A stretch of DNA of 64,000 nucleotides from contig NZ_JAFEWE010000015.1 of the NCBI RefSeq assembly GCF_017355785.1, positions 1-64,000 on the forward strand. The letters run 5' to 3'. The notes under the pieces are model-generated. The model was not told where the DNA came from. It was given only the letters and a program-made list of their open reading frames with translations, and did no database searches. Positions within the stretch are counted from its first letter, which is position 1. Each line of letters starts with the position of its first letter. Below are positions 1 through 64,000 of the stretch, piece by piece. Both the position numbers and the translations under genes were made by a program. The DNA comes from Desertivirga arenae. GTDB lineage: Bacteria > Bacteroidota > Bacteroidia > Sphingobacteriales > Sphingobacteriaceae.

Positions 1-472
1 CCTGCAATTCACCATCCCCGTGAAGAGTGTAAACGAAAGAATCATCGCCGTTTAATCTTTTAGCTTGCGCTGCACCGATAGCTACTGATAAGCCCTGGCC
101 CAAAGAACCAGAAGCCATACGGATACCCGGAAGACCTTCGTGTGTAGTGGGGTGACCTTGTAACCTGGAGTTCAGTTTACGGAAAGTAGCCAATTCTGCT
201 ACATCAAAATATCCAGAGCGAGCAAGTACGCTGTAGAACACCGGAGAAATATGGCCATTAGAAAGGAAGAACAAGTCTTCACCTTTACCATTCATATTAA
301 ACTTCGGATCGTGTTTCATGATATGGAAGTACAAGGCTACCAAATAATCGGTACAGCCTAATGAACCTCCAGGGTGGCCCGACTGGCACTGGTGTACCAT
401 GCGGACAATATCACGACGTACCTGCGTTGCGATATCTTTTAATTTGTCTATATCAACTTCTAAAACGTTCAT
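1..472 (-). CDS. Transketolase, N-terminal subunit (partial, runs off left edge)
   Basis: This is the first 157 codons of a transketolase N-terminal (thiamine-diphosphate-binding) subunit; the rest lies left of the window. The reading starts MNVLEVDIDKLKDIA and contains the family blocks CQSGHPGGSLGC, LSNGHISPVFYSVL, LQGHPTTHEGLPGI, SGSLGQGLSVAIGAA and HGDGELQ, the last being the start of the TPP motif. Transketolase moves two-carbon units in the non-oxidative pentose phosphate pathway. The start ATG lies 3 bp after the stop of the transaldolase gene on the same strand, so the two are co-transcribed. The family in this phylum is often split into two subunits of about 280 and 315 residues; whether a C-terminal subunit follows cannot be seen here. 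Confidence 0.93.
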   Translation of the reverse strand, partial: MNVLEVDIDKLKDIATQVRRDIVRMVHQCQSGHPGGSLGCTDYLVALYFHIMKHDPKFNMNGKGEDLFFLSNGHISPVFYSVLARSGYFDVAELATFRKLNSRLQGHPTTHEGLPGIRMASGSLGQGLSVAIGAAQAKRLNGDDSFVYTLHGDGELQ

Positions 473-475
473 GAT

Positions 476-1144
476 TTATGCTGTTACAAGTGAAGCAGCC
501 TTTGCATGGTCTGCTAAAAATTGAGCCAATCCGTTATCTGTTAATGGGTGCTTTAATAATGCCAGTATTGGAGCCAAAGGAGCTGTAACTACATCGGCAC
601 CAAGTTTAGCGCAATTAATAATATGCATTGGATGACGGGCGGATGCAGCTAAGATTTGAGTAGGATAACCGTAGTTATCAAAAATAGTACGGATGTCTTC
701 GATTAACGTTAGTCCGTCAGTTGAGATATCGTCTAAACGACCAATAAAAGGAGACACATAAGTTGCACCTGCTTTAGCAGCTAACAGAGCCTGACCAGCA
801 GAGAATATTAAGGTACAATTGGTTTTAATTCCTTTTTCAGTGAAGTACTTGATCGCCTTCACCCCATCTTTTATCATCGGAACCTTTACCACAATGCGCT
901 CATGAAGTTTAGCTAATGCTTCACCTTCAGCAATCATTTCTTCGAAAGTTGTAGAAATAACTTCTGCACTTACATCACCATCTGTAATTTCGCAAATAGC
1001 TTTGTAATGGTTAATAACATTTTCTTCACCTGAGATTCCTTCCTTCGCCATTAGGCTTGGGTTAGTTGTTACACCATCTAAAACACCTAAATCATGCGCT
1101 TCTTTAATTTGAGCGAGGTTAGCGGTATCGATAAAAAATTTCAT
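476..1144 (-). CDS. tal: Transaldolase, small FSA/TalC-type
   Basis: A 222-residue protein of the short transaldolase / fructose-6-phosphate aldolase family (usual length 210-225), a cytosolic TIM-barrel enzyme transferring dihydroxyacetone units. The signature VTTNPSL is at residues 25-31 and the Schiff-base lysine is expected at K87 in IVVKVP; the loop [15 protein letters not shown] and the segment SPFIGRLDD also fit. It is the first gene of a two-gene unit with the transketolase subunit downstream (3 bp gap), which joins both non-oxidative pentose phosphate transferases. Sequence cannot separate transaldolase from fructose-6-phosphate aldolase activity with certainty, but the transketolase partner favours transaldolase. 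Confidence 0.92.
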
Positions 1145-1311
1145 AATTTGAGTATATATAAAATGAATTGTCTTCTTGACACTTATAATTGATTGCGCTA
1201 AGATACAGAATTGAAATTCAGAAAGAAATATTTTTTAATTATTAAATCTTTAAGACTTCCCTTCATTGTGTTAATTTGTTAAGTGCAAAGTAATCAGGCC
1301 TATATCAAATG

Positions 1312-1325
1312 TGCAAACGTTGGCA
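1312..1325. promoter_or_regulatory. Candidate LacI-family operator 1
   Basis: TGCAAACGTTGGCA is an imperfect palindrome around a central CG, matching its own reverse complement at 12 of 14 positions. It shares the TGCAA-N2-CG plan with the second site at 1391, as expected for sites of one LacI-type regulator. It lies in the gap between the transaldolase gene (minus) and the regulator gene (plus), so it could control either side. No binding evidence exists; the call rests on symmetry, the pair and the position. Confidence 0.5.
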
Positions 1326-1390
1326 TAAAGAAACACTTATTTTATTTTATTCGCAAATTTAATTCATTTCTGTCCTCGCCGTACTTTCTA

Positions 1391-1404
1391 TGCAACCGAT
1401 TGCA
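1391..1404. promoter_or_regulatory. Candidate LacI-family operator 2, overlapping a possible -33 element
   Basis: TGCAACCGATTGCA is a 12/14 palindrome with central CG, the classic LacI-family operator plan. A weak promoter can be drawn over it: TTG at 1400-1402, 21 bp, then TATTTTAG at 1424-1431 (one mismatch to TAnnTTTG). That placement would block RNA polymerase and suggests autorepression of the regulator and of the downstream hexuronate genes. Confidence 0.55.
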
Positions 1405-1478
1405 TTGTTGTTTAAGATTTACCTATTTTAGCCATCGAAAGAAATGAACCCGAAATTCAAAACGTAGCTAATCCATTA

Positions 1479-2516
1479 ATGGGAAAGGAAATTACTATCT
1501 ACGATATAGCAACTAAGCTAAACCTTTCGGCAGCTACTGTAAGCCGGGGGCTAAAAGGCCATCCTTCTATTAGTGCGTCTACCCGGAAGCGGATTGTTGA
1601 TACTGCAAGAGAATTGGGATATCGCTTTAACAGCTTCGCGAGTAATCTTAGGTTACAACGCACAAATACAATTGGCATCATTGTTCCTCGTCTCAATAGC
1701 AATTTTATGTCTGATGCCATTGCAGGAATGGAGAAGGTGGCAAATAAAGCGGGTTATAAAATAATTATTAGTCAATCACTAGAGTCAACTATAAAAGAGA
1801 CAGAAAACATTAGCACACTGTTTAATGCCAGAGTTGACGGATTGCTGGTTTCGTTGGCTTCCGATACCAGTAGTATCAGTGAATTTGAACAATTCATCAA
1901 CAGAAATATCCCTGTAGTCTTCTTCGACCGTGTATTTAATCACCCTAAATGTCCAAATATTGTTATTGACAATTATAGGGCGGGATATGAAGCCGCAGAT
2001 CACCTGTTCCAAAAAGGATGCCGGAGAATTATGCATATAGGCGGGAATCAAACGGGAAAGGTTTATAGAGAACGGTTTGAGGGTTATCAGAAGGCATTAA
2101 GAGACCATGGACTTATTGCCTCGGAAGATCTTCTGATAATCAGTCAGCTAAGTTTCGAAGAAGGTACCAGTGCAGCAGTGCAAATCCTGGCTATGAATGA
2201 AAAGCCAGATGGAGTGTTCGTTGCTAACGATGCCTGTGCAATTGGCTGCATGCTTGAGTTAAAAAAGCATGGCGTTAAGATTCCGGAAGAGATTGCTTTT
2301 GTAGGGTTTAATAATGATCCAATGGCATTGGTAATAGAGCCTAACCTAACAACAATTGACTATCCAGGTGAAGAAATGGGAGAACTTGGAGCTACACTTC
2401 TCCTATCCCTACTAAATAACAATAACGACGACAATTTTGAACAAACACTGCTGCTTCCTCACAAGCTAATGGATAGACAGTCCTCTCAAAAAGCAGCATC
2501 ACTGGAAATAAAATAA
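1479..2516 (+). CDS. LacI-family transcriptional regulator, probable hexuronate regulator
   Basis: A 345-residue LacI/GalR repressor of normal family length. The N-terminal helix-turn-helix and hinge occupy about residues 5-60 (ITIYDIATKLNLSAATVSRG, then SASTRKRIVDTARELGY), followed by a periplasmic-binding-protein-like effector domain from about residue 63 (IGIIVPRL, then FVGFNNDP and LTTIDYPGEEMG near the end). It is followed on the same strand by an SDR oxidoreductase (27 bp gap) and mannonate dehydratase, so its effector is probably a hexuronate-derived sugar. Two palindromes of LacI-operator type lie upstream. The effector assignment is inference from neighbours. Confidence 0.9.
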   Translation: MGKEITIYDIATKLNLSAATVSRGLKGHPSISASTRKRIVDTARELGYRFNSFASNLRLQRTNTIGIIVPRLNSNFMSDAIAGMEKVANKAGYKIIISQSLESTIKETENISTLFNARVDGLLVSLASDTSSISEFEQFINRNIPVVFFDRVFNHPKCPNIVIDNYRAGYEAADHLFQKGCRRIMHIGGNQTGKVYRERFEGYQKALRDHGLIASEDLLIISQLSFEEGTSAAVQILAMNEKPDGVFVANDACAIGCMLELKKHGVKIPEEIAFVGFNNDPMALVIEPNLTTIDYPGEEMGELGATLLLSLLNNNNDDNFEQTLLLPHKLMDRQSSQKAASLEIK

Positions 2517-2543
2517 TCACTAGAAACTAAACAAGAAATATTG

Positions 2544-3293
2544 ATGATAAAACAAGATCAAAAGGTAGCTATAGTTACGGGTGGCGCCTCGGGCATAGGA
2601 TTAGCAATTGCTAAAGAGTACGTAGCAAATAATATATATACTATCGTCATAGGACGGGATCAGGCTAAGCTTGATAACGCTAAAGGAATGCTCGGAGATC
2701 TGTGTGAGACAATTTCATTTGATCTTGGTAAGCTTGATGAAATTCCCGGGCTTGTAGAAGCCATAGTCCAAAGACATGGAAAAATAGATATCCTGGTCAA
2801 TAATGCTGGGATAAATATGAAGAAGGAATTCTTCGAGGTCACTGATGAGGATTTTATGTCGATAATTCAAACCAATCTTCTTTCAGTTTTTGCCCTGTCA
2901 AGAGAGGTTGTAAAGGCAATGCTTCCTAATAAGAGGGGCTGTATTATTAATATCAGTTCAATGGCCGCACAGTACGGCATTCCTAAAGTAATTGCTTATA
3001 CCGCATCCAAAACTGCCCTTGACGGCATGACGAAAGCTATGGCTGTAGAATTATCACCAAAAGGCATTCGCGTAAATTCAATTGCACCTGGCTTTATTGC
3101 AACTGACATGTCGGCAAAAGCACTAAATTCTGATCCTGAACGAAAAAACAAAGTTATGTCGCGGACACCTATGGGTTATCTCGGAGAGCCGAAAGATATC
3201 GGAACAACAGCTGTCTTTTTAGCATCAGAAGGGGCTAAATATATTACGGGAACAATTATTCCGGTAGACGGAGGAAATTCTGTTGGTTTCTAA
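2544..3293 (+). CDS. SDR-family oxidoreductase, probable fructuronate/gluconate-type sugar dehydrogenase
   Basis: A 249-residue classical short-chain dehydrogenase. The nucleotide-binding TGGASGIG is at residues 12-19, NNAG at 86-89, catalytic Ser at 138-139, Tyr152 and Lys156 (YTASK), and the typical C-terminus ITGTIIPVDGG. I chose the ATG at 2544; a TTG codon precedes it directly and is less likely. The gene lies between a LacI regulator and mannonate dehydratase (uxuA). In Bacteroidota an SDR often replaces the canonical UxuB fructuronate reductase, so reduction of D-fructuronate to D-mannonate is the best guess; a KduD-like 2-dehydro-3-deoxygluconate dehydrogenase is the alternative. Confidence 0.88.
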   Translation: MIKQDQKVAIVTGGASGIGLAIAKEYVANNIYTIVIGRDQAKLDNAKGMLGDLCETISFDLGKLDEIPGLVEAIVQRHGKIDILVNNAGINMKKEFFEVTDEDFMSIIQTNLLSVFALSREVVKAMLPNKRGCIINISSMAAQYGIPKVIAYTASKTALDGMTKAMAVELSPKGIRVNSIAPGFIATDMSAKALNSDPERKNKVMSRTPMGYLGEPKDIGTTAVFLASEGAKYITGTIIPVDGGNSVGF

Positions 3294-3309
3294 ACTTTAA
3301 TTACTGACT

Positions 3310-4473
3310 ATGTTAATGGAACAAACAATGCGTTGGTTCGGTCCCAACGACCCCGTTAGCTTGCAGGATATAAAGCAAGCCGGATGTACTGGAGTTGTTA
3401 CGGCTTTGCACCATATCCCGGTAGGTGAAGTATGGACTGTGGAAGAAATCCAAAAAAGACTTGAGGTGATTCACTCTGCAGGTCTGAAATGGACCGTTAT
3501 TGAAAGTCTTCCTGTGCATGAAGACATTAAAAAGCATTCAGGCAAGTATCGATTGCTTATTGACAACTACAAGAAAAGCCTGACTAATGTAGCTAAGTGC
3601 GGCTTGAAAGTGATTACTTACAACTTTATGCCGTTACTTGATTGGATGAGGACCGATCTCAGCTATACTTTAGAAGACGGGAGTAAGGCCCTTTACTTTG
3701 AGAAAGCCGCATTTGTTGCATTTGATCTCTTCTTACTGAAAAGACCAGGCGCAGAAGCAGATTATACTGCCGAAGAAATTGCTAAAGCACAGAAACGCTT
3801 TCAGCAGATGGATGAAGCTGAACAGCGGCGCCTGTTTAAAACCGCCCTTCAGGCCCTTCCGGGAAGCGATGAACCATTTACAAAAGAAGAAGTTCTTACG
3901 GCCCTTAAAACCTACGAGGGAATAAGTCGTGAACAGCTAAAAGAACATCTTTACTATTTTCTAAGAGAGATCACACCGGTTGCTGAAGAAAATGGACTGC
4001 AATTAGCTATTCATCCAGACGATCCTCCATTTAGCATTCTTGGTTTGCCCCGAATTCTAAACACTGAAGAAGATGCTCAGGAAATTATAAATGCGGTTCC
4101 TAGTCCGGCTAACGGACTCTGTTTCTGCACTGGCTCTTTTGGTGCAAGAGCGGACAATGATTTACCAGGAATGCTTAGACGATTGGGAGACAGTATTCAT
4201 TTTCTTCACCTGCGAAGCACTCAAAGGGATGCCGAGGGGAATTTCTACGAGGCAAACCATTTGGAAGGGAATACAAACATGTACGAGGTTGTAAAAGAGG
4301 TGGTGCTATTAAGCAGGCGCAAGAACATCTCTATTCCAATGAGGCCTGATCACGGGCATCAAATGCTGGATGACCTTCACAAAACAACTTACCCCGGATA
4401 TTCAGCAATAGGACGTTTAAAAGGATTAGCTGAATTAAGAGGATTGGAAATGGGTATAGACCGTTCAGTCTAA
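3310..4473 (+). CDS. uxuA: Mannonate dehydratase
   Basis: A 387-residue UxuA, which dehydrates D-mannonate to 2-dehydro-3-deoxy-D-gluconate in glucuronate catabolism. Family blocks are clear: [12 protein letters not shown] at the start, [34 protein letters not shown], the metal-site cysteine in [19 protein letters not shown] and the C-terminal [11 protein letters not shown]. The true start may be the ATG at 3316, two codons in. It lies 16 bp after the SDR gene and probably forms one transcript with it and the LacI regulator. The isomerase, kinase and aldolase of the pathway are not in the window. Confidence 0.95.
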
Positions 4474-4475
4474 AA

Positions 4476-4513
4476 AAATGCAGGGGCTCTTTTCTTAAAG
4501 GGCATCTGCATTT
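4476..4513 (+). terminator. Possible terminator after uxuA
   Basis: AAATGCAG at 4476-4483 pairs with CTGCATTT at 4506-4513, with a second nested pairing GGGCTCTTT/AAAGGGC in between. The stem ends in TTTGTT, a weak U-tract, so this is either a weak terminator or a 3'-end-protecting hairpin. It marks the likely end of the hexuronate unit. Confidence 0.5.
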
Positions 4514-4590
4514 GTTACAGAGTCAGGAAAACTCCAATTACCAGGCAAACAAATTAGATTTTGAGCTTAAAAGTTTTTTATGTTTGTATT

Positions 4591-4731
4591 ATGTACTTCT
4601 TCAGGAAAAAAGATCCAAACAGACCAGAAAGTTTCAACCTGAAAGTGATGCATTTTATAAATGCTACCGCTATTACTGTATTCCTTTTGGGCATTATCTA
4701 TAAGCTTGTCGAATGGCTGTTCTTCAAATAA
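4591..4731 (+). CDS. 46-residue membrane microprotein (DUF6728-like)
   Basis: A small open frame running from the ATG at 4591 to the TAA at 4729-4731. The protein begins MYFFRKKDPNRPESFNLKVM, a basic cytoplasmic head, and continues with one hydrophobic helix of about 20 residues (ITVFLLGIIYKLVEWLFF). The FLRKKDPN-type head followed by one membrane helix resembles the short Bacteroidota family annotated DUF6728, as I remember it; this was not searched. It sits 40 bp before ridA on the same strand and may be co-transcribed. No function is known. A different frame across this stretch (from 4512) is less convincing because it has no such pattern. Confidence 0.65.
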   Translation: MYFFRKKDPNRPESFNLKVMHFINATAITVFLLGIIYKLVEWLFFK

Positions 4732-4771
4732 AATTCCGTTTTTTTAGAAGTCTTATTTCTTAATATTGAAT

Positions 4772-5152
4772 ATGAAGCAAACTATCAATACATCTAAAGC
4801 CCCTGCTCCTATTGGTCCGTATAGCCAGGCGATCCTTTCAAATGATACTCTATACGTTTCTGGTCAGATCGCTATTAACCCCGATACAAATGAGCTAGTA
4901 ATTGATTCAGTTCAGAACGAAACATCACAGGTTTTGGAAAACGTGCGCGCTATTCTTACCGAGGCCGGTTTTACATTTAATGATGTAGTAAAAGCTACCA
5001 TATTTCTTAGTGACATGAGCTTGTTCCCCGTCGTGAACGAATTATACGGTTCCTGCTTCACTTCAACTTTCCCTGCAAGAGAAACTGTAGCTGTGGCTGG
5101 TCTTCCAAAAGGGGTGAATGTTGAAATATCTGTTATTGCAACAAAAGATTAG
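4772..5152 (+). CDS. ridA: RidA family reactive imine/enamine deaminase
   Basis: A 126-residue RidA (YjgF/YER057c) protein, which hydrolyses reactive enamine/imine intermediates such as 2-aminoacrylate released by PLP enzymes. The family pattern is complete: APAPIGPYSQA near the N-terminus, VSGQIAINP, the catalytic arginine R103 in FPARETVAV and Glu119 in GVNVEISVIA. The ATG at 4772 gives the usual N-terminus; a TTG two codons upstream is unlikely. RidA acts as a cytosolic trimer. It precedes recG by 26 bp on the same strand, with no functional link between them that I can see. Confidence 0.95.
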   Translation: MKQTINTSKAPAPIGPYSQAILSNDTLYVSGQIAINPDTNELVIDSVQNETSQVLENVRAILTEAGFTFNDVVKATIFLSDMSLFPVVNELYGSCFTSTFPARETVAVAGLPKGVNVEISVIATKD

Positions 5153-5178
5153 TCTCTTAACTGAAATTTCTCCTGTTC

Positions 5179-7284
5179 TTGGCAAATCATACCTTAATAA
5201 CTCCGATTGAATACCTGAAAGGTGTTGGGCCAAAAAGAGGGGAAATCATCCGAAAAGAACTTGGTATATTCTGCTACGAAGATTTAATTAACTATTTCCC
5301 ATTCAGATATGTTGACCGTACTAAGTTTTACAAGGTACGGGAACTGAATTCTGACCTTCCCTCCGTTCAGGTACTAGGAAGATTGGTATCTAAAGAACTA
5401 CATGGAGAAAAGCGCGGCAAACGGCTGGTTGCTACATTAAGAGATGAAACAGGGATAGTGGAACTCATTTGGTTCCAGGGCATCACATGGATTGAGAAAT
5501 CATTGCAGCCCGGGAACGTCTATATAATCTTTGGGAAACCAAATGAGTTTAACGGAAAGGTCTCCATAGCTCACCCTGAACTGGAGCTTTACAATCCTAA
5601 TTCAGCCAAAGCTGGGAATTTAAGCCTTCAGCCTGTTTATAATTCTACAGAGAAGCTAAAACAGTTTTCACTGGATACAAAAGGAATACAGAAGCTTCAG
5701 GAATCGGCTTTAGAGAGCGTTCTTAATTCTATCGAGGAAACTTTACCAGACTACATTCTTACAAAGTTCAATCTACTGGCGAAGAAAGAGGCAATATTTA
5801 ACATTCATTTTCCGCCCAATACCCACCTACTGGAGAGGGCAAGAAAACGCCTGAAGTTTGAAGAACTTTTCTTTATTCAACTAAAGCTTTTAAAGAATAA
5901 GTTGATTAGAAATCAGCGCTTCCGGGGTCATATCTTTTCCCATGTTGGAGACAAGTTTAATACTTTTTATAGTGAAAAGCTTCCCTTTGATCTAACCAAT
6001 GCTCAGAAACGGGTGATCAAAGAGATCAGGCAAGACACACAGAGAGGGCACCAGATGAACCGGCTTGTGCAGGGGGATGTGGGAAGTGGTAAAACTGCCG
6101 TTGCCCTCGTCAGCATGCTTTTTGCCATTGATAATGGTTTTCAGGCTTGTATGATGGCGCCCACTGAAATCCTTGCCCAGCAGCATTTTCAATCAGTCAA
6201 AGGTTTGGTGGGAGATGGGTTTATACACGTTGCGCTGTTAACAGGATCAACACCAAAGAAAGAACGGAAGGTAATTCATCAAAACCTGTTAGAAGGAACC
6301 TTGGACATTCTTATTGGAACTCATGCTCTTCTCGAAGACGAAGTTCTATTTAAAAACCTGGGGCTCGCTGTGATCGATGAGCAGCATAGGTTTGGTGTAC
6401 AACAACGAGCTCGATTATGGAAAAAAAATACAACCCCTCCACATATCCTCGTTATGACAGCCACTCCTATCCCAAGAACATTAGCGATGACTTTATATGG
6501 AGATCTGGATGTATCGGTTATTGACGAGCTGCCGGCAGGAAGAAAGCCAATTAAAACAATTCATCTTTTTGAAAATCAACGCCTCAGGATGTTTGGCTTA
6601 ATACGGCAGGAAATTGCTAAGGGAAGGCAGGTGTATGTGGTTTACCCGTTAATTAAGGAAAGTGAAAAGCTTGATCTTTTACATCTGGAAGCTGGCATAG
6701 AGGCTATAAGTCGCGAGTTCCCACTTCCAGACTACAGAATAAGCGTAGTACATGGAAAACTGAAACCGGCAGATAAAGATTTCGAAATGCAACGGTTTGT
6801 AAAAGGCGAAACCCAAATAATGGTGGCAACCACAGTAATTGAAGTTGGAGTTAACGTTCCTAATGCAAGTGTAATGATCATTGAGAACTCAGAGCGTTTC
6901 GGATTGTCTCAATTACATCAGTTAAGAGGTCGTGTAGGCCGGGGTGCAGAACAGTCTTACTGCATACTAATGAGTAGTAATAAATTAAGCAGGGAAGGGA
7001 AGATTCGTCTGGAAACGATGGTTAAAAGCAATGACGGTTTCGAAATTTCAGAAATAGACCTGCAGTTGAGAGGCCCTGGTGACATCGAGGGGACGCAGCA
7101 AAGCGGTGTACTAGATCTTAAGATAGCAGATCTTGCGCAGGATCAACAGATCTTACAGGCAGCCAGAGAAGAGGTTATTCAAATCTTTGAAAAAGACCCC
7201 GAACTGGCAGACGAAAAAAACCGCCTATTAAGGGAACACTTCTTGAAAAAAGACAAAGCTATTACATGGAATAACATCTCCTAA
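5179..7284 (+). CDS. recG: ATP-dependent DNA helicase RecG
   Basis: A 701-residue RecG, the branch-migration helicase that reverses stalled forks. The N-terminal wedge/OB region begins TPIEYLKGVGPKRGE, Walker A GDVGSGKTA is near residue 297, DEQH near 400, MTATPIPRTLAMTL follows, and the C-terminal domain carries VIEVGVNVPNA, LHQLRGRVGRG and the RecG-specific QLRGPGDIEGTQQSG. Length is normal. The start is non-canonical: TTG at 5179 gives the expected N-terminus, and the in-frame stretch back to the stop at 5158 has no ATG. The MFS gene follows by about 20-50 bp. Confidence 0.96.
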   Translation: MANHTLITPIEYLKGVGPKRGEIIRKELGIFCYEDLINYFPFRYVDRTKFYKVRELNSDLPSVQVLGRLVSKELHGEKRGKRLVATLRDETGIVELIWFQGITWIEKSLQPGNVYIIFGKPNEFNGKVSIAHPELELYNPNSAKAGNLSLQPVYNSTEKLKQFSLDTKGIQKLQESALESVLNSIEETLPDYILTKFNLLAKKEAIFNIHFPPNTHLLERARKRLKFEELFFIQLKLLKNKLIRNQRFRGHIFSHVGDKFNTFYSEKLPFDLTNAQKRVIKEIRQDTQRGHQMNRLVQGDVGSGKTAVALVSMLFAIDNGFQACMMAPTEILAQQHFQSVKGLVGDGFIHVALLTGSTPKKERKVIHQNLLEGTLDILIGTHALLEDEVLFKNLGLAVIDEQHRFGVQQRARLWKKNTTPPHILVMTATPIPRTLAMTLYGDLDVSVIDELPAGRKPIKTIHLFENQRLRMFGLIRQEIAKGRQVYVVYPLIKESEKLDLLHLEAGIEAISREFPLPDYRISVVHGKLKPADKDFEMQRFVKGETQIMVATTVIEVGVNVPNASVMIIENSERFGLSQLHQLRGRVGRGAEQSYCILMSSNKLSREGKIRLETMVKSNDGFEISEIDLQLRGPGDIEGTQQSGVLDLKIADLAQDQQILQAAREEVIQIFEKDPELADEKNRLLREHFLKKDKAITWNNIS

Positions 7285-7331
7285 AACAAGTTTAAGCTAG
7301 ATTTGTGGTTTTGACATATATCACGATACTT

Positions 7332-8603
7332 GTGGAGACAGATAGTAATACGCAGATAAAAAAAGACCCATATATATCTCTCAGATATCCGGAATTTAGA
7401 GCCTACCTTGGCGTTCGTTTCTTTCTCACCTTCGCATATCAGATACAAGCTGTTGTAATAGGGTGGTATCTCTACAATCTTACTAAAGACCCGCTTTCCC
7501 TGGGAATGATTGGTCTTGCAGAAGCTATTCCATCGGTAGGGATAGCGCTGTATGGTGGATACGTTGCAGACAAATCAGAAAAAACCGGAATGCTTAAATG
7601 GATCCTTGCCGGGATGTTTCTATCCTCATTGGTTATCTATTTTATTACCCTTCCTGGCACCGCCAGCTATATTAATCATAAACAGGTGGTAGGGATCATA
7701 TACGTAATGATATTTGTGATAGGTATTGCAAGAGGATTTATGGCCCCTACTGTTTTTTCGCTTATGGCGGCTATTATTCCCAGAGAACATTACCCAAACT
7801 CCTCCACATGGAATAGTACTTCCTGGCAAATTGCAACTATTGCCGGTCCCGCTGCAGGGGGGCTAATGTATGCAGGGGTCGGCGTATCGAATACCTTCCT
7901 TGTTATTCTCATCCTTTTAGCTGTTTCCTTTGCCTGTGTTATGTTCCTTAAAAAACATCCGGCCCAATTTGTACCGAAGGAAAGTATAACCAAAAGCCTC
8001 TCTGAAGGAATACGATTTGTTTTTAATAGCAGAATGATGCTGGGAGCTATGAGCCTCGACTTGTTTTCAGTGTTTTTTGGTGGGGCGGTTGCATTGATAC
8101 CGGTACTTGCAAAAGAAGTTTTAAATGTTGGGGCGGAGCAATTCGGACTAATGCGAGCAGCTCCGGCTGTAGGTGCAGTATTAACTATGTTAATGATGAC
8201 AAAGTACCCACCCATGAATAAACCCTGGAGGAACTTATTAATCGCCGTTACAGGCTTCGGTATTTCCATTATAGGTTACGGCTTATCCCGCAACCTATAC
8301 CTCACACTATTTTTCTTATTCTTTGAGGGTGCTTTTGATTCTGTTAGTGTGATTATTCGTTCCACCATTATGCAATTACTAACGCCAGATGAAATGAGGG
8401 GGCGGGTGTCATCTGTGAACTCCATGTTTATCGGGTCTTCAAATGAGCTAGGAGCATTTGAATCAGGGCTATCCGCAAGACTATTAGGGACGGTTCCGGC
8501 TATCGTATTCGGAGGAAGTGTTACACTGCTCGTAGTATCGATCACTTATTTAAAAACAAAGAAACTGCTTCCTTTAGGGGTGAAAGAAATACATGCTGGC
8601 TAG
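7332..8603 (+). CDS. MFS transporter, EntS/MFS_3-type exporter
   Basis: A major facilitator protein of about 423 residues with roughly twelve hydrophobic segments. A cytoplasmic head (KDPYISLRYPEFRAYLGVRF) leads into helix 1, and GWYLYNLTKDPLSLGMIGLAEAIP, GGYVADK and LTPDEMRGRVSSVNSMFIGSSNELGAFESG are typical of the MFS_3/EntS subgroup of inner-membrane exporters. No ATG is available; the GTG at 7332 gives a conventional short cytoplasmic head, while the GTG at 7305 would add nine mostly hydrophobic residues. Substrate unknown; siderophore or drug efflux is the family's usual role. It ends just before a strong bidirectional terminator. Confidence 0.85.
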   Translation: METDSNTQIKKDPYISLRYPEFRAYLGVRFFLTFAYQIQAVVIGWYLYNLTKDPLSLGMIGLAEAIPSVGIALYGGYVADKSEKTGMLKWILAGMFLSSLVIYFITLPGTASYINHKQVVGIIYVMIFVIGIARGFMAPTVFSLMAAIIPREHYPNSSTWNSTSWQIATIAGPAAGGLMYAGVGVSNTFLVILILLAVSFACVMFLKKHPAQFVPKESITKSLSEGIRFVFNSRMMLGAMSLDLFSVFFGGAVALIPVLAKEVLNVGAEQFGLMRAAPAVGAVLTMLMMTKYPPMNKPWRNLLIAVTGFGISIIGYGLSRNLYLTLFFLFFEGAFDSVSVIIRSTIMQLLTPDEMRGRVSSVNSMFIGSSNELGAFESGLSARLLGTVPAIVFGGSVTLLVVSITYLKTKKLLPLGVKEIHAG

Positions 8604-8636
8604 ATAGAGATAGCCAAGAACACTACTATAAAAAAA

Positions 8637-8668
8637 GAGCGACCCTTGCGGGGTCGCTCTTTTTTTAT
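8637..8668. terminator. Bidirectional rho-independent terminator
   Basis: GAGCGACCC (8637-8645) and GGGTCGCTC (8651-8659) form a perfect 9-bp stem with loop TTGCG, flanked by an A-run on the left and a T-run on the right. It serves the convergent MFS gene (plus) and the RNase G gene (minus). Confidence 0.93.
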
Positions 8669-10215
8669 AACTTGATTTCTTCTTCTTTGGAATTGAGGAA
8701 ATGAAATTCTGTTAAATAATAAGAAGGTATTGCCTTAACTTTTATCCATTTACCGTAGTTAAAGTACCATCTCATTTGTTTGGAAATAAAGCCTTTCTTT
8801 ATGTAGGCCTCAATATAAGGATGCACACAAAGAGTAATATTTTTCTCGTTCTGCTCTTTCAAAATGTAATCGAGATTATTCTCGATATCATCCATCAGTA
8901 CGATACTCGCTTTAATTTCCCCCGTGCCATCGCAGGCAGGGCATTTTTCATTAGTAACGATATTCATCTCAGGACGAACACGTTGTCTTGTTATTTGAAC
9001 CAGTCCAAACTTACTTGGAGGCAGGATAGTATGTTTAGCACGGTCAAGGGCCATTTGTTCACGCAAGTAATCAAATAACTCCTTTCGGTTGGTTGGCTTG
9101 TGCATATCAATAAAATCAATTACCACAATTCCTCCCATGTCTCGCAAGCGAAGCTGACGTGCAATCTCTCTTGCTGCTTCCTTATTTACCTGAAGAGCAT
9201 TCTCTTCCTGGTTTTCAGGATTTGCTGTTCTGTTTCCACTGTTAACGTCTACCACATGCAGCGCTTCGGTGTGTTCGATCACAAGATAAGCACCACCTGG
9301 AAGGTTAACCGTTTTGCCAAAAGCAGCTTTTATTTGCTTCTCAATTCCAAAGTGTTCAAATATCGGTTCGCGGTGTTTATAAAGCTTAACAATCCGCTCC
9401 AGTTCCGGAGAGATATCCTGAACATAAGTTCTTATCTCTTCGTAAATGTTAGTATCATTAACATGAATGTTGGTAAAATCTGCGTTCAGAATATCCCTTA
9501 AAATAGTGGATGCTCTGCCCATTTCACCTAATATCTTTTTAGAAGGCTCTGTTTTGTCTAGCCGGGTACTGAAAGTTTCCCAGCGGGCAATCAGATCGAG
9601 TAGATCTTTCTGTAATTCCTCTACTCCTTTTCCTTCAGAAACTGTACGGATGATTACTCCGAAGTTCCTTGGTTTAATGCTTTCAACAATCTTTTTAAGT
9701 CGGCTACGCTCTGTACTACTCTTAATCTTTTTCGAAATGGATATGGTTTCTGAAAAAGGTACCAGTACTACGAACCTACCAGCAATAGATAGGTCTGAAC
9801 TTAATCGAGGGCCTTTTGTTGAAATTGGTTCTTTGGCTATCTGTACCGGCAATAACATATTGCGGTTCAACACCTCCGAAATTTTACCGGATTTGTTTAT
9901 GTCCTCCTCCGTTCTGAAACTATCCAGCAGCTTATCCTTATAGCTGCCATTCTTTACTATCTTAGTCAGCTTTATAAGCGACTGAACCTGCGGCCCCAGG
10001 TCAAGATAATGCAAAAACGCATCCTTCTCGTAGCCAACGTCCACAAAAGCGGCGTTTAGCCCGGGCATGATCTTTTTTATCCGTCCGAGATAGATATCTC
10101 CAACGGCGTAATTATTGTTAATATGCTCGGTGTGAAGTTCTACGAGTTGCTTATCCTGTAGTAAAGCTATAGTCACCCCATTAGGGCTCGAATTAATAAT
10201 TAATTCCTTTACCAA
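8665..10215 (-). CDS. rng: Ribonuclease E/G family protein
   Basis: A 516-residue RNase G-type endoribonuclease for 5'-end-dependent RNA processing. An S1 RNA-binding domain spans about residues 38-120 (GDIYLGRIKKIMPGLNAAFVD). The catalytic core includes LHVVDVNSGNR and GGIVVIDFIDMH, whose aspartates would bind Mg2+, and the Zn-link CPACDGTGEI follows. It lacks the long C-terminal degradosome scaffold of E. coli RNase E, as is usual for this phylum. A promoter of Bacteroidota type lies about 30 bp upstream, and the 29-codon basic-protein gene precedes it on the same strand. Confidence 0.95.
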   Translation of the reverse strand: MVKELIINSSPNGVTIALLQDKQLVELHTEHINNNYAVGDIYLGRIKKIMPGLNAAFVDVGYEKDAFLHYLDLGPQVQSLIKLTKIVKNGSYKDKLLDSFRTEEDINKSGKISEVLNRNMLLPVQIAKEPISTKGPRLSSDLSIAGRFVVLVPFSETISISKKIKSSTERSRLKKIVESIKPRNFGVIIRTVSEGKGVEELQKDLLDLIARWETFSTRLDKTEPSKKILGEMGRASTILRDILNADFTNIHVNDTNIYEEIRTYVQDISPELERIVKLYKHREPIFEHFGIEKQIKAAFGKTVNLPGGAYLVIEHTEALHVVDVNSGNRTANPENQEENALQVNKEAAREIARQLRLRDMGGIVVIDFIDMHKPTNRKELFDYLREQMALDRAKHTILPPSKFGLVQITRQRVRPEMNIVTNEKCPACDGTGEIKASIVLMDDIENNLDYILKEQNEKNITLCVHPYIEAYIKKGFISKQMRWYFNYGKWIKVKAIPSYYLTEFHFLNSKEEEIKL

Positions 10216-10244
10216 TAGCTACTCAATTAGTGGCGGGGATCCGC

Positions 10245-10276
10245 CAAACGTACAACACCAGAATAATTAAACACAA
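10245..10276 (-). promoter_or_regulatory. Bacteroidota-type promoter for the RNase G gene
   Basis: On the minus strand, TACGTTTG (10252 to 10245) matches the -7 consensus TAnnTTTG exactly, and TTG (10276 to 10274) lies 21 bp upstream at the -33 position. A 6-bp hairpin TGGCGG/CCGCCA (10231-10246) would fall at the transcript's 5' end. Confidence 0.6.
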
Positions 10277-10377
10277 GAACCCCCATGCTTAAGGCCTGGA
10301 GGTCTTATACGTTTTGAGTCAATAGTATGAGAGCTTTGAGAATTTCCCGTTACTCCGCACTCCAAACTCCAAACTAC

Positions 10378-10467
10378 CTATTTTTTCTTGTGTCTATTTT
10401 TTCTTAAACGTTTTTTACGTTTGTGGGTAGCCATTTTATGTCTTTTTCTTTTTTTACCGCTTGGCAT
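10378..10467 (-). CDS. 29-residue basic AURKAIP1/COX24-domain (mS38/bS22-like) protein
   Basis: A very small gene encoding 29 residues that begin MPSGKKRKRHKMATHKRKKR and end NRHKKK; about half are Lys or Arg, plus several His. The pattern KRKRHKMxTHKRKKRxRKxRHKKK is that of the AURKAIP1/COX24 domain, related to mitochondrial mS38 and mycobacterial bS22, which sit on the small ribosomal subunit. A ribosomal role is therefore likely but not proven in this phylum. It lies 26 bp downstream of the TPR gene on the same strand and may share its transcript. Confidence 0.8.
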   Translation of the reverse strand: MPSGKKRKRHKMATHKRKKRLRKNRHKKK

Positions 10468-10493
10468 AGCTTTTAAATTTTAATGTTTTATAA

Positions 10494-11339
10494 TTATTTA
10501 ATTCTTAATTCTTGCAATTTCTTGTCAACCAACTTATCAACTGATGGATCGGCTGCAAGTTCCTTACCTTTTGTATAAGCAGTTATCGCATTTTCTTTAT
10601 CACCCAAACTTTCGTAAGCCATAGCCAGGTAAAGCCATGTTTCTGGTTTGGACTCATTTTTTAATACCGTTTTAAAGCGGTTTACTGCTTTATCGAACTG
10701 ACCTGACTTCATAGAGAACAAGCCAAGGTTCATATTTGCACTTATGTTTTCCGGGTCTTTAGCTACTACTTCACGTAGCAATTGAATTCCCTGCATTGGA
10801 TTCGGGGTACCACTCACGTAAGCTACTCCAAGTCCAGTCTTTGCATCAAGGCTCTCAGGTTGCTGTTCAACAGCCTTTTGATAAGCAGCAATTGCTTTTT
10901 GAACTAATGCTGGTTGAGTGATTGTGTCCTGAGTATTTTGATACGCGGTTGTAAATAAATTCCCTGTTTTAATCCAGTCTTCATAAGACTTGGTTGAATT
11001 GGCAACTTCTTCGTAATAAAGTGCTGCCGGAGCTGGAATATTTACATCGTCCCATGTCTGAGATAACTGCTTTTGCAACTGAACTTTCTCGGATCCAGAC
11101 GCTACTTTAAGCTTACTTTCAAGATCATTGATCTGCTGTGCAAGATCAGTGCTAAGAGTTTGTTTTGCTGCTTCAGAAATACTTTCAATTGAAAGTGTTT
11201 GAACCTGCGAAGCGCCTTCGGCTGCTTCTCCGGCGTGTTGCCCCTCTTCTTTAACTAAACCTTTAATGTCTAATGAAAACAATAGCCCCATCAGTAATGC
11301 CACCAATCCAATAACTGCTATTTGTTTTCCTTTGAGCAT
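10494..11339 (-). CDS. TPR-repeat protein with N-terminal membrane anchor
   Basis: A 281-residue protein. Residues 7-24 (IAVIGLVALLMGLLFSLD) form one membrane helix; residues 40-130 are Gln/Lys/Glu-rich and probably coiled; from about residue 150 there are at least three TPR-like repeats (ALVQKAIAAYQKAVEQQPES, ENISANMNLGLFSMKSGQFD, WLYLAMAYESLGDKENAITA). TPR repeats mediate protein contacts; the anchor suggests a place at the inner membrane or periplasm. It follows the HU gene by 22 bp on the same strand. Conserved in the phylum as far as I recall, without a defined function. Confidence 0.8.
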   Translation of the reverse strand: MLKGKQIAVIGLVALLMGLLFSLDIKGLVKEEGQHAGEAAEGASQVQTLSIESISEAAKQTLSTDLAQQINDLESKLKVASGSEKVQLQKQLSQTWDDVNIPAPAALYYEEVANSTKSYEDWIKTGNLFTTAYQNTQDTITQPALVQKAIAAYQKAVEQQPESLDAKTGLGVAYVSGTPNPMQGIQLLREVVAKDPENISANMNLGLFSMKSGQFDKAVNRFKTVLKNESKPETWLYLAMAYESLGDKENAITAYTKGKELAADPSVDKLVDKKLQELRIK

Positions 11340-11361
11340 CTATTGTGCGTGTGTGTGTTGT

Positions 11362-11694
11362 TTATGCTTCTGCGTTTGCTTCTGCCTCGGCTGCAGCTGC
11401 AGCTAATTTTGTAACGTTACCGTTTTTAACTTTCTCAACAAATACTTTTGCCGGTTTGAAACTTGGAACGAAGTGCTCCGGAATAATGATAGCTGTATTC
11501 TTAGAAATGTTGCGTGCTGTTTTTGTTGCCCTTTTCTTAACTACAAAGCTCCCAAAACCTCTAACGTACACATTTTCACCTTGTACCATTGAATTTTTCA
11601 CCACTTTAAAAAACGCTTCTATCGCTTCTTGTACATCTAACTTCTCTATACCAGTTTTACCTGAGATCTCTGCGATAATTTCTGCCTTAGTCAT
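11362..11694 (-). CDS. HU-family DNA-binding protein
   Basis: A 110-residue HU/IHF-like histone-like protein. It opens MTKAEIIAEISGKTG and has the beta-arm region VRGFGSFVVKKRATKTARN, but lacks the usual TGE of classical HU and carries an Ala/Glu tail of about 15 residues (AAAAAEAEANAEA) not present in standard 90-residue HU. Such tailed HU proteins are common in Bacteroidota. It bends and compacts DNA in the nucleoid. TACTTTTG at 11751 to 11744 on the minus strand is a candidate -7 element about 50 bp upstream. It diverges from mutY. Confidence 0.92.
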   Translation of the reverse strand: MTKAEIIAEISGKTGIEKLDVQEAIEAFFKVVKNSMVQGENVYVRGFGSFVVKKRATKTARNISKNTAIIIPEHFVPSFKPAKVFVEKVKNGNVTKLAAAAAEAEANAEA

Positions 11695-11856
11695 GTCTTA
11701 TTGAGTTAAACTATTTCGTAAACACTTAATTGTTTTGGGGTTGCAAAAGTATTGCTTTAAATCGAATTCATAAAATAAACTCAATTTTTTTTTGAGAGCA
11801 CCGTTTTAGCACCTGCTTTCTACCTTTGCAGATCGCTTTACAGTTAACGATAACAG

Positions 11857-12918
11857 ATGAGTTTCATTACTGATATAATTGCCTGGTACGAGAAGAATAA
11901 ACGGGATCTTCCCTGGAGAAAAACCAGGGATCCTTATGTGATCTGGCTTTCCGAAATCATATTGCAGCAAACAAGAGTAGAGCAAGGAATGCCCTATTTT
12001 TACCGCTTTGCGGAACGCTTTCCTACTGTAGCAGATTTCGCTGAAGCTCAGGAAGATGAGATATTGAAGCTCTGGCAGGGACTAGGCTATTATTCGCGGG
12101 GACGGAACATGCATAAAACAGCCCAGCTGGTGATGGAAGAACATGGCGGATACTTTCCCAACCAATACGACCAACTTATTAAACTGAAAGGGATTGGTGA
12201 TTACACTGCTGCGGCAATTTCATCCTTTTCAGCCGATGAACCCAAGGCCGTTGTTGATGGAAACGTGTTTCGCTTACTGGCAAGATATTTCGGAGTCGAA
12301 GAGCCAATAAATTCATCAAAAGCAAAGAAAATCTTTACGGAATTAGCTAATGAAATGATTGATAAGGCACGGCCCGGATTAAGTAATCAGGCTCTGATGG
12401 AATTTGGATCGTTACAATGCCGACCCAAGAATCCATTTTGTGATACCTGCCCTTTGCAGCTTTCCTGTGTAGCCTTCGGGAAAGGACTTGTAAACACTTT
12501 ACCCATAAAACTTAAAAAGGTTCAAACTAGAAACCGGTACTTCAATTATTTGATCTGCCGAAAAGGCGAGCATGTTCTTTTCAACAAGAGAGGCCCTAAT
12601 GACATCTGGCAAAACCTGCACGAGTTTCCACTTATCGAAACTAACGCCCCCGTCGATCCTCTAATTATGCTAAAGTCTAACGAGTTCGAGCAGCTTTTTG
12701 GAAAAAAAGTGATACTGACAGGGCAGTATGGCCCGGTGAAACATATCTTAAGTCACCAAAAATTACACGTAAATTTTATATTTATTGATGAGTTTGAGGA
12801 GCATTTCAAAGAGAAAAAAAACTGGTTTTTCACAGATATTGAGACACTTGAACAGTTTGCTATGCCGAAAATCATTTTTTCTTTTCTAAATATATTTCCT
12901 ACATTGAAAAAATCTTAA
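11857..12918 (+). CDS. mutY: A/G-specific adenine glycosylase MutY
   Basis: A 353-residue MutY that removes adenine mispaired with 8-oxoguanine. The N-terminal catalytic domain has Glu33 in WLSEIILQQTRV, the helix-hairpin-helix LKGIGDYTAAAISSF near residues 109-123 and the catalytic Asp in VVDGNVFRLLAR. The [4Fe-4S] ligands C188-X6-C195-X2-C198-X5-C204 are intact. The C-terminal NUDIX-like domain that recognises 8-oxoguanine runs from about residue 225 (RKGEHVLFNKRGPNDIWQNL). TACCTTTG at 11821-11828 is a candidate -7 element. ssb follows by 11 bp in the same transcript. Confidence 0.97.
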   Translation: MSFITDIIAWYEKNKRDLPWRKTRDPYVIWLSEIILQQTRVEQGMPYFYRFAERFPTVADFAEAQEDEILKLWQGLGYYSRGRNMHKTAQLVMEEHGGYFPNQYDQLIKLKGIGDYTAAAISSFSADEPKAVVDGNVFRLLARYFGVEEPINSSKAKKIFTELANEMIDKARPGLSNQALMEFGSLQCRPKNPFCDTCPLQLSCVAFGKGLVNTLPIKLKKVQTRNRYFNYLICRKGEHVLFNKRGPNDIWQNLHEFPLIETNAPVDPLIMLKSNEFEQLFGKKVILTGQYGPVKHILSHQKLHVNFIFIDEFEEHFKEKKNWFFTDIETLEQFAMPKIIFSFLNIFPTLKKS

Positions 12919-12929
12919 ATCTAAATCTA

Positions 12930-13358
12930 ATGTCAGGAGTAAACAAAGTTATTCTGGTTGGACATTTGGGAAAAGATCCTGAAATCCGCCATTTAGAAGG
13001 GAACACATCCGTTGCCACTTTTACTTTAGCAACCTCAGAATCCTACACAAACAAACAGGGACAGCGAGTTGAGCAAACCGAATGGCACAACATCGTTGCA
13101 TGGAGGGGGCTGGCAGATATTGCTGCGAAGTACCTGCAGAAAGGCAAACAGGTGTATGTAGAGGGAAAGATCAGAAGCAGATCATATGACGACAAAGACG
13201 GCAACAAGAGGTATGTTACCGAAATCATTGCAGAGAACATGACCTTATTGGGCAAGAAAGAAGGCGAAAACAGTCCAGCCTCTACCGCAGCAGGACAGCA
13301 GAGACAGGACGAATTAAGCAGCATTCACAACTCAGTTAATGACGACCTTCCCTTTTAA
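12930..13358 (+). CDS. ssb: Single-stranded DNA-binding protein
   Basis: A 142-residue Ssb. The OB-fold fills residues 1-110 (SGVNKVILVGHLGKDPEIRH, AWRGLADIAAKYLQKGKQVY, YVTEIIAENMTLLG), followed by a short Gln/Ser linker and the acidic C-terminal tail NDDLPF that docks repair and replication partners. Length is normal for a compact Ssb. It is coupled to mutY (11 bp gap), joining base-excision repair with ssDNA protection, and is followed by a terminator. Confidence 0.96.
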   Translation: MSGVNKVILVGHLGKDPEIRHLEGNTSVATFTLATSESYTNKQGQRVEQTEWHNIVAWRGLADIAAKYLQKGKQVYVEGKIRSRSYDDKDGNKRYVTEIIAENMTLLGKKEGENSPASTAAGQQRQDELSSIHNSVNDDLPF

Positions 13359-13380
13359 AATCCTTTAAAAATTGAATCTA

Positions 13381-13412
13381 AAAGCCATATAGAGAACTAT
13401 GTGGCTTTTTTT
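13381..13412 (+). terminator. Rho-independent terminator after mutY-ssb
   Basis: AAAGCCATAT (13381-13390) pairs with ATGTGGCTTT (13399-13408) with one G-U pair; the loop is 8 nt and a run of seven T begins in the 3' arm. From here to the next promoter near 13608 I see no gene or repeat. Confidence 0.88.
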
Positions 13413-13607
13413 AAAATCCCCCTAATACCTGCAGGTTCTACTGCCTGATTTTTCCGACTTTAAAAATCGCCTCATTGTCAATTCCTTAGTCGCTCCATTC
13501 AATCCTTCCCGCCCCGTTATTATTCATCTTCGAATGATCATTGGGAAAAAGCAAATTCCTCTCCTGTAATTTCTTGACTCCCAAATGAATAAAAAATTTT
13601 ATTTCAA

Positions 13608-13640
13608 CTTGTAATACTTGTTTTTTTATCAATACTTTTG
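13608..13640 (+). promoter_or_regulatory. Promoter of the arginine operon
   Basis: CTTG at 13608-13611 (-33) and TACTTTTG at 13633-13640 (-7, exact TAnnTTTG) are separated by 21 bp, within the phylum's 19-21 bp range. Transcription would start near 13645, leaving about 285 nt of leader before the first enzyme gene. This leader holds the Arg-rich peptide frame. Confidence 0.72.
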
Positions 13641-13683
13641 CATCGCTTTAAACTAATTATTGCACTGTAAGTCAAAGACAGAA

Positions 13684-13815
13684 ATGAACGTATCAATTTT
13701 AAATATCACAACAGCTGAACAGCCGAAAAACGGCTTTGTATGCGTTATGGTACGTCCACGCTTCAGTGACAAACTCATCTTTCGTCCCCGACGACCGTTC
13801 ATGCCCAGATTTTGA
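13684..13815 (+). CDS. Arg-rich leader peptide of the arginine operon (candidate attenuator/arrest peptide)
   Basis: A 43-codon frame from ATG 13684 to TGA 13813-13815, about 40 nt after the predicted transcription start and 117 bp before the first arginine gene. The first 23 residues are unremarkable; the last 20 carry six arginines (R24, R26, R34, R36, R37, R42), ending FRPRRPFMPRF with several prolines. Codons are CGT, CGC, CGT, CGA, CGA, AGA, so rarer codons cluster at the end. A small hairpin AGCCG-A5-CGGCT (13721-13735) lies inside the frame and TCGTC-CCC-GACGA (13782-13794) covers the Arg codons. Arg codons ahead of an arginine operon imply ribosome-mediated sensing; whether by attenuation or nascent-chain arrest is open, since no clear terminator follows. 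Confidence 0.7.
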   Translation: MNVSILNITTAEQPKNGFVCVMVRPRFSDKLIFRPRRPFMPRF

Positions 13816-13932
13816 TTTCTGATTTGGCAGCCCTTTTGATGTACCGTTTCGGTAAAATAATAATTAACAATTTTTCTGGCACCTTAAAGACAACTATTAA
13901 AGTCTTATTCCGTATAAGCGGATTTTGAAAAA

Positions 13933-14613
13933 ATGAACGTAAACGATTTCTCTATAGTAGTAGCATCTGACGCGCATACAGGATATGCAGAACAGATTTG
14001 TGATGAAATGGCTGAATCGGCAAAAGCTCGGGGAACCGGTATTGCGCGTCGTAGCCCACAGTATGTAGCAGATAAAATGCGTGAAGGGAAAGCCGTGATT
14101 GCTTTGCATAACGACGGTACCTGGGCAGGGTTTTGCTATATAGAGACCTGGAGTCATGAACAGTTTGTAGCCAATTCAGGCTTGATTGTTAATCCTGCTT
14201 TCAGGAAAGCAGGGCTGGCAAAAGCCATCAAGAAGCGAATTTTTGAACTTTCAAGAGAAAAATACCCAGACGCAAAGATATTCGGATTAACAACCGGCTT
14301 GGCTGTAATGAAAATTAACTCTGAGCTAGGATACGAGCCTGTAACCTATTCAGAACTTACACAGGATGATAATTTCTGGAAGGGATGCCAAAGCTGTGTT
14401 AATTACGAGATCTTAACCATGAAGGGTCGTAAGAACTGTCTCTGTACAGCGATGCTTTATGATCCAGTTGAAAAACAACAACAGGAGGAAGAAAAAGCCG
14501 CACCTGTAAAAGAACAGGAAATGACCCATAAAGCGAACTTGCTTGAACGTATTGAAGATTCAATTAAACGTTCTGTAAAATCTATAGCATTTTTATCAAC
14601 TCTTATTCCCTAA
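13933..14613 (+). CDS. GNAT-family N-acyltransferase, probable N-acyl (succinyl/acetyl) glutamate synthase
   Basis: A 226-residue GNAT protein opening the arginine operon, 19 bp before argG. The acetyl-CoA-type fold is visible in WAGFCYIETWSHEQFVANSG and in the cofactor loop VNPAFRKAGLAKAIKKRIFEL near residues 87-106. Lacking an argA or argJ gene in the cluster, it is the natural candidate for the first step, acylation of glutamate. An unusual cysteine set follows the fold: C152-X2-C155 and C169-X-C171, spaced like a metal or redox site. Residues 180-205 are Glu/Gln/Lys-rich. Acyl donor unknown; the succinyl prediction follows from the ArgF' residue 90 discussed elsewhere. Confidence 0.8.
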   Translation: MNVNDFSIVVASDAHTGYAEQICDEMAESAKARGTGIARRSPQYVADKMREGKAVIALHNDGTWAGFCYIETWSHEQFVANSGLIVNPAFRKAGLAKAIKKRIFELSREKYPDAKIFGLTTGLAVMKINSELGYEPVTYSELTQDDNFWKGCQSCVNYEILTMKGRKNCLCTAMLYDPVEKQQQEEEKAAPVKEQEMTHKANLLERIEDSIKRSVKSIAFLSTLIP

Positions 14614-14632
14614 ATAGAATACCCTCTAAAAA

Positions 14633-15820
14633 ATGAAGAAGAAAGTAGTTTTAGCCTTTAGCGGTGGTTTAGATACATCTTATTGTGCTATTTACCTGTC
14701 TAAAGACTTAAATCTTGAAGTACACTCTGTAATTGTAGACACTGGTGGCTTCACTAAAGAAGAACTTGAGCATATTGAAAAACGTGCTTATGCTTTAGGT
14801 GTTGCTTCTCACCACGCTGTTGATGCTGTAAAAGGATATTATGAAAGTGCAATTCGTTATCTGATTTATGGTAACGTTTTAAAGAATAACACTTACCCTC
14901 TTTCTGTAAGTGCAGAACGTGTAACTCAAGCTACTGCAATTGCTGAATACGCGAAGCAAATTGGGGCAGATTATGTTGCTCATGGTTCAACAGGTGCGGG
15001 TAATGATCAGGTTCGTTTCGACATGATCTTTAACATTCTTTGTCCTCAGGTTGGTATCATTACTCCTATCCGTGATTTAAAATTGTCTCGTGAGGCAGAA
15101 ATTGAATATTTAAAATCGCATGGAGTGGAGTTCAACTTCGAGAAAGCGGCTTATTCAATTAATAAAGGTATTTGGGGAACTTCTGTAGGAGGAAAAGAAA
15201 CTCTTAAATCAAAAGGAGTTCTTCCTGAGGAAGCATGGCCTACTCAGGTTACTAAATCAGATGCAGAAGAGGTTGTACTTGAATTTGACAAAGGTGAATT
15301 AGTAGGAATAAACGATAAGAAATTCGACCATCCTACTGATGCGATCAAAGAATTACAAACGTTAGCTGGCCCTTTTGGTATAGGTCGCGATGTACACGTT
15401 GGTGATACAATAATTGGCATCAAAGGGCGCGTAGGATTTGAGGCGGCAGCGCCAATGGTGATCCTTAAAGCTCACCATGCTTTAGAAAAACATACCTTAA
15501 CTAAATGGCAGTTAAGCTGGAAAGACCAGTTAGCTAACTTCTATGGTACCTGGATGCATGAAGGCCAGTTCCATGATCCTGTTATGCGTAATATGGAGGC
15601 ATTCCTTACCGACTCCCAGAAGACGGTTTCGGGAAAAGTGTTCGTTCAATTACAACCTTACCGTTTCCAGATTATTGGCATCGAGTCGGCCCACGACTTA
15701 ATGGCTAGCAAATTCGGAAGTTATGGAGAGATGAACGAAGGCTACACTGGTGAAGACGTAAAAGGCTTCTCTAAGATCTTTGGAAATCAGGTGAAGATTT
15801 TCCATAACGTAAACTCCTAG
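14633..15820 (+). CDS. argG: Argininosuccinate synthase
   Basis: A 395-residue ArgG, which joins citrulline and aspartate with ATP. The PP-loop KVVLAFSGGLDTSYC is at the N-terminus, followed by the citrulline/aspartate-binding block VAHGSTGAGNDQVRFD near residue 115 and later blocks AAYSINKGIWGTS and GREDVHVG-type sequence (GIGRDVHVGDT). Length is as usual. It is the second enzyme gene of the operon; the intergenic space after it carries a perfect 13-bp hairpin without a U-tract. Confidence 0.97.
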   Translation: MKKKVVLAFSGGLDTSYCAIYLSKDLNLEVHSVIVDTGGFTKEELEHIEKRAYALGVASHHAVDAVKGYYESAIRYLIYGNVLKNNTYPLSVSAERVTQATAIAEYAKQIGADYVAHGSTGAGNDQVRFDMIFNILCPQVGIITPIRDLKLSREAEIEYLKSHGVEFNFEKAAYSINKGIWGTSVGGKETLKSKGVLPEEAWPTQVTKSDAEEVVLEFDKGELVGINDKKFDHPTDAIKELQTLAGPFGIGRDVHVGDTIIGIKGRVGFEAAAPMVILKAHHALEKHTLTKWQLSWKDQLANFYGTWMHEGQFHDPVMRNMEAFLTDSQKTVSGKVFVQLQPYRFQIIGIESAHDLMASKFGSYGEMNEGYTGEDVKGFSKIFGNQVKIFHNVNS

Positions 15821-15870
15821 TTCCCTAGCAAAATTGCCTGAAAGGCATTTGAAGTAGGCTCTAATATAAT

Positions 15871-15900
15871 GAAGAAGAGGATATGATTATCCTCTTCTTC
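15871..15900 (+). other. Intercistronic hairpin between argG and argC
   Basis: GAAGAAGAGGATA (15871-15883) and TATCCTCTTCTTC (15888-15900) form a perfect 13-bp stem with tetraloop TGAT. No run of T follows (AATCCTTAAAATC), and argC starts 17 bp later, so it is more likely an mRNA processing, stability or partial-termination element than a full terminator. Confidence 0.8.
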
Positions 15901-15916
15901 AATCCTTAAAATCTTA

Positions 15917-16915
15917 ATGACAGAATCAATGTCGAATAAAATTAAAGCAGGTATTGTTGGTGGAGCAGGTTATACCGGAGGCGAATTACTACGTATTCTT
16001 GTAAACCATCCAAACGTTGAAATTGCCTTTGTTAATAGCAATAGTAACGCCGGTAACTTTATCTACGATGTTCACACTGATCTAATCGGCGATACTGATC
16101 TTAAATTTACCAGTGACCTTTCCCAGGATATAGACGTACTCTTCCTATGTGCTGGTCACGGCGATGCCAGGAAGTTTTTGGAAGCAAATCCGGTTAACGA
16201 TAAAATCAAGATCATAGACCTTTCTCAGGATTTCAGATTGGGAAAAGCTTCTGGTATCGCAAACAAAGCATTCGTTTACGGTTTACCCGAGCTTAATAGA
16301 GAAAGAATAAAATCTGCTCAAAATATAGCTAATCCAGGTTGTTTCGCTACTTGCCTGCAATTAGCGTTACTTCCTTTGGCAAAAGCCGGACTGCTAAACA
16401 AAGAGGTTCATATCTCCGCAACTACAGGCTCGACCGGCGCAGGACAAAGCCTTTCTTCAACTTCTCACTTCAGCTGGAGAAATAACAATCTGTCGGTTTA
16501 CAAAGCCTTCAGTCATCAGCATTTGAAAGAGATTGGTGAAAGTATTCATCAGCTTCAACCAACTTTTGCTGAAGAGATCAACTTTGTTCCTTACCGGGGT
16601 GACTTTACCCGAGGCATCATGGCCTCGATTTACACAGAATCAGATTTAAGCCAGGAGGACCTGGAGAATCTATACGAACAATATTATGCAGGACATGAGT
16701 TTACTCACGTTAGCAAAAAGAATATCGACCTAAAACAGGTTGTAAATACTAACAAGTGTTTAGTTCATGTAGAGAAACACGGAAACAAAGTACTGATACT
16801 AAGCATTATCGATAACTTATTAAAAGGGGCATCCGGACAAGCAGTTCAAAATATGAACCTTATGTTTGGATTAGACGAGAGAGCAGGATTAAGACTGAAG
16901 GCAGCAGCGTTTTAA
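15917..16915 (+). CDS. argC: N-acyl-gamma-glutamyl-phosphate reductase
   Basis: A 332-residue ArgC, the NADPH-dependent reductase making N-acylglutamate semialdehyde. The nucleotide-binding GIVGGAGYTGGELLR is at residues 12-26, the catalytic cysteine is C142 in ANPGCFATCLQL, and the block VPYRGDFTRGIMASIY follows near 230. The ATG at 15929 is an alternative start four codons in. Length is slightly short of the ~345 usual elsewhere but normal for the phylum. It is followed by 61 bp containing two GAA(A)-loop palindromes before argD. Confidence 0.96.
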   Translation: MTESMSNKIKAGIVGGAGYTGGELLRILVNHPNVEIAFVNSNSNAGNFIYDVHTDLIGDTDLKFTSDLSQDIDVLFLCAGHGDARKFLEANPVNDKIKIIDLSQDFRLGKASGIANKAFVYGLPELNRERIKSAQNIANPGCFATCLQLALLPLAKAGLLNKEVHISATTGSTGAGQSLSSTSHFSWRNNNLSVYKAFSHQHLKEIGESIHQLQPTFAEEINFVPYRGDFTRGIMASIYTESDLSQEDLENLYEQYYAGHEFTHVSKKNIDLKQVVNTNKCLVHVEKHGNKVLILSIIDNLLKGASGQAVQNMNLMFGLDERAGLRLKAAAF

Positions 16916-16922
16916 CCCCCTA

Positions 16923-16961
16923 TCCCCCTGAAGGGGGAAATTAAAAGCTCCCGAAAGGGAA
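16923..16961. repeat. Short palindromes between argC and argD
   Basis: TCCCCC-TGAA-GGGGGA (16923-16938) and CTCCC-GAAA-GGGA (16948-16961) are two GC-rich mini-hairpins with GNRA-like loops in otherwise A/T-rich spacer. The CCCCCTGAAGGGGG form resembles short palindromes scattered between genes in other Bacteroidota genomes; a genome-wide count would show whether it is a REP-like family. Confidence 0.5.
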
Positions 16962-16976
16962 TGGAGGACTCTCATT

Positions 16977-18125
16977 ATGAATCTTTTTGATGTTTACCCA
17001 ATCAACGCGATTGAGATTGTAAAAGGGCAAGGCAGCCTTGTTTGGGACAGTAAAGGCCAAGAATATTTAGACTTATATGGCGGCCACGCTGTAATTTCTA
17101 TCGGACATACTCATCCTCATTATGTTGAACGAGTTACGGAACAACTAAATAAGCTTGGCTTTTATTCCAACTCTGTTGAAATTCCATTGCAACAGGCATT
17201 GGCTCAAAAACTGGGACAAGTTTCAGGAAAAGAAGACTATAGCTTATTTCTGATCAGCTCCGGCGCCGAGGCAAATGAAAATGCTTTGAAGCTTGCTTCA
17301 TTTTATAACGGACGTAAGAAAGTAATCGCTTTCAAAGGTGCCTTTCACGGTCGTACCTCTTTGGCTGTTTCTACTACCGATAATCCAAAAATTGTTGCTC
17401 CCGTAAACGAGACTGATAACATTATTTTCCTTCCTCATAATGATGAATCTGCATTAGAGCAGGCTTTTATCCAGTTTGGGAACGAAATATCATCAGTGAT
17501 CATTGAAGGTATACAGGGTGTTGGAGGAATAAAGGTTGCCACTCAAGGCTTCCTTCAAAAGATCCGTTCACTTTGTGATCAATATAACGCTGTTTTTATA
17601 GCCGACTCTGTTCAGGATGGATATGGAAGAACTGGTCAGTTCTACGCACACGATTGGGCAAGTATAAATGCAGATATTTATACGATGGCTAAAGGTATGG
17701 GCAACGGGTTTCCAATTGGAGCAATTTCAATTGCACCTAAATTTAAACCATGGCATGGAATGCTGGGAACCACATTTGGTGGGAACCACCTGGCTTGCGC
17801 GGCAGCGTTAGCTGTTCTGGAAGTTATTGAAGAAGATAATCTGCTTCAAAATGCTTCCACGGTTGGATCGTACCTTATTGAAGAATTGAATAAGTTCAGT
17901 CAGATTAGAGAAGTTAGAGGTCGCGGATTAATGATTGGTATTGACCTTCCAGAAGAGCTGAGCCACGTTAAAAAAGAGCTTCTATTTAAGCATCATATTT
18001 TTACCGGCGAAGCAAAACCGAATGTGATCAGATTACTTCCTGCGCTTAACTTGAGTAAAGCTCATGCTGATCGTTTCCTCGAGTCGTTCAGCACAATATT
18101 GAAAGCTGCAGAAGTAAGCGCTTAA
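16977..18125 (+). CDS. argD: N-acyl-ornithine aminotransferase
   Basis: A 382-residue class III PLP aminotransferase converting N-acylglutamate semialdehyde to N-acylornithine. Blocks: LDLYGGHAVISIGHTHPHYV, SSGAEANENALKLA, AFHGRTSLAVSTTDN, VIIEGIQGVGGI, and the PLP lysine K239 in MAKGMGNGFPIGA; GTTFGGNHLACAAALAVL follows. Length is normal. It is followed by a strong terminator with a candidate promoter for the second half of the arginine genes. Confidence 0.95.
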   Translation: MNLFDVYPINAIEIVKGQGSLVWDSKGQEYLDLYGGHAVISIGHTHPHYVERVTEQLNKLGFYSNSVEIPLQQALAQKLGQVSGKEDYSLFLISSGAEANENALKLASFYNGRKKVIAFKGAFHGRTSLAVSTTDNPKIVAPVNETDNIIFLPHNDESALEQAFIQFGNEISSVIIEGIQGVGGIKVATQGFLQKIRSLCDQYNAVFIADSVQDGYGRTGQFYAHDWASINADIYTMAKGMGNGFPIGAISIAPKFKPWHGMLGTTFGGNHLACAAALAVLEVIEEDNLLQNASTVGSYLIEELNKFSQIREVRGRGLMIGIDLPEELSHVKKELLFKHHIFTGEAKPNVIRLLPALNLSKAHADRFLESFSTILKAAEVSA

Positions 18126-18155
18126 AAACAGGGGCTTTCCCATTAATAAAATAAG

Positions 18156-18200
18156 AGCTATGCTTCCGACTGCTTAAAGCTTCGGAGCATAGCTTTTTTT
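18156..18200 (+). terminator. Strong terminator inside the arginine cluster
   Basis: AGCTATGCTTCCGA pairs with TCGGAGCATAGCT across a loop of about 12 nt (one bulged T), followed by seven T. It lies between argD and argF', so the cluster is either two transcription units or is regulated by read-through here. Confidence 0.88.
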
Positions 18201-18201
18201 A

Positions 18202-18209
18202 TAATTTTG
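18202..18209 (+). promoter_or_regulatory. Candidate -7 element for the argF' half-operon
   Basis: TAATTTTG fits TAnnTTTG exactly and lies immediately after the terminator, 58 bp before argF'. The -33 region would fall in the terminator stem and shows no clear TTG, so the promoter is tentative. Confidence 0.4.
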
Positions 18210-18267
18210 CCTTAAGGCTTTTGCAGGAAGCGTTCACCTTTCTGCTTTTACCTTTCACCTCAAAGAA

Positions 18268-19230
18268 ATGAAACAATTCACCTCAGTACACGACGTTGCT
18301 AACGTTCCTGCTATTGTACAGGAAGCTTTAACACTTAAAAAAGATCCTTTTGCTCATCAGCATTTAGGAAAAAATAAAACCATCGGACTAATCTTCCTTA
18401 ATCCTAGTCTTCGCACGCGCTTAAGTACTCAGAAAGCCGCTCTTAATTTAGGTATGACTCCAATTGTGATGAATATTGACAAAGAGGGATGGGCCCTGGA
18501 GACACGGGATGGAGTAGTGATGAATGGTACCACTGTTGAACATATCCGCGAAGCAGCTGGGGTAATGGGCGAGTATTGCGATATTCTGGGAATTCGTTCT
18601 TTCCCGTCCCTAAAAGATAAAGAAGAAGACTATAGTGAAGATATCTTCAATAAGTTTATAAAATATAGTGGTTTGCCGGTTGTTAGCTTAGAGAGTGCCA
18701 CTCGTCACCCTCTGCAAAGCCTTGCCGACCTTGTAACAATAGAGGAATACAAGAAAACGGCGAAACCAAAGGTTGTTTTAACTTGGGCTCCTCACGTGAA
18801 ACCGCTTCCTCAGGCTGTTCCAAATTCGTTCGCGGAATGGATGTGCAAAGCTCAGGAAGAAGGGATGATCGATTTTGTGATCACGCATCCTGAAGGATAT
18901 GAATTAGCTGAGCAGTTTACTCCGGGGGCAACCATCACCTACAATCAAGACGAAGCTTTAGCAGGTGCCGACTTTATCTATGTAAAAAACTGGTCGAGCT
19001 ACAAAGATTACGGCAAGATCCTGACAGAAGGCGAAGGCTGGATGATGAACCAGGAAAAGCTAAAGATCACCAACAGTGGCAAAGTAATGCATTGTTTACC
19101 AGTACGGAGAGACCTCGAGCTCGGATCGGATATTTTAGACAGTGAAGATTCTTTAGTTATCAAAGAAGCAGCAAATCGCGTCTGGGCAGCCCAAGCTGTT
19201 CTTAAAGGCATACTGGAGGGCATACAATAA
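18268..19230 (+). CDS. argF': N-acylornithine carbamoyltransferase (ArgF'), predicted N-succinylornithine-specific
   Basis: A 320-residue carbamoyltransferase of the AOTCase/SOTCase group, making N-acylcitrulline. SLRTR (47-51) binds carbamoyl phosphate; TRHPLQSLADL and HCLPVRRDLE are diagnostic. It matches Bacteroides SOTCase closely at the N-terminus (RTRLSTQKAALNLGM, TIEEYKKTAxPKVVxTWAPH). The specificity residue, Pro90 in B. fragilis SOTCase and Glu92 in Xanthomonas AOTCase, is Val90 here. Published work reported that replacing that Glu by Pro, Ser, Val or Ala turns AOTCase into SOTCase, so succinyl-ornithine is the predicted substrate. Its stop TAA overlaps the argB ATG by one base. Confidence 0.93.
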   Translation: MKQFTSVHDVANVPAIVQEALTLKKDPFAHQHLGKNKTIGLIFLNPSLRTRLSTQKAALNLGMTPIVMNIDKEGWALETRDGVVMNGTTVEHIREAAGVMGEYCDILGIRSFPSLKDKEEDYSEDIFNKFIKYSGLPVVSLESATRHPLQSLADLVTIEEYKKTAKPKVVLTWAPHVKPLPQAVPNSFAEWMCKAQEEGMIDFVITHPEGYELAEQFTPGATITYNQDEALAGADFIYVKNWSSYKDYGKILTEGEGWMMNQEKLKITNSGKVMHCLPVRRDLELGSDILDSEDSLVIKEAANRVWAAQAVLKGILEGIQ

Positions 19231-20018
19231 TGAAGCCTCTTTATGTTATTAAAATTGGCGGTAATGTTATAGATAACTCTGAAAATCTTCATTACTTCCT
19301 GAATGATTTTGCTTCCCTTGACGGATATAAGATCCTGATCCATGGAGGCGGTAAAATTGCGACGGACCTTTCTCATACCATGGGGATTGAACCAAAAATG
19401 GTCGACGGGCGAAGAATTACAGACATCGAAACTTTAAGGGTGGTAACTATGGTTTACGCAGGCCTAATCAATAAAAATATTGTAGCTCAATTACAACGGT
19501 TTTCCTGTAATGCTATTGGTTTAACAGGTGCAGATGCAAACTTGATCAGGGCAGCACGCCGACCTGTTAAAGATATTGATTATGGGTTTGTTGGAGATTT
19601 AAACCCCTACTCTGTAGACAGCCAAAAACTAGCTGCGTTGCTTGAAACGGCAGTTGTTCCTGTATTTTCAGCAATTACGCACGATGGAGAAGGACAACTT
19701 TTAAATACCAATGCCGATACAATTGCTTCTTCTATAGCCGTTGCAATGTCAGGCCTTTATAAAACCAGTCTTGTCTATTGCTTTGAGAAGAAAGGAGTAT
19801 TAAGAGACGTAAACAGTGATGAGTCTGTCATCAGAGAAATAAGTTCTTCTGAGTTTGCAGGATTAAAAGCTGACAATGTAATTGCAGGAGGGATGCTTCC
19901 AAAACTAGAAAATGCATTTAAGGCAATCAATAGCGGAGTGAGCGAAGTTTACATCGGTAAGTCCGATGAGCTCCCTTATTTAAATGAACAAAGTTTTGGA
20001 ACAAGATTATTTGAATAA
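19230..20018 (+). CDS. argB: N-acylglutamate kinase
   Basis: A 262-residue amino-acid kinase family ArgB phosphorylating N-acylglutamate. KIGGNVIDN is at the N-terminus, the Gly-rich ILIHGGGKIATDLSHTMGI follows, then VDGRRITDIETLRVVTMVYAG, LTGADANLIRAA, TNADTIASSIA and IAGGMLPKLENAF, all characteristic. Translation is coupled to argF' by a TAATG overlap and to proC by a 1-base gap. It may act on N-succinylglutamate given the ArgF' residue 90; this cannot be decided from ArgB itself. Confidence 0.95.
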   Translation: MKPLYVIKIGGNVIDNSENLHYFLNDFASLDGYKILIHGGGKIATDLSHTMGIEPKMVDGRRITDIETLRVVTMVYAGLINKNIVAQLQRFSCNAIGLTGADANLIRAARRPVKDIDYGFVGDLNPYSVDSQKLAALLETAVVPVFSAITHDGEGQLLNTNADTIASSIAVAMSGLYKTSLVYCFEKKGVLRDVNSDESVIREISSSEFAGLKADNVIAGGMLPKLENAFKAINSGVSEVYIGKSDELPYLNEQSFGTRLFE

Positions 20019-20019
20019 C

Positions 20020-20838
20020 ATGAATTTAGAAGGAAACATCGCAATACTTGGAAGCGGAAACATGGGTTTAGCTTTCGCTGATGGTTTAGTAAAATCAAAG
20101 ACTTATAAATCATCCCAAATAACTTTAACTCGCAGGAGCATCGAAAACCTGTCTGTTCAGAAACTCCAGGGATACTCAACTACCACTAACAATTATGAAG
20201 CAGTCGCAAACGCTTCAATTATTGTTCTGGCCGTACTTCCACAACAATTGAATGCACTTTTGGCAGAAATCAAAGACGCCATAGATGTTAAAAAGCATTT
20301 AATTATCTCAGTTGTAACTGGAGTTGCATGTAAAGATATTAAAACTCACCTTTCTGATGACATACAGGTAGTTCGCGCTATGCCTAACACGGCGATATCC
20401 ATAGGACAATCCATGACCTGTATAACTACCGATAATGCGGCTCAGGGTAATGTAGATCTGACAAAGCAACTTTTTGAAACAGTTGGCTCTGTAGTTCAGA
20501 TAAATGAAGAATTGATGTCTTCAGCTACAGCTTTATGTGCAAGTGGAATCGCGTTCTTTTTAAGATCGATCAGGGCAGCATCCCAGGGTGGAGTTGAAAT
20601 CGGCTTTCATGCAGAAGACGCTCTTAAAATGGCCGTGCAAACAGCGAAAGGTGCTGCCGACTTATTACTGGCCCATGGATCGCATCCTGAACATGAAATT
20701 GACAAGGTAACGTCCCCGAAAGGCTGTACAATTGCGGGACTAAATGAAATGGAACATAATGGCTTTAGCGCTGCATTAATTAAGGGTATTAAACTAGCCT
20801 CAGTTAAAGCTGCCGGACTATATAAGGATACCAACTAA
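20020..20838 (+). CDS. proC: Pyrroline-5-carboxylate reductase
   Basis: A 272-residue ProC reducing pyrroline-5-carboxylate to proline. The NAD(P)-binding IAILGSGNMGLAFADGLVK is at the N-terminus, VVRAMPNTAISIGQSMT follows near residue 118, and the C-terminal block VTSPKGCTIAGLNEME is typical. I chose the ATG at 20020, one base after the argB stop, over an in-frame ATG at 19984 inside argB. Its TAA overlaps the argE ATG. A proline gene inside the arginine operon suggests shared control of the two glutamate-derived pathways, since ornithine can feed proline. Confidence 0.93.
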   Translation: MNLEGNIAILGSGNMGLAFADGLVKSKTYKSSQITLTRRSIENLSVQKLQGYSTTTNNYEAVANASIIVLAVLPQQLNALLAEIKDAIDVKKHLIISVVTGVACKDIKTHLSDDIQVVRAMPNTAISIGQSMTCITTDNAAQGNVDLTKQLFETVGSVVQINEELMSSATALCASGIAFFLRSIRAASQGGVEIGFHAEDALKMAVQTAKGAADLLLAHGSHPEHEIDKVTSPKGCTIAGLNEMEHNGFSAALIKGIKLASVKAAGLYKDTN

Positions 20839-21896
20839 TGTCAAAGCAATTCGCTGAAGATAGCATTGGCCTTTTAAGGACGTTGATCGCAATTCCATCT
20901 TTTTCGCGAGAAGAAGATAAAACGGCAGACGCTATTGCAGATTTTTTTCAAAGAAGCGGCCTGGAACCTAATAGACAGGGAAATAATATCTGGGCTTTTA
21001 ATAAATACTACGATCCTGCCCAACCCACTATCCTGTTAAATTCTCACCACGATACTGTAAAGCCAAACGCTGGTTATAGCAGGGATCCTTTCTCTGCGGA
21101 TATAGAAGACGGCAAACTATACGGCTTGGGAAGTAATGATGCAGGGGGATGCCTTGTGTCACTTATTGCAACCTTCCGGCATTTCTACCATCAGGAAAAC
21201 CTGAAATATAACTTGTGTATGGCTGCTACGGCAGAAGAAGAGGTTTCTGGAAAGAATGGGATTGAAGCTCTCGTGCCTGCGCTTGGCCCTTTAGATTTTG
21301 CCATCGTGGGCGAACCTACCTTGATGGACCTCGCTATTGCAGAAAGAGGCTTAATCGTTCTGGACTGCGTGGCAAATGGAAAGGCAGGACACGCTGCAAG
21401 AGAAGAAGGTGAAAACGCTATATACAAGGCATTAAAAGACATCGAGTGGTTCAGAACTTATAAGTTTCCAAAAGAATCAGAATTATTCGGGCCAACAAAA
21501 ATGTCGGTTACAGTAATTAATGCCGGTTCTCAACACAATGTAGTGCCAGCACAATGCACATTTACAGTAGATGTCCGCGTAACGGATGCTTATCGGAATG
21601 AAGAAGTTGTTGAGATAGTAAAACGGCATGTTTCATGTGATGTTACCCCTCGCTCAACTCGCTTAAAGCCTTCTTCAATAAGCAAGGATCATCCATTTGT
21701 ACAAGCCGGTTTGGCTTTGGGAAGGAAAACATATGGATCGCCCACAACAAGTGATCAGGCTTTACTGGATATCACCTCTGTAAAGATAGGTCCAGGTGAC
21801 AGCGCCAGATCTCATTCAGCTGATGAATTTATTTACGTAAACGAAATCTATGAAGGGGTGGAGCTTTATATAAAGATGCTGGAAAAACTTATTTGA
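20838..21896 (+). CDS. argE: N-acylornithine/N-acylcitrulline deacylase, M20 family
   Basis: A 352-residue M20 metallopeptidase acting as ArgE. Zinc ligands are visible: H in LNSHHDTVKPN, D in GSNDAGGCL, E pair in ATAEEEVSGKNG, and E in VGEPTLMDLAI; the dimerisation domain follows (GKAGHAAREEGENAI), and the late His in GDSARSHSADEFI. With an ArgF'-type pathway its substrate is N-acylcitrulline rather than N-acylornithine. Translation is coupled to proC (TAATG). It is the last gene before the inserted four-helix-bundle cassette; its stop lies only 8 bp before the left repeat. Confidence 0.92.
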   Translation: MSKQFAEDSIGLLRTLIAIPSFSREEDKTADAIADFFQRSGLEPNRQGNNIWAFNKYYDPAQPTILLNSHHDTVKPNAGYSRDPFSADIEDGKLYGLGSNDAGGCLVSLIATFRHFYHQENLKYNLCMAATAEEEVSGKNGIEALVPALGPLDFAIVGEPTLMDLAIAERGLIVLDCVANGKAGHAAREEGENAIYKALKDIEWFRTYKFPKESELFGPTKMSVTVINAGSQHNVVPAQCTFTVDVRVTDAYRNEEVVEIVKRHVSCDVTPRSTRLKPSSISKDHPFVQAGLALGRKTYGSPTTSDQALLDITSVKIGPGDSARSHSADEFIYVNEIYEGVELYIKMLEKLI

Positions 21897-21904
21897 TTTA
21901 CGAA

Positions 21905-21924
21905 TTACGATTTTAGATTTACGA
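21905..21924. repeat. Left arm of perfect 20-bp inverted repeat
   Basis: TTACGATTTTAGATTTACGA, an exact reverse complement of 22371-22390. It is preceded by a related ATTTACGAA, so the arm contains internal ACGA-spaced repeats. Together the arms bound a 486-bp segment holding only the four-helix-bundle gene. Confidence 0.95.
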
Positions 21925-22003
21925 TTCCTAGAAATTTCACCAATTTGCATACCGAAATACTAACAAAATTAGTAAGTCACAATCACTATATAGCAAATCT
22001 CCG

Positions 22004-22369
22004 ATGGATAAAGAAATACTAAAGAAACGAACAAAAGCTTTTTCTATAGAAATAGCTCATTTAGTACAATCTTTACCTTTTAATATCATTAACAAGGATT
22101 ATTCAAATCAAATCATACGCTGTTCTAGTTCTGTAGGAGCTAATTACAGAGCGGCATGCAGGGCGAAATCAAAGGCAGATTTCATTAATAAGCTAAAGAT
22201 CGTTGAAGAGGAACTAGACGAAAGCATGTTCTTTCTTGAACTTTTAGTCGAATTCAATCAGGATCAAAAGACAACAATTATTAAAACCTGGAAGGAAGCT
22301 AACGAACTTCTTTCTATCATTGTATCTTCAATTACAACACTGCGGAAGGCAATGGCAAGTCAATCGTAA
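22004..22369 (+). CDS. Four-helix-bundle protein (23S rRNA intervening-sequence protein family)
   Basis: A 121-residue all-helical protein of the family once named 'S23 ribosomal protein' and known from ORFs inside 23S rRNA intervening sequences; it is also related to the Avd accessory protein of diversity-generating retroelements. Recognised by IIRCSSSVGANYRAACRAKSKADFINKLKIVEEELDES-type order (conserved SSSVGANY, RA, SKADF, EEExDES blocks) and by its length. Its molecular role is unknown. It interrupts the arginine operon between argE and argH and is enclosed by a perfect 20-bp inverted repeat whose right arm begins one base after the stop, which suggests a small mobile or once-mobile cassette. 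Confidence 0.9.
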   Translation: MDKEILKKRTKAFSIEIAHLVQSLPFNIINKDYSNQIIRCSSSVGANYRAACRAKSKADFINKLKIVEEELDESMFFLELLVEFNQDQKTTIIKTWKEANELLSIIVSSITTLRKAMASQS

Positions 22370-22370
22370 C

Positions 22371-22390
22371 TCGTAAATCTAAAATCGTAA
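22371..22390. repeat. Right arm of perfect 20-bp inverted repeat
   Basis: TCGTAAATCTAAAATCGTAA, exact reverse complement of 21905-21924. It sits between the four-helix-bundle stop codon and the argH ATG (6 bp away), so in mRNA the two arms could close a hairpin that encloses the whole cassette and lies against the argH start. Confidence 0.95.
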
Positions 22391-22396
22391 ATCCAA

Positions 22397-23728
22397 ATGA
22401 AGCTTTGGCAAAAAGATAAACAGGTAGAAAAATCAGTAGAAACATTCACTGTTGGAAGAGACAGGGAGCTTGATGCAGAGATGGCTGCGTTTGACGTGCT
22501 GGGATCTCTTGCTCATACCCGTATGCTCGAAAGCATAAACCTACTTAGCAAAGAAGACTTACTTGCAGTTCAGAAAGAACTAAAAAATATCTATAAAGAA
22601 ATTGAAGCCGGGGAGTTTGTGATTGAAGATGGAGTAGAAGATGTTCACTCTCAGGTAGAGCTATTACTTACGCAACGGATAGGCGAAGCCGGTAAAAAGA
22701 TCCATAGCGGACGCTCACGCAATGACCAGGTGCTGGTTGATCTAAAACTGTATTTCAGAAGTCAGATTCAGCGCACTGTAGAGAACACCGAGGTTCTTTT
22801 TAAGCAACTAATCTCTCTTAGCGAAGAACACAAGGAAAAATTGCTTCCTGGTTATACGCACCTTCAAATTGCCATGCCCTCCTCCTTTGGCCTATGGTTT
22901 GGAGCATATGCAGAAAGTCTGGTTGATGATCTGGAACTGATGCTGGCTGCATGGAAGGTTTGCAATAAAAATCCTCTTGGTTCAGCAGCTGGTTACGGAT
23001 CTTCTTTTCCTTTAAACCGGACCATGACTACTCAGTTGCTCGGTTTCGAAGCATTGAATTATAATGTGGTTTATGCCCAGATGGGAAGAGGAAAAACGGA
23101 GCGTATCCTTGCTCAGGCAATGTCATCCATCGCTGCAACCTTAGCCAAGTTCTCCATGGACATCACCCTGTTCATTAATCAAAATTTTGGCTTTATCAGT
23201 TTTCCTGATGAGCTGACTACCGGTTCGAGCATTATGCCTCATAAAAAGAACCCTGATGTTTTTGAACTAATGCGTTCCCGCTGTAATAAAATACAAGCAT
23301 TACCGAATGAAATTGCTTTGATGACCACCAACCTTCCTTCTGGTTATCACCGCGATCTGCAATTGCTAAAGGAAAATCTATTCCCCGCTTTTCAGTCGCT
23401 AAATGAATGTCTCGAAATGGCTGCCTTCATGTTGCAGAATATTACAGTTAAAGATGGCATACTAAAGGATGAGAAATATTTGTACCTATTCAGTGTGGAG
23501 GCTGTAAATGAAGAAGTGTTAAAAGGAATGCCTTTCAGAGAAGCCTATAAAAAGGTAGGATATGAAATTGAAAAAGGTGAATTCAAAGCTCCTGAAAAAG
23601 TAGCGCATACGCATGAAGGAAGCCTGGGCAATCTTTGCAATACTCAGATCAAAGACTTATTCAATCATACGCTAAAAAACTTCAACTTCTCAAAGGTTGA
23701 AACTGCTATTCAAGAGTTACTGAAATAG
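22397..23728 (+). CDS. argH: Argininosuccinate lyase
   Basis: A 443-residue ArgH splitting argininosuccinate into arginine and fumarate. Blocks: ESINLLSKEDL, EDVHSQVELLLTQRIGEAG, KIHSGRSRNDQVLVDLKLYFR, LLPGYTHLQIAMPSSFGLW, and the superfamily signature GSSIMPHKKNPDVFELMR with catalytic Ser near residue 277. Normal length. It closes the arginine operon and is followed by a terminator. Its start lies 6 bp after the cassette's right repeat. Confidence 0.96.
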   Translation: MKLWQKDKQVEKSVETFTVGRDRELDAEMAAFDVLGSLAHTRMLESINLLSKEDLLAVQKELKNIYKEIEAGEFVIEDGVEDVHSQVELLLTQRIGEAGKKIHSGRSRNDQVLVDLKLYFRSQIQRTVENTEVLFKQLISLSEEHKEKLLPGYTHLQIAMPSSFGLWFGAYAESLVDDLELMLAAWKVCNKNPLGSAAGYGSSFPLNRTMTTQLLGFEALNYNVVYAQMGRGKTERILAQAMSSIAATLAKFSMDITLFINQNFGFISFPDELTTGSSIMPHKKNPDVFELMRSRCNKIQALPNEIALMTTNLPSGYHRDLQLLKENLFPAFQSLNECLEMAAFMLQNITVKDGILKDEKYLYLFSVEAVNEEVLKGMPFREAYKKVGYEIEKGEFKAPEKVAHTHEGSLGNLCNTQIKDLFNHTLKNFNFSKVETAIQELLK

Positions 23729-23750
23729 AACATTTAGCAGAAATATCAAT

Positions 23751-23786
23751 AAGGGCAGAAGATCGATCTTTTGCCCTTATTTGTTT
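23751..23786 (+). terminator. Terminator after argH
   Basis: AAGGGCAGAAGAT pairs with ATCTTTTGCCCTT (one G-U), followed by ATTTGTTTT. It ends the arginine unit. A separate TATATTTG (-7 form, 23860-23867) precedes the next gene. Confidence 0.85.
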
Positions 23787-23920
23787 TATAAGAGTAATAA
23801 AACCTCTTGCCAGGCGCTAATTATCTGCATTATTATAAGGAGCTTAGCCTAAACACACGTATATTTGGCTCCATTCAGCCTAATTTACCAGGCTTGAAAA
23901 TTTGCAGAAATTTATAACAA

Positions 23921-25177
23921 ATGCCAGTATCCCGTTTAGCACAGCACTTGAAAGGCTCTGAGATCATTAAGATTGCAGGCGAAATAAATGAATTAAAGAA
24001 ACAAGGTCAGCAAATTGCTAACCTTACCATAGGCGATTTTGATGCTTCCTTATTTCCCATTCCAGAGGAATTAACCAATGGAATTAAAGAGGCGTATGAC
24101 CAACACCAAACAAACTACCCTCCGGCAGACGGTCTTCTAACCCTGCGTGAAAGCGTGAGTTCTTTTATGAAGAAAGAGTTTGGTTTGGAGCTTGGCACCA
24201 ATGAGATACTTATTTCCAGTGGCTCCCGTCCTATTATTTATGCTACCTATCTGGCATTGATCGATCCGGGGGATACTGTAATTTTCCCGGCGCCGTCCTG
24301 GAATAATAATCATTACTGTGATCTTACTTCTGCCAAAGGAATTGCAGTACCTACATTGGCAGAAAACAACTTTATGCCAACGGCAGAAGATCTGCGCCCT
24401 TATATTTCCGGTGCTACCTTACTCGCACTTTGCTCTCCACTTAACCCTACCGGCACCATGTTCGGAAAAGAAAACCTGGAAGAGATTTGCGACATGGTAC
24501 TCGAAGAAAATAAAAAGCGCCAGGCTGGGGAAAAACCACTGTACATCCTTTACGATCAGATTTATGCTATGCTAACCTTCGGAAATCATCAGCATGTTGA
24601 TCCCGTAAGCCTTCGCCCGGAGATAAAAGATTACGTGATCTATATCGATGGAGCTTCCAAATGTTTTGCCGCCACGGGTGTTCGTGTAGGCTGGGGTTTC
24701 GGACCAGCTCATGTAATTGATAAAATGCGTTCGATCGTAGGCCACATGGGGGCATGGGCACCAAAACCAGAACAAGTAGCTATGGCAAATTACCTGAATA
24801 ATGGAGAAGCCGTATCAAAATACTTAAGTACATTTAAACAACGGATCCAGGCCAGTTTGGATACCTTGTACAAAGGGTTTCAGGAATTGAAATCCGACGG
24901 TTTTGCAGTAGATGCCATAGAGCCAATGGGAGCTATTTATCTTACCCTGAAACTTGACTATACCGGAAAGACCACCCCAGATGGAACTGTCCTGCAGGAT
25001 AGTTCAGATATCAACTTTTATCTCATTAAAGAAGCTAAAGTAGCTTTAGTACCATTCTCCGCATTTGGTACCGGACATGAAATTAATTGGTTCAGAGCCT
25101 CAGTAGGAGCATGCTCTGCAGAAGAAATTGCTGCCATGATCCCACGAATAAAGGAAGCTCTTAGCAAATTAAAATAG
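23921..25177 (+). CDS. Class I/II PLP-dependent aminotransferase (aspartate-aminotransferase-like)
   Basis: A 418-residue fold-type I aminotransferase. The N-terminal NLTIGDFDASLFPIPEEL, the cofactor-site SSGSRPIIYATYLALIDPGD, LCSPLNPTGTMF, YDQIYAMLTF and the PLP lysine K247 in DGASKCFAATGVRVGW are all in order; the final Arg is in NWFRASVGA. Substrate is not evident: the family covers Asp, Tyr, Ala and others. It follows the argH terminator and has its own candidate promoter (TATATTTG at 23860), so I do not include it in the arginine operon. Confidence 0.88.
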   Translation: MPVSRLAQHLKGSEIIKIAGEINELKKQGQQIANLTIGDFDASLFPIPEELTNGIKEAYDQHQTNYPPADGLLTLRESVSSFMKKEFGLELGTNEILISSGSRPIIYATYLALIDPGDTVIFPAPSWNNNHYCDLTSAKGIAVPTLAENNFMPTAEDLRPYISGATLLALCSPLNPTGTMFGKENLEEICDMVLEENKKRQAGEKPLYILYDQIYAMLTFGNHQHVDPVSLRPEIKDYVIYIDGASKCFAATGVRVGWGFGPAHVIDKMRSIVGHMGAWAPKPEQVAMANYLNNGEAVSKYLSTFKQRIQASLDTLYKGFQELKSDGFAVDAIEPMGAIYLTLKLDYTGKTTPDGTVLQDSSDINFYLIKEAKVALVPFSAFGTGHEINWFRASVGACSAEEIAAMIPRIKEALSKLK

Positions 25178-25187
25178 GTACTTTATT

Positions 25188-25232
25188 CTGCTTTCCAGGC
25201 ATCTTCAGGGCCTTGAAAGCAGGATTCTATTT
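25188..25232 (+). terminator. Terminator between the aminotransferase and the ThrE-type genes
   Basis: CTGCTTTC (25188-25195) pairs with GAAAGCAG (25215-25222), extended inward by AGGC/GCCT with a C/T mismatch; ATTCTATTTTT follows. The neighbours converge here. Confidence 0.7.
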
Positions 25233-25238
25233 TTGCTG

Positions 25239-25742
25239 CTATCCTCTTGGAAAACCTATCCTTTTTATCTTTATATCTTTTGCAGATTCCTTTCTTGTGA
25301 TCAATAAGGGTACACCTACTCCGCCAGCAAGTGCCATCAGGATAAACATTACTTTTAATCCATTATTTACGGTCTCAGAAAGAATATGATCGAAAGTAGT
25401 AGGATCAATCTTTCCTGAAAGGTGCATCAGTCCTAACATCATCCGGTACGCAAATATTCCAGGAACCATAGGGATAACAGCAGGAATAGCAAATACAGGG
25501 GGCGGTGCATGTCTTACATGAGCAAACCAAATACTTAGAAATCCAATAGCAGTAGCTCCGACAAAAGTTGCAAGGATCACATTTATCTCAAAGTGCATTA
25601 AGAAGACTTTGGAGAGGCCACCAATAGCAGCCATCACATAGATCGGAAGAAGCGTTCTCTTAGGCACATTAAACAGTACGCCGAATCCTATTGCAGCAAG
25701 TCCGAACCAAATTCCTTTTTCTAATAATGGCAGCCAATCCAT
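25239..25742 (-). CDS. Threonine/serine exporter C-terminal half (ThrE_2, DUF3815-like)
   Basis: A 167-residue membrane protein with four to five hydrophobic segments, matching the short C-terminal half of ThrE-type exporters (PF12821-type). Features: GIWFGLAAIGFGVLFNVPKRTLLPIYVMAAIGGL, then FVGATAIGFLSIWFA and the motif PVFAIPAVIPMVPGIFAYRMM typical of the family. It lies 53 bp downstream of the other half on the same strand; the two would assemble into one exporter in the inner membrane. Substrate (threonine/serine or other) is inferred only from the family. Confidence 0.85.
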   Translation of the reverse strand: MDWLPLLEKGIWFGLAAIGFGVLFNVPKRTLLPIYVMAAIGGLSKVFLMHFEINVILATFVGATAIGFLSIWFAHVRHAPPPVFAIPAVIPMVPGIFAYRMMLGLMHLSGKIDPTTFDHILSETVNNGLKVMFILMALAGGVGVPLLITRKESAKDIKIKRIGFPRG

Positions 25743-25795
25743 AGCTAATATTTATATTATTTGAATATTCTAATCACAAACAGTCTTCCCCTTTG

Positions 25796-26560
25796 CTAAA
25801 GCAGCATTGAAGTAAGCATTCCAAGGGCAATAGCAAAAGAGATAATAAAGCCGTTAAGGCCTCTGATAAGCCCATTCTGCGAATTACCTTCAATCATGTC
25901 TGAAAACGAATTTATAAGTGGCACCCCGGGTATTAGGAAAAGGACCGAAGTTGCGAAAGCATGCTCCTGCATATGTCCCGTTCCCAGACGAACCAGAGGC
26001 CCGGCAATAAATGAAGCGGTGAATGAGGCGAAGTAAATGCACATATAAGGGTTGAATCCCTTTTTCAGTGTTTCCTGTCTGATAAAAAGTCCTGAGAAGG
26101 TTGCAATGAACACCACCAGCATATCTATCGTCGTACCACCGGCTACGCGGCAAAAAGAGGCCCCTGCCAAGCCTACAAGCACCAGAACAATCCATCGTGA
26201 ATAATGAGGCAATGCAACAAGGCGCTCGACTTCTTCATTGATCTGTTTAACCGTCCATTTCTCCTCCAATACCTGCCAGCTCATTTTACTAATGCCCGAA
26301 AGAACCGTAAAGTTTACGCCATGTGGCGAAGTCCTCTTTAAACTATTAAAGAAATAATTATTGTCTTCGTCGTAAAGACTCAGCATTAAAGTTCGTTGGG
26401 AGATCAGCATATCAGCGTTATAGCCAAAGGAAGTGGCTATCCGGGTGATCGTATTACGGATCCTCGCAGTACTTGCTCCAGAAACCATCAGCAATGCCCC
26501 CACATTTAGCAGGATTGCTCCTAATTCTTTAACTTCTTTGTCGGTATGATGTTCAGCCAT
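25796..26560 (-). CDS. Threonine/serine exporter N-terminal half (ThrE_1, DUF1212-like)
   Basis: A 254-residue membrane protein of the DUF1212/ThrE family: a cytoplasmic head of about 130 residues (LLMVSGASTARIRNTITRIA near the N-terminus is diagnostic) followed by five hydrophobic segments (WIVLVLVGLAGASFCRVAGG, LIPGVPLINSFSDMIEGN). In actinobacterial ThrE these parts are fused with the next gene; here they are separate. CAAAGTTA at 26587-26594 gives a candidate minus-strand -7 box. Confidence 0.87.
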   Translation of the reverse strand: MAEHHTDKEVKELGAILLNVGALLMVSGASTARIRNTITRIATSFGYNADMLISQRTLMLSLYDEDNNYFFNSLKRTSPHGVNFTVLSGISKMSWQVLEEKWTVKQINEEVERLVALPHYSRWIVLVLVGLAGASFCRVAGGTTIDMLVVFIATFSGLFIRQETLKKGFNPYMCIYFASFTASFIAGPLVRLGTGHMQEHAFATSVLFLIPGVPLINSFSDMIEGNSQNGLIRGLNGFIISFAIALGMLTSMLL

Positions 26561-26682
26561 GTTGATTCTGCCTATCCTAGGCTGAACAAAGTTAAATTGC
26601 TATAGTTACAAGAAAATTGACAGTAGTCACTTCATAAAAGGATCTTAGTCTCTTATCCTGTTAATCTTGAAACTTTTCTCAA

Positions 26683-27399
26683 CTACGCCGCCGTAGAAAT
26701 ATGCTTAACAAGGCTCCTCTTAGCCAGTGGCAAAAGTGTCTGTTCCAGAGGGAACTTAATATCTGTTTCAACGTGGTAAACAGCTGGATTAGGAACTTCC
26801 CTCCTCACATGGATAAGCTCTTTTCTGATGGCTTCAGGAGTATTAATAAAATTACGTTCGAAACTTGCAACGAAAGTGGTATTTATTCCCCGGTATTTTT
26901 CATCGTGATTTTCAAAAATAGTGACCTGGTACTCGTACACATTGGTGCTTCTTTCATCTCCGTTGCGAAGCAATAAATATCCATGATAAGGATAAAGAGG
27001 AATTACACCAATAGGTTCTATCCTTAGGCGACTTTCAACAAACTCGTATATCTCACGTCCCTCCTTCAAAGCCGGATCCATTTTCCGTAAGGAATAGCTG
27101 ATAATATGCTCTATCTCCAGCATAAGAGAATCGTCCTTTACCATCTTCTCATAAGTAAGTTTAACCGCTTCGATATCTGCGTTGGTCAACCTTTCCGGAA
27201 ATGCCTTTTGTAAGGCCGTCTTATTCTCCTTAAACTTCAGCAGGTTATTGTAATGAAAGATCAAGTCGTTCAAATCGGGGTAGAGCTTAGTTTTGTTAAA
27301 ATGCTGATTGATCTGCTGTAAATAGCCCAGCAACTGATATTTTTTAAACTCGAAATCCAAAGAACCCTCAATAAACCAATTAACGCTTAATGACTTCAT
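26683..27399 (-). CDS. Conserved hypothetical protein
   Basis: A soluble 238-residue protein that I do not recognise. I chose the ATG at 27399 (MKSLSVNWFIEGSLDFEFKK); an in-frame ATG at 27429 would extend it into the tandem-repeat array and is unlikely. The sequence is rich in Lys, Glu and aromatics, with a long helical middle (LTNADIEAVKLTYEKMVKDD) and the motif IGVIPLYPYHGYLLLR. It has no signal peptide or membrane helix. It is probably a lone gene: upstream is the repeat array, downstream the ThrE-type pair 122 bp away. Confidence 0.7.
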   Translation of the reverse strand: MKSLSVNWFIEGSLDFEFKKYQLLGYLQQINQHFNKTKLYPDLNDLIFHYNNLLKFKENKTALQKAFPERLTNADIEAVKLTYEKMVKDDSLMLEIEHIISYSLRKMDPALKEGREIYEFVESRLRIEPIGVIPLYPYHGYLLLRNGDERSTNVYEYQVTIFENHDEKYRGINTTFVASFERNFINTPEAIRKELIHVRREVPNPAVYHVETDIKFPLEQTLLPLAKRSLVKHISTAA

Positions 27400-27421
27400 A
27401 TTAAGTAAGATTATTTGTTGG

Positions 27422-27534
27422 GATTTCACCGATTAAATATGATTACAATGATTAGTTTTGATTACACTGATTAGCTGTGATTACACTGATAGTGATGATT
27501 TCACCGATTAGCTGTGACTATGCGATTAATTTAA
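27422..27534 (+). repeat. 19-bp tandem repeat array, six units (forward)
   Basis: Units starting GATTACAC-like lie at 27422, 27441, 27460, 27479, 27497 and 27516: period 19, once 18. The best unit is GATTACACTGATTAGCTGT; core consensus GATTACACYGATTA. The last unit is degenerate. A 30-40 bp spacer separates it from an array of the same unit in the opposite orientation. Confidence 0.88.
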
Positions 27535-27567
27535 ATACACTAATAAAAGTTAAGCATATATGCTATC

Positions 27568-27681
27568 TCTATAAATCTGCGTAATCCTATTTATTCGGTG
27601 TAATCAACTATATTCTGTGTAATCCTACTTACCCGGTGTAATCAACATAAATCTGTGTAATCTCAATCAATCTGTGTAATT
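27568..27681 (-). repeat. 19-bp tandem repeat array, six units (reverse)
   Basis: The reverse-complement unit, ending GTAATC, recurs with GTAATC at 27581, 27600, 27619, 27638, 27657 and (as GTAATT) 27676: an exact period of 19. It lies 39 bp upstream of the RsmI-like gene. The opposed arrays could fold together at DNA or RNA level. Confidence 0.88.
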
Positions 27682-27719
27682 CCATTTAATAATAAATAAA
27701 AAACCTCAAATTTGCAATA

Positions 27720-28427
27720 ATGCCAAAAGGGACACTCTTTCTTATTCCAGTGCCTCTTGCTGAGAATTCAGCGAGTAAAGTACTTACTTCTTATCAGCAA
27801 GAATTGATAAACAACATTCGTACCTATATTGTAGAGAACGAAAAGACAGCGCGGTACTGGTTGAAAAACATGAATCTGAAGATTCCCCAAAGTGAACTGT
27901 CGATTCATGTATACGGTAAGCATTCTGAAAAAAACGACATGAGCTCCTATTTCAAGGAGTTGGAGGCGGGAATTGACGTGGGACTAATGAGCGAAGCTGG
28001 TTGCCCGGCTGTCGCAGATCCAGGATCGGACATCGTAGCGGAGGCTCATCGGAGGGGAATAAAAGTTGCACCGATGGTTGGACCCAGCTCAATTTTGCTG
28101 GCTTTGATGGGATCCGGGTTTAGCGGACAAAGTTTTACGTTTCATGGTTACCTACCGATAGACAAAGCCCAGCGTACAAAGAAGATCAAGGAGTTGGAAC
28201 TGAATGCGCAGCGACTGGATCAGACACAAATATTTATTGAAACTCCATTCAGGAACAATCAAATGCTTGAGGAGCTTCAGAAAACATGCACAGCTAAAAC
28301 AAGATTATGTGTCGCCGTAAACCTTACCGGCGAAGATGAACAGATTATTTCCCAGTCCATCGAACTTTGGAAAAAGCAAAAAGCAGATTTCCATAAGAAA
28401 CCTGCTATATTTCTTTTATATCGTTAA
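27720..28427 (+). CDS. SAM-dependent methyltransferase, tetrapyrrole-methylase fold (RsmI-like)
   Basis: A 235-residue protein of the tetrapyrrole methylase / RsmI superfamily. GTLFLIPVPLAENS is the N-terminal SAM-binding strand, GIDVGLMSEAGCPAVADPGS is the RsmI-like loop, and VGPSSILLALMGSGFSGQSFTFHGYLP is diagnostic; ending in the IETPFRNNQ block. RsmI methylates 16S rRNA C1402 at the 2'-O position, but this is a shorter, divergent paralogue group common in Bacteroidota, so its exact target is uncertain. It overlaps the convergent RlmI-like gene by 4 bp. Confidence 0.88.
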   Translation: MPKGTLFLIPVPLAENSASKVLTSYQQELINNIRTYIVENEKTARYWLKNMNLKIPQSELSIHVYGKHSEKNDMSSYFKELEAGIDVGLMSEAGCPAVADPGSDIVAEAHRRGIKVAPMVGPSSILLALMGSGFSGQSFTFHGYLPIDKAQRTKKIKELELNAQRLDQTQIFIETPFRNNQMLEELQKTCTAKTRLCVAVNLTGEDEQIISQSIELWKKQKADFHKKPAIFLLYR

Positions 28428-29611
28428 ATAACCCGGCAAAGAAGGCCTTTCAGATACTCTCCCTCTGGAAAGGATGCTCTTACCGGATGGTCTTCTGGCT
28501 GACAGAACTGATAGATAAATTGAATCTCTTTTCCTGCATCTAAAGCAGCCCAGGCAAGTATTTGCTTGAAATGGGCTATATCTACAGCTCCGGAGCAGGA
28601 GAATGTAGCAAGTAAGCCACCGCTATTTAAAAGTAGCATTCCTATACGATTCAAATCTTTATACGCCCTGGAAGCTTTATCCAGAGTAGAACGTGAAGGA
28701 GCATATTTCGGGGGATCAAGTACGATGATATCAAACTTTTCACCGTTCTCTTTAAGTAACCGCAATTGTTTATTAACATCAGACTGTACTGCAGTATGCT
28801 TTGCATTTTCAAACTGATTCAGCTCGATATTCTGCTTCAGCGTTTCTATTGCCAGTGCCGAACTATCTACACTCATAACTTCTGCTGCACCCAGTTTCAA
28901 GGCATTCAGCGTAAAACCGCCGGAATAGGAAAAACAATCGAGAACCCGTTTTCCTGCTGCATGTTCAGCTACTATCTTTCGATTATCACGCTGATCGCAA
29001 AAGAAACCAGACTTTTGTCCCTCTGCTATATTAATGTGATACCTAATTCCGTTTTCTATCACCTCCACAAATTCAGGTGGTGCTTCTCCGTACAACACTC
29101 CATGAGATGCCTCCATCCCTTCATGGGCCCTTGCTCCGGCATCACTTCGGTCAAAAATCCCTTTTGGTTGTAATAGAGTGGCCAATTCCGAAATGATCGT
29201 CGACTTTACTTTTTCAATACCAGAGGTGAGGATCTGAACAGAAAGATAATCTGAATATTTATCTACAATGAGACCGGGAAGGTAATCGGCTTCGCTAAAG
29301 ATCAGGCGACAAGCATTGGTATCATCTGAATTCAGAATTGATCTTCGGGATGCCACAGCTTTTTGAATGCGCACTCTCCACCAGTCCTCATTCACCTCAA
29401 CTTCCTGATTCCACTCCAGAAGCCTTACTGCTACCCGACTTTCTTTATTGTAAAAGCCATAAGCGAGAAAATCACCAGACATATCTGTTACAGTAACAAG
29501 ATCACCGTTCTCTGGCTTTCCCTTTACAAAATCAATTGCTCCCGAAAATACCCATGGATGTAACTGGCGGACAGCCTTATCTTTTCCCTTCTTTAAGCGA
29601 ACTGTAAACAT
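28424..29611 (-). CDS. Class I SAM-dependent rRNA cytosine methyltransferase (RlmI-like)
   Basis: A 395-residue protein with an N-terminal PUA domain (about residues 3-75, RLKKGKDKAVRQLHPWVFSGAI) and a C-terminal Rossmann methyltransferase: VLDCFSYSGGFTLNALKLGA is motif I, followed by DIIVLDPPKYAPSRSTLDKA (motif IV) and LLNSGGLLATFSCSG. This matches RlmI/RlmK-type 23S rRNA m5C methyltransferases. TACTTTTG at 29623 to 29616 on the minus strand ends only 4 bp before the ATG, so the transcript may be almost leaderless. Confidence 0.92.
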   Translation of the reverse strand: MFTVRLKKGKDKAVRQLHPWVFSGAIDFVKGKPENGDLVTVTDMSGDFLAYGFYNKESRVAVRLLEWNQEVEVNEDWWRVRIQKAVASRRSILNSDDTNACRLIFSEADYLPGLIVDKYSDYLSVQILTSGIEKVKSTIISELATLLQPKGIFDRSDAGARAHEGMEASHGVLYGEAPPEFVEVIENGIRYHINIAEGQKSGFFCDQRDNRKIVAEHAAGKRVLDCFSYSGGFTLNALKLGAAEVMSVDSSALAIETLKQNIELNQFENAKHTAVQSDVNKQLRLLKENGEKFDIIVLDPPKYAPSRSTLDKASRAYKDLNRIGMLLLNSGGLLATFSCSGAVDIAHFKQILAWAALDAGKEIQFIYQFCQPEDHPVRASFPEGEYLKGLLCRVI

Positions 29612-29682
29612 CCTCCAAAAGTAAGGATAACATTTGAAGGCACTAAAAGAATTATTGAGCTATTAGCTGTTCAACAATGAAA

Positions 29683-31071
29683 CTAGCCAAACAAGGAGCC
29701 AAACACTTCTTCAATTTTAGATACGCTTTTGATTCCAATTGCATATCTGCTAAGGTCCAATCCTTTCTGATTATACTTGGATATGTAGATCTCTTCAAAT
29801 CCTAATTTTTGAGCTTCGGCTATCCTCTGCTCTATCCGGTTCACTGCTCTGATTTCTCCTGATAAACCCACTTCAGCGGCGAAACAAACTTTAGAAGAAA
29901 TAGAGATATCTTCATGCGATGATATAATAGCAGCAACGATACCCAGGTCGACTGCAGGATCTTCCACCCTTAATCCCCCGGCAATGTTAAGGAAAACATC
30001 TTTGGCACTTAGGCGAAAACCACATCGCTTTTCAAGAACGGCCAATAGCATGTTCATGCGCTTGGTATCAAATCCTGTAGCGGAACGCTGTGGAGTTCCA
30101 TACGCAGAGGGACTTACCAATGCTTGTGTTTCAATGAGCATAGGCCGCGCTCCTTCAAGCATTGCAGAGATGGTGATTCCGCTTAGCTCTTCATCCCTTT
30201 GCGATAATAATATCTCTGAAGGATTAGACACTTCTCTTAGTCCCGTTCCCTGCATTTCATAAATCCCGAGCTCTGAAGATGAACCAAAGCGATTCTTTAC
30301 TGCTCTTAATATTCTGTAGACATGGTGCCGGTCGCCTTCAAATTGAAGCACCGTATCTACCATATGTTCCAGTATTTTCGGCCCCGCTATCGTTCCATCC
30401 TTCGTAATATGTCCAATAAGAAATACAGGAGTGGAAGTTTCTTTCGCAAAACGCAGTAATTCAGCGGTACACTCACGTACTTGAGATACACTTCCTGGTG
30501 TAGACTCAATATGAGCAGAATGAAGGGTTTGAATGGAATCTATGACTACTATGTCTGGCTCAAGCTGCTCAATCTGCTTAAAAATATTCTGAGTAGAGGT
30601 TTCTGTTAAAATAAAGGCCTCTTGCCCAGGCAAAAGAGGTGAAAGACGTTCTGCCCGCATTTTTATTTGATGCTCGCTTTCTTCCCCAGATACGTATAGG
30701 ACTTTCATGTCAGGCAAGCTCAAAGCCACTTGGAGCATCAGTGTAGATTTGCCAATCCCAGGCTCGCCTCCAATAAGAACAAGCGAACCTGGAACAATTC
30801 CTCCTCCCAAAACCCGGTTCAGTTCTGCATCAGGAGTTACAAAACGGGATTCTTCCTGGTAGATTATTTCAGCTATACGGGAGGGCTTTGTAACACGGGA
30901 ACTATTTCCTAAAGAGGCATTTACTTTCCAATCCGGTACACTGGCATTTGCTTTTTGAATAACTTCTTCCACAAAAGTATTCCATTGAGAACAGGCAGGA
31001 CATTTTCCCAGCCATTTTGGAGATTCGTAGCCGCAGCTCTGACAGAAATATGCCGACTTAGTTTTAGCCAT
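29683..31071 (-). CDS. radA: DNA repair protein RadA (Sms)
   Basis: A 462-residue RadA that promotes branch migration in recombination. The zinc finger uses C10-X2-C13 and C24-X2-C27, Walker A GGEPGIGKST is at 101-110, the RadA-specific KNRFG lies near 258, and the C-terminal Lon-like domain has ALVSPSAYGTPQRSATGFD and GGLRVEDPAVDLGI. Length is normal. It stands alone on the minus strand between the RlmI-like gene and the small membrane-protein gene. Confidence 0.97.
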   Translation of the reverse strand: MAKTKSAYFCQSCGYESPKWLGKCPACSQWNTFVEEVIQKANASVPDWKVNASLGNSSRVTKPSRIAEIIYQEESRFVTPDAELNRVLGGGIVPGSLVLIGGEPGIGKSTLMLQVALSLPDMKVLYVSGEESEHQIKMRAERLSPLLPGQEAFILTETSTQNIFKQIEQLEPDIVVIDSIQTLHSAHIESTPGSVSQVRECTAELLRFAKETSTPVFLIGHITKDGTIAGPKILEHMVDTVLQFEGDRHHVYRILRAVKNRFGSSSELGIYEMQGTGLREVSNPSEILLSQRDEELSGITISAMLEGARPMLIETQALVSPSAYGTPQRSATGFDTKRMNMLLAVLEKRCGFRLSAKDVFLNIAGGLRVEDPAVDLGIVAAIISSHEDISISSKVCFAAEVGLSGEIRAVNRIEQRIAEAQKLGFEEIYISKYNQKGLDLSRYAIGIKSVSKIEEVFGSLFG

Positions 31072-31148
31072 TCTGAAAACTTAAAAATGATTCAATATTT
31101 AAGGTATGTATCGTACAGCCATGCCAGACCAGGCAATCCCACAATCTA

Positions 31149-31373
31149 TTAATTAATCTTCTTATTCCTACCTATGAGGAGATAAAGCAAAGATCCTAAC
31201 ACGGGCAGAAAAAGAATGATAAAAATCCAGATCGTCCTGATCGTGCTATTCTCAAATTTGCCTTTTACAGCATCTATAATGCTAAAAAGCATCAATCCAA
31301 ACGGGATCAGACCGAAGAAGGCAATAAGGATTAGCTCAGGAAATCCAATTTTAAAAAGAAGTAAATTGCTCAT
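31149..31373 (-). CDS. Small PLD-nuclease N-terminal-domain-like membrane protein
   Basis: A 74-residue protein with two hydrophobic helices (LILIAFFGLIPFGLMLFSIIDAV and TIWIFIILFLPVLGSLLYLLIG), ending in basic residues. The pattern of two helices joined by a short polar loop and the end LGSLLYLLIGRNKK resembles the PLDc_N domain, found alone in many small membrane proteins. Function unknown. I chose the ATG at 31373, 5 bp after the stop of the ABC transporter, rather than an in-frame ATG at 31421 inside that gene. Probably co-transcribed with it. Confidence 0.75.
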   Translation of the reverse strand: MSNLLLFKIGFPELILIAFFGLIPFGLMLFSIIDAVKGKFENSTIRTIWIFIILFLPVLGSLLYLLIGRNKKIN

Positions 31374-31378
31374 TGAAA

Positions 31379-33133
31379 TTAATCCTGTAAAGAAAGTTTT
31401 TCCCCGATCTGTTGTCTCCACATCGCATAATACAGTCCTTTCTCCTCTATCAATTCTGCGTGACGTCCTGATTCAATAATTTCACCTTTTTCCAATACAA
31501 AGATCTTGTCTGCGTGCATGATCGTTGAAAGACGATGGGCAATCAGGATAGTTATATGATTATTCATATTGGAAACATCACGGATAGTCTTTGTAATTTC
31601 TTCTTCTGTGAGAGAGTCCAGAGCCGAAGTAGCTTCGTCAAACACCAGAATATTAGGTTTCCGAAGTAAAGCCCTTGCTATTGAAAGTCGCTGTTTTTCT
31701 CCCCCGGATACTTTAACACCACCTTCTCCAATCACCGTGTCTAAACCTTTATCAGCTCTGGCTAGCAGATTATGGCAAGCAGCCTTTTGAAGCACCTGCA
31801 TACACTCCTCGTCAATAGCGCCGGGACGTACAAATAATAGATTCTCGCGAATTGTTCCTGAGAATAATTGAGTGTCCTGAGTCACAAAGCCTATCTTCTC
31901 TCGAAGTTCGTCCAGATCGATCTCGGAAGAAGCTATGTTATTATAAAAGATCTGTCCTTCCTGGGGTTGATAAAGGCCCACCAGTAATTTAACCAGCGTT
32001 GTCTTACCAGAGCCCGATGGTCCTACGAAAGCGATTGTTTCTCCCTTTGTTGCATCGAAAGAAATGTTGGTTAAAGCATTTCTCTTCGCCGTGCGATGCT
32101 TAAAACTAACGTCCGAAAACCTGAAATCATTTACATAACTTAAATGCTCCGGCTTTGCAGGCTTAATATCAAGCGGCGTATCAAGGATGGTTTTAAAGTT
32201 ATTAAGCGAAACCTGGGCTTCTCTCCATGTTAAGATCACATTGCCAAGTTCCTGCAGCGGCCCGAAAAGGAAGAAAGAGTAGAACAGGAACGAGAAATAC
32301 TCGCCAGGAGAAATAGCCTTATCAAAGATCAGGATCAAAAGGACAACTACCATTGTACTTCTTACCAAATTTACGGTGGTTCCCTGAACAAAGCTCATAC
32401 TTCTCACATACTTTACCTTCTTCAACTCCAGTCCCAATATTTTGTACGTAGTATTATTCAAACGCTTTATCTCCTGGTCGGCCAAACCCAGACTTTTCAC
32501 CAACTCAATATTACGTAACGATTCGGTTGTGGAACCAGCCAGCGCTGTTGTCTCTCCAACGATCTTCTTTTGTATAGTTTTAATCTTTCGGCTTAAAAGT
32601 AAGCTTACTATAGCTATTACCGGAATTGATGCCAGGTACACTAATGTTACTTTATAGCTTACCGACAAGGAATAGACTATTACGAATACCATTCCTATAA
32701 TACTAACAAAAAGAACACTAATGAATGAGGTTATGAATTTCTCCGAATCTTGCCTAACCTTTTGAAGGATCCCTAATGTTTCTCCGCTACGCTGATCCTC
32801 GAACACCTGATAGGGAAGCTGTAGAGAATGTTCCAATCCGTCAGCATACATCTTCGCACCCACCTTTTGGATAATGATATTGGTAAAATAATCCTGAAAG
32901 TTTTTTGCTATTCTCGAGACCATGGCAGCTCCAATACCTAATCCTACCCATTTTAAAACCCCGGCAATATAAACTGAGCGTTCCAAATGATCCTTCTTCT
33001 CAATAAAGCCGTCGACCACACGACCCGTTATATAAGGATCAAGGAGAGAAAAACCTTGATTTATTGCAGCAAGGAACAAGGCCAGAACAACGACGCCCCT
33101 GTGCTTGCTTAAATAGTTGATGAGTAGTTTCAT
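31379..33133 (-). CDS. ABC transporter, fused permease and ATPase
   Basis: A 584-residue half-transporter of MsbA/LmrA type. The membrane domain covers about residues 1-310 with six helices; the nucleotide-binding domain has Walker A GPSGSGKTTLVKLLVGL near 374, signature VSGGEKQRLSIARALL near 477 and Walker B ILVFDEATSALD after it. It would homodimerise in the inner membrane and export a lipid, drug or peptide; substrate unknown. The downstream small membrane protein may be a partner. Confidence 0.93.
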   Translation of the reverse strand: MKLLINYLSKHRGVVVLALFLAAINQGFSLLDPYITGRVVDGFIEKKDHLERSVYIAGVLKWVGLGIGAAMVSRIAKNFQDYFTNIIIQKVGAKMYADGLEHSLQLPYQVFEDQRSGETLGILQKVRQDSEKFITSFISVLFVSIIGMVFVIVYSLSVSYKVTLVYLASIPVIAIVSLLLSRKIKTIQKKIVGETTALAGSTTESLRNIELVKSLGLADQEIKRLNNTTYKILGLELKKVKYVRSMSFVQGTTVNLVRSTMVVVLLILIFDKAISPGEYFSFLFYSFFLFGPLQELGNVILTWREAQVSLNNFKTILDTPLDIKPAKPEHLSYVNDFRFSDVSFKHRTAKRNALTNISFDATKGETIAFVGPSGSGKTTLVKLLVGLYQPQEGQIFYNNIASSEIDLDELREKIGFVTQDTQLFSGTIRENLLFVRPGAIDEECMQVLQKAACHNLLARADKGLDTVIGEGGVKVSGGEKQRLSIARALLRKPNILVFDEATSALDSLTEEEITKTIRDVSNMNNHITILIAHRLSTIMHADKIFVLEKGEIIESGRHAELIEEKGLYYAMWRQQIGEKLSLQD

Positions 33134-33213
33134 GAATTAAGATTAGAAAGCAGCTTTGATAAATCGGACTATAAGCAATTTTTATAACCCAGTAGCACCG
33201 CCTATAACAAAAA

Positions 33214-33246
33214 TAAAAAAGGGAATGAGTTTAAATATTCATTCCC
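33214..33246 (-). terminator. Terminator after frr
   Basis: GGGAATGA (33221-33228) pairs with TCATTCCC (33239-33246); on the minus strand the stem is followed by TTTTTTATTTTT. It separates frr from the ABC transporter. Confidence 0.85.
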
Positions 33247-33271
33247 TTCAATTTGACTTTGAGATTAAATC

Positions 33272-33835
33272 CTAAACTGTCATGATATCTTTTTCCTTCA
33301 CTTCAGCGTGTTTGTCAACTTTCACGATGTAGCTATCGGTTAATTTCTGAACTTCAGCTTCGCCTACCTTAATTTCGTCTTCAGAAACGCCCTCTGCCTT
33401 CAGCTTCTGTATCTTCGCATTAGTATCCTTGCGAATATTTCTAATAGCGATCTTACCTCTTTCAGCCTCTTCTTTAACTTTCTTTACAAGGTCTTTACGA
33501 CGTTCTTCCGTTAATGGAGGGACATTTAAACGAATAACCGAACCATCATTCTGAGGGTTTAAACCAACATTTGAATCAATGATGGCCTTCTCAATAGCAC
33601 CCAAAATAGATTTTTCCCAAGGTTGAACTACAATGGTGCGAGGGTCAGGAGTGTTTACACTTGCTACTCCGCTTATAGGCGTTGGAGATCCGTAATACTC
33701 TACCATAACTGAATCAAGCATAGCAGGATTCGCTTTCCCTGCCCGAATTTTCACCAGTTCGGCTTCAGTATGAGCAACAGCTTTATCCATTAAGCCTTTA
33801 GCATCATTAAGTTGCTTTTTTATAAGGTCGTTCAT
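33272..33835 (-). CDS. frr: Ribosome recycling factor
   Basis: A 187-residue RRF, which together with EF-G splits post-termination ribosomes. Blocks: AHTEAELVKIRAGKANPAMLDSV, VQPWEKSILGAIEKAIIDSNVGLNPQNDG, and the core LTEERRKDLVKKVKEEAERGKIAIRNIRKD. Length is normal. It follows pyrH (99 bp gap), the pairing conserved in most bacteria, and ends at a terminator. Confidence 0.97.
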   Translation of the reverse strand: MNDLIKKQLNDAKGLMDKAVAHTEAELVKIRAGKANPAMLDSVMVEYYGSPTPISGVASVNTPDPRTIVVQPWEKSILGAIEKAIIDSNVGLNPQNDGSVIRLNVPPLTEERRKDLVKKVKEEAERGKIAIRNIRKDTNAKIQKLKAEGVSEDEIKVGEAEVQKLTDSYIVKVDKHAEVKEKDIMTV

Positions 33836-33934
33836 ATTGTTATTCTAATTTTGGCAAAACTAAAAAATCTTATCAAGTTGCTGGTATATCAAATAGTATT
33901 TGATCCGCACAACAAAAAAAAGCTGGCTGCTTTA

Positions 33935-34642
33935 CTAACCTTTAACCAAGGTTCCAATATGTTCGCCATTTGCAATCCGCATAAAATTGCCTGGCTTATT
34001 CATATCAAATACAATGATCGGCAGTTTATTTTCCTGACAAAGAGTAAAGGCAGTCATATCCATTACGCTAAGGTTTTTGTCATAAACTTCCTGAAAAGTA
34101 ATTTCATCATAACGAGTAGCCGAAGGATCTTTTTCAGGGTCTGCGGTATAAATTCCGTCTACCCGGGTTCCTTTTAATACCACATCAGCCTGAACTTCAA
34201 TGGCCCTTAAGGAAGCGCAAGTATCAGTTGTGAAGTATGGGTTACCAGTTCCAGCTCCAAAAATTACAATACGCGCCTTTTCAAGATGACGAACTGCTCT
34301 TCTGCGGATAAATGGTTCACAGATTTGCTCCATTTTTATTGCTGTCATCAAGCGCGTTTTCACACTTAATTTCTCTAGTGCATCTTGTAAAGCCATTGAA
34401 TTGATGACGGTAGCAAGCATACCCATGTAATCAGCCTGAACTCTGTCCATACCTGATTTTTCTGCGCTTAAACCACGGAAAATGTTTCCCCCGCCAATCA
34501 CGATTGCTATTTCTATACCTTGATCGTGAACAGCCTTGATGTCTTTGGCATATTGCAAAACACGGTCACTATCTATACCGTATTGCTTGTCGCCCATTAA
34601 AGATTCACCGCTAAGTTTTAAAAGGATTCGCTTGTACTTCAT
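33935..34642 (-). CDS. pyrH: UMP kinase
   Basis: A 235-residue PyrH, hexameric UMP kinase of the amino-acid-kinase fold. Start [59 protein letters not shown] and [17 protein letters not shown] are diagnostic. CAAAAATA at 34659-34666 gives a minus-strand -7 candidate 16 bp upstream, and a terminator lies further upstream after tsf, so pyrH-frr is its own unit. Confidence 0.97.
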
Positions 34643-34789
34643 TAATAGAGAAATTTGCCAAAAATAGCAAAAAGTTCGGATTGAGAACGGTGGATTGCAG
34701 AATTGGAACTTTTAAATGGCGTAAAAAAGCCTGGAAGCACTTAGAAAGCGTATGTCGGTTTAGCACTCGGATCAAGAATAACCCAAAAA

Positions 34790-34820
34790 CAAAAAATCCC
34801 TGCTGTTAATCAGCAGGGAT
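34790..34820 (-). terminator. Terminator after tsf
   Basis: ATCCCTGCTG (34796-34805) and CAGCAGGGAT (34811-34820) form a perfect 10-bp stem; on the minus strand TTTTTTGTTTTT follows. It ends the rplM-rpsI-rpsB-tsf operon. Confidence 0.92.
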
Positions 34821-34869
34821 CTCATATTTTTATTTAATTCAAGCCTAACAGCCAAGAAAGAATTAAAAT

Positions 34870-35709
34870 TTAAGCACCTAATTGAACGCGTTTGAAAGCA
34901 GTTACAGTTAAGCCTTTAGAAACTCCATCAAGGAATTGAGCAATTGATTTAGAAGAATCTTTAACGAACTCCTGGTTCAATAAGGTAGACTCCTTGTAGA
35001 ACTTGTTAAGTTTACCAGCAGCAATCTTCTCAACCATTTCTTCTGGTTTACCTTCAGCACGGATCTGCTCTTTAGCGATCTCAAGCTCACGCTCGATAGT
35101 ACGTGCATCAACATCACCTTTGTCAATAGCAACCGGGTTCATAGCAGCAATTTGCATTGCAACGTCTTTACCAGCTTCCTCGGCACCAGCAGCATCAGCG
35201 CTCAAAGCTACTAATACACCTAAACGATAGTTACCGTGGATGTAAGCAATAACCTTCTCACCAGAAACAGTCTCGAATTTAGAAACACCAATTTTCTCAC
35301 CGATTTTACCAGTTTGATCTAAGATAAGATCAGAAAGTTTAGATCCATTTAAATCAAGCGCTGTAAGATCATCTACAGATGCTGGATTTTGCTCAATTGC
35401 CAAATCAGCAATACTGTTAGCAAAAGCGATAAAATCAGCATTCTTAGCTACGAAGTCAGTTTCGCAGTTAACTTCAACAACAATACCACGTTTGCCATCT
35501 GCTGTAGTTTTAGCGATAACAACACCTTCGTTAGACTCGCGGTCCTGACGGCTTGCAGCTACTTTAGCACCTTTTTTACGTAGGTAGTCAATAGCAGCTT
35601 CAAAATCACCATTAGCTTCGATCAAAGCTTTTTTGCAATCCATCATACCTGCACCTGTTTGCTGGCGCAGTTTATTTACGTCTGATGCAGAAATTTGTAC
35701 TGTAGACAT
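34870..35709 (-). CDS. tsf: Elongation factor Ts
   Basis: A 279-residue EF-Ts, nucleotide exchange factor for EF-Tu. N-terminal UBA-like region LRQQTGAGMMDCKKALIEAN, then IDYLRKKGAKVAASRQDRESNEG and the core EVNCETDFVAKNADFIAFAN. Normal length for the phylum. It is the last gene of the operon; a hairpin sits in the 133-bp space between rpsB and tsf, which might set the ratio of the two products. Confidence 0.97.
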   Translation of the reverse strand: MSTVQISASDVNKLRQQTGAGMMDCKKALIEANGDFEAAIDYLRKKGAKVAASRQDRESNEGVVIAKTTADGKRGIVVEVNCETDFVAKNADFIAFANSIADLAIEQNPASVDDLTALDLNGSKLSDLILDQTGKIGEKIGVSKFETVSGEKVIAYIHGNYRLGVLVALSADAAGAEEAGKDVAMQIAAMNPVAIDKGDVDARTIERELEIAKEQIRAEGKPEEMVEKIAAGKLNKFYKESTLLNQEFVKDSSKSIAQFLDGVSKGLTVTAFKRVQLGA

Positions 35710-35731
35710 TTCTTTTTTTGTTTAAATTTCA

Positions 35732-35757
35732 AAGCCTCCGCCTTAAGGCGAAGGCTT
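35732..35757 (-). other. Hairpin between rpsB and tsf
   Basis: AAGCCTCCGCC (35732-35742) and GGCGAAGGCTT (35747-35757) pair with one C-A mismatch around a TTAA loop. No U-tract follows in the sense direction. It could modulate read-through or mRNA stability between rpsB and tsf. Confidence 0.65.
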
Positions 35758-35842
35758 GATAAATTATGTTATTTAAAATAATCTCCTTATTAAGGAATAG
35801 TAAACATTGCCATTCTGCCCTTTAAGGGGCTGAGAACTTTGC

Positions 35843-36652
35843 TTACTCTGCAGAACCTTCGCCCGCTTCAGCTGCTACTTTTGGCTCAGGACGTGCTTCA
35901 CCTCCGTTGTCAATTTTAGCTTTTGCTGATGCTGCTTCCTTTTCAGCTTCGTCTTCTTTCTCGCGTTTACGCTCGTCTAGACCTTCCTGAATAGCTCTTA
36001 TGATAATGTCTGTGATCAATTGAATTGATTTTGTAGCATCATCATTCGCTGGGATTGGGAAGTCGATATTAGAAGGATCAGAGTTAGTATCTACCATTGC
36101 AAAAGTAGGTACGTTTAACTTTAATGCTTCAGTAACTGCAATGTGTTCTTTCTTAACGTCAACGATAAATAATGCTGCAGGAAGACGGTTCAAATCAGCA
36201 ATACCACCTAAAAGGGTTTCTAATTTGATACGCTCACGCTGAATCATTAATTTTTCTTTCTTAGAAAGAACGTCAAAAGTTCCGTCTTTAGTCATCTTGT
36301 CGATGTTAGACATCTTTTTGATCGACTTACGAACAGTCGCAAAGTTAGTTAACATACCACCTAACCAACGCTCAGTTACGAAAGGCATGTTCACTGATTT
36401 TGCCTGAGCCGCTACGATATCCTTAGCTTGTTTCTTGGTAGCTACGAATAATACTTTGCGTCCGGATTTAACGATTTGTTTGATAGCTGCAGCAGCTTCT
36501 TCCAATTTCGTTAAAGTTTTATTTAAATCTATAATGTGGATGCCATTACGCTCCATGAAAATGTATTGAGACATTTTCGGATCCCATTTACGGGTAAGGT
36601 GACCGAAGTGTACACCTGCATCCAATAATTCCTGATATGTTGCTCTAGCCAT
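35843..36652 (-). CDS. rpsB: 30S ribosomal protein uS2
   Basis: A 269-residue uS2. N-terminus LLDAGVHFGHLTRKWDPKMSQYIFMERNGIHIIDLNKT is characteristic, as are TERWLGGMLTNFATVRKSI and VDTNSDPSNIDFPIPANDDA. The Lys/Glu/Ala-rich C-terminal tail of about 40 residues is longer than in E. coli, as usual in Bacteroidota. It is preceded by AAGGAGG with an 8-nt spacing to the ATG, a perfect Shine-Dalgarno, which is uncommon in this phylum. Confidence 0.97.
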   Translation of the reverse strand: MARATYQELLDAGVHFGHLTRKWDPKMSQYIFMERNGIHIIDLNKTLTKLEEAAAAIKQIVKSGRKVLFVATKKQAKDIVAAQAKSVNMPFVTERWLGGMLTNFATVRKSIKKMSNIDKMTKDGTFDVLSKKEKLMIQRERIKLETLLGGIADLNRLPAALFIVDVKKEHIAVTEALKLNVPTFAMVDTNSDPSNIDFPIPANDDATKSIQLITDIIIRAIQEGLDERKREKEDEAEKEAASAKAKIDNGGEARPEPKVAAEAGEGSAE

Positions 36653-36660
36653 TGTTTGGT

Positions 36661-36667
36661 CCTCCTT
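36661..36667 (-). promoter_or_regulatory. Full Shine-Dalgarno site of rpsB
   Basis: On the minus strand AAGGAGG lies 8 nt before the rpsB ATG, a perfect complement of the usual anti-SD. Most genes in this window, including tsf, frr and pyrH, have none. Confidence 0.85.
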
Positions 36668-36670
36668 AAA

Positions 36671-37057
36671 TTAACGTTTACTAAATTGAAATCTACGACG
36701 AGCTTTTCTACGTCCTGGTTTTTTACGCTCAACCATTCTGTCATCACGGGTCATTAACCCTTTAGCTCTTAATCCTGATTTCGATTCAGGGTTTAATTCA
36801 ACGATCGCTTTTGCAATAGCTAAACGAACAGCTTCCGCTTGTCCTTTAACACCACCACCAGCAACATTAACATTCACATCAAATTTACTGTTGTTACCAG
36901 AAACTTCGATAGATTGATTAACGATGTACTGAAGAGGAAGGGTTGGGAAGTATTCTTTATAATCTTTACCGTTTACGGTAATGTTGCCGCTTCCATCAGT
37001 TAAGTAGATACGAGCAACTGCAGTTTTTCTTCTGCCTGAAGTGTTAGTAGTTGACAT
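36671..37057 (-). CDS. rpsI: 30S ribosomal protein uS9
   Basis: A 128-residue uS9 with the family start TSGRRKTAVARIYLTDGSGN, the middle VAGGGVKGQAEAVRLAIAKA and the C-terminal tail KKPGRRKARRRFQFSKR, whose SKR end reaches the P site of the ribosome. It lies 16 bp after rplM and 18 bp before rpsB. AAGGAG (37071 to 37066 on the minus strand) stands 8 nt before the ATG, a second strong Shine-Dalgarno in this operon. Confidence 0.98.
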   Translation of the reverse strand: MSTTNTSGRRKTAVARIYLTDGSGNITVNGKDYKEYFPTLPLQYIVNQSIEVSGNNSKFDVNVNVAGGGVKGQAEAVRLAIAKAIVELNPESKSGLRAKGLMTRDDRMVERKKPGRRKARRRFQFSKR

Positions 37058-37065
37058 TTCTTTTT

Positions 37066-37071
37066 CTCCTT
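37066..37071 (-). promoter_or_regulatory. Shine-Dalgarno site of rpsI
   Basis: AAGGAG on the minus strand, 8 nt before the rpsI ATG, the same spacing as at rpsB. Confidence 0.8.
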
Positions 37072-37073
37072 AA

Positions 37074-37517
37074 TTAAAGTTTGATTGCTTTTGGATTTTG
37101 TGCTGCATGAGGATGCTCGCTTCCTGCGTAAACATGAAGATTACCGAACAAAGCACGACCTAAACGATTTTTAGGTAACATACCACGAACAGCTTTCTCA
37201 ATGATTCTTTGAGGATGCTTAGCTAGCAACTCTTTTGGAGAAACGAAACGCTGACCACCTGGATAACCTGTGTAACGAACATAAACTTTGTCGCCTAGTT
37301 TGTTACCAGTCAGTTTAACCTTGTCTGCATTAATAACGATAACGTTATCACCGCAGTCTACGTTTGGGGTGAATGTAGGCTTGTGTTTTCCTCTGATGAT
37401 CATTGCGATCTTAGAAGACAAGCGCCCCAAAATCTCGCCCTGTGCGTCAACAACTACCCATTCTTTGTTAACGGTCTTTTTGTTGGCAGAGACAGTTTTG
37501 TAACTTAACGTATTCAC
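37074..37517 (-). CDS. rplM: 50S ribosomal protein uL13
   Basis: A 147-residue uL13, first gene of the rplM-rpsI-rpsB-tsf operon. Blocks: KEWVVVDAQGEILGRLSSKIA, IIRGKHKPTFTPNVDCGDNV, VKLTGNKLGDKVYVRYTGYPGG and the C-terminal MLPKNRLGRALFGNLHVYAG. The start codon is GTG at 37517, which gives the standard N-terminus MNTLSYKT; there is no ATG in its place. A well-formed promoter lies about 55 bp upstream. Confidence 0.97.
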   Translation of the reverse strand: MNTLSYKTVSANKKTVNKEWVVVDAQGEILGRLSSKIAMIIRGKHKPTFTPNVDCGDNVIVINADKVKLTGNKLGDKVYVRYTGYPGGQRFVSPKELLAKHPQRIIEKAVRGMLPKNRLGRALFGNLHVYAGSEHPHAAQNPKAIKL

Positions 37518-37571
37518 TTGCTTGAAATTAAATTAATTAAACAATATAGTATACCCCTTAAATTGGGACTG

Positions 37572-37601
37572 CAAAGATAGGTCAAATAATTTAATAGTCA
37601 A
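37572..37601 (-). promoter_or_regulatory. Promoter of the rplM-rpsI-rpsB-tsf operon
   Basis: On the minus strand TATCTTTG (37579 to 37572) matches TAnnTTTG exactly and TTG (37601 to 37599) lies 19 bp upstream, the consensus spacing for this phylum. Confidence 0.78.
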
Positions 37602-37663
37602 GGGGTTGAAGAGAAAAAAATTACAGGCGAATAAATTAACTGGCTGCAACAGAAACTATATAT

Positions 37664-37701
37664 AAAAGAGAAGGGCTCGCATTAGCGAGCCCTTCTCTTT
37701 T
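37664..37701. terminator. Terminator after the OmpA-family gene
   Basis: A perfect 17-bp inverted repeat: AAAAGAGAAGGGCTCGC (37664-37680), loop ATTA, GCGAGCCCTTCTCTTTT (37685-37701). Transcription of the porin gene comes from the right; the 3' arm supplies four U. The strongest stem in the window. Confidence 0.9.
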
Positions 37702-37742
37702 ATCGGGCAATGCCCTGTTTAATAATACGCTTATATACAGTA

Positions 37743-39035
37743 TTATTTTTGTTTGATCTCAACACGACGGTTTTTGATACGTCCTTCTTCTGTAGCATTA
37801 GAAGTCATAGGACGGCTTTCACCGTAAGCTTTAGTAGAGATACGGTTTGCATCAACACCAGAGTTCACTAAGTAAGTTTTTACAGAGTTAGCTCTGTCGC
37901 GAGACAAGTTCAAGTTGTAAGCTTCAGTACCTTCTGCAGAAGCGTGACCATCTAATTGTACTTTAGAAGCAGAGTTTCCACGTAATTCAGAAGAAATTCT
38001 ATCTAAAGTTGGGTAAGATGAAGTTTTAAGTACTGAACTGTCAAATTCAAACTGGATGATGTTACCAGCACCAGAAGCTGCTAAGGAATCAGCTGAAGGG
38101 AATTTGATTGTACGACCAGAACCATCAACAACAGCACCAGCAGCGCTATTTGGCTCTTTGTCGAATTTATCAGACACTCCGTCACCATCAGCATCAGCAG
38201 AAAGTTGGTTAACAGTGTTCTCTAAAGTGCTTACGCGAGTCTTTAAAGCTTCAACTTCTTGACGTAAAGTAGGATCTTTTAATTCATCATACATTACAGC
38301 AATTGGGTTTGTCCACTGTAAGCTTGGTTTTGATTTGCTTCCTAAAGTAAATTCAAGACCTGCATAACCGTAAGACCATTTGTCTTTGTTAGACGCTCCA
38401 TTTTTCCAGGTACGGTCTAAGTTATCAGCATCCAGGAAGTTAACATCATAACCTAAGTTTAATGCAATACCTTCGCTTAACTTAACATTAGCACCCACAC
38501 CTACTGGAATGAAAAGCTCATTTCTGCTTACGTTATCATCTGGTTTGTAATTAGCTAATCCAGCACCAGCCTGAACGAAGAAACCTAAGTTTCTGGTTCT
38601 GCTTAAGAAAGAAACCGTACCTACATTAGCTACTCCCTTTAAAGAGATCGCGTAGTGTAATTCAGTGTCAAAAGAACTTGGTTGTCCTGCTTGTGGAGTC
38701 CTACCGTCGTTATTATCAAATTTACCCTGTAAGTTTCCACGGTGGAAATCTAATTTAGCTGCAAATGATGGAGCGAATTGCTTTTTGATGAAAGCACCAT
38801 AACCAAAATTCATCTCCCAATCTGCATAATCATTGGTTCCGAAAGGTGCTATCGGAGCTAAAACACCTCCGTTAATACCAATAGACCATGTTCTGTACTG
38901 GCTAGCGCCACCAAACACCGTGGTAGCGGAGCTTGAAGTAGTTGCAGTCGTAGTTTCTTGTGCTGAAGCAGTAGTGATACCTGCTAGAGCTAAACTAGAA
39001 ACCGCAAAAACTTTCCTTAATGTAGAATAATTCAT
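37743..39035 (-). CDS. OmpA-family outer-membrane protein
   Basis: A 430-residue porin-like protein. A signal peptide (VFAVSSLALAGITTASAQ) precedes a beta-barrel of about residues 45-255 with alternating aromatic strands (LGFFVQAGAGLANY, SYGYAGLEFTLG). A short coiled linker (LRQEVEALKTRVSTLENTVNQL) and a calcium-binding-like DADGDGVSDKFDKEP follow, then the OmpA_C peptidoglycan-binding domain from about residue 315 (FDSSVLKTSSYPTLD, LDGHASAEGTEAYNLNLSRDRA, GESRPMTSNATEEGRIKNRRVEI). It anchors the outer membrane to the wall. A consensus promoter and a 17-bp terminator indicate strong, monocistronic expression. Confidence 0.94.
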   Translation of the reverse strand: MNYSTLRKVFAVSSLALAGITTASAQETTTATTSSSATTVFGGASQYRTWSIGINGGVLAPIAPFGTNDYADWEMNFGYGAFIKKQFAPSFAAKLDFHRGNLQGKFDNNDGRTPQAGQPSSFDTELHYAISLKGVANVGTVSFLSRTRNLGFFVQAGAGLANYKPDDNVSRNELFIPVGVGANVKLSEGIALNLGYDVNFLDADNLDRTWKNGASNKDKWSYGYAGLEFTLGSKSKPSLQWTNPIAVMYDELKDPTLRQEVEALKTRVSTLENTVNQLSADADGDGVSDKFDKEPNSAAGAVVDGSGRTIKFPSADSLAASGAGNIIQFEFDSSVLKTSSYPTLDRISSELRGNSASKVQLDGHASAEGTEAYNLNLSRDRANSVKTYLVNSGVDANRISTKAYGESRPMTSNATEEGRIKNRRVEIKQK

Positions 39036-39083
39036 GCTGCGTTTTTTTTAAGGTTAAACAATTTTTAATTGTGTAATTTTTTA

Positions 39084-39114
39084 CAAAAATAAATATAAGT
39101 TTGATTTCACCAAA
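39084..39114 (-). promoter_or_regulatory. Consensus promoter of the OmpA-family gene
   Basis: On the minus strand TTTG (39114 to 39111), 19 bp, then TATTTTTG (39091 to 39084), both exact matches to the Bacteroidota -33/-7 consensus. The 5' leader would be about 45 nt. Confidence 0.82.
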
Positions 39115-39196
39115 TCAACCAAATACCGTTCCATTTTCTTAGGCTTTAAACAAGATCTTTATAGAATGGTTTGCAGTTTAATAAATTTGTCATAGC

Positions 39197-40486
39197 ATGA
39201 AATATCCTCCTTTAGATAAAAAGCTCTTTCAAAACAATCGCTACAATTATATTAATTTACTGAAAAGCAACTCAATAGCTATCTTTAATTCCAATGATGA
39301 ATTCCCCCGGAGCGGTGATCAAAATTTTCCATTTAAACAGAATAGTGATATTTTTTATTTGTCAGGAATTGATCAGGAGCAAACAATATTGCTTTTATAC
39401 CCAGATTGTCCAAATCCTCTATACCGGGAAGTCCTGTTTTTAAGACAAACAAATGACCATATTGCTGTATGGGAAGGATACAAATACACCAAACAGCAAG
39501 CTAAAGAAACATCTGGAATAGAACATATTCTTTGGATTGAGGACTTTTGGAATGTCTTTAATAGCATAATTCATTATGCTGACGCCATATATTTAAATAC
39601 AAATGAGAATGATCGTTCTGAAAATGCCGTTCCCTATCGCGATCTACGCTTTATCCACGACCTTCAATTTAAATTTCCTTTACATCATTACGAACGATCA
39701 GCTCCTTTATTAAGAACGTTAAGAGCAAGAAAATCCTCTTTTGAAGTCGACTTAACAAGAAAGGCCTGTCAAATAACTCGTGATGCCTTTATAAGGGTAC
39801 TTAAATTTGTGAAGCCAGGTGTGAAAGAATATGAAATAGAGGCAGAGATAATTCACGAATTTATCAGACAAGGAGCCACAGGCCATGCCTATAGTCCCAT
39901 AATTGCATCTGGTGCTAATGCTAACATCTTGCATTACAACGATAACAATCAGATATGCAAAGATGGTGAAGTGATCCTTTTTGACTTTGCTGCCGAGTAT
40001 GCTAATTATAATGCAGACCTAAGTCGTTCTATTCCGGTCAATGGCAAATTCTCTAAAAGACAAAAAGACGTTTACAACGCAGTTCTGCGAGTATTCAAAG
40101 AAGCAAAAAAAATGCTTGTGCCAGGAACGATCTGGAACGAATACCATACAGAGGTAGGAAAAATAATGGAAAGTGAATTAATCGGCCTTGGGCTACTCAA
40201 TAAGTTCGAAGTAGAGAAACAGGACGTTAAGATGCCTTTATATAAGAAGTACTTTATGCATGGCACCTCTCATCATCTTGGACTAGACGTACATGATTTT
40301 GCTGGCAGGTATACTCCGTTTGAGGAAGGAAACATTCTCACCTGTGAACCCGGCATATATATTAGGGAAGAGGGACTAGGAATCAGACTGGAGAATGATA
40401 TCTTATTAACAGGTAATGGCAATATTGACTTAATGGCAGACATTCCTCTCGAAGCAGAGGAAATTGAAGAGTTGATGAATACTTAA
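39197..40486 (+). CDS. pepP: Xaa-Pro aminopeptidase (aminopeptidase P), M24B
   Basis: A 429-residue aminopeptidase P, which removes N-terminal residues before proline. The N-terminal AMP_N domain runs to about residue 170 (FPRSGDQNFPFKQNSDIFYLSG); the creatinase-fold catalytic domain follows. Metal ligands are readable: D in ILFDFAAEY, D in ADLSRSIP, H in HGTSHHLGLDVHD, E in LTCEPGIYI and E in RLENDILL. No signal peptide, so cytosolic. TAAATTTG at 39182-39189 is a -7 candidate just upstream. Confidence 0.93.
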   Translation: MKYPPLDKKLFQNNRYNYINLLKSNSIAIFNSNDEFPRSGDQNFPFKQNSDIFYLSGIDQEQTILLLYPDCPNPLYREVLFLRQTNDHIAVWEGYKYTKQQAKETSGIEHILWIEDFWNVFNSIIHYADAIYLNTNENDRSENAVPYRDLRFIHDLQFKFPLHHYERSAPLLRTLRARKSSFEVDLTRKACQITRDAFIRVLKFVKPGVKEYEIEAEIIHEFIRQGATGHAYSPIIASGANANILHYNDNNQICKDGEVILFDFAAEYANYNADLSRSIPVNGKFSKRQKDVYNAVLRVFKEAKKMLVPGTIWNEYHTEVGKIMESELIGLGLLNKFEVEKQDVKMPLYKKYFMHGTSHHLGLDVHDFAGRYTPFEEGNILTCEPGIYIREEGLGIRLENDILLTGNGNIDLMADIPLEAEEIEELMNT

Positions 40487-40596
40487 TGGTTTATACACCT
40501 TAGAAAGCAAAAAAGATGGATAATTATCGAAATATGCACGATTAATATTTACTTTGCAAACCAGGCTTTAAACGAACATTAAGCCTTTAGCTACAT

Positions 40597-41262
40597 ATGG
40601 CGATTCCCAAAACCATTTTCCAAACGTTTAAAAGTTCAAAACTACCCTTTATAACGAGGTGGCATATAAACAGGTTTAGAAAAAGAAACCCGGAGTACAA
40701 CTATGAATTCTATGATGATCAGCGAATAGAGGAGTTCTTCAAATCGCAATTTCCTCTGGAAGTTTTTAATGCATATAAAAAATTAAATATTGGCGCAGCG
40801 AAAGCTGACTTCTTCAGATACGCCATTTTATATAGAAAAGGCGGAGTGTATCTGGATATAGATAGTGGGATCTCAGGAAGACTTGATGACTTTATCAGAC
40901 CTGATGACACTGCTATAATTACAAAGGAAGGTGACCCTAGTCTTTTTGCTCAATATGCTTTAGTTTACGCAGCTGGGCATCCATTCCTAAGAAATACAAT
41001 TGATATGGTGGTCGAGAACATAAGTTTAAACAAGTTCCCGAACGATGTTCATGCGATGACTGGCCCGACGGTATATACCAATGCAATAAAAGAATCTCTG
41101 CAGGAAGATCCTAACATTCCTCATAGGGTATTAGGAACGGATTATAATGGACACCTAAAGGTTAAATACCGATTTGGCAAGTTTTTCTTATATAAACGCG
41201 GGGATCACTGGAAAAAACAACAACTAACAACCCCTGTCATAAAAACAGATCTGCATACATGA
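40597..41262 (+). CDS. Glycosyltransferase, GT32/OCH1-like (DXD sugar-binding)
   Basis: A 221-residue glycosyltransferase with the 'Gly_transf_sug' DXD pattern: IPKTIFQTFKSS at the N-terminus, then NIGAAKADFFRYAILYRKGGVYLDIDSG, where DID is the metal/nucleotide-sugar motif and FRYAILYRKGGVY the family block. HPFLRNTIDMV and TGPTVYTNAI follow. Such proteins add hexoses in capsule or lipopolysaccharide synthesis. It opens the polysaccharide locus and overlaps the next gene by 4 bp (ATGA). Confidence 0.87.
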   Translation: MAIPKTIFQTFKSSKLPFITRWHINRFRKRNPEYNYEFYDDQRIEEFFKSQFPLEVFNAYKKLNIGAAKADFFRYAILYRKGGVYLDIDSGISGRLDDFIRPDDTAIITKEGDPSLFAQYALVYAAGHPFLRNTIDMVVENISLNKFPNDVHAMTGPTVYTNAIKESLQEDPNIPHRVLGTDYNGHLKVKYRFGKFFLYKRGDHWKKQQLTTPVIKTDLHT

Positions 41263-42167
41263 ATTCTGAAATAACAATAAGTGGCTTTTCATACGTACGA
41301 AATGGAATCGAGATGGGATATCCCTTCCTTGAAGCTATTCAATCAGCGCTTCCCATCTGCGACGAATTCATTGCAGTTGTTGGCGATTCCAGAGATGGCA
41401 CGCGAGAGGCAATTTTAGCCTTGAATTCCCCTAAGATTAAAATAGTAGACACCGTTTGGGATATGAACCTTAGAACAGGGGGAAAGATCTTTGCTCAGCA
41501 ATCCAATGCTGGGGTTGATGCTATTTCCGGAAAGTGGGGTTTTCATATTCAGGCAGATGAGCTGATCCACGAGAACGACCTGCACAAAATAAAAGATGCT
41601 ATATATAAATACGATAGCGACCCTGAAGTAGAGGGATTCTTGTTCCCTTTCATGAACTTCTGGGGAGGATATAATTATATAAGGACCTCAAGAAAAGTGC
41701 ATCGTAATGAAATCAGAGTTTTTAAGAATGATAAAGTAATACGTGCGTATCGGGATTCTCAGGGATTTAGAGTTTATACCAGTAAGGAAGCTTATGAAAA
41801 TGGAGAAAAGGGACGCAAGCTTAACGTAGTTAAACTAAATATTCCCGTTTTTCATTATAGCTATGTGAGACCACCAAAGCTGATGACAAAGAAGGGAGAA
41901 GTATTCCACAGTTTTTACGATCCGAACTTAGTGGTAGATGAAGCTGAGAAAAACGAGTTCAAATATGAAAGTATCGATAAGCTTGAAGAATTCAAAGGCA
42001 CGCATCCGAAACTAATGGAGAAATGGGTTAAGGGACAAGACTGGACTTTTGTTTACGATAAAAAGAAGGCTACAATGCCCTTCAAGTATAAAGTACTTCA
42101 TTTTATTGAAGATTTGACAGGCTACCGTTTTTTTGAGTATAAAAACTACAGGCTGATAAAGAAATAA
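41259..42167 (+). CDS. Glycosyltransferase family 2-like protein
   Basis: A 302-residue protein with a GT-A-type start: ISGFSYVRNGIEMGYPFLEAIQSALPICDEFIAVVGDSRDGT, then WGFHIQADELIHE, in which the QADE takes the place of the usual DXD. Remaining residues are unlike standard GT2 enzymes, and the C-terminus is Lys/Phe-rich. Its 4-bp overlap with the preceding gene suggests coupled translation. Donor and acceptor unknown. Confidence 0.75.
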   Translation: MNSEITISGFSYVRNGIEMGYPFLEAIQSALPICDEFIAVVGDSRDGTREAILALNSPKIKIVDTVWDMNLRTGGKIFAQQSNAGVDAISGKWGFHIQADELIHENDLHKIKDAIYKYDSDPEVEGFLFPFMNFWGGYNYIRTSRKVHRNEIRVFKNDKVIRAYRDSQGFRVYTSKEAYENGEKGRKLNVVKLNIPVFHYSYVRPPKLMTKKGEVFHSFYDPNLVVDEAEKNEFKYESIDKLEEFKGTHPKLMEKWVKGQDWTFVYDKKKATMPFKYKVLHFIEDLTGYRFFEYKNYRLIKK

Positions 42168-42253
42168 GCATTTCGCCGTTTTTATTAAAAAACAATTACA
42201 GCTGAAGCTTTTTTAAAGAGGAAACCGTATTAGATATAATTGCAAGTAATAAA

Positions 42254-43222
42254 TTGATAAGGCACATACTAATAAGCAGAACAGACGCGATTGGGGACGT
42301 AGTCCTTACCTTGCCTTTATGCGGCTTAATTAAACAATTCATTCCTACTGCCAAAATCTCTTTTTTAGGAAATTCTTATACCAAAGAACTAATTGATGCA
42401 TGTGCCTACGTTGACAATTTTGTTAACTATAGCGATTGGAGAAATGATGATTTCGCAGTGCAGCAATTGAAGACCCTGAATATAGATGCGATCATCCATG
42501 TGTTTCCTAAAAAACGCATCGCCTCTTTAGCTTCAAAAGCAGGTATTCCTACTCGAATCGGAACACGGAACCGGATTTACCACTGGATCTACTGCAACAG
42601 CTTGATTAAACTTAGCCGAAAGAAATCAGAGTTGCATGAAGCCCAACTTAATATCAAACTTTTAAAAGGATTAGGAATAGAGATAGAGCTAGATCTACCT
42701 GAAATCCAAAAACATTACGGTCTTCAACCAAAAACCAGGTTAGATGAGGGAATTGAGAATCTATTATCTAAAGACAAATTTAACCTCATTGTTCATCCAA
42801 AATCAGCTGGAAGTGCAAGGGAATGGTCTTTAAATAGGTATGCAGAATTAATAAACTCCCTCGACCCGCAGCAATTCCAAATTTTCATTACAGGTTCCAC
42901 AAAGGAAAAGACCTGCTTAGACCCTTGGATTCAAGGTTTAAAGGATAGGGTTATTGATCTGACTGGTAAGTTCTCTCTGGCCCAATTGTTAACCTTTGTG
43001 AGCAAAGCCGACGGTTTGGTCGCAGCAAGTACAGGCCCAGTTCACCTTGCTGCTGCTTCAGGAATTAATGCCTTAGGTCTATATCCAAATTCATCATCAA
43101 TTAATGCTCAACGCTGGAGACCAATTGGAGTAAAGGCTACTTATATTCAGGCAGAAGTAGAAGATATAGATGCTATAAATCCAGCAATTGTATTAGAAAA
43201 AATAAAACATTGGCAAAAATGA
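42254..43222 (+). CDS. Glycosyltransferase family 9 (heptosyltransferase-like)
   Basis: A 322-residue GT9 protein related to LPS heptosyltransferases. HILISRTDAIGDVVLTLPLCGLIK at the N-terminus, LNIDAIIHVFPKKR, the donor-site block LIVHPKSAGSAREWSLNRYAEL and STGPVHLAAASGINALGLYP near the C-terminus are diagnostic. Start is TTG at 42254: the conserved N-terminus begins exactly there and no ATG lies upstream in frame. It ends with an ATGA overlap to the next gene. Suggests a role in LPS core assembly. Confidence 0.88.
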   Translation: MIRHILISRTDAIGDVVLTLPLCGLIKQFIPTAKISFLGNSYTKELIDACAYVDNFVNYSDWRNDDFAVQQLKTLNIDAIIHVFPKKRIASLASKAGIPTRIGTRNRIYHWIYCNSLIKLSRKKSELHEAQLNIKLLKGLGIEIELDLPEIQKHYGLQPKTRLDEGIENLLSKDKFNLIVHPKSAGSAREWSLNRYAELINSLDPQQFQIFITGSTKEKTCLDPWIQGLKDRVIDLTGKFSLAQLLTFVSKADGLVAASTGPVHLAAASGINALGLYPNSSSINAQRWRPIGVKATYIQAEVEDIDAINPAIVLEKIKHWQK

Positions 43223-44298
43223 TAAATAGGCCAGCGAATATCCTGGTAACTCTTGATTCCATGAAAAATCCGAATACAGGATTATTTTACTTTGGATACA
43301 GCCTGGCACAAGCACTTTTAAAACTCCAGAAAAAAAGTGATTTGGAATTGAATTTCTATCTTCCTAAAAAAGGAACGCCGTTGTTTAAAGGAAAACCTAA
43401 TACAATCAGACATAATGAGTTCTATAAGTATTACTTTCCTAAACGAAATAAATTCGATCTAACCCACTTTACAGATCAAATTTGCAGACTCAAACCCACA
43501 AAGGTTTTGGGCAAAAAGATAATTACTATTCACGACTTGAATGTACTCTACGAGAATAAAGAACTTTCCAATAATCATATTGCCTATTTAGAACGCCTCG
43601 GGAATTATATTGGTTATTGCGATAGAGTTGTTGCTATTTCAAAATTTGTTGCCTCAGATATTCTTAAGCATTTTCCCCAGGCAAAGAACAAAATTGAAGT
43701 TGTATACAATGGGGCTGATGAACTTACCGTAGACAAAACTCACATCCCCGATTACCTTCCCCAAAAACCTTTCATCTTCAGTATCGGAGAACTTCTCGCA
43801 AAAAAGAACTTTCACGTACTACCCGCACTATTAGAGGATAATGATTATGAACTGGTAATTTCTGGCAACCATCATCCATCAGATTATGAAAGTAAAATAG
43901 TTGAAGCAGCTCAAAGTTTAGGCTTTAAAGATCGTTTAAAAATAACGGGCCCTATTACTGACAAGGATAAAGCATGGTATTATAATAATTGCCTCGCCTT
44001 TGCCTTTCCCTCCATTGCAGAGGGATTCGGGTTACCAATTATTGAAGCTATGCATTTTGGAAAGCCAGTTTTTCTTTCAACCCATACAGCAGTGCCTGAG
44101 GTTGGAGGTGACGCAGCCTTTTACTTCAAAAACTTTTCTCAGGCACACATGCAACAAGTGTTCAAAGAGGGCTTAGAAAAGTTTAATTCAGATCCCACGC
44201 TAAAACAAAAGGCGAAATTAAGAGCAGCAGAATTTACCTGGGAAAAAGCTGCAGCTTCTTACTTAAGAATCTACGATGAACTATTAAATAAGAATTAG
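43219..44298 (+). CDS. Glycosyltransferase family 4 (group 1)
   Basis: A 359-residue GT-B enzyme. The C-terminal donor domain has KPFIFSIGELLAKKNFHVLP, RLKITGPITDKDKAWYYNNC and the family's EGFGLPIIEAMHFGKPVFLS, where the glutamate contacts the nucleotide sugar. The N-terminal half is divergent (LDSMKNPNTGLFYFGYSLAQ). I chose ATG 43219 overlapping the stop of the GT9 gene, in preference to a TTG three codons upstream. Last of a four-gene run; the next gene converges on it. Confidence 0.87.
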   Translation: MINRPANILVTLDSMKNPNTGLFYFGYSLAQALLKLQKKSDLELNFYLPKKGTPLFKGKPNTIRHNEFYKYYFPKRNKFDLTHFTDQICRLKPTKVLGKKIITIHDLNVLYENKELSNNHIAYLERLGNYIGYCDRVVAISKFVASDILKHFPQAKNKIEVVYNGADELTVDKTHIPDYLPQKPFIFSIGELLAKKNFHVLPALLEDNDYELVISGNHHPSDYESKIVEAAQSLGFKDRLKITGPITDKDKAWYYNNCLAFAFPSIAEGFGLPIIEAMHFGKPVFLSTHTAVPEVGGDAAFYFKNFSQAHMQQVFKEGLEKFNSDPTLKQKAKLRAAEFTWEKAAASYLRIYDELLNKN

Positions 44299-44304
44299 CA
44301 GTCA

Positions 44305-45012
44305 TCAATTTTTTCTATAAAGTTTCTTAAACTCCCTTATATGGTATCTAATCCAAATCATAGGACCATAATGTCTAAGTACCAGCCTTGACATGTTCTT
44401 CTTCAAAAGCTGATCATACATCTGGGATGAAATCCCTGTATGATTAAATTTTGCTATTATAAAATCCTCATAAAACCATTTGATAGACTTATCAGACCAG
44501 CATTCCATATTTAATATAGAGTCCGCCGAGATTTTATAATTTAAATCGTACCTGTGAGATCTGAATATGGAAGAGGAATAGAACATAGACTGGTGTGACA
44601 TTCCGGTTTTTACCATCCTGTAAGGATCCATAAAACCCGAGCATTTCATACCTTTAAAAATAACGTTTCCATAATAGATAGAATGGGGCTCCTTTAACCT
44701 TGCAGCCATATCAGAAAAACCGTCAAGAAGTTCATCATCAGCACCTAAGAAAAGTATCCAATCGCCTGAGGCTTTTTGTATCGCCTTATTCATCGCATCA
44801 TAGATACCTGTATCAGGTTCGCTATTCCAAAAAGCTATCCGATCAGAATTCTCTTTAAGAATCTCGATAGTATTATCAGTGCTGGCACCGTCTTGGATTA
44901 CAATTTCGACATTAGGGTAGGCTTGCCTATAAATACTGTTAAGGCAACTTTGCAATGTTCTAGCTGCATTGCGGGTAACAATGATAACAGATATTTTAAA
45001 TGGGTGCATCAT
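44305..45012 (-). CDS. Glycosyltransferase family 2
   Basis: A 235-residue GT2 of short type: KISVIIVTRNAARTLQSCLNSI, YPNVEIVIQDGASTDNTIEIL, TGIYDAMNKAIQKASGDWILFLGADDELLDGFSD, in which the ADD is the metal-binding DXD-like motif. It has the same length and architecture as the GT2 at 49982, a clear paralogue. It is on the minus strand together with the GT11-like gene, opposite to most of the locus. Confidence 0.9.
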   Translation of the reverse strand: MMHPFKISVIIVTRNAARTLQSCLNSIYRQAYPNVEIVIQDGASTDNTIEILKENSDRIAFWNSEPDTGIYDAMNKAIQKASGDWILFLGADDELLDGFSDMAARLKEPHSIYYGNVIFKGMKCSGFMDPYRMVKTGMSHQSMFYSSSIFRSHRYDLNYKISADSILNMECWSDKSIKWFYEDFIIAKFNHTGISSQMYDQLLKKNMSRLVLRHYGPMIWIRYHIREFKKLYRKN

Positions 45013-45037
45013 TAAGAAAAAAGATCACAAGTTAAAA

Positions 45038-45916
45038 TTATGATTTGACGACTGAGAACTCCTCTAGCAAAACCGGAGCATCCTTGTCATTGATATGATA
45101 TAAAGGTACTTTACCGTAAAACGAAGCCCAGGCAGAAAAGGTGCTGGGGGGACCAATAATATAATCGCATGAGGATAAGCAATACAGGTCGGTAATAAAA
45201 TGTCTGGACTTAAATGCAAAGTTAATTCCCTCAAAAACTGTCAAATTCACTTCATCGTTAGATGAAATATGAAACATTGTAGATTTTCCGGGGTGCTCTT
45301 TCGAAAATATGGATTGGACCTCCATCATTTTTTCCAGGTAGGTTTCGTCTTTATAAAACCATTTCCCATTGTCGAATTGCCTGTAGTCGCCCCGGCGAAT
45401 ATGGACGCCAACAATAACATCGTTTGTTGCTCGGTAGCTCTTTATCAAACTCTCAATTTCCTCCCGGTAGTGCTTTGTGGGAGTAAAAAGTTTTCTTATC
45501 CATTCCGAAAATAAAGGGAGATGCTTAACATCCCTATAAAGCCATCCTCTTGTAAGAACTCTGTCACATTTACAGGACAGCACAAATTTAGGGTCGGACA
45601 TATCAAAGTCTTCACCTTTATTATCCTTATCACCAATATCGTGAATAGCAAGAAATCCTGTTTTAACCAATATACTTCCGCTATCCAACGACCTAAGAAC
45701 CTTAAGTAATTTTCTATTTAAAAATTTTTGTCCAATTAGACTTAGACTGATGTTGCATTTAGCGGCATTGGTCTCGAAATCCTCAAAAAAGCATTTATAT
45801 TCTTCGAAATAAGGGTAAACGAGTCTGTATTTATAATATTTACTATTCGCAATAAAGTGAGCAAAATGAAATAGGCGGTTCCCTAACTGTCCCGCTTCAT
45901 AATTCACAATTACCAT
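45038..45916 (-). CDS. Glycosyltransferase family 11-like (alpha-1,2-fucosyltransferase type)
   Basis: A 292-residue protein with the GT11 hallmark VGVHIRRGDYRQFDNG near residue 172 (HxRRGDY), a start of GQLGNRLFHFAHFIA as in these enzymes and CDYIIGPPSTFSAWASFYG at the end. Family members transfer fucose from GDP-fucose, but specificity cannot be read from sequence. It lies just upstream of the GT2 gene on the minus strand, 25 bp apart, and diverges from the ABC transporter. Confidence 0.82.
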   Translation of the reverse strand: MVIVNYEAGQLGNRLFHFAHFIANSKYYKYRLVYPYFEEYKCFFEDFETNAAKCNISLSLIGQKFLNRKLLKVLRSLDSGSILVKTGFLAIHDIGDKDNKGEDFDMSDPKFVLSCKCDRVLTRGWLYRDVKHLPLFSEWIRKLFTPTKHYREEIESLIKSYRATNDVIVGVHIRRGDYRQFDNGKWFYKDETYLEKMMEVQSIFSKEHPGKSTMFHISSNDEVNLTVFEGINFAFKSRHFITDLYCLSSCDYIIGPPSTFSAWASFYGKVPLYHINDKDAPVLLEEFSVVKS

Positions 45917-46055
45917 TTTGTAAAACTACACTTTCTGTTTCTAATAGTGCAAGAGGTAAGCTGACGTTTAATTAATGTGCTAATGGGTCGTCAAAAAACA
46001 TAACAAACTAAACTATTACGTTGCTAAACTTTACCTTTGCAGATTATTCATATAG

Positions 46056-47876
46056 ATGAAAACATACTTCAGGTTATTATCATTTGCATCTCCAATTGGA
46101 AAATTTGCGATACCTTATATATTCACAACTCTCCTCCATGTTGTTTTCAACACATTAAACCTGGCCTTGCTAGTACCGCTACTCACCTTTTTATTCGATA
46201 CAACAAAGAAAGGGAGGATTTACGAAGCTCCGGATACACTCTGGGATATAATGGGGGCGTTTAACTATTATTCACAAGAGATAAACCGCACGTATGGTAC
46301 TTATGGTGCACTGCAATTCATTTGCATCATTATCGTTATTTCTGTTTTACTAAGCAACCTTTTCAAGTACTTCTCCCAAAGAATTATGGAGAATTTAAGA
46401 ATTCACACACTGCTTAATATTCGGAAAACGGTTTTTGAAAATGTGATGGGTATGCATCTCGGATTCTTTAACAATGAAAGAAAAGGAGATATATTATCAA
46501 AAATCACCAATGATGTACAGGTTGTCCAATTTACTGTAACAGGAACGCTGCAGGTAATCTTTAGAGAGCCATTTCAACTTATTGCATACCTAATCGCTCT
46601 TTTTGGGATTTCTTACAAGCTGACTTTCGTTTCTATTCTGTTTATCCCTGTTTCAGCCATATTTATTGCCAGACTTGTAAAAAGCTTAAAAAACCAGGCT
46701 TTCGGATCTCAAGCATCATTTGGCACGATGGTAAGCAATCTGGAAGAGGCTCTTTCAGGAATAAAAATTATCAAAGCATTTAATGCCACCAGTTTCATTA
46801 CGGAAAAGTTTAACAAGGAGAACGAAAACTTTTCTGAGATCGGCCGACAGATGGCGAAGAGACAGCAGCTGGCGTCGCCCATTTCAGAGTTCCTTGGAGT
46901 AGTTATGGTAGCATTTATTTTACTGTATGGAGGAAGTCTGGTCCTAAGCGGAAGCTCAGAGTTGACAGCCCCGGCATTCATTGCTTATATCGGTATTTTT
47001 TCACAATTAACGCGGCCGGCAAAAGCACTTTCTGATTCTTTTACTGGTATCAATCTTGGTTTAGCTGCTGGTGAACGTATTTTAGAGTTAGTTGACATGA
47101 AACCAGCCATACAGAATTCGAAGAAGGCTAACGCAGTCTCTGGTTTTGACTATGCCATTGAGCTTGAAAATGTCTCTTTTTCATACGGGGAAAAAATAAT
47201 CTTAAATGAGGTATCTTTAACAATACCTAGAGGAAAAACAGTAGCATTGGTTGGCCCTTCAGGAGGTGGAAAGTCAACCTTAATGGACCTTATCCCTCGT
47301 TTTATTGAACCACAGAAAGGCCGCGTCTTATTCGATGGAAAAGATATTAAAGAGATTGAAATGGATTCATTAAGAGCCCAAATGGGATTTGTGAACCAGG
47401 AGTCCATCCTATTCAATGACACGATCTTTAATAATATCGCATTTGGAAAAACCACTGCTACCCAGGAACAGGTAGAAGCTGCTGCCAAAATAGCTAACGC
47501 ACATGAATTTATCCTTAAAACTGACGATGGCTATAATACCAACATTGGAGATAGGGGCGTTAAACTTTCCGGAGGGCAGAAGCAGCGGCTTAGTATTGCA
47601 AGGGCGGTGCTAAAAAATCCTCCTATTATGCTTTTAGATGAAGCGACCTCTGCCCTTGACACAGAATCAGAAAAACTTGTACAAGACGCTTTGAATAAAT
47701 TAATGACAAATCGTACAACACTTGTAATAGCTCACCGCTTAAGCACCATTCAGAACGCTGACATTATTATAGTTCTTGACGCTGGAAAGATTGTCGAAAA
47801 AGGGAATCACAATGAGTTGATGTCGCATAATGGTCTATATAAACGTTTAATAGAGATGCAAACGTTTAGTGAGTAA
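46056..47876 (+). CDS. ABC transporter of MsbA/lipid-exporter type
   Basis: A 606-residue fused permease-ATPase. The six-helix membrane domain fills about residues 1-330 (LLHVVFNTLNLALLVPLLTFLF, FICIIIVISVLLSNLFKYFS). The ATPase domain has Walker A GPSGGGKSTLMDLIPRF near 402, signature LSGGQKQRLSIARAVL near 503 and Walker B IMLLDEATSALDTES. Set among glycosyltransferases and with no Wzx visible, it is a candidate flippase for lipid-linked sugars, but MsbA-type lipid A export is the alternative. TACCTTTG at 46032-46039 is a -7 candidate. Confidence 0.9.
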   Translation: MKTYFRLLSFASPIGKFAIPYIFTTLLHVVFNTLNLALLVPLLTFLFDTTKKGRIYEAPDTLWDIMGAFNYYSQEINRTYGTYGALQFICIIIVISVLLSNLFKYFSQRIMENLRIHTLLNIRKTVFENVMGMHLGFFNNERKGDILSKITNDVQVVQFTVTGTLQVIFREPFQLIAYLIALFGISYKLTFVSILFIPVSAIFIARLVKSLKNQAFGSQASFGTMVSNLEEALSGIKIIKAFNATSFITEKFNKENENFSEIGRQMAKRQQLASPISEFLGVVMVAFILLYGGSLVLSGSSELTAPAFIAYIGIFSQLTRPAKALSDSFTGINLGLAAGERILELVDMKPAIQNSKKANAVSGFDYAIELENVSFSYGEKIILNEVSLTIPRGKTVALVGPSGGGKSTLMDLIPRFIEPQKGRVLFDGKDIKEIEMDSLRAQMGFVNQESILFNDTIFNNIAFGKTTATQEQVEAAAKIANAHEFILKTDDGYNTNIGDRGVKLSGGQKQRLSIARAVLKNPPIMLLDEATSALDTESEKLVQDALNKLMTNRTTLVIAHRLSTIQNADIIIVLDAGKIVEKGNHNELMSHNGLYKRLIEMQTFSE

Positions 47877-47912
47877 GGAATTCACCTGCTTTAAACATCA
47901 GACCTTATTAAA

Positions 47913-49019
47913 ATGATTAAAATTCTTTTCGATCACCAACATTTCTCTAATCAAGTATATGGAGGTATAACACGGTATTTTGCGAACATTCAAAAGGCAT
48001 TGAAAGAGTCACCAGATTTTGAATTTAATCGAGGTATACTCTTCAGCAAAAATCATTACCTGAAAGATGAGAAACTGCCTCTCCCTAAATTCCTGGCGGG
48101 CTACATGCTAAAAAGGTATTCTGGTGCTAAGATCTACAGGAAAAATATGCGATACTCTTTGAAATTAATTCAACAGAATAATTTCGATATTTTCCATCCA
48201 ACTTATTACGATCCATATTTTACAGAACATATTAAGAAGCCCGTCGTGCTTACTGTTCACGATTTGATTCACGAAAAATTTCCTCTTTACTTTCCCTTAG
48301 ATGATACCACGTTGTATCAGAAACGTGTTTCAATTACAAGCGCATCTCACCTCATTGCTATTTCACAGTCGACAAAGAAAGATCTTCAGGATTACTATCA
48401 AATTCCTCAAGAAAAAATCACTGTGATTCATCACGGATATCAGCCTCTGGCTAACAATGAAACGGGAAATGCTAATTCCTATGGTGATTATATTCTTTTC
48501 GTCGGGGATAGAACAAGCTACAAAAATTTTATCAATTTCTTATATGGAGTAGAAGAGATTGTTCAAAGGTATCCAGAAATCAAGATAATTTGTGCTGGAG
48601 GCGAGAGCTTTAAAAGCGTGGAGCTTGAAATTATTATAAAACTAGGTTTAACAGAAAAAATCAAGCAGTTCAAGGTTAATGATCTGGAGTTAAACTCGCT
48701 TTATAAAAATGCCTTAATTTATGTTAATCCGTCACTTTACGAAGGATTTGGGCTTCCTATCCTGGAGGCGTTAGCCGTCGGTTGTCCCGCAGTTTTAAGT
48801 GATACCAGCTGCTTTCGAGAAGTAGGTGGAGAAGCTGCTTTATATTTTAATCCCTATGATCCAGGATCAATAAAAGATACAATTATAACGGCGCTATTTA
48901 ATAAACAAATGAGAGACGAGCTAGTGAAAAACGCTGGTGCTCAACTTGCCAAATTTCCTATGGACAAGTGTATGGATAGAACTAAAGCTGTATACAAGCA
49001 GGTGATGGATTGGAATTAG
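47913..49019 (+). CDS. Glycosyltransferase family 4 (group 1)
   Basis: A 368-residue GT-B enzyme. ILFDHQHFSNQVYGGITRYF is the N-terminal acceptor side; the C-terminal half has YILFVGDRTSYKNFINFLYG, NPSLYEGFGLPILEALAVGCP and VLSDTSCFREVGGEAALYFNP, the donor-site blocks of mannosyl/glucosyl transferases. It begins 36 bp after the ABC transporter and leads a three-gene run (GT4, HlpA-like, GT2) with very short gaps. Confidence 0.9.
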   Translation: MIKILFDHQHFSNQVYGGITRYFANIQKALKESPDFEFNRGILFSKNHYLKDEKLPLPKFLAGYMLKRYSGAKIYRKNMRYSLKLIQQNNFDIFHPTYYDPYFTEHIKKPVVLTVHDLIHEKFPLYFPLDDTTLYQKRVSITSASHLIAISQSTKKDLQDYYQIPQEKITVIHHGYQPLANNETGNANSYGDYILFVGDRTSYKNFINFLYGVEEIVQRYPEIKIICAGGESFKSVELEIIIKLGLTEKIKQFKVNDLELNSLYKNALIYVNPSLYEGFGLPILEALAVGCPAVLSDTSCFREVGGEAALYFNPYDPGSIKDTIITALFNKQMRDELVKNAGAQLAKFPMDKCMDRTKAVYKQVMDWN

Positions 49020-49020
49020 T

Positions 49021-49995
49021 ATGGGATATTACACTCAATCACCAGTACTACTTTTGGTATTCAACAGACCGGATTTAGCTAAAAAAGTTTTCGAAAAAAT
49101 TAGAGAATCAAGGCCTAAAAAGCTGTATGTTGCCGCTGACGGCCCCAGGGAGAATAACGAGGAGGATGCGGAATTATGTAACGAATCAAAAAACATAATT
49201 GAACAAGTTGATTGGGAATGCGAAGTTCAAACCTTATTTAGGCCCAAGAACATGGGATGCAAGATAGCAGTATCCAGTGCTATTTCCTGGTTTTTTCAAT
49301 GTGAGGAGGAAGGTATTGTACTTGAAGATGATTGCTTGCCTTCTAATGATTTTTTCAGATTTGCCGATCTACTCTTGGATAAATACCGTAACGACACAAG
49401 GATTGGCATGATAACCGGATGCAATCTACAGCGCGGAAAAACATGGGGTTCTGGAAGTTATTATTTCTCAAAAAACACCCACGTCTGGGGATGGGCTAGC
49501 TGGAGACGATCGTGGAAAGATTATGATGAAAGTCTTTCAAATTATAAAGAAGGGGAAGTTCATGAACAATTTTTCAAGGTTTTTGGTAATACGATTCTTG
49601 CCCAGGACTGGACCCTGATCTTGAAGAAGCTTAAAGCCGGCCTAATTGATACTTGGGACTACCAATTCAGTATATTAAACTATTTTAACAACCGTTTAAC
49701 TGCAGTCCCTAATGAAAACCTTATATCTAATATAGGCTACGGTCCTCGTGGCACCCACACCATCGTACCCGATGACCCCAATGCTAATATCCCCTTAGGA
49801 GCCATGTCAGATAATATTATACATCCTCGTTTTATTCTCCCTGAGCCTGAAGCAGATTGGGCTGTATGGGAAAAGGAATTTGAAATTACTCGTAGAAGGA
49901 AAAAGGCATTTAAAAAAAAATTGAAAGATAAATTTGGACTTACATTAATCCAGTCCCTTTTAAAAAATAAGAAGGCCGAATATGCAGGAGACTGA
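49021..49995 (+). CDS. HlpA-like nucleotide-diphospho-sugar transferase (paralogue A)
   Basis: A 324-residue GT-A-fold protein. SPVLLLVFNRPDLAKKVFEKIRESRPKKLYVAADGPR is the start of the family often named 'hemolytic protein HlpA-like' nucleotide-diphospho-sugar transferase; EEEGIVLEDDCLPSNDFFRFA carries the DD metal motif, and THVWGWASWRRSWKDYD is diagnostic. It starts 1 bp after the preceding stop and overlaps the following gene by 14 bp. A close paralogue lies at 53134. Target sugar unknown. Confidence 0.85.
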   Translation: MGYYTQSPVLLLVFNRPDLAKKVFEKIRESRPKKLYVAADGPRENNEEDAELCNESKNIIEQVDWECEVQTLFRPKNMGCKIAVSSAISWFFQCEEEGIVLEDDCLPSNDFFRFADLLLDKYRNDTRIGMITGCNLQRGKTWGSGSYYFSKNTHVWGWASWRRSWKDYDESLSNYKEGEVHEQFFKVFGNTILAQDWTLILKKLKAGLIDTWDYQFSILNYFNNRLTAVPNENLISNIGYGPRGTHTIVPDDPNANIPLGAMSDNIIHPRFILPEPEADWAVWEKEFEITRRRKKAFKKKLKDKFGLTLIQSLLKNKKAEYAGD

Positions 49996-50689
49996 TCGAT
50001 TGCCCTTAATAAGCATTATAACAGTCACTTACAATGCTGTTTTACATCTGGAAAAGTGTATCAATAGTATAATCTCACAACACTATCCAAGAATAGAACA
50101 TATCATTATAGATGGAGGAAGTACTGATGGTACGCTTGAAGTGATTAAAAGTCATCCTGGTAATTTGGCCTACTGGGTTAGTGAACGCGACAATGGGATT
50201 TATGATGCTATGAATAAGGCACTAAGTCATATTCACGGCGAATGGGTTTACTTTCTTGGTGCAGACGACACACTTTATCCTGAATTTTCAGATTTAGCGA
50301 AAAAGTTGAAGGATAGGAATACTATCTATTATGGTCAGTGTACTTGGGGAGAAATGATCTTGGGAGGGGTATTCACTCCAAAAAGGCTAATACATGATTG
50401 CATTTGTCATCACAGTGTGTTATACCCAAGAAGAGTCTTTGAGAGATACATTTACAATTTGAAATATAAGATTGGAGCCGATCATTTGCTTAATATACAG
50501 TGCTGGACAGATCAAACTATAAAAAAAGAATACCACCCCTTTATTATAGCAAATTTTGCACAGGGAGGTCTTTCTCAACAAGACATTGACGAAAAATTCA
50601 AGAAAGACTTTCCCCTAATAATACTTAAATACTATGGATTATTTCATTTATTCAGGTATTGGTACAAAAGGACGCTGGGGAAATTCTAG
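49982..50689 (+). CDS. Glycosyltransferase family 2 (paralogue of the gene at 44305)
   Basis: A 235-residue GT2: LISIITVTYNAVLHLEKCINSI, IIIDGGSTDGTLEVIKSH, NGIYDAMNKALSHIHGEWVYFLGADDTLYPEFSD, then HHSVLYPRRVF. Length and block order equal those of the minus-strand GT2 at 44305, so both derive from one ancestor. Overlap of 14 bp with the HlpA-like gene implies coupled translation. Last of its run. Confidence 0.9.
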   Translation: MQETDRLPLISIITVTYNAVLHLEKCINSIISQHYPRIEHIIIDGGSTDGTLEVIKSHPGNLAYWVSERDNGIYDAMNKALSHIHGEWVYFLGADDTLYPEFSDLAKKLKDRNTIYYGQCTWGEMILGGVFTPKRLIHDCICHHSVLYPRRVFERYIYNLKYKIGADHLLNIQCWTDQTIKKEYHPFIIANFAQGGLSQQDIDEKFKKDFPLIILKYYGLFHLFRYWYKRTLGKF

Positions 50690-50712
50690 TATGCCTTCTT
50701 CTCTCTGATCCT

Positions 50713-51774
50713 TTAGGAATTTAGAAGTGCCCTTCTATAATAATTCTTATAATAGCCTTGTAAAAGAAAACGAACTCTACGCATCAAAGACCGGTTTAGC
50801 CATGCTAAATCCAGCTTTTTCTCGTTATACTTCTGTGAACAATCTGTTTCCTCAATCAACTCTTCAGCATTTCTTAAGTATTTGAGATAAGGCCTGTAAA
50901 TGAGGGACACCGCACTCTCTGGCAAGAAATAATGCTCAGCAGTCAAACGAACAGTATTATTTAAAACATATTTAAAATCATGGAAATGATAAAAAACAAG
51001 TTCAAATGTTTTTCCTGTCTTTAGTTCGACTCCCTGAATAGCTTGTTCCTTATTATTAAATTCGTATTGCTGCACATTCCATGGCGCTACCCCACCTCCT
51101 AAATGCTGAAGTTCGTGAACTCCTTCGAAATCAATAGTCCAACAGTCCAAATATTTCTGATCACCGAATTTTCCATTTTCAACCCTATTGTAACACCAGT
51201 CTATACATGCATTTCTCCACCAGTTTAACACCTTCAATCCATTCGTATCGTTTTTAAAACATACAAATTGGACGCAGTATTTTCCGTTTGCCGATTGATC
51301 GTGTTCCGGGCTAAACCTGTGCTCAGTTATAAGAACTGAATTTTCACCCATTTCATCCAAAAGCACACGGGGATCTTTAAAAAAAAGAAGGTCAGCATCG
51401 AGATATGTACAGTGATCAAGATTATACTTTTGTAAACAAAATAGTATAGTGGTAGGTGTACATGTCCAGCAATACTCGCCCGCAGTTCTTGATGATTTCA
51501 CCGTTAGCAGCTGTTCATCCTCAAATTCACCGAGAGAAATGATAGTTGCTTTCTTCAATTCAAGTGCCTTTAGGAATAAGTAACATTCTTCGTCAAATGC
51601 AAAAATAAACAAATGAACCTTTGGACAGTGGTCAATCAATGATTGATAAAGTGCAAGCCCCCGGGAGAGATATGCAGAATTAAAAAGTGTACAAAAAAAG
51701 AGACCATCACTATTTATATTATTGTTTGAAAGTACTCCCGGGCTGTTATTAATCATAATATTGGAACTAAGCAA
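50713..51774 (-). CDS. Glycosyltransferase-like protein with DAD motif (GT8-like)
   Basis: A 353-residue protein: GLFFCTLFNSAYLSRGLALYQSL at the start and CTYLDADLLFFKDPRVLLDEMG near residue 120 (DAD metal motif) place it among GT8-like or related GT-A transferases that modify nucleotide-sugar-dependent glycans. NWWRNACIDWCYNRVENGKFGDQKYLDCW is a conserved block in this group. Donor unknown. It stands alone on the minus strand between plus-strand runs. Confidence 0.78.
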   Translation of the reverse strand: MLSSNIMINNSPGVLSNNNINSDGLFFCTLFNSAYLSRGLALYQSLIDHCPKVHLFIFAFDEECYLFLKALELKKATIISLGEFEDEQLLTVKSSRTAGEYCWTCTPTTILFCLQKYNLDHCTYLDADLLFFKDPRVLLDEMGENSVLITEHRFSPEHDQSANGKYCVQFVCFKNDTNGLKVLNWWRNACIDWCYNRVENGKFGDQKYLDCWTIDFEGVHELQHLGGGVAPWNVQQYEFNNKEQAIQGVELKTGKTFELVFYHFHDFKYVLNNTVRLTAEHYFLPESAVSLIYRPYLKYLRNAEELIEETDCSQKYNEKKLDLAWLNRSLMRRVRFLLQGYYKNYYRRALLNS

Positions 51775-51890
51775 TTCTTAGACAAACACCATGACAATTA
51801 AACCACGAAAAAGTACTAGAAGGAATTCATATTAAAATGATTTTTTAGCTATTAAGAATTATCCCTGGCATTCTGCATTTTTGCATAAGA

Positions 51891-53063
51891 ATGAAGAAGA
51901 TACTATTTTTTTTTCCGTTAAATCCTATCTCTGGAGATTCCGGTGCTAAAACGAGGGTCCTTAAACTTCTGCATTATTTCAACCGAAGAGGCTTTATCGT
52001 TGATTTTATTGGTCTGGAATATTGGGACGATTGGACGGAGGAAGGAATACTAAGTTTCAAAAGTAGCGGGCTAATAAGAAATCTTTTCCTTTTTAATAAG
52101 CCTCCAAAGCTGCGAAGAAAAAATTTTTTCGAACGACTGATTAAAAAAAAGTTTGCTGAAGAAATCTTTGAACAAATGAATAAGGTGGATGGAGCATTTG
52201 ATAATCTAACAAATCTGCATATCAAAAACCGGTTCGATCAGGTACTTGCTACCCATTCCTATAATTTTATCATTATCAGCTATGCTTATTGGGCTGATTT
52301 AATTAAGGACATACCCTACTCTGATTCAAAAACGATTATAGACACTCACGATCTTCTAACTTCTCAAGTCCAGGAACAGGAAGGAATTGTTTTAGGAAAA
52401 TCATTGGAAGAAGAATTTAGACGAGTATCACAGTTTGATGAAGTTTGGGCTATTTCTAGTGATGAGAAATTTTTGTTTAGCCAATTCATCAAAAGGAAGG
52501 TTCGTTTAGTCTCTTTAATGTTCGACACCCCCGAGGAATTGGCTAGTCAAAATCAGTTAGCAAAGTATGATCTAATTTATATCGCTAGCGATAATCTACA
52601 TAATCAAATTTCCGCTTCCTGGTTTTTTGAAAATGTCTATCCTTTATTAAATCCTGAAATAAGAATTTGTGTAATAGGTGGAATTAACAGGTTTATTAGT
52701 AATTACAAAAACGTAAAGAATATTCTCTATGCTGAAAGCGTAGAGCCCTATTACCGTGAGGCCAAAGTAGCGCTTTGTCCAATGCTTTCTGGAACAGGAA
52801 TCAAGGTTAAGGTTGTGGAAGCACTTTCTTTCGGACTACCAGTGGTTTGTAATTCACGAGGAATAGATGGCCTCCCAAATAAAATCTCGAATGGTTGCCT
52901 CGTATCTGACGATCCTGCCCGTTTTGCGTCGAATATTCACCAGCTATTAAATAATTCCTCATTATATAAAAGTCAACAGGAAATGGCAATCCAATTATTT
53001 AAATTAGCTTTTGAAACTTCGGTAGGCGAAAAGGTTCTTGATGAGGCTTTTGAACTCACTTAA
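51891..53063 (+). CDS. Glycosyltransferase family 4-like
   Basis: A 390-residue GT-B protein: KILFFFPLNPISGDSGAKTRVLKLLHYFNRRGFIVDFIGL at the N-terminus, DTHDLLTSQVQ, EVWAISSDEKFLF and, in the donor domain, VKVVEALSFGLPVVCNSRGIDGLP with the pattern E-x7-E replaced by ISGTGIKVKVVEAL. Only moderately like other GT4 enzymes. Its end overlaps the extended frame of the next gene, but the most likely start of that gene is 70 bp downstream. Confidence 0.82.
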   Translation: MKKILFFFPLNPISGDSGAKTRVLKLLHYFNRRGFIVDFIGLEYWDDWTEEGILSFKSSGLIRNLFLFNKPPKLRRKNFFERLIKKKFAEEIFEQMNKVDGAFDNLTNLHIKNRFDQVLATHSYNFIIISYAYWADLIKDIPYSDSKTIIDTHDLLTSQVQEQEGIVLGKSLEEEFRRVSQFDEVWAISSDEKFLFSQFIKRKVRLVSLMFDTPEELASQNQLAKYDLIYIASDNLHNQISASWFFENVYPLLNPEIRICVIGGINRFISNYKNVKNILYAESVEPYYREAKVALCPMLSGTGIKVKVVEALSFGLPVVCNSRGIDGLPNKISNGCLVSDDPARFASNIHQLLNNSSLYKSQQEMAIQLFKLAFETSVGEKVLDEAFELT

Positions 53064-53133
53064 TTACCCAGGCATACTAAAGAGGAATACTACATCAACT
53101 GATTCACACGCCCTTTTTAAAGTATATTTGCAA

Positions 53134-54051
53134 ATGGCATCATACAAAACGGTGAGTCCGATATTGCTTCTGATCTTTAATAGGCCAGATTTAACTGGCC
53201 TTATATTTGAAAAAATCCGGGAAACAAAACCTGCTCGCTTATATATCGCTGCCGATGGGCCCCGCCAGACCAAAAGCGGAGAAAAGGAATTGTGCGAAAA
53301 AACACGTTCAGTAGTCGAAGCTATAGATTGGGAATGCGAAGTAAAAACTCTTTTCAGGCAAAAGAACCTGGGATGTAAGTACGCAGTATCCTCAGCTATC
53401 GATTGGTTTTTCCAGCATGAAGAAGAAGGTATAATTTTAGAGGATGACTGCCTTCCTTCGGAAGACTTTTTCCGTTTTTGCGACGAGCTTCTGCACAAGT
53501 ACCGGAACGACGAAAGAGTTTTTCAGATAACCGGTTGCAATGTTCAACCCGGCAAAAAATGGGGATCAGCGAGCTATTATTTCTCCAACAACATAGAGGT
53601 TTGGGGCTGGGCGAGTTGGAGACGTGTTTGGAATAAGTATGATGTTGAACTAAGCAATTACCATGAAAAAGATCTAGTACACCATTTGCGGGAGATTTAT
53701 AATCATGAAACTATTACTCAAAAGTTCAAAGAGGCTTTTATTGATCTCAAGGATGGTAAAATAGATACTTGGGATTATCAGCTTCGTTTTATAAATTTTT
53801 TCGAAAGAGGACTTGTAGTCGTTCCAAACTTTAACCTTGTAAGCAATATCGGATTCAGGGCAGACGGAACCCATACTTTAAACGACGATCATATCTTTTC
53901 AAATCTAAAAACGGAACCACTTCCTGAAGAATTAACTCATCCTACAACAATTACAGCATGCCTTGATGCAGATCTGCAAACTTTATACACTGATTTTAAC
54001 ATTAAAAGGAAAAGTTGGATTGGAAAATTAGTAGACGCTTTTAGGTTGTAG
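53134..54051 (+). CDS. HlpA-like nucleotide-diphospho-sugar transferase (paralogue B)
   Basis: A 305-residue paralogue of the gene at 49021: VSPILLLIFNRPDLTGLIFEKI, RLYIAADGPRQTKSG, EEEGIILEDDCLPSEDFFRFCD, EVWGWASWRRVWNKYDVEL. I chose the ATG at 53134, which matches the paralogue's start; the frame opens upstream to 53038. TATATTTG (-7 form) occupies 53123-53130, only 3 bp before the ATG, so a leaderless transcript is possible. Role in the polysaccharide locus as for paralogue A, sugar unknown. Confidence 0.84.
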   Translation: MASYKTVSPILLLIFNRPDLTGLIFEKIRETKPARLYIAADGPRQTKSGEKELCEKTRSVVEAIDWECEVKTLFRQKNLGCKYAVSSAIDWFFQHEEEGIILEDDCLPSEDFFRFCDELLHKYRNDERVFQITGCNVQPGKKWGSASYYFSNNIEVWGWASWRRVWNKYDVELSNYHEKDLVHHLREIYNHETITQKFKEAFIDLKDGKIDTWDYQLRFINFFERGLVVVPNFNLVSNIGFRADGTHTLNDDHIFSNLKTEPLPEELTHPTTITACLDADLQTLYTDFNIKRKSWIGKLVDAFRL

Positions 54052-54054
54052 AAA

Positions 54055-54852
54055 CTATCTCCTCAAGAAGAAGCCCTTGTCAAAAGCAATTGGAACACCA
54101 TCAATTTTAATATCAGTTTCGCCAACTACAAAGGAGCCAAATTCTGCGACTAATTTGTAGTCTTTGAAATGACTCAAGAATTTCGCTTCATTGAAAAACC
54201 AGGAAGGATATACTGCACTATAAATTACAGGGTCTACCCTTTGAACAGTAAGCCGGTCATCCTCCCTGTCTTTTATGAAAGCTGTTCGGTCAAAAATTAA
54301 ATAATCGAAATTGTAGGCAGCAAGTTGCTGAAGAAATTTATGAGGTTCCGGCAGATATTGAACAGAACCCGAAAGTAAAACTACTTTAGGCTTATCAATT
54401 TTCATACAATCTTCAATGTCAAAAGCAAATTTAAGGGACTGGTCCTCAAAAAACTGCTTTCCACATTGTACATACTTCTCCTGCTCAACAATCGTCCAAG
54501 TCACCTCAACATTATCAGGTATAAAATCCTTTACCTGAAAATAGGTACTGCCCAAAGATCCGCCAAAATCAATAAGATTAAGTCTGTTTTCATTTTGCAG
54601 GGCAATATTCAACAAACACGAGATTAGGGCAAATGGATATTCCTTTTTATCAAACAAAACTGAATCACGCTCATAGACTGCTTCACCGTGTTTTACCTTC
54701 AAGAGCGATTGCTTAGTTTTCTCAAGAATATTGTCAGCACTGTAACCTGTCGAAGCGGCTAAAGCAGCATCCCAGCTTACAAAATCGCCAAACCAACCGT
54801 ATTTATCTCCTTTGTTTTCCGCTTTAAATATTCGTTTGAGTCCTTTTAGCAT
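54055..54852 (-). CDS. Methyltransferase, TIGR04325-like
   Basis: A 265-residue class I methyltransferase. LNLIDFGGSLGSTYFQVKDFIP is the SAM-binding motif I, VEVTWTIVEQEKYVQCGKQFF motif II, and KVVLLSGSVQYLPEPHKFL motif IV. The N-terminal WFGDFVSWDAALAASTGYSADNIL is characteristic of the TIGR04325 family found in polysaccharide gene clusters, as I recall. It may methylate a sugar residue. It converges on the preceding gene (3 bp gap) and is on the minus strand. Confidence 0.82.
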   Translation of the reverse strand: MLKGLKRIFKAENKGDKYGWFGDFVSWDAALAASTGYSADNILEKTKQSLLKVKHGEAVYERDSVLFDKKEYPFALISCLLNIALQNENRLNLIDFGGSLGSTYFQVKDFIPDNVEVTWTIVEQEKYVQCGKQFFEDQSLKFAFDIEDCMKIDKPKVVLLSGSVQYLPEPHKFLQQLAAYNFDYLIFDRTAFIKDREDDRLTVQRVDPVIYSAVYPSWFFNEAKFLSHFKDYKLVAEFGSFVVGETDIKIDGVPIAFDKGFFLRR

Positions 54853-55033
54853 CTTGAACTTTAAAAAAATATAAAATTATAACAATCCTGGTAATAACTG
54901 TAGGGCTTGGATCAGGAACATGAATTAAATCCTTCTTTTTATCTTTAACCCCGTTTGGTTTATTTGTAAAATCGCTTCTGGATCAAACATATAACGGGTT
55001 TCAGGGTTAAAAGAACATCATATCAACTATTCT

Positions 55034-56179
55034 ATGAAATTAAACACATACGACTACTTAATAGTAGGCTCTGGATTATTTGGAGCCGTTTTTGCACACG
55101 AAGCTACCAAAGCTGGAAAAAAATGTTTAGTTATCGATAAACGAAATCATGCCGGAGGTAACGTTTATTGTAAAGAGATGGAAGGAATAAATGTCCATCA
55201 ATACGGAGCCCACATTTTCCATACTAATGATAAAGAAATTTGGGACTATGTAAATCAGTTTGCCGAATTCAATCGCTATACCAATTCTCCTGTAGCTAAC
55301 TATAACGGTGAGCTTTATAATCTTCCTTTCAATATGAATACTTTTTATCGCCTTTGGGGAACTAAAACTCCCGAAGAAGCTAAAAAGAGAATCGAAGAGC
55401 AAATAGCTGATCTTCATATTACTGAACCTAAAAACCTTGAAGAACAAGCATTAAAACTGGTAGGAACCGATATTTACGAAAAGTTAATTAAACACTATAC
55501 AGAAAAGCAATGGGGAAGAAAAGCTACTGAGCTACCTGCGTTCATCATTAAACGCTTACCTGTTCGCTTCACCTACGATAATAACTATTTCAATGATAAA
55601 TATCAGGGTATTCCAGTAGGTGGCTATAACAAAATCATAGAAGGTCTATTAGAAGGCATAGAAGTTCGCCTTGATACAGACTTTTTTGCGAACCGTGAAG
55701 AGTTAAGCCTGCTTGCTGATAAAATTGTATTTACTGGTAAAATAGATGAATACTATAACTACCAGTTTGGAGAGCTTGAATACAGAAGTCTTCAATTTGA
55801 AACCGAAGTTGTCGATACGGAGAACTATCAGGGTAATGCCGTAATCAATTACACAGATCCGGAAACCCCTTATACCCGTATCATCGAGCACAAACATTTT
55901 GAATTTGGAACTCAGCCTAAAACAGTGGTGACAAAAGAGTATTCTTTACAGGCTGCTAAAGGAGTAGAACCGTATTACCCGATCAATGACGAAAATAACA
56001 CTTCGATCTTGAAGAAATACCAGGCACTAGCGAAAGAAGAAACGAATGTAATTTTTGGAGGTCGCTTAGCTGAATATAAATATTACGACATGCACCAGGT
56101 TGTTGGATCAGCTTTAGTAAAAGCAAAACGAGAACTGGGAACGGAAAAAGATGCAGTTGTGCTCAATGAAGCTGTATAA
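55034..56179 (+). CDS. glf: UDP-galactopyranose mutase
   Basis: A 381-residue flavoenzyme converting UDP-galactopyranose to UDP-galactofuranose. The FAD-binding VGSGLFGAVFAHEATKAG is at residues 11-28 and IDKRNHAGGNVY at 35-46; YGAHIFHTNDKEIWDYV, YTEKQWGRKATELPAFIIKRLPVR and the C-terminal FGGRLAEYKYYDMHQVVGSAL are diagnostic. It implies that the polysaccharide contains galactofuranose, although the specific Galf transferase is not identified. A terminator follows. Confidence 0.97.
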   Translation: MKLNTYDYLIVGSGLFGAVFAHEATKAGKKCLVIDKRNHAGGNVYCKEMEGINVHQYGAHIFHTNDKEIWDYVNQFAEFNRYTNSPVANYNGELYNLPFNMNTFYRLWGTKTPEEAKKRIEEQIADLHITEPKNLEEQALKLVGTDIYEKLIKHYTEKQWGRKATELPAFIIKRLPVRFTYDNNYFNDKYQGIPVGGYNKIIEGLLEGIEVRLDTDFFANREELSLLADKIVFTGKIDEYYNYQFGELEYRSLQFETEVVDTENYQGNAVINYTDPETPYTRIIEHKHFEFGTQPKTVVTKEYSLQAAKGVEPYYPINDENNTSILKKYQALAKEETNVIFGGRLAEYKYYDMHQVVGSALVKAKRELGTEKDAVVLNEAV

Positions 56180-56207
56180 CTCAATTGCTTCCATATAAAA
56201 CCAAGAG

Positions 56208-56233
56208 GACTGCCAAAGCGCAGTCTTTTTTTA
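56208..56233 (+). terminator. Terminator after glf
   Basis: GACTGC (56208-56213) pairs with GCAGTC (56220-56225), loop CAAAGC, followed by TTTTTTTATTT. Confidence 0.8.
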
Positions 56234-56328
56234 TTTAATTACTTTTCAAATTCTTTCAAAGGGAAGACAAGTCCTATAATTGTAGTATAAATGGTGTGAT
56301 AAAATAATAGGACTACCAAGAAAACCAA

Positions 56329-56700
56329 ATGCCCGAATTAATTGACTTAAAAACTTTCACTGATAGCAGAGGGAATCTAACAGTAATAGATAAATGTATT
56401 CCTTTCGATATTGCACGTATCTTCTACATCTACGGCGTGGATAATTCTGTAAGAGGCGGACACAGACACGTAAAAACAATTCAAGCCGCCATTTGCATTC
56501 AGGGTTCCTGCAAAATATTTACTGATAATAACAAGGATCAGGAGTGGTTTGATCTAAGCAAGCCTTCGAGCTGTCTTATCCTTTATCCCGAAGACTGGCA
56601 TACAATGAGTGAATTTTCTGAAGATGCTATTTTGATGGTCTTAGCTTCTACCAGTTTCGAGGCTAGTGATTATATTTATACCCCATATAAACAGGCATGA
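56329..56700 (+). CDS. fdtA: Sugar 3,4-ketoisomerase, FdtA/WxcM-like
   Basis: A 123-residue cupin of the WxcM-like family, as in FdtA/QdtA, which isomerise dTDP-4-keto-6-deoxyglucose to the 3-keto sugar. [49 protein letters not shown] (with the two conserved His) and [13 protein letters not shown] are diagnostic. Its ATGA end overlaps the following aminotransferase, the classic FdtA-FdtB arrangement. Whether the product is of galacto (Fuc3N) or gluco (Qui3N) configuration cannot be told. Confidence 0.88.
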
Positions 56701-57794
56701 TAGAGTACGAAGACCTATCAAGGGTTAACCATTCTTACAAACAGGAATTCACGGAATTGTTCGGAAAGTTTCTGGACAAAGGGTGGTTTGTTCTGGGCGA
56801 GGAGGTAAAACTCTTTGAGGAGGAATTTGCAGCTTATTGTGGAAGTAAATATTGCATCGGTGTGGCCTCAGGTCTCGACGCCTTATATCTTTCTTTATTA
56901 GCGTTAGATCTCCCGGAAGGAGCAGAGGTTTTAGTTCCATCAAATACTTATATCGCCACTATACTTAGTATCGTCAATGCAGGTTTAAAACCAGTATTGG
57001 TAGAGCCCGATCTAGGAACATATAATATTACCGCATCAGGGGTTGAGGAAAACATATCTTCTTCAACTAAAGCAATTATGCTTGTCCATTTGTATGGCAA
57101 GCCCTGTAAGATGGATGAATTGCTGAATATCGCCAAGAAGCATGATCTATACATTATAGAAGACTGTGCACAGGCACACGGTGCAAAATATCAAGACAAA
57201 GCAGTTGGTACTTGGGGTAACTTTGGAGCTTATAGTTTCTATCCAACAAAAAACCTTGGAGCCCTTGGCGATGCAGGAGCTATAGTAACCAATGATTCCC
57301 GAATGGCTGAAAAGCTAAAAGCCCTAAGAAACTACGGCTCTCAAATCAAGTATAAAAACGATTTCATCGGCATTAATTCGCGGTTAGACGAACTTCAGGC
57401 AGCATTCCTTCGAATCAAACTTCGCGAGCTTGATAAACTCAACCAGCATAAAAATATTCTTGCGGATATTTATAAAAAAGAACTAAAAAGGGAGTTTGTG
57501 ATCTTACCTGAAAATCAGGAAAACACTTTTGAAGTATTTCATATCTTTAATATAAGGACAGAGAATCGTGACGAATTAAAACAGTACTTATTGGACAATG
57601 GAATTAAAACAGAGATTCATTACCCAACTCCCCCACACCACCAGGCTGGCTATAAAAACTTACTACATGGCTCTTATCCTATTTCTGAAGAGATACATCG
57701 AACTACACTTAGCCTGCCGATTTCTTTGATTCATACAGAGGACCAGATTGAGCAGATAGCCCGGACAATAAATAAATTTTTCGAAAAATTATAA
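56697..57794 (+). CDS. fdtB: DegT/DnrJ/EryC1/StrS aminotransferase, FdtB/QdtB-like
   Basis: A 365-residue PLP aminotransferase that would aminate the C3 keto sugar made by the preceding enzyme. Blocks: [59 protein letters not shown], and the PLP lysine K185 in [17 protein letters not shown]; the C-terminal [19 protein letters not shown] is typical. Translation is coupled to fdtA (ATGA overlap). No acetyltransferase (FdtC) follows: the next gene is in the opposite direction. Confidence 0.92.
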
Positions 57795-57800
57795 CCAATA

Positions 57801-57837
57801 AAAAAGCCACTTCAGAAAATTTGAAGTGGTTTTTTTA
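57801..57837. terminator. Bidirectional terminator between fdtB and the TonB receptor
   Basis: CCACTTCA (57807-57814) and TGAAGTGG (57822-57829) form an 8-bp stem with A-run before and T-run after, working for both convergent genes. Confidence 0.88.
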
Positions 57838-57851
57838 TTGGTTGAGATATT

Positions 57852-60299
57852 TTATATCTTAATATTTAAGCCCAAAAGAACGTTAGTCCCCGCTTGAGGA
57901 AAGTAGAAATTCTCGGTGACCGGACCACCATAGATATAAGTGTAGGTATAGCCATTGGATTCATACTTCTCATTAAAAACGTTATTAACTAGCAGGGTGA
58001 GACCAATATTTTTCAGTCTTCGAGCCTGGATATTATACCTCAAGCTTATGTCATTAACGAAAAATGGGTTTAGCTTCCTATCCTCATTAGAAGTGTTATC
58101 CAAATATTGTTTACCTACATACTTAGATAACAAGGCTGTTTCAAATCCTTTAAAAATTTTATAAGACAAATCACTCCCTGCAATAACAGAGGGCGAGAAG
58201 GCTATGTCTGCTTTTCCATAGGTATTCGACGCCTGACCGCCGTTATCATAGTCATCCATGAATTCAGTATAGTTCTTGACCTTGTTTCTGCTTAAGGTAA
58301 CATTAGCACCCCAGCTAAGATCTTTTGATAACAAAACACGTCCGTCTAATTCAAAACCCATGCGATAGCTGATAGGGACGTTCTGCCGAATGTATTCTCC
58401 TACATCATTAACCTTGCCGGTTAGCACCAGCTGGTTCCTATAAAACATTCCATAATAGTTAATACCGAAATTATAAGCTTTCTCGGCATTTCTGTATCCT
58501 GCCTCAACATTCTTAAGGGTTTCTGCTTGTGGAACTACTCCTGGCAAGGCGTAACGATAGTCGTCTCTGTTAGGTTCTTTGTTCCCGATGGCAAACGAAG
58601 CGTAAGCATTAGAATGGTTGTCTATGGAATAAGTGATACCTGCCTTGGGATTGAAAAACTTATGATAATACTGCAGATCTTGTTCAGCTAAGGTCTTGTC
58701 AGTACCCGTAATGCTATAATCCACATAGCGGTACTGCAGATCGTAGAATATTCGAGCTTTTCCCACCTGAAAGTCTATCCGACCATAAATATTAAAATCT
58801 TTCTTTAAACCATGACCTAAATAGTACTGTTGATTTATTGAAGAAACAGGTAAGGTAGCTGAAATTACCTCCCCAAAATGGTCACCATCATACTCGTTAT
58901 AGGCACCACCAATAATAACAGAATATTCAGTGGAAGGAGCATAGTTTAAAGAATACGTTAATCCGTAAAAGTCATTCTTTAACCACCTTCTTCTTACTAA
59001 GTCAGTTTTCTGTTTTGGAGCTCCGCCAAATAAAGTTGAATTTAAGCCGTATTTCTCCAGCGTTGTGTTATTCTTGAACTCCTCGAAATAGCCTTTGCCA
59101 AAAGTATAATGCAAAGCCGTATTTAAAGACAATGCTGGATTAAATGTATGGGTATAAAGGCCTTGGTAATGAGTCTGATTGTAATTATCTGTTTGGTTAT
59201 TATACAGGAACTGACTGTAGGTTCGCTTGTCAGAATTCCACAGATTCAATGAATCTTCCGGGGTGAAATACAAAGAACCCTGATTATTGTAATAATGTGT
59301 CAATAGGGCATCACTATTACCTCTAAGTTTAGCTTCAGGCACCCCGTTCCAAACCTGGTATGTTTTTTCCTTCCCACCGAAGATGTTTACTCGCAGCAAG
59401 TCTTTTTTTCCATAATAAGCCGCGCTGGAAAAAAAGGATTTAAGGTTTGAGGAACCTCTGTCTATGAAACCATCAGATGTTATTGCTGACAAACGTCCAT
59501 CCACAGTAAACTTATTTGCAATCAATCCTGAGCCCGCATTTATAGTATTCTTCAAAGTCCCAAAGGAACCTCCGGCACTGTTTAATTCAGCATAAGCAGT
59601 ATCGTGCCTGGTTGTTGTTTGAATATTCAGGCTGCCACCAAAAGCTACCGCCCCATTGGTAGAGGTTCCAACCCCTCTCTGAATTTGTATATTATCTACC
59701 GAAGAGGCAAAATCGGGGAGGTTTACCCAAAATGTGCCCTGACTTTCAGGATCATTATAAGGGATACCATTTATAGTAACGTTAACACGGGTTGGATCGC
59801 TTCCGCGAATACGGATACCAGTATAACCAATTCCATTGCCGGCATCAGAGCTGACCACTACAGAAGGGGTTTGATTTAAAAGGTAGGGCAAGTCCTGGCC
59901 CAGATTATTCTTTGCCAGCTCTTCATTATCGATGTTCTTAAATGTGGTTGGAGAACTTTCTGAAGCTCTTGTAGCTTTCACAATCACCGCATCGGTAACA
60001 AAGCTTGAAGCTTGCATACTAATATTCAGGTTCTGATTTGCTGAAAGGTTTAAAACCTTTGAAAAGGTATTGAATCCAATGAAGCTAACTTTAACTACAT
60101 AATTTCCCGCCTTCAAATTAAGGAAAGAAAAATCTCCGTTCGCATCTGTTTGAGAACTATATTGATTTACGGTAACGTTAGCTCCAGCCAGAGGACGTTG
60201 GACCGATCCATCCACTACTTTTCCGGAAATTGTAAATTGTGCGGCAGCCCACAATGGTAGAAACATAGCCATGAAGGCTATCACATTCATCTTCTTCAT
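57852..60299 (-). CDS. TonB-dependent receptor, probable thiamine/precursor transporter
   Basis: An 815-residue outer-membrane receptor. The signal peptide (NVIAFMAMFLPLWAAAQ) precedes a carboxypeptidase-regulatory-like domain (ISGKVVDGSVQRPLAGANVTV, about residues 22-105), a plug domain (DLPYLLNQTPSVVVSSDAGN, GIRIRGSDPTRVNVTINGIPYND), and a 22-strand-type barrel to the C-terminal aromatic strand. I chose the ATG at 60299; an upstream in-frame ATG at 60341 would lie in the riboswitch. A TPP riboswitch precedes it, so uptake of thiamine or a related pyrimidine/thiazole is the predicted role; this is supported by family precedent in Bacteroidota but untested here. Confidence 0.92.
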   Translation of the reverse strand: MKKMNVIAFMAMFLPLWAAAQFTISGKVVDGSVQRPLAGANVTVNQYSSQTDANGDFSFLNLKAGNYVVKVSFIGFNTFSKVLNLSANQNLNISMQASSFVTDAVIVKATRASESSPTTFKNIDNEELAKNNLGQDLPYLLNQTPSVVVSSDAGNGIGYTGIRIRGSDPTRVNVTINGIPYNDPESQGTFWVNLPDFASSVDNIQIQRGVGTSTNGAVAFGGSLNIQTTTRHDTAYAELNSAGGSFGTLKNTINAGSGLIANKFTVDGRLSAITSDGFIDRGSSNLKSFFSSAAYYGKKDLLRVNIFGGKEKTYQVWNGVPEAKLRGNSDALLTHYYNNQGSLYFTPEDSLNLWNSDKRTYSQFLYNNQTDNYNQTHYQGLYTHTFNPALSLNTALHYTFGKGYFEEFKNNTTLEKYGLNSTLFGGAPKQKTDLVRRRWLKNDFYGLTYSLNYAPSTEYSVIIGGAYNEYDGDHFGEVISATLPVSSINQQYYLGHGLKKDFNIYGRIDFQVGKARIFYDLQYRYVDYSITGTDKTLAEQDLQYYHKFFNPKAGITYSIDNHSNAYASFAIGNKEPNRDDYRYALPGVVPQAETLKNVEAGYRNAEKAYNFGINYYGMFYRNQLVLTGKVNDVGEYIRQNVPISYRMGFELDGRVLLSKDLSWGANVTLSRNKVKNYTEFMDDYDNGGQASNTYGKADIAFSPSVIAGSDLSYKIFKGFETALLSKYVGKQYLDNTSNEDRKLNPFFVNDISLRYNIQARRLKNIGLTLLVNNVFNEKYESNGYTYTYIYGGPVTENFYFPQAGTNVLLGLNIKI

Positions 60300-60346
60300 A
60301 CTTTTTGAATTTAAACGAATGCAAGGGGCATGCATCGTCAATAAAT

Positions 60347-60488
60347 ACTTCCTACGCCAGCATTACCTGGATCAGGTTCCTGTCCAACATCTTAAAGCCT
60401 GTTAATCGGACTAAAAGCCTATTTGTTTGACTATGGGTGTAATCTCAGCCTGCAAATATGATTTGGTTATATTTACAAGCACCCCTAA
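60347..60488 (-). promoter_or_regulatory. TPP (thiamine pyrophosphate) riboswitch
   Basis: On the minus strand the aptamer reads AGGGGTGCTTG near its 5' end (60488), then GCAGGCTGAGATTACACCC (the CTGAGA core, 60453-60435), an irregular variable arm, and GAACCTGATCCAGGTAATGC with TGGCGTAGGAAGT (60378-60347). These are the conserved 5' and 3' halves of the THI element in correct order. It lies about 50 nt before the TonB receptor ATG, and a -7 box TACTTTTG (60503 to 60496) sits just upstream. Confidence 0.96.
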
Positions 60489-60495
60489 ATTTCTG

Positions 60496-60503
60496 CAAAA
60501 GTA
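60496..60503 (-). promoter_or_regulatory. -7 promoter element for the riboswitch transcript
   Basis: TACTTTTG on the minus strand matches TAnnTTTG and places the transcription start at the first aptamer bases. The -33 site shows only a poor match. Confidence 0.55.
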
Positions 60504-60675
60504 TGAAAAATAAAGTAAGGACAGCGTTTTTTCTAATATTCATCACACCCCGACACGAAAAGCAGTAGAGTAAATGATTACGAAGAGCAAAGAAGGCATT
60601 CGATTCCGCCGCCCGAAACTATTAATGCACTCAGTTCCGAGACAAAGGTTGGTTAAGTATCAGTAAAATGATTTA

Positions 60676-61611
60676 TTAAAACTTAATATCTCCTTTCGGA
60701 AGACCGGGACCTGATTTATTTAGCGAGACAGTAAGCTTTGCAGAAGGCTTAGTTAATTTTACAGCTTTATCCCTAAGCTCCGCGATCTTCATTAACATTT
60801 GAGGACCTTCATAATCAAATATCCAATCCCGTTCACTTGTTTTAACTGCATCTGACTTAGGTGTTTGCATCGCATCACTGGTTTCAGGAAGGGGAAGCTG
60901 CCATACATTCAAAAGCTCAGCAGGGCTCCGTTGTGAAGAATTTGTAGTTTCCATCTCCCCTATAAACACCTGATCATAAGCGTGTATAGACATACTTACC
61001 GCCACTAATCTTCCTTCGGGTACGACTTCATCCAACTCAATATTACCACCAGCATAGCTGTCTCGGCTACCTATTTTAATGTCCTTCGTCGAAACATAAC
61101 TAAACACCCTGCTTCTAAAGTCAAATGCGACTACAGTAAACCGTAGAATATAATAAGCCGCATTACAACCCTTAATATCGTTTATTGTAACAGCAGGAAG
61201 ATGTATACTTACCTTTTTATCCTGGCTTAACTGGGCAGAAGCTCTTACTCTAAGTACCTTATCAAGTGGAGAATTGTTATTGAACTGAAAACCTTTCAGG
61301 AAGCTCATATCACCATCATGGATATCCCTTTCGCCTCTTTCCTTGGCACTGGCAGAGACCGCTTTGCGCACCGCCGAGGTACAGCGATTGATCATGGCTC
61401 CGTCGTATCCCTTGTAAGCCCACTTAAAAGCTTTCCTGATTATCCTTGCTGTGCTGCTGCAAAGCCCAAACTCAAGGCTTGCCTCTTTAGAACTTAAGGT
61501 TTGCTTAACCTTATGCGGTTTCATCTGAACCACATTAAGATCTCGCCAACTACGATAAACGATATTAGATACAGAACCGTGAAGTACCCCTTTTTTATCA
61601 ATTACTGCCAT
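60676..61611 (-). CDS. Hypothetical protein (DUF6266-like)
   Basis: A 311-residue protein, probably of the phylum-specific DUF6266 group: the start MAVIDKKGVLHGSVSNIVYRSWRDLNVVQMKP resembles the 'GxxxGxVGxVVxxxWRGxxVxR' head I associate with it. Two parts: a basic first third (residues 1-110, with RSWRDL and KQTLSSKEASLEFG) and a beta-rich remainder (RVRASAQLSQDKKVSIHLPAV). No signal peptide or membrane helix. Function unknown; the basic N-terminus could bind nucleic acid. It is a lone gene; the call is tentative. Confidence 0.65.
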   Translation of the reverse strand: MAVIDKKGVLHGSVSNIVYRSWRDLNVVQMKPHKVKQTLSSKEASLEFGLCSSTARIIRKAFKWAYKGYDGAMINRCTSAVRKAVSASAKERGERDIHDGDMSFLKGFQFNNNSPLDKVLRVRASAQLSQDKKVSIHLPAVTINDIKGCNAAYYILRFTVVAFDFRSRVFSYVSTKDIKIGSRDSYAGGNIELDEVVPEGRLVAVSMSIHAYDQVFIGEMETTNSSQRSPAELLNVWQLPLPETSDAMQTPKSDAVKTSERDWIFDYEGPQMLMKIAELRDKAVKLTKPSAKLTVSLNKSGPGLPKGDIKF

Positions 61612-62354
61612 AAGGAAGGTTGTTTCAGTTAAATATTTTATTAATTTTACTTGTAAATTTAACTACCAGATTCCTCTTAGTCAAGGGGAAAGAAAAAATT
61701 TTCTCTTCTCTATCCTTCCACTTCTATTGCGCTAACCCACGCCCTACAAGAGCCTTAGCAACGACTATTCTGACTTATGGTGAATCTTTTTTAAATCGTA
61801 TTTAACTCCTCTTTTAGTCCACGTCTAGTGATAAAAGGTGGACTGAACATGGCTTTTTTATGGAATAAATAAAGATTCATAAATAAGCTGGGAAGAAGTT
61901 AGGATTAATCTGGATAGGCAACAAATAGTAGCAGTAATTATGTGGGAATAACTAGCGTCGATGGACTCAGAGAAATATAAGGAGTCCTAACGGATACTGA
62001 AAGGAATCTGATTTTTTATCACAAAAATAGTAAAATCAGTACCAGGTGCAACTGATAAAAATCACGTCATCGTTCCCGGAAACGATTGCGTAAAAATTGT
62101 AGAGTGATTCGTCTTTTATGTAATATAAACTCTTTAAAATTGTTGAAAACTAGTCCCTTTACTAACGGAAGGCCAGCTACATAAAGATTTATAATAGTGC
62201 TTGTTAGGAAACCAAGCCGCAAAAACAAGCTTAAGATGTTCACCAACTGTGGCAGGCTAAAGCTTCTCTTTTGTAACAAACTTTATTCCTGGTCCCCTGC
62301 GGGATAGGATATTATTATTGCGAATTAACCGTTTTAACGAAAACCAAAATATAA
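61612..62354. other. 743-bp region without a convincing gene
   Basis: Between the hypothetical gene and the GH28 gene I find no reading frame with coding character. Present are an inverted repeat AGTCCAC/GTGGACT (61816-61844, 15-nt loop), a short palindrome ATCGTT-CCCGGA-AACGAT (62069-62086) and a minus-strand 70-codon frame (62067-62279) of low-complexity hydrophobic/basic content that I do not trust. TATTATTG at 62313-62320 may be an imperfect -7 element for the GH28 gene, 35 bp upstream. Confidence 0.5.
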
Positions 62355-64000
62355 ATGACACATACATTTAAAGTACTTGCATTTCTGGGACTGGTGACGG
62401 CGATTGGGGCAACAAATGCAAATGCTCAATCGGCTAAGCCGCAGCAGTGGCCCTCCGTTTTGCCAACTGTACAACTTCCCCAGTTTAAAAAAGACACTAT
62501 TAGCATCGTTAAAAATGGAGCTATCAGCGATGGCATCACATTAAATACAAAAAGTATAAATCAAACTATTGATGAAGTAAGCAAAAATGGAGGAGGAGTA
62601 GTTCTTGTTCCCCGTGGAATATGGGTAACCGGTCCGATAGAGCTTAAAAGCAATGTCAATTTACATTTGGCCAAAGACGCTCTGTTAAGTTTTACTGAGG
62701 ACTTCTCGCAATACAAACTTGTGGAAACAAACTGGGAAGGCCTTGGAGCTGTTCGTAATCAATCACCAATTTCAGGAACAAATCTTGAAAACGTGGCTAT
62801 TACTGGTTATGGTATTGTAGACGGAAACGGCGATGCCTGGAGAATGACTAAAAAGGAAAAGCTTACGGAGTCTCAATGGAAGAAATTAGTTGCTTCAGGG
62901 GGGGTAGTTAGCGAAGATAAAAAATCATGGTACCCATCTGAAAGTTCATTGAAAGGTTCTAAAGTTAAAACTGCAGGAGTTATTGGTGCGGGGAAAACCA
63001 TTAAAGATTTCGAGGAAATCAAAGACTTCCTTCGTCCCAATTTACTGGTATTAACTAATTGCAAAAAAGTACTGCTTGAAGGAGTAACCTTTCAGAACTC
63101 TCCAGCCTGGAACCTTCACCCTTTAATGTGCGAGGATCTTACAGTAAGAAACGTTTATGCTAAGAACCCCTGGTATGCACAGAATGGGGATGGGATTGAC
63201 GTGGAAAGCTGTAAAAATGTTTTGATAGAAAACAGCACCTTCGATGTAGGTGATGACGGTATTTGTATAAAATCTGGCAGAGATGAACAAGGACGACTTA
63301 GAGCAAAGCCAACAGAAAATCTGATAGCCAGAAACAACGTAGTATACCACGCTCACGGAGGTTTTGTAATTGGATCAGAAATGTCTGGTGGTGCTAAAAA
63401 CCTTTATATCTATGATAATACCTTTATTGGAACAGATATCGGTTTACGCTTTAAAACTACTCGAGGCAGAGGTGGGGTTGTTGAAAATATCTTCGTTAAA
63501 AATATCAACATGAAGGATATCCCAGGTGAAGCTATTCTTTTTGACATGTACTATGCAGCTGTGGATCCGGTTCCTGCCGCGGGTGAAAAACGAGAAGCTC
63601 CTAAAGTTGAATTACTCCCTGTTACAGACGCCACACCAGTCTTCAAGAATTTTTATATTAGTAATGTAGTAGCTCAGGGTGCAGAAAAAGCAATTTTTGT
63701 TCGGGGCTTACCTGAGATGAACATCAGTAATATTTTCCTTGAGAATATTATCATCCAGGCAAAAAAAGGAATAGAGATCGAAGAGGCAAAAGGCTTATAC
63801 CTTAAGAATGTAAATGTTGTAACTTCAGAAACTAAGCCTGTTGTTAATGTAAATAACAGTACTCAGGTATATTTTGATAACTTAGCTTTCAATAAAGGCG
63901 CAGAACTATTGTTTAACGTGAATGGTAAACGTACTGCCAATATTAATGTAACCAATACTAAAACTACCAATGCTAAAGTAGTTGCTTCCTACAATCAGGA
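62355..64000 (+). CDS. Secreted glycoside hydrolase family 28 (polygalacturonase-like), partial
   Basis: The first 548 codons of a GH28 right-handed beta-helix enzyme that runs off the right edge. The signal peptide is VLAFLGLVTAIGATNANAQ. Catalytic blocks are present in order: QNGDGIDVESCKNVLIENS, FDVGDDGICIKSGRDE, AHGGFVIGSEMSGG and LRFKTTRGRGG, which supply the three catalytic Asp, the His-containing turn and the Arg/Lys of the family. Repeated short turns (NISNIFLENIIIQ, GLYLKNVNVV) are helix coils. It would cleave or trim pectic galacturonan, releasing galacturonate that fits hexuronate pathways. ATG at 62355 is the only sensible start. Confidence 0.93.
   Translation, partial: MTHTFKVLAFLGLVTAIGATNANAQSAKPQQWPSVLPTVQLPQFKKDTISIVKNGAISDGITLNTKSINQTIDEVSKNGGGVVLVPRGIWVTGPIELKSNVNLHLAKDALLSFTEDFSQYKLVETNWEGLGAVRNQSPISGTNLENVAITGYGIVDGNGDAWRMTKKEKLTESQWKKLVASGGVVSEDKKSWYPSESSLKGSKVKTAGVIGAGKTIKDFEEIKDFLRPNLLVLTNCKKVLLEGVTFQNSPAWNLHPLMCEDLTVRNVYAKNPWYAQNGDGIDVESCKNVLIENSTFDVGDDGICIKSGRDEQGRLRAKPTENLIARNNVVYHAHGGFVIGSEMSGGAKNLYIYDNTFIGTDIGLRFKTTRGRGGVVENIFVKNINMKDIPGEAILFDMYYAAVDPVPAAGEKREAPKVELLPVTDATPVFKNFYISNVVAQGAEKAIFVRGLPEMNISNIFLENIIIQAKKGIEIEEAKGLYLKNVNVVTSETKPVVNVNNSTQVYFDNLAFNKGAELLFNVNGKRTANINVTNTKTTNAKVVASYNQ

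Follow-up and report, generated by a model that had tools for sequence, protein, structure and literature searches.

A candidate arginine-responsive leader peptide, ArgL, ahead of the arginine operon in Desertivirga arenae and other Bacteroidota

Control by leader peptides is known from several systems. The nearest experimentally supported parallel to the locus described here is the orf34-speF leader of Salmonella, which combines two Arg codons with a pause at the stop codon and a hairpin immediately beyond it (PMC6386406). At termination itself, TnaC blocks release factor 2 at UGA (PMC8429421), and the penultimate Arg of apidaecin contacts the release factor (PMC11347161). Within the Bacteroidota, leader-peptide attenuation at amino acid operons has been reported in general terms for Flavobacterium psychrophilum (PMC9723704). 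The initial annotation of our locus gave the Arg leader peptide as having no known description in the phylum; we likewise found none in the open-access journal literature searched. Here, we describe a leader ORF that probably encodes a cis-acting, arginine-responsive peptide controlling the arginine operon. We named this peptide ArgL, and it would represent a new family with unusual features.

The window that we analyzed is a 64-kb stretch of Desertivirga arenae DNA. The features around the leader are as follows.

13609..13640, + strand: Bacteroidota-type promoter, TTG, 21 nt, TACTTTTG (TAnnTTTG), read directly; the element is also present in aligned relatives.
13684..13815, + strand: leader ORF of 43 codons plus a TGA stop, with the conserved C-terminus KLIFRPRRPFMPRF; read directly, with homologues before the same gene.
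13789..13794, + strand: tandem CGA CGA Arg codons, residues -8/-7 from the stop; likely control codons, invariant in relatives.
13802..13829, + strand: hairpin P1, whose loop contains the leader stop codon and whose 5' arm is coding; almost every relative is predicted to have it.
13807..13815, + strand: AGA TTT TGA, the penultimate Arg, last residue, and stop codon; Arg(-2) is conserved, and TGA is conserved in the family.
13842..13854, + strand: predicted hairpin P2, TACCG-TTT-CGGTA; relatives also have a hairpin here, but its sequence differs.
13887..13906, + strand: predicted hairpin P3, AAGAC...GTCTT; a run of U follows it in relatives.
13909..13926, + strand: predicted hairpin P4, TCCG-TATAAG-CGGA plus TTTT, weakly terminator-like or start-codon proximal.
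13933..14613, + strand: first operon gene, a GNAT acetyltransferase (Pfam Acetyltransf_1), with argG next.

Read directly from the window, the leader peptide is MNVSILNITTAEQPKNGFVCVMVRPRFSDKLIFRPRRPFMPRF, followed by TGA, and its last residues are FRPRRPFMPRF. Its Arg residues are at positions 24, 26, 34, 36, 37, and 42, six within the final 20 residues, and are encoded in order by CGT, CGC, CGT, CGA, CGA, and AGA. The frame, its Arg-rich tail, and the late CGA and AGA codons are exactly as first annotated. The promoter consists of TTG at 13609-13611, a 21-nt spacer, and TACTTTTG at 13633-13640, which fits TTG-n19/21-TAnnTTTG; it ends 43 nt before the leader ORF. An element of this phylum type had been claimed ahead of the leader, and our alignment of relatives found it conserved there. 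Transcription would be expected to start a few bases downstream of this predicted promoter. Just 5' of the leader start codon, the stretch CACTGTAAGTCAAA at 13660-13675 is also conserved in close relatives.

Gene annotation confirmed that nine arginine/proline genes follow the leader: GNAT, argG, argC, argD, an N-acetylornithine-carbamoyltransferase-like gene, argB, proC, argE, and argH, where the argF-like, argD-like, and argE-like genes scored below curated cutoffs. The GNAT acetyltransferase matched no curated N-acetylglutamate synthase model. Judging by context, its product is probably N-acetylglutamate synthase, and the position of the gene suggests that a GNAT protein fills this role in Bacteroidota. 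An odd passenger in the operon is a TIGR02436 four-helix-bundle gene at 22004-22369, between argE and argH. The leader places several end-product codons in a short ORF just before its own operon, as attenuator leaders do.

Chance ORFs of similar size are common in the window, so the leader ORF by itself proves little. Its conservation in relatives makes it more than chance. A tblastn search of 151 family genomes returned leader homologues with E values down to 1e-17. At 24 family loci the same ORF stands before the same gene, with a variable N-terminal part and a conserved C-terminus that reads (E)KLVLRxRRPFMPR[VTAF] with small variations. The stop codon is TGA at all 24, while only 1 of the 16 window genes counted ends in TGA. 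In the family set, pN/pS fell from 0.48 for the final 20 codons to 0.33 for the final 12; in the Pedobacter set, it was 0.48 over the whole leader ORF. In each set the third codon positions changed more than the others, and this excess supports selection on the reading frame. From these comparisons, we conclude that the leader is not a chance ORF. The peptide had no match in Pfam or NCBIfam, known leader-peptide families included. Rfam searches gave no match at the gathering threshold or at E values up to 1, and a known riboswitch or attenuator family was dropped as the identity of the leader.

We then asked how far the leader extends. A strict DNA pattern, CGACGACCNNTHATGCC, was rejected as a class-wide marker because it is nearly confined to the family, so we established breadth through the first gene instead. 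Genera that lacked an obvious match had variant tails before the same gene: SPSRRRPYMPRV in Mucilaginibacter, LRFRRPILPRA in Sphingobacterium and Parapedobacter, and NRQNYTPRI in Pedobacter, whose leaders keep just two Arg among their final ten residues. Small ORFs before the first gene in further families and orders ended in ...VPFFPRR, ...RRCYFHRI, ...RRNRFTFRV, ...SRRPRI (Chitinophaga), ...SRVTRVRA (Myroides), and ...RQVYPLRA (Adhaeribacter); another order had ...PRP. Of 196 arg-operon loci from several families and orders, defined by argG downstream, 148 had a leader with Arg(-2) and two or more Arg toward its end. At the remaining 48, an ATG-only ORF search found no matching leader. None of 10 acetyltransferase paralogues outside arg operons had a leader. 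Thus, the leader goes with the arg operon and not with the acetyltransferase. Relatives both near and far retain the frame, its position, and its Arg codons; the initial annotation would have been refuted by a lack of such conservation in close relatives and is instead supported. Some variant leaders end in Arg-Pro-stop, mostly AGG CCC TAG/TGA (L144, L240, L244, L245, L248, L249, and L262), and in these a hairpin encloses the stop codon or closes near it; L244 and L245 have one Arg in the entire peptide.

The tails share residues that are fixed when counted from the stop codon. From 180 loci, we took 35 representatives with fewer than 7/16 identical tail residues and compared them with a null in which residues were shuffled within the last ten. 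Arg content had guided the choice of candidate ORFs, a bias for which the shuffle corrects; the aromatic position had no bearing on that choice. Arg occurred at -2 in 29 of the 35 divergent leaders (shuffle mean, 11.1; P < 5e-5), Phe, Tyr, or Trp at -5 in 17 (shuffle mean, 4.8; P < 5e-5), and Arg at -8 in 20 (shuffle mean, 11.1; P = 0.001). All six Arg codons were used about equally at -2, which argues that the amino acid itself is selected there. Some leaders from another order have just one Arg in all, located at -2; such one-Arg leaders are few, and two share a genus. The stop codons of the divergent leaders are TGA, TAA, or TAG.

Codon choice is also conserved. CGA is read by the inosine-34 tRNA-Arg, and it is read slowly. 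It is the rarest Arg codon in the window genes (16/174) and makes up 37 of 109 Arg codons in the leaders versus 35 of 394 in adjacent genes (P = 1e-9), an enrichment of about fivefold. CGA CGA stood at -8/-7 in all 22 distinct sequences of the window's group and in 8/8 Sphingobacterium/Parapedobacter leaders; it was found one codon earlier in 28/28 leaders of the Mucilaginibacter-type group (g14). The Pedobacter set had CGG CAA at -8/-7 in 29/29. Neighboring Arg codons varied while those at -8/-7 stayed fixed. The invariance of this rare pair suits control codons, and it could also have an RNA-level cause. We looked for an RNA partner complementary to the CGACGA hexamer and found no consistent position in the window's group, so conservation as a pairing element was set aside.

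Several hairpins are predicted between the leader and the first gene. Pairs in P1 were counted from anchored ends because a MAFFT alignment set the 3' arms out of register. Its compensatory pairs included ATGCC/GGCAT, CTGCC/GGCAG, TTGCC/GGCAA, and CTACC/GGTAG. Eight cells were altered on both sides, a number matched in 8 of 5,000 shuffles, which leave relatedness in. The stability of P1 relative to shuffles was modest, with a mean z of -0.6 to -1.5 in a tight window and with relatedness again remaining in the shuffles. When folding was constrained by masking a ribosome at the stop codon, the freed P1 arm took up no alternative pairing that recurred. RNAalifold did not return a single consensus structure for two large genus sets because sequence turnover is too fast. 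In nine loci from several other families (L072, L074, L083, L086, L087, L144, L156, L237, and L238), a second hairpin just past the leader stop has the conserved loop CC-UAYGY-GG. In some families the second-hairpin loop and the 3' arm of the stop-codon hairpin are complementary (AGCGTAA/TTACGCT in L076), and a switch pairing is possible.

The initial annotation saw no run-of-U terminator before the first gene. This holds only loosely: there is a weak P4 with a short U-run just before that gene, at -5.0 kcal/mol in the window and stronger in relatives, where it reaches -7.0 with T5. Terminator-like hairpins with U-runs were predicted in 92% of the window's group versus 23% of shuffles. No such hairpin was found in the Pedobacter loci, which are without P4, and a universal intrinsic terminator was dropped as a candidate on this ground. 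Pedobacter-type loci (L204-L233) have a conserved CAATTAA and a U-run then CGTTA just before the first-gene start, without a terminator hairpin. The interval between leader and gene is C rich and G poor in all groups, with a median C/G ratio of 1.4 to 1.9 compared to 0.98 in control regions. This is a weak hint of Rho for the groups, although not for the window itself, whose own interval is not C rich (C, 0.162; G, 0.154).

Sequence comparison thus shows a small ORF that is under frame selection and tied to the arg operon, with a stop-relative tail, a preference for rare CGA, and a covarying P1. Arginine sensing through ribosome position is the most likely function of ArgL. When arginyl-tRNA is low, the ribosome would stall at CGA CGA (-8/-7), just 5' of P1. 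By usual dimensions, a ribosome whose A site holds the first CGA would extend to about the start of P1, leaving P1 free to form at least partly. When arginine is ample, the ribosome would reach the leader stop codon and cover the upstream arm of P1. Its conserved tail residues (Arg at -8, aromatic residue at -5, Arg at -2, and stop) suggest that the peptide may slow its own release and prolong this stop-codon state. P1 would therefore report the position of the ribosome, and the downstream hairpins would convert it to operon on at low arginine and off at high arginine. The most likely output for the window's group is early termination of transcription at P3/P4, which are weak hairpins with U-runs. 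Where a lineage is without these terminators, Rho or translation initiation would serve instead. The output step does not appear to be conserved because terminator-like hairpins are absent in Pedobacter, and intrinsic termination, Rho, and translation may each serve in different lineages.

The initial annotation left classic attenuation and nascent-peptide arrest side by side, and the comparison yielded evidence for both. The invariant rare CGA CGA would favor a codon-level sensor; the stop-relative residues and the six-codon Arg(-2) would favor a peptide-level role at termination. If classic attenuation acted alone, Arg codons would sense charged tRNA by stalling and the tail would matter only as RNA and as the site of those codons. 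The synonymous-level retention and enrichment of tandem CGA and the terminator-like hairpins of the window's group fit this explanation. However, pure Arg-codon attenuation would not predict the aromatic residue at -5 or an Arg placed exactly at -2. Moreover, Pedobacter leaders have two Arg in the last ten residues and no terminator, and some leaders of another order have one Arg, at -2. We therefore rather doubt that attenuation suffices. Alternatively, the finished tail could block the release factor once the ribosome is at the leader stop, perhaps only with free arginine bound, as in TnaC or SpeFL, or could trap the factor as apidaecin does, with codon stalling secondary. Consistent with such an arrest, residues are fixed relative to the stop, the C-terminus is conserved beside a variable N-terminus, TGA ends all family leaders, and the penultimate Arg is the apidaecin residue that contacts the release factor (PMC11347161). 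In addition, RRPFMPRF matches apidaecin PRPPHPRL at four of the last eight positions. However, this four-of-eight match occurs in Sphingobacteriaceae types only, and with Arg(-2) set aside the resemblance falls short of significance among the divergent leaders (P = 0.28). Use of TGA, TAA, or TAG by the leaders also counts against it, and arrest does not require strict conservation of CGA CGA. Arrest as the main mechanism is thus a tentative possibility, well short of an even chance.

Two further explanations dispense with arginine sensing. Leader translation might matter only because it is coupled to, or allows reinitiation at, the first gene, or because it covers a Rho site. The C-rich, G-poor interval of all groups is in keeping with this, but the interval in the window is not C rich, about 80 to 150 nt is long for reinitiation, and the Arg enrichment and fixed Arg positions are left unexplained; we consider it improbable. 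The ORF might instead encode a functional small protein with no part in regulation, or be what is left of such a gene. Although the Pedobacter set had a whole-ORF pN/pS below 1 (0.48), conservation is concentrated in the last 12 codons with an N-terminus free to vary, the place of the ORF ahead of the arg operon is fixed, and neither Pfam nor NCBIfam has a match. This explanation is very improbable.

How, then, does a sensor based on ribosome position compare with the described systems? Like orf34-speF (PMC6386406), ArgL is a small leader ORF with two consecutive Arg codons and an Arg codon beside the stop. The logic that we propose for it is also the same, namely, an arginine-responsive hairpin just past the stop that forms according to ribosome position. 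Unlike ArgL, SpeFL is a gammaproteobacterial DUF2618 peptide that controls polyamine synthesis and has its Arg codons at 12-13 and not in the tail; ArgL has no match to DUF2618. With TnaC-type leaders (PMC8429421), ArgL shares stop-relative conserved residues, UGA in the window's group, and a regulatory step proposed at termination. However, TnaC induces a catabolic operon on tryptophan, there is no evident sequence similarity, and arrest by ArgL is putative. Apidaecin, a type II PrAMP (PMC11347161), resembles ArgL in its penultimate Arg, its most constrained C-terminal eight residues, and its Pro/Arg-rich tail, but it is an insect antimicrobial that acts from outside. As in trpL/hisL-type attenuators, those reported for F. 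psychrophilum (PMC9723704) included, a leader peptide rich in the end product lies upstream of a biosynthetic operon. Unlike these, ArgL has conserved residues outside the control codons and a stop-codon hairpin, and any terminator/antiterminator switch in it is putative. Finally, the rbfL leader of Staphylococcus aureus senses arginine limitation through rare Arg codons in a short upstream ORF (PMC13009471), as ArgL would; it blocks the ribosome-binding site of a biofilm regulator and belongs to an unrelated gene and phylum.

A bolder version of the ribosome-position model would make ArgL a phylum-wide sensor with two opposed ribosome positions 7 or 8 codons apart: a CGA stall at low arginine and, at sufficient arginine, a self-imposed release-factor arrest through the apidaecin-like penultimate Arg. 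We think that this combination is rather unlikely. If it were true, ArgL would be to bacteria what the arginine attenuator peptide is to fungi, and it would come from a phylum in which the mechanisms of attenuation have hardly been studied. The ArgL tail variants form a large natural series for separating codon-level from peptide-level sensing. They also bear on whether bacteria use penultimate-Arg termination-arrest tails of their own, as apidaecin does from outside. If the regulation proposed here is correct, the Bacteroidota would gain a defined leader that senses arginine for the control of its de novo synthesis.

Follow-up and report, generated by a model that had tools for sequence, protein, structure and literature searches.

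The S23 cassette between argE and argH

In the window, the whole 64-kb stretch of Desertivirga arenae DNA analysed here, a small gene bounded by inverted arms separates two host genes that lie outside the cassette, an upstream ORF (20838-21896, + strand) that we take to be argE from an earlier note on this DNA and from sequence knowledge, and the downstream ORF argH (22397-23728, + strand), whose homologues in relatives are 55-92% identical. The cassette comprises a left arm (21892-21926, + strand), a leader that runs from this arm to the start codon of the small gene (21927-22003, + strand), the S23 or four-helix-bundle gene itself (22004-22369, + strand), which has the same direction as argE and argH, and a right arm (22362-22396, - strand), an inverted copy of the left array that extends to the argH start codon. 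The earlier note had described a perfect 20-bp inverted repeat, and TTACGATTTTAGATTTACGA is found exactly at 21905-21924 (+) and 22371-22390 (-), the right copy beginning 1 base past the ORF's stop codon and ending 6 bases before argH (22397), as that note had placed it. This repeat is the core of longer arms, which span 35 nt each and are 80% complementary. The left arm is an array of a degenerate 7-bp unit (GATTTAC, GAATTAC, GATTTTA, GATTTAC and a final GATT), the first unit of which overlaps the argE stop codon (21894-21896). Chance as the source of the inverted repeat was excluded by a search of the 64-kb window, in which TTACGATTTTAGATTTACGA has no third match at up to 3 mismatches, by 100 dinucleotide shuffles, none of which yielded a match, and by the arm scores of 88 S23 loci that are described below.

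The identification of a four-helix-bundle gene also stood, since the 121-aa product (predicted pI 8.9) passes the cut-offs of both PF05635 (E 6.8e-13, 49.2 bits, cut-off 33.8) and TIGR02436 (E 1.4e-20, 73.5, cut-off 24). By the ORF list and profile search this PF05635 protein is the sole gene of the cassette, so it is correct that no transposase is present; neither a RAYT (Y1 transposase) gene nor any other enzyme is encoded. No target-site duplication is visible in comparisons with empty sites that came from diverged relatives. RNA structure prediction for the element yields a fold with both arms paired (MFE -111.8 kcal/mol, z -3.8), a model that agrees with the earlier suggestion that the repeats pair.

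The S23 protein

To our knowledge, S23 ORFs have for decades been regarded as passengers of rRNA intervening sequences, and we know of no established function for them or account of how they move. S23 proteins are basic (median pI 8.9), as is the Avd accessory protein of diversity-generating retroelements, which has a related fold; among solved structures, 2rld alone is a clear relative of the S23 protein of the window. At orthologous sites the dN/dS of S23 is 0.04-0.08 at argE-argH, mreB-mreC and argC-argD and 0.19 at fadB-fadA, figures that are rough since synonymous sites are close to saturation (the names argC-argD, fadB-fadA and mreB-mreC are presumptive, as they come from sequence knowledge and not from a family search). 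S23 ORFs are therefore clearly under strong purifying selection. The combination of such selection with long residence at argC-argD, fadB-fadA and mreB-mreC suggests that many S23 copies have been domesticated.

The argE-argH junction in relatives

The gap between argE and argH is 500 bp in the window and 21 bp in a relative whose ArgH is 92% identical (G012) and in which the insert is absent, so the earlier estimate that the gap would otherwise measure about 15 bp was a fair one. The same note had proposed that argE-argH junctions be compared, and empty, decayed and occupied sites were all found among relatives. For example, one genome of the same genus (G002) holds an S23 fragment with the right arm only, and another relative (G015) contains an S23 gene with an in-frame stop, yet its arms are long and well matched. 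Other genomes have different contents at this position, including a two-gene insert accompanied by a heptamer remnant in a second member of the genus (G001, L043), an array remnant lacking S23 (G003, L048) and a heptamer array, (GATGTGA)n with about six units, that fills the junction without S23 (G006, L057). Therefore, this junction is polymorphic, being occupied, decaying or empty in different relatives.

The small two-gene pair found at this junction in G001 is also present there in G014 (L052), where it is flanked by GTCATTGCGAGGTACGAAGCAATC-type inverted repeats; the pair looks to us like DUF433 plus DUF5615.

Inverted arms at S23 loci across bacterial phyla

PF05635 was found in 240 of 301 genomes of the host family, with 1 to 15 copies each among the matches listed, and in 193 of 247 genomes sampled across the phylum. 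To score arms, the 200 bp preceding an S23 gene were aligned locally with the reverse complement of the 200 bp following it, and the best match was taken. By this measure, 88 non-redundant host-family loci had a median arm score of 17, compared with 8 for a sliding-window null, and inverted arms exceeded the 99th percentile of the null at 86% of them, a fraction that fell to 19% when the direct orientation was scored and to 11% when loci were mispaired. Inverted arms were also significant (p<=0.01) at 50 of 79 named loci found with the window protein as the query, which include Patescibacteria, Nitrospirota, Nitrospinota, Planctomycetota, Verrucomicrobiota and Omnitrophota, and at 15 of 29 loci sampled over Bacteroidota, the cross-phylum p-values being based on 100 mononucleotide shuffles per locus. 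These figures come from local-alignment scores at loci that were in part selected by score, and shared ancestry inflates some of the counts; the arm census covers S23 loci. The window cassette is one of hundreds of S23 cassettes of about 0.5 kb that sit between cooperating genes in several phyla.

A search of the open-access literature found no earlier account in which an S23 or four-helix-bundle gene is associated with heptamer repeats or flanked by inverted repeats. The tandem heptamer structure of the arms, their onset at the stop codon, the link between array sequence and S23 clade, and the recurrence of the cassette across phyla go beyond what the earlier note had described.

Two further loci have a different architecture. 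In a member of the Kiritimatiellales (L183), an S23 gene lies within a near-perfect inverted repeat of 150 bp, which is not built of heptamers and represents an inverted duplication or an assembly artefact. The only other S23 gene in the genome of the window (L009, G000:C12:906281-906571) adjoins a long (GAATGAGT)n-type array with a 4/8-bp period, a short inverted counterpart of which lies on the far side of the gene.

Anatomy and origin of the arms

Across 118 arm pairs, the arms are non-palindromic, period-7 arrays. The best period was 7 in 88 of the 110 that were scored and 8 in a further 17, and the identity of arms at a lag of 7 was 0.65, compared with 0.31 after shuffling. On the sense strand the left arm is G-rich and C-poor, G exceeding C in 112 of 118. 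The arms are also precisely placed relative to the flanking genes, as the left arm starts a median of -1 bp from the upstream stop codon (IQR -5 to 6), lag-7 identity, about 0.3-0.45 ahead of the last base of that codon, rises to 0.7 there, and a median of 10 bp separates the end of the right arm from the next start codon; in P. rhizosphaerae, the argE stop is provided by the array itself. The proposal that the arrays act to block translation in all frames was rejected, since stops in three frames were seen in 18 of 118, compared with 19.6 in shuffles.

The sequence of the array tracks the clade of the S23 protein. Arms of the window clade are often GATTNNN-like (GATTTAC-like), even outside its phylum, as in the Candidatus Brocadia arm ATTTTAGATTTACGATTTGTG (L175).

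The two arms of a locus match each other better than they match arms swapped between genomes at the same operon site (p=0.0005 at fadB-fadA, p=0.0025 at argC-argD and p=0.0095 at argE-argH), so the arms within a locus change together. If this matching were maintained by RNA pairing, mismatches that allow G-U pairs should be enriched, and they are not (54 compatible and 75 incompatible transitions), on which ground selection on an RNA stem as the sole cause was rejected. The lack of G-U enrichment, together with the persistence of arms around the broken ORF of G015, argues that some of the matching, if not all of it, originates in the DNA. Insertion of the gene into a pre-existing array was also rejected, as it predicts direct repeats, and direct matches are much rarer than inverted ones.

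Joint change of the arms without a G-U excess is also what would be expected if nothing moved at all, slippage producing the arrays and hairpin-templated repair copying one side onto the other until a small gene became enclosed. Arrays without S23, such as those of L057 and L048 and the solo arms considered below, fit such local growth of simple sequence. We nevertheless regard this explanation as highly improbable, since it does not account for why S23 genes in particular bear arms, for the link between array type and S23 clade across phyla, or for a copy number that follows the presence of the matching S23.

Dispersed repeats and hairpins without S23

The genome of the window contains seven further places that match the 20-mer at up to 3 mismatches, compared with 0 for a reversed control. 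The earlier note had proposed a search for the repeat next to other four-helix-bundle genes; none of the six places read has an S23 gene beside it. Among genomes of the family, the 20-mer (<=2 mismatches) is present in 18 of 18 that contain a window-type S23, with a median of 11 copies, and in 65 of 233 that do not, with a median of 0 (p=4e-14), a difference that is also seen inside the two large genera. A second array type, ATTTCGG/GATGTTC, belongs to a sister S23 clade and is confined to one genus plus a single hit outside it; it is commoner in genomes of that genus that hold its own S23, a weak association (p 0.03 and 0.016). There are exceptions, since three genomes (G027, G104 and G241) are rich in repeats and have no close S23 match, so repeats can persist after S23 is lost or spread in its absence.

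The dispersed copies include hairpins that lack S23 and retain a cassette-like polarity, with 24-110 bp between the arms and a mostly intergenic location (L258, L262, L264, L265 and L266), as well as solo arms, many of which lie immediately 3' of a stop codon or 5' of a start codon. Both the lone repeats and the S23-less hairpins occur mostly in genomes with a matching S23.

Hairpins that bear cassette-type arms, repeat-rich genomes without a close S23 and the dispersed copies in the genome of the window would all be expected of a non-autonomous, MITE-like transposon, the arms of which serve as substrates for a transposase supplied in trans from another locus while S23 is a dispensable passenger. 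This reading appears quite improbable to us, as a passenger would not predict that array type tracks S23 clade even across phyla, that array copy number tracks the presence of S23, or that S23 ORFs are under purifying selection; in addition, comparison with empty sites of diverged relatives revealed no target-site duplication, and the element terminates in arrays of variable length instead of fixed ends.

Other repeats were observed in the course of this analysis. In one genome (G020) the heptamer array lies inside predicted ORFs at several places (L241, L270, L272, L280, L281, L288, L289 and L295), possibly within linkers of FecR-like genes. Another repeat of the genome of the window (L005:1352-1453, G000:C23) consists of two 48-nt direct copies that contain TCGTAGGACCGCTATCGCTTAACCTACGA, which can itself fold into a hairpin, and lies beside a solo heptamer arm.

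Operon sites, orientation and signs of movement

Where the neighbouring genes are co-directional, S23 lies in the sense direction at 71 of 73 host-family loci, 60 of 65 named loci and 26 of 27 loci from the phylum. Because operon genes share the direction of their neighbours anyway (30 of 33 window genes between co-directional neighbours do so; 71:2 versus 30:3, p=0.03), the excess over this baseline is modest, yet the ratio is far from the 50:50 that random insertion would produce.

Window-type S23 genes with the same arm type are found at argE-argH, proC-argE and mreB-mreC. Related Pedobacter species each have a single close copy (82-84% protein identity); P. rhizosphaerae carries it at argE-argH and four other species at mreB-mreC, and in the protein tree the P. 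rhizosphaerae argE-argH copy is nested in the mreBC group (99/96). Differential loss of ancestral duplicates is a possible but less simple explanation of these sites.

The arginine operon hosts S23 cassettes of different clades at argC-argD, argD-argF, proC-argE and argE-argH (L011, L017, L019, L020, L026, L103, L108 and L112).

These data also bear on the possibility that the cassette is a domesticated, immobile mRNA-processing module, in which binding of a stem by S23, or its cleavage by RNase III, determines how strongly the flanking genes are expressed relative to each other and pairing of the arms is under selection. The sense orientation of cassettes inside operons, purifying selection at orthologous sites, locus-specific matching of arms, their pairing in the predicted RNA fold and the excision of S23 intervening sequences by RNase III (PMC4990558) are all in keeping with such a function. 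Against it stand the different sites occupied in related species, the existence of empty junctions, the dispersal of repeats away from S23 loci, the lack of a G-U excess among mismatches and the intact arms of G015 around an ORF with a stop, so we consider this module unlikely.

The earlier note had read the cassette as a small mobile element, and much of this holds: gene and repeats form a unit that is present or absent at orthologous junctions and recurs elsewhere, and the repeat is dispersed. An origin of the pairing at the RNA level alone is unsupported. That note had also held that a gene without repeats in all relatives, or a repeat unique to this site, would speak against mobility; relatives carry arms and the repeat occurs at other places.

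Comparison with known systems

In the Coxiella 23S rRNA, an S23 ORF with a terminal stem is cut out by RNase III, and this intervening sequence, of about 0.43 kb with a 28-bp stem, has been proposed as a possible mobile element (PMC4990558). The cassettes resemble the 23S rRNA intervening sequences of Coxiella and Leptospira in that an S23 ORF lies in a short element with terminal inverted repeats able to form a stem. They differ in their location between protein genes (argE and argH here, and likewise at other loci) and not in a 23S rRNA gene, in having arms that are heptamer arrays beginning at a stop codon, and in a genomic setting of up to 18 S23 copies per genome with S23-less hairpins and solo arrays.

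The cassettes share with REPIN/RAYT systems (PMC3116915) a gene family tied to its own short repeats, which are dispersed singly or as inverted pairs and whose copy number tracks the matching gene. The RAYT protein is a Y1 (IS200-like) transposase whereas S23 is a four-helix bundle, and REPs are palindromic whereas the heptamer arrays are not. Intergenic direct repeats of the heptamer TAACTGA, for which translational regulation has been suggested, occur in Beggiatoaceae, Cyanobacteria and some Bacteroidetes according to the passages searched of another paper (PMC4679880). Those repeats are likewise tandem 7-bp units in gene gaps, some of which overlap the end of the upstream ORF; unlike the arms described here they are direct and not inverted, and the searched passages mention no S23 or four-helix-bundle gene. 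Terminal inverted repeats are also a feature of DNA transposons and MITEs. By protein and architecture, the closest known system is the S23 intervening sequence, minus its defining location, and the genome ecology is like that of REPIN/RAYT without the RAYT.

A model for S23 cassettes

The features observed here, namely the structure of the cassette and its wide occurrence, the link between clade and array, the differences in site, the empty sites and purifying selection, can be accommodated, with what we judge to be an even chance of being right, by a model in which an S23 gene and its own type of array travel as a pair and form an operon-dwelling element that is, or once was, mobile, a relative of the 23S rRNA intervening sequence with a REPIN/RAYT-like organisation. 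The cassette would enter a short gap between co-transcribed genes in sense orientation, with its start at the upstream stop codon, and because of this placement it would be transcribed with the operon. The basic four-helix-bundle S23 protein may recognise the array of its own clade, as DNA or as a hairpin, and such recognition could drive the spread of both cassettes and S23-less hairpins, aided by host or other enzymes that would provide a route of transposition. By analogy with 23S rRNA intervening sequences, the arms might also pair in the operon mRNA to form a stem that can be cut. Several points count against this model, namely that no enzyme is encoded, that no target-site duplication was seen in comparisons with diverged relatives, that some genomes are rich in arrays and have no close S23 match, that there are signs of domestication, that mismatches have no G-U excess and that the orientation bias is modest.

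A more far-reaching form of this model, which we consider possible if somewhat doubtful, is that S23 proteins confer specificity on an undescribed group of minimal mobile elements that lack a transposase, each S23 clade recognising its own array of 7-8-bp units. These elements would place cassettes and S23-less hairpins at the stop-start junctions of operons, and rRNA intervening sequences would be one specialised branch of them.

In summary, a standard cassette built around an S23 gene is found repeatedly in ordinary operons across many phyla, its arm sequence tracks the protein clade, and these cassettes account for one class of the intergenic heptamer repeats of Bacteroidota. Its own heptamer array, or the hairpin, is now a testable candidate substrate for S23, and the operon cassettes provide a second setting in which the question posed by intervening sequences can be addressed. 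In this way, S23 cassettes become a candidate class of mobile elements without a transposase.
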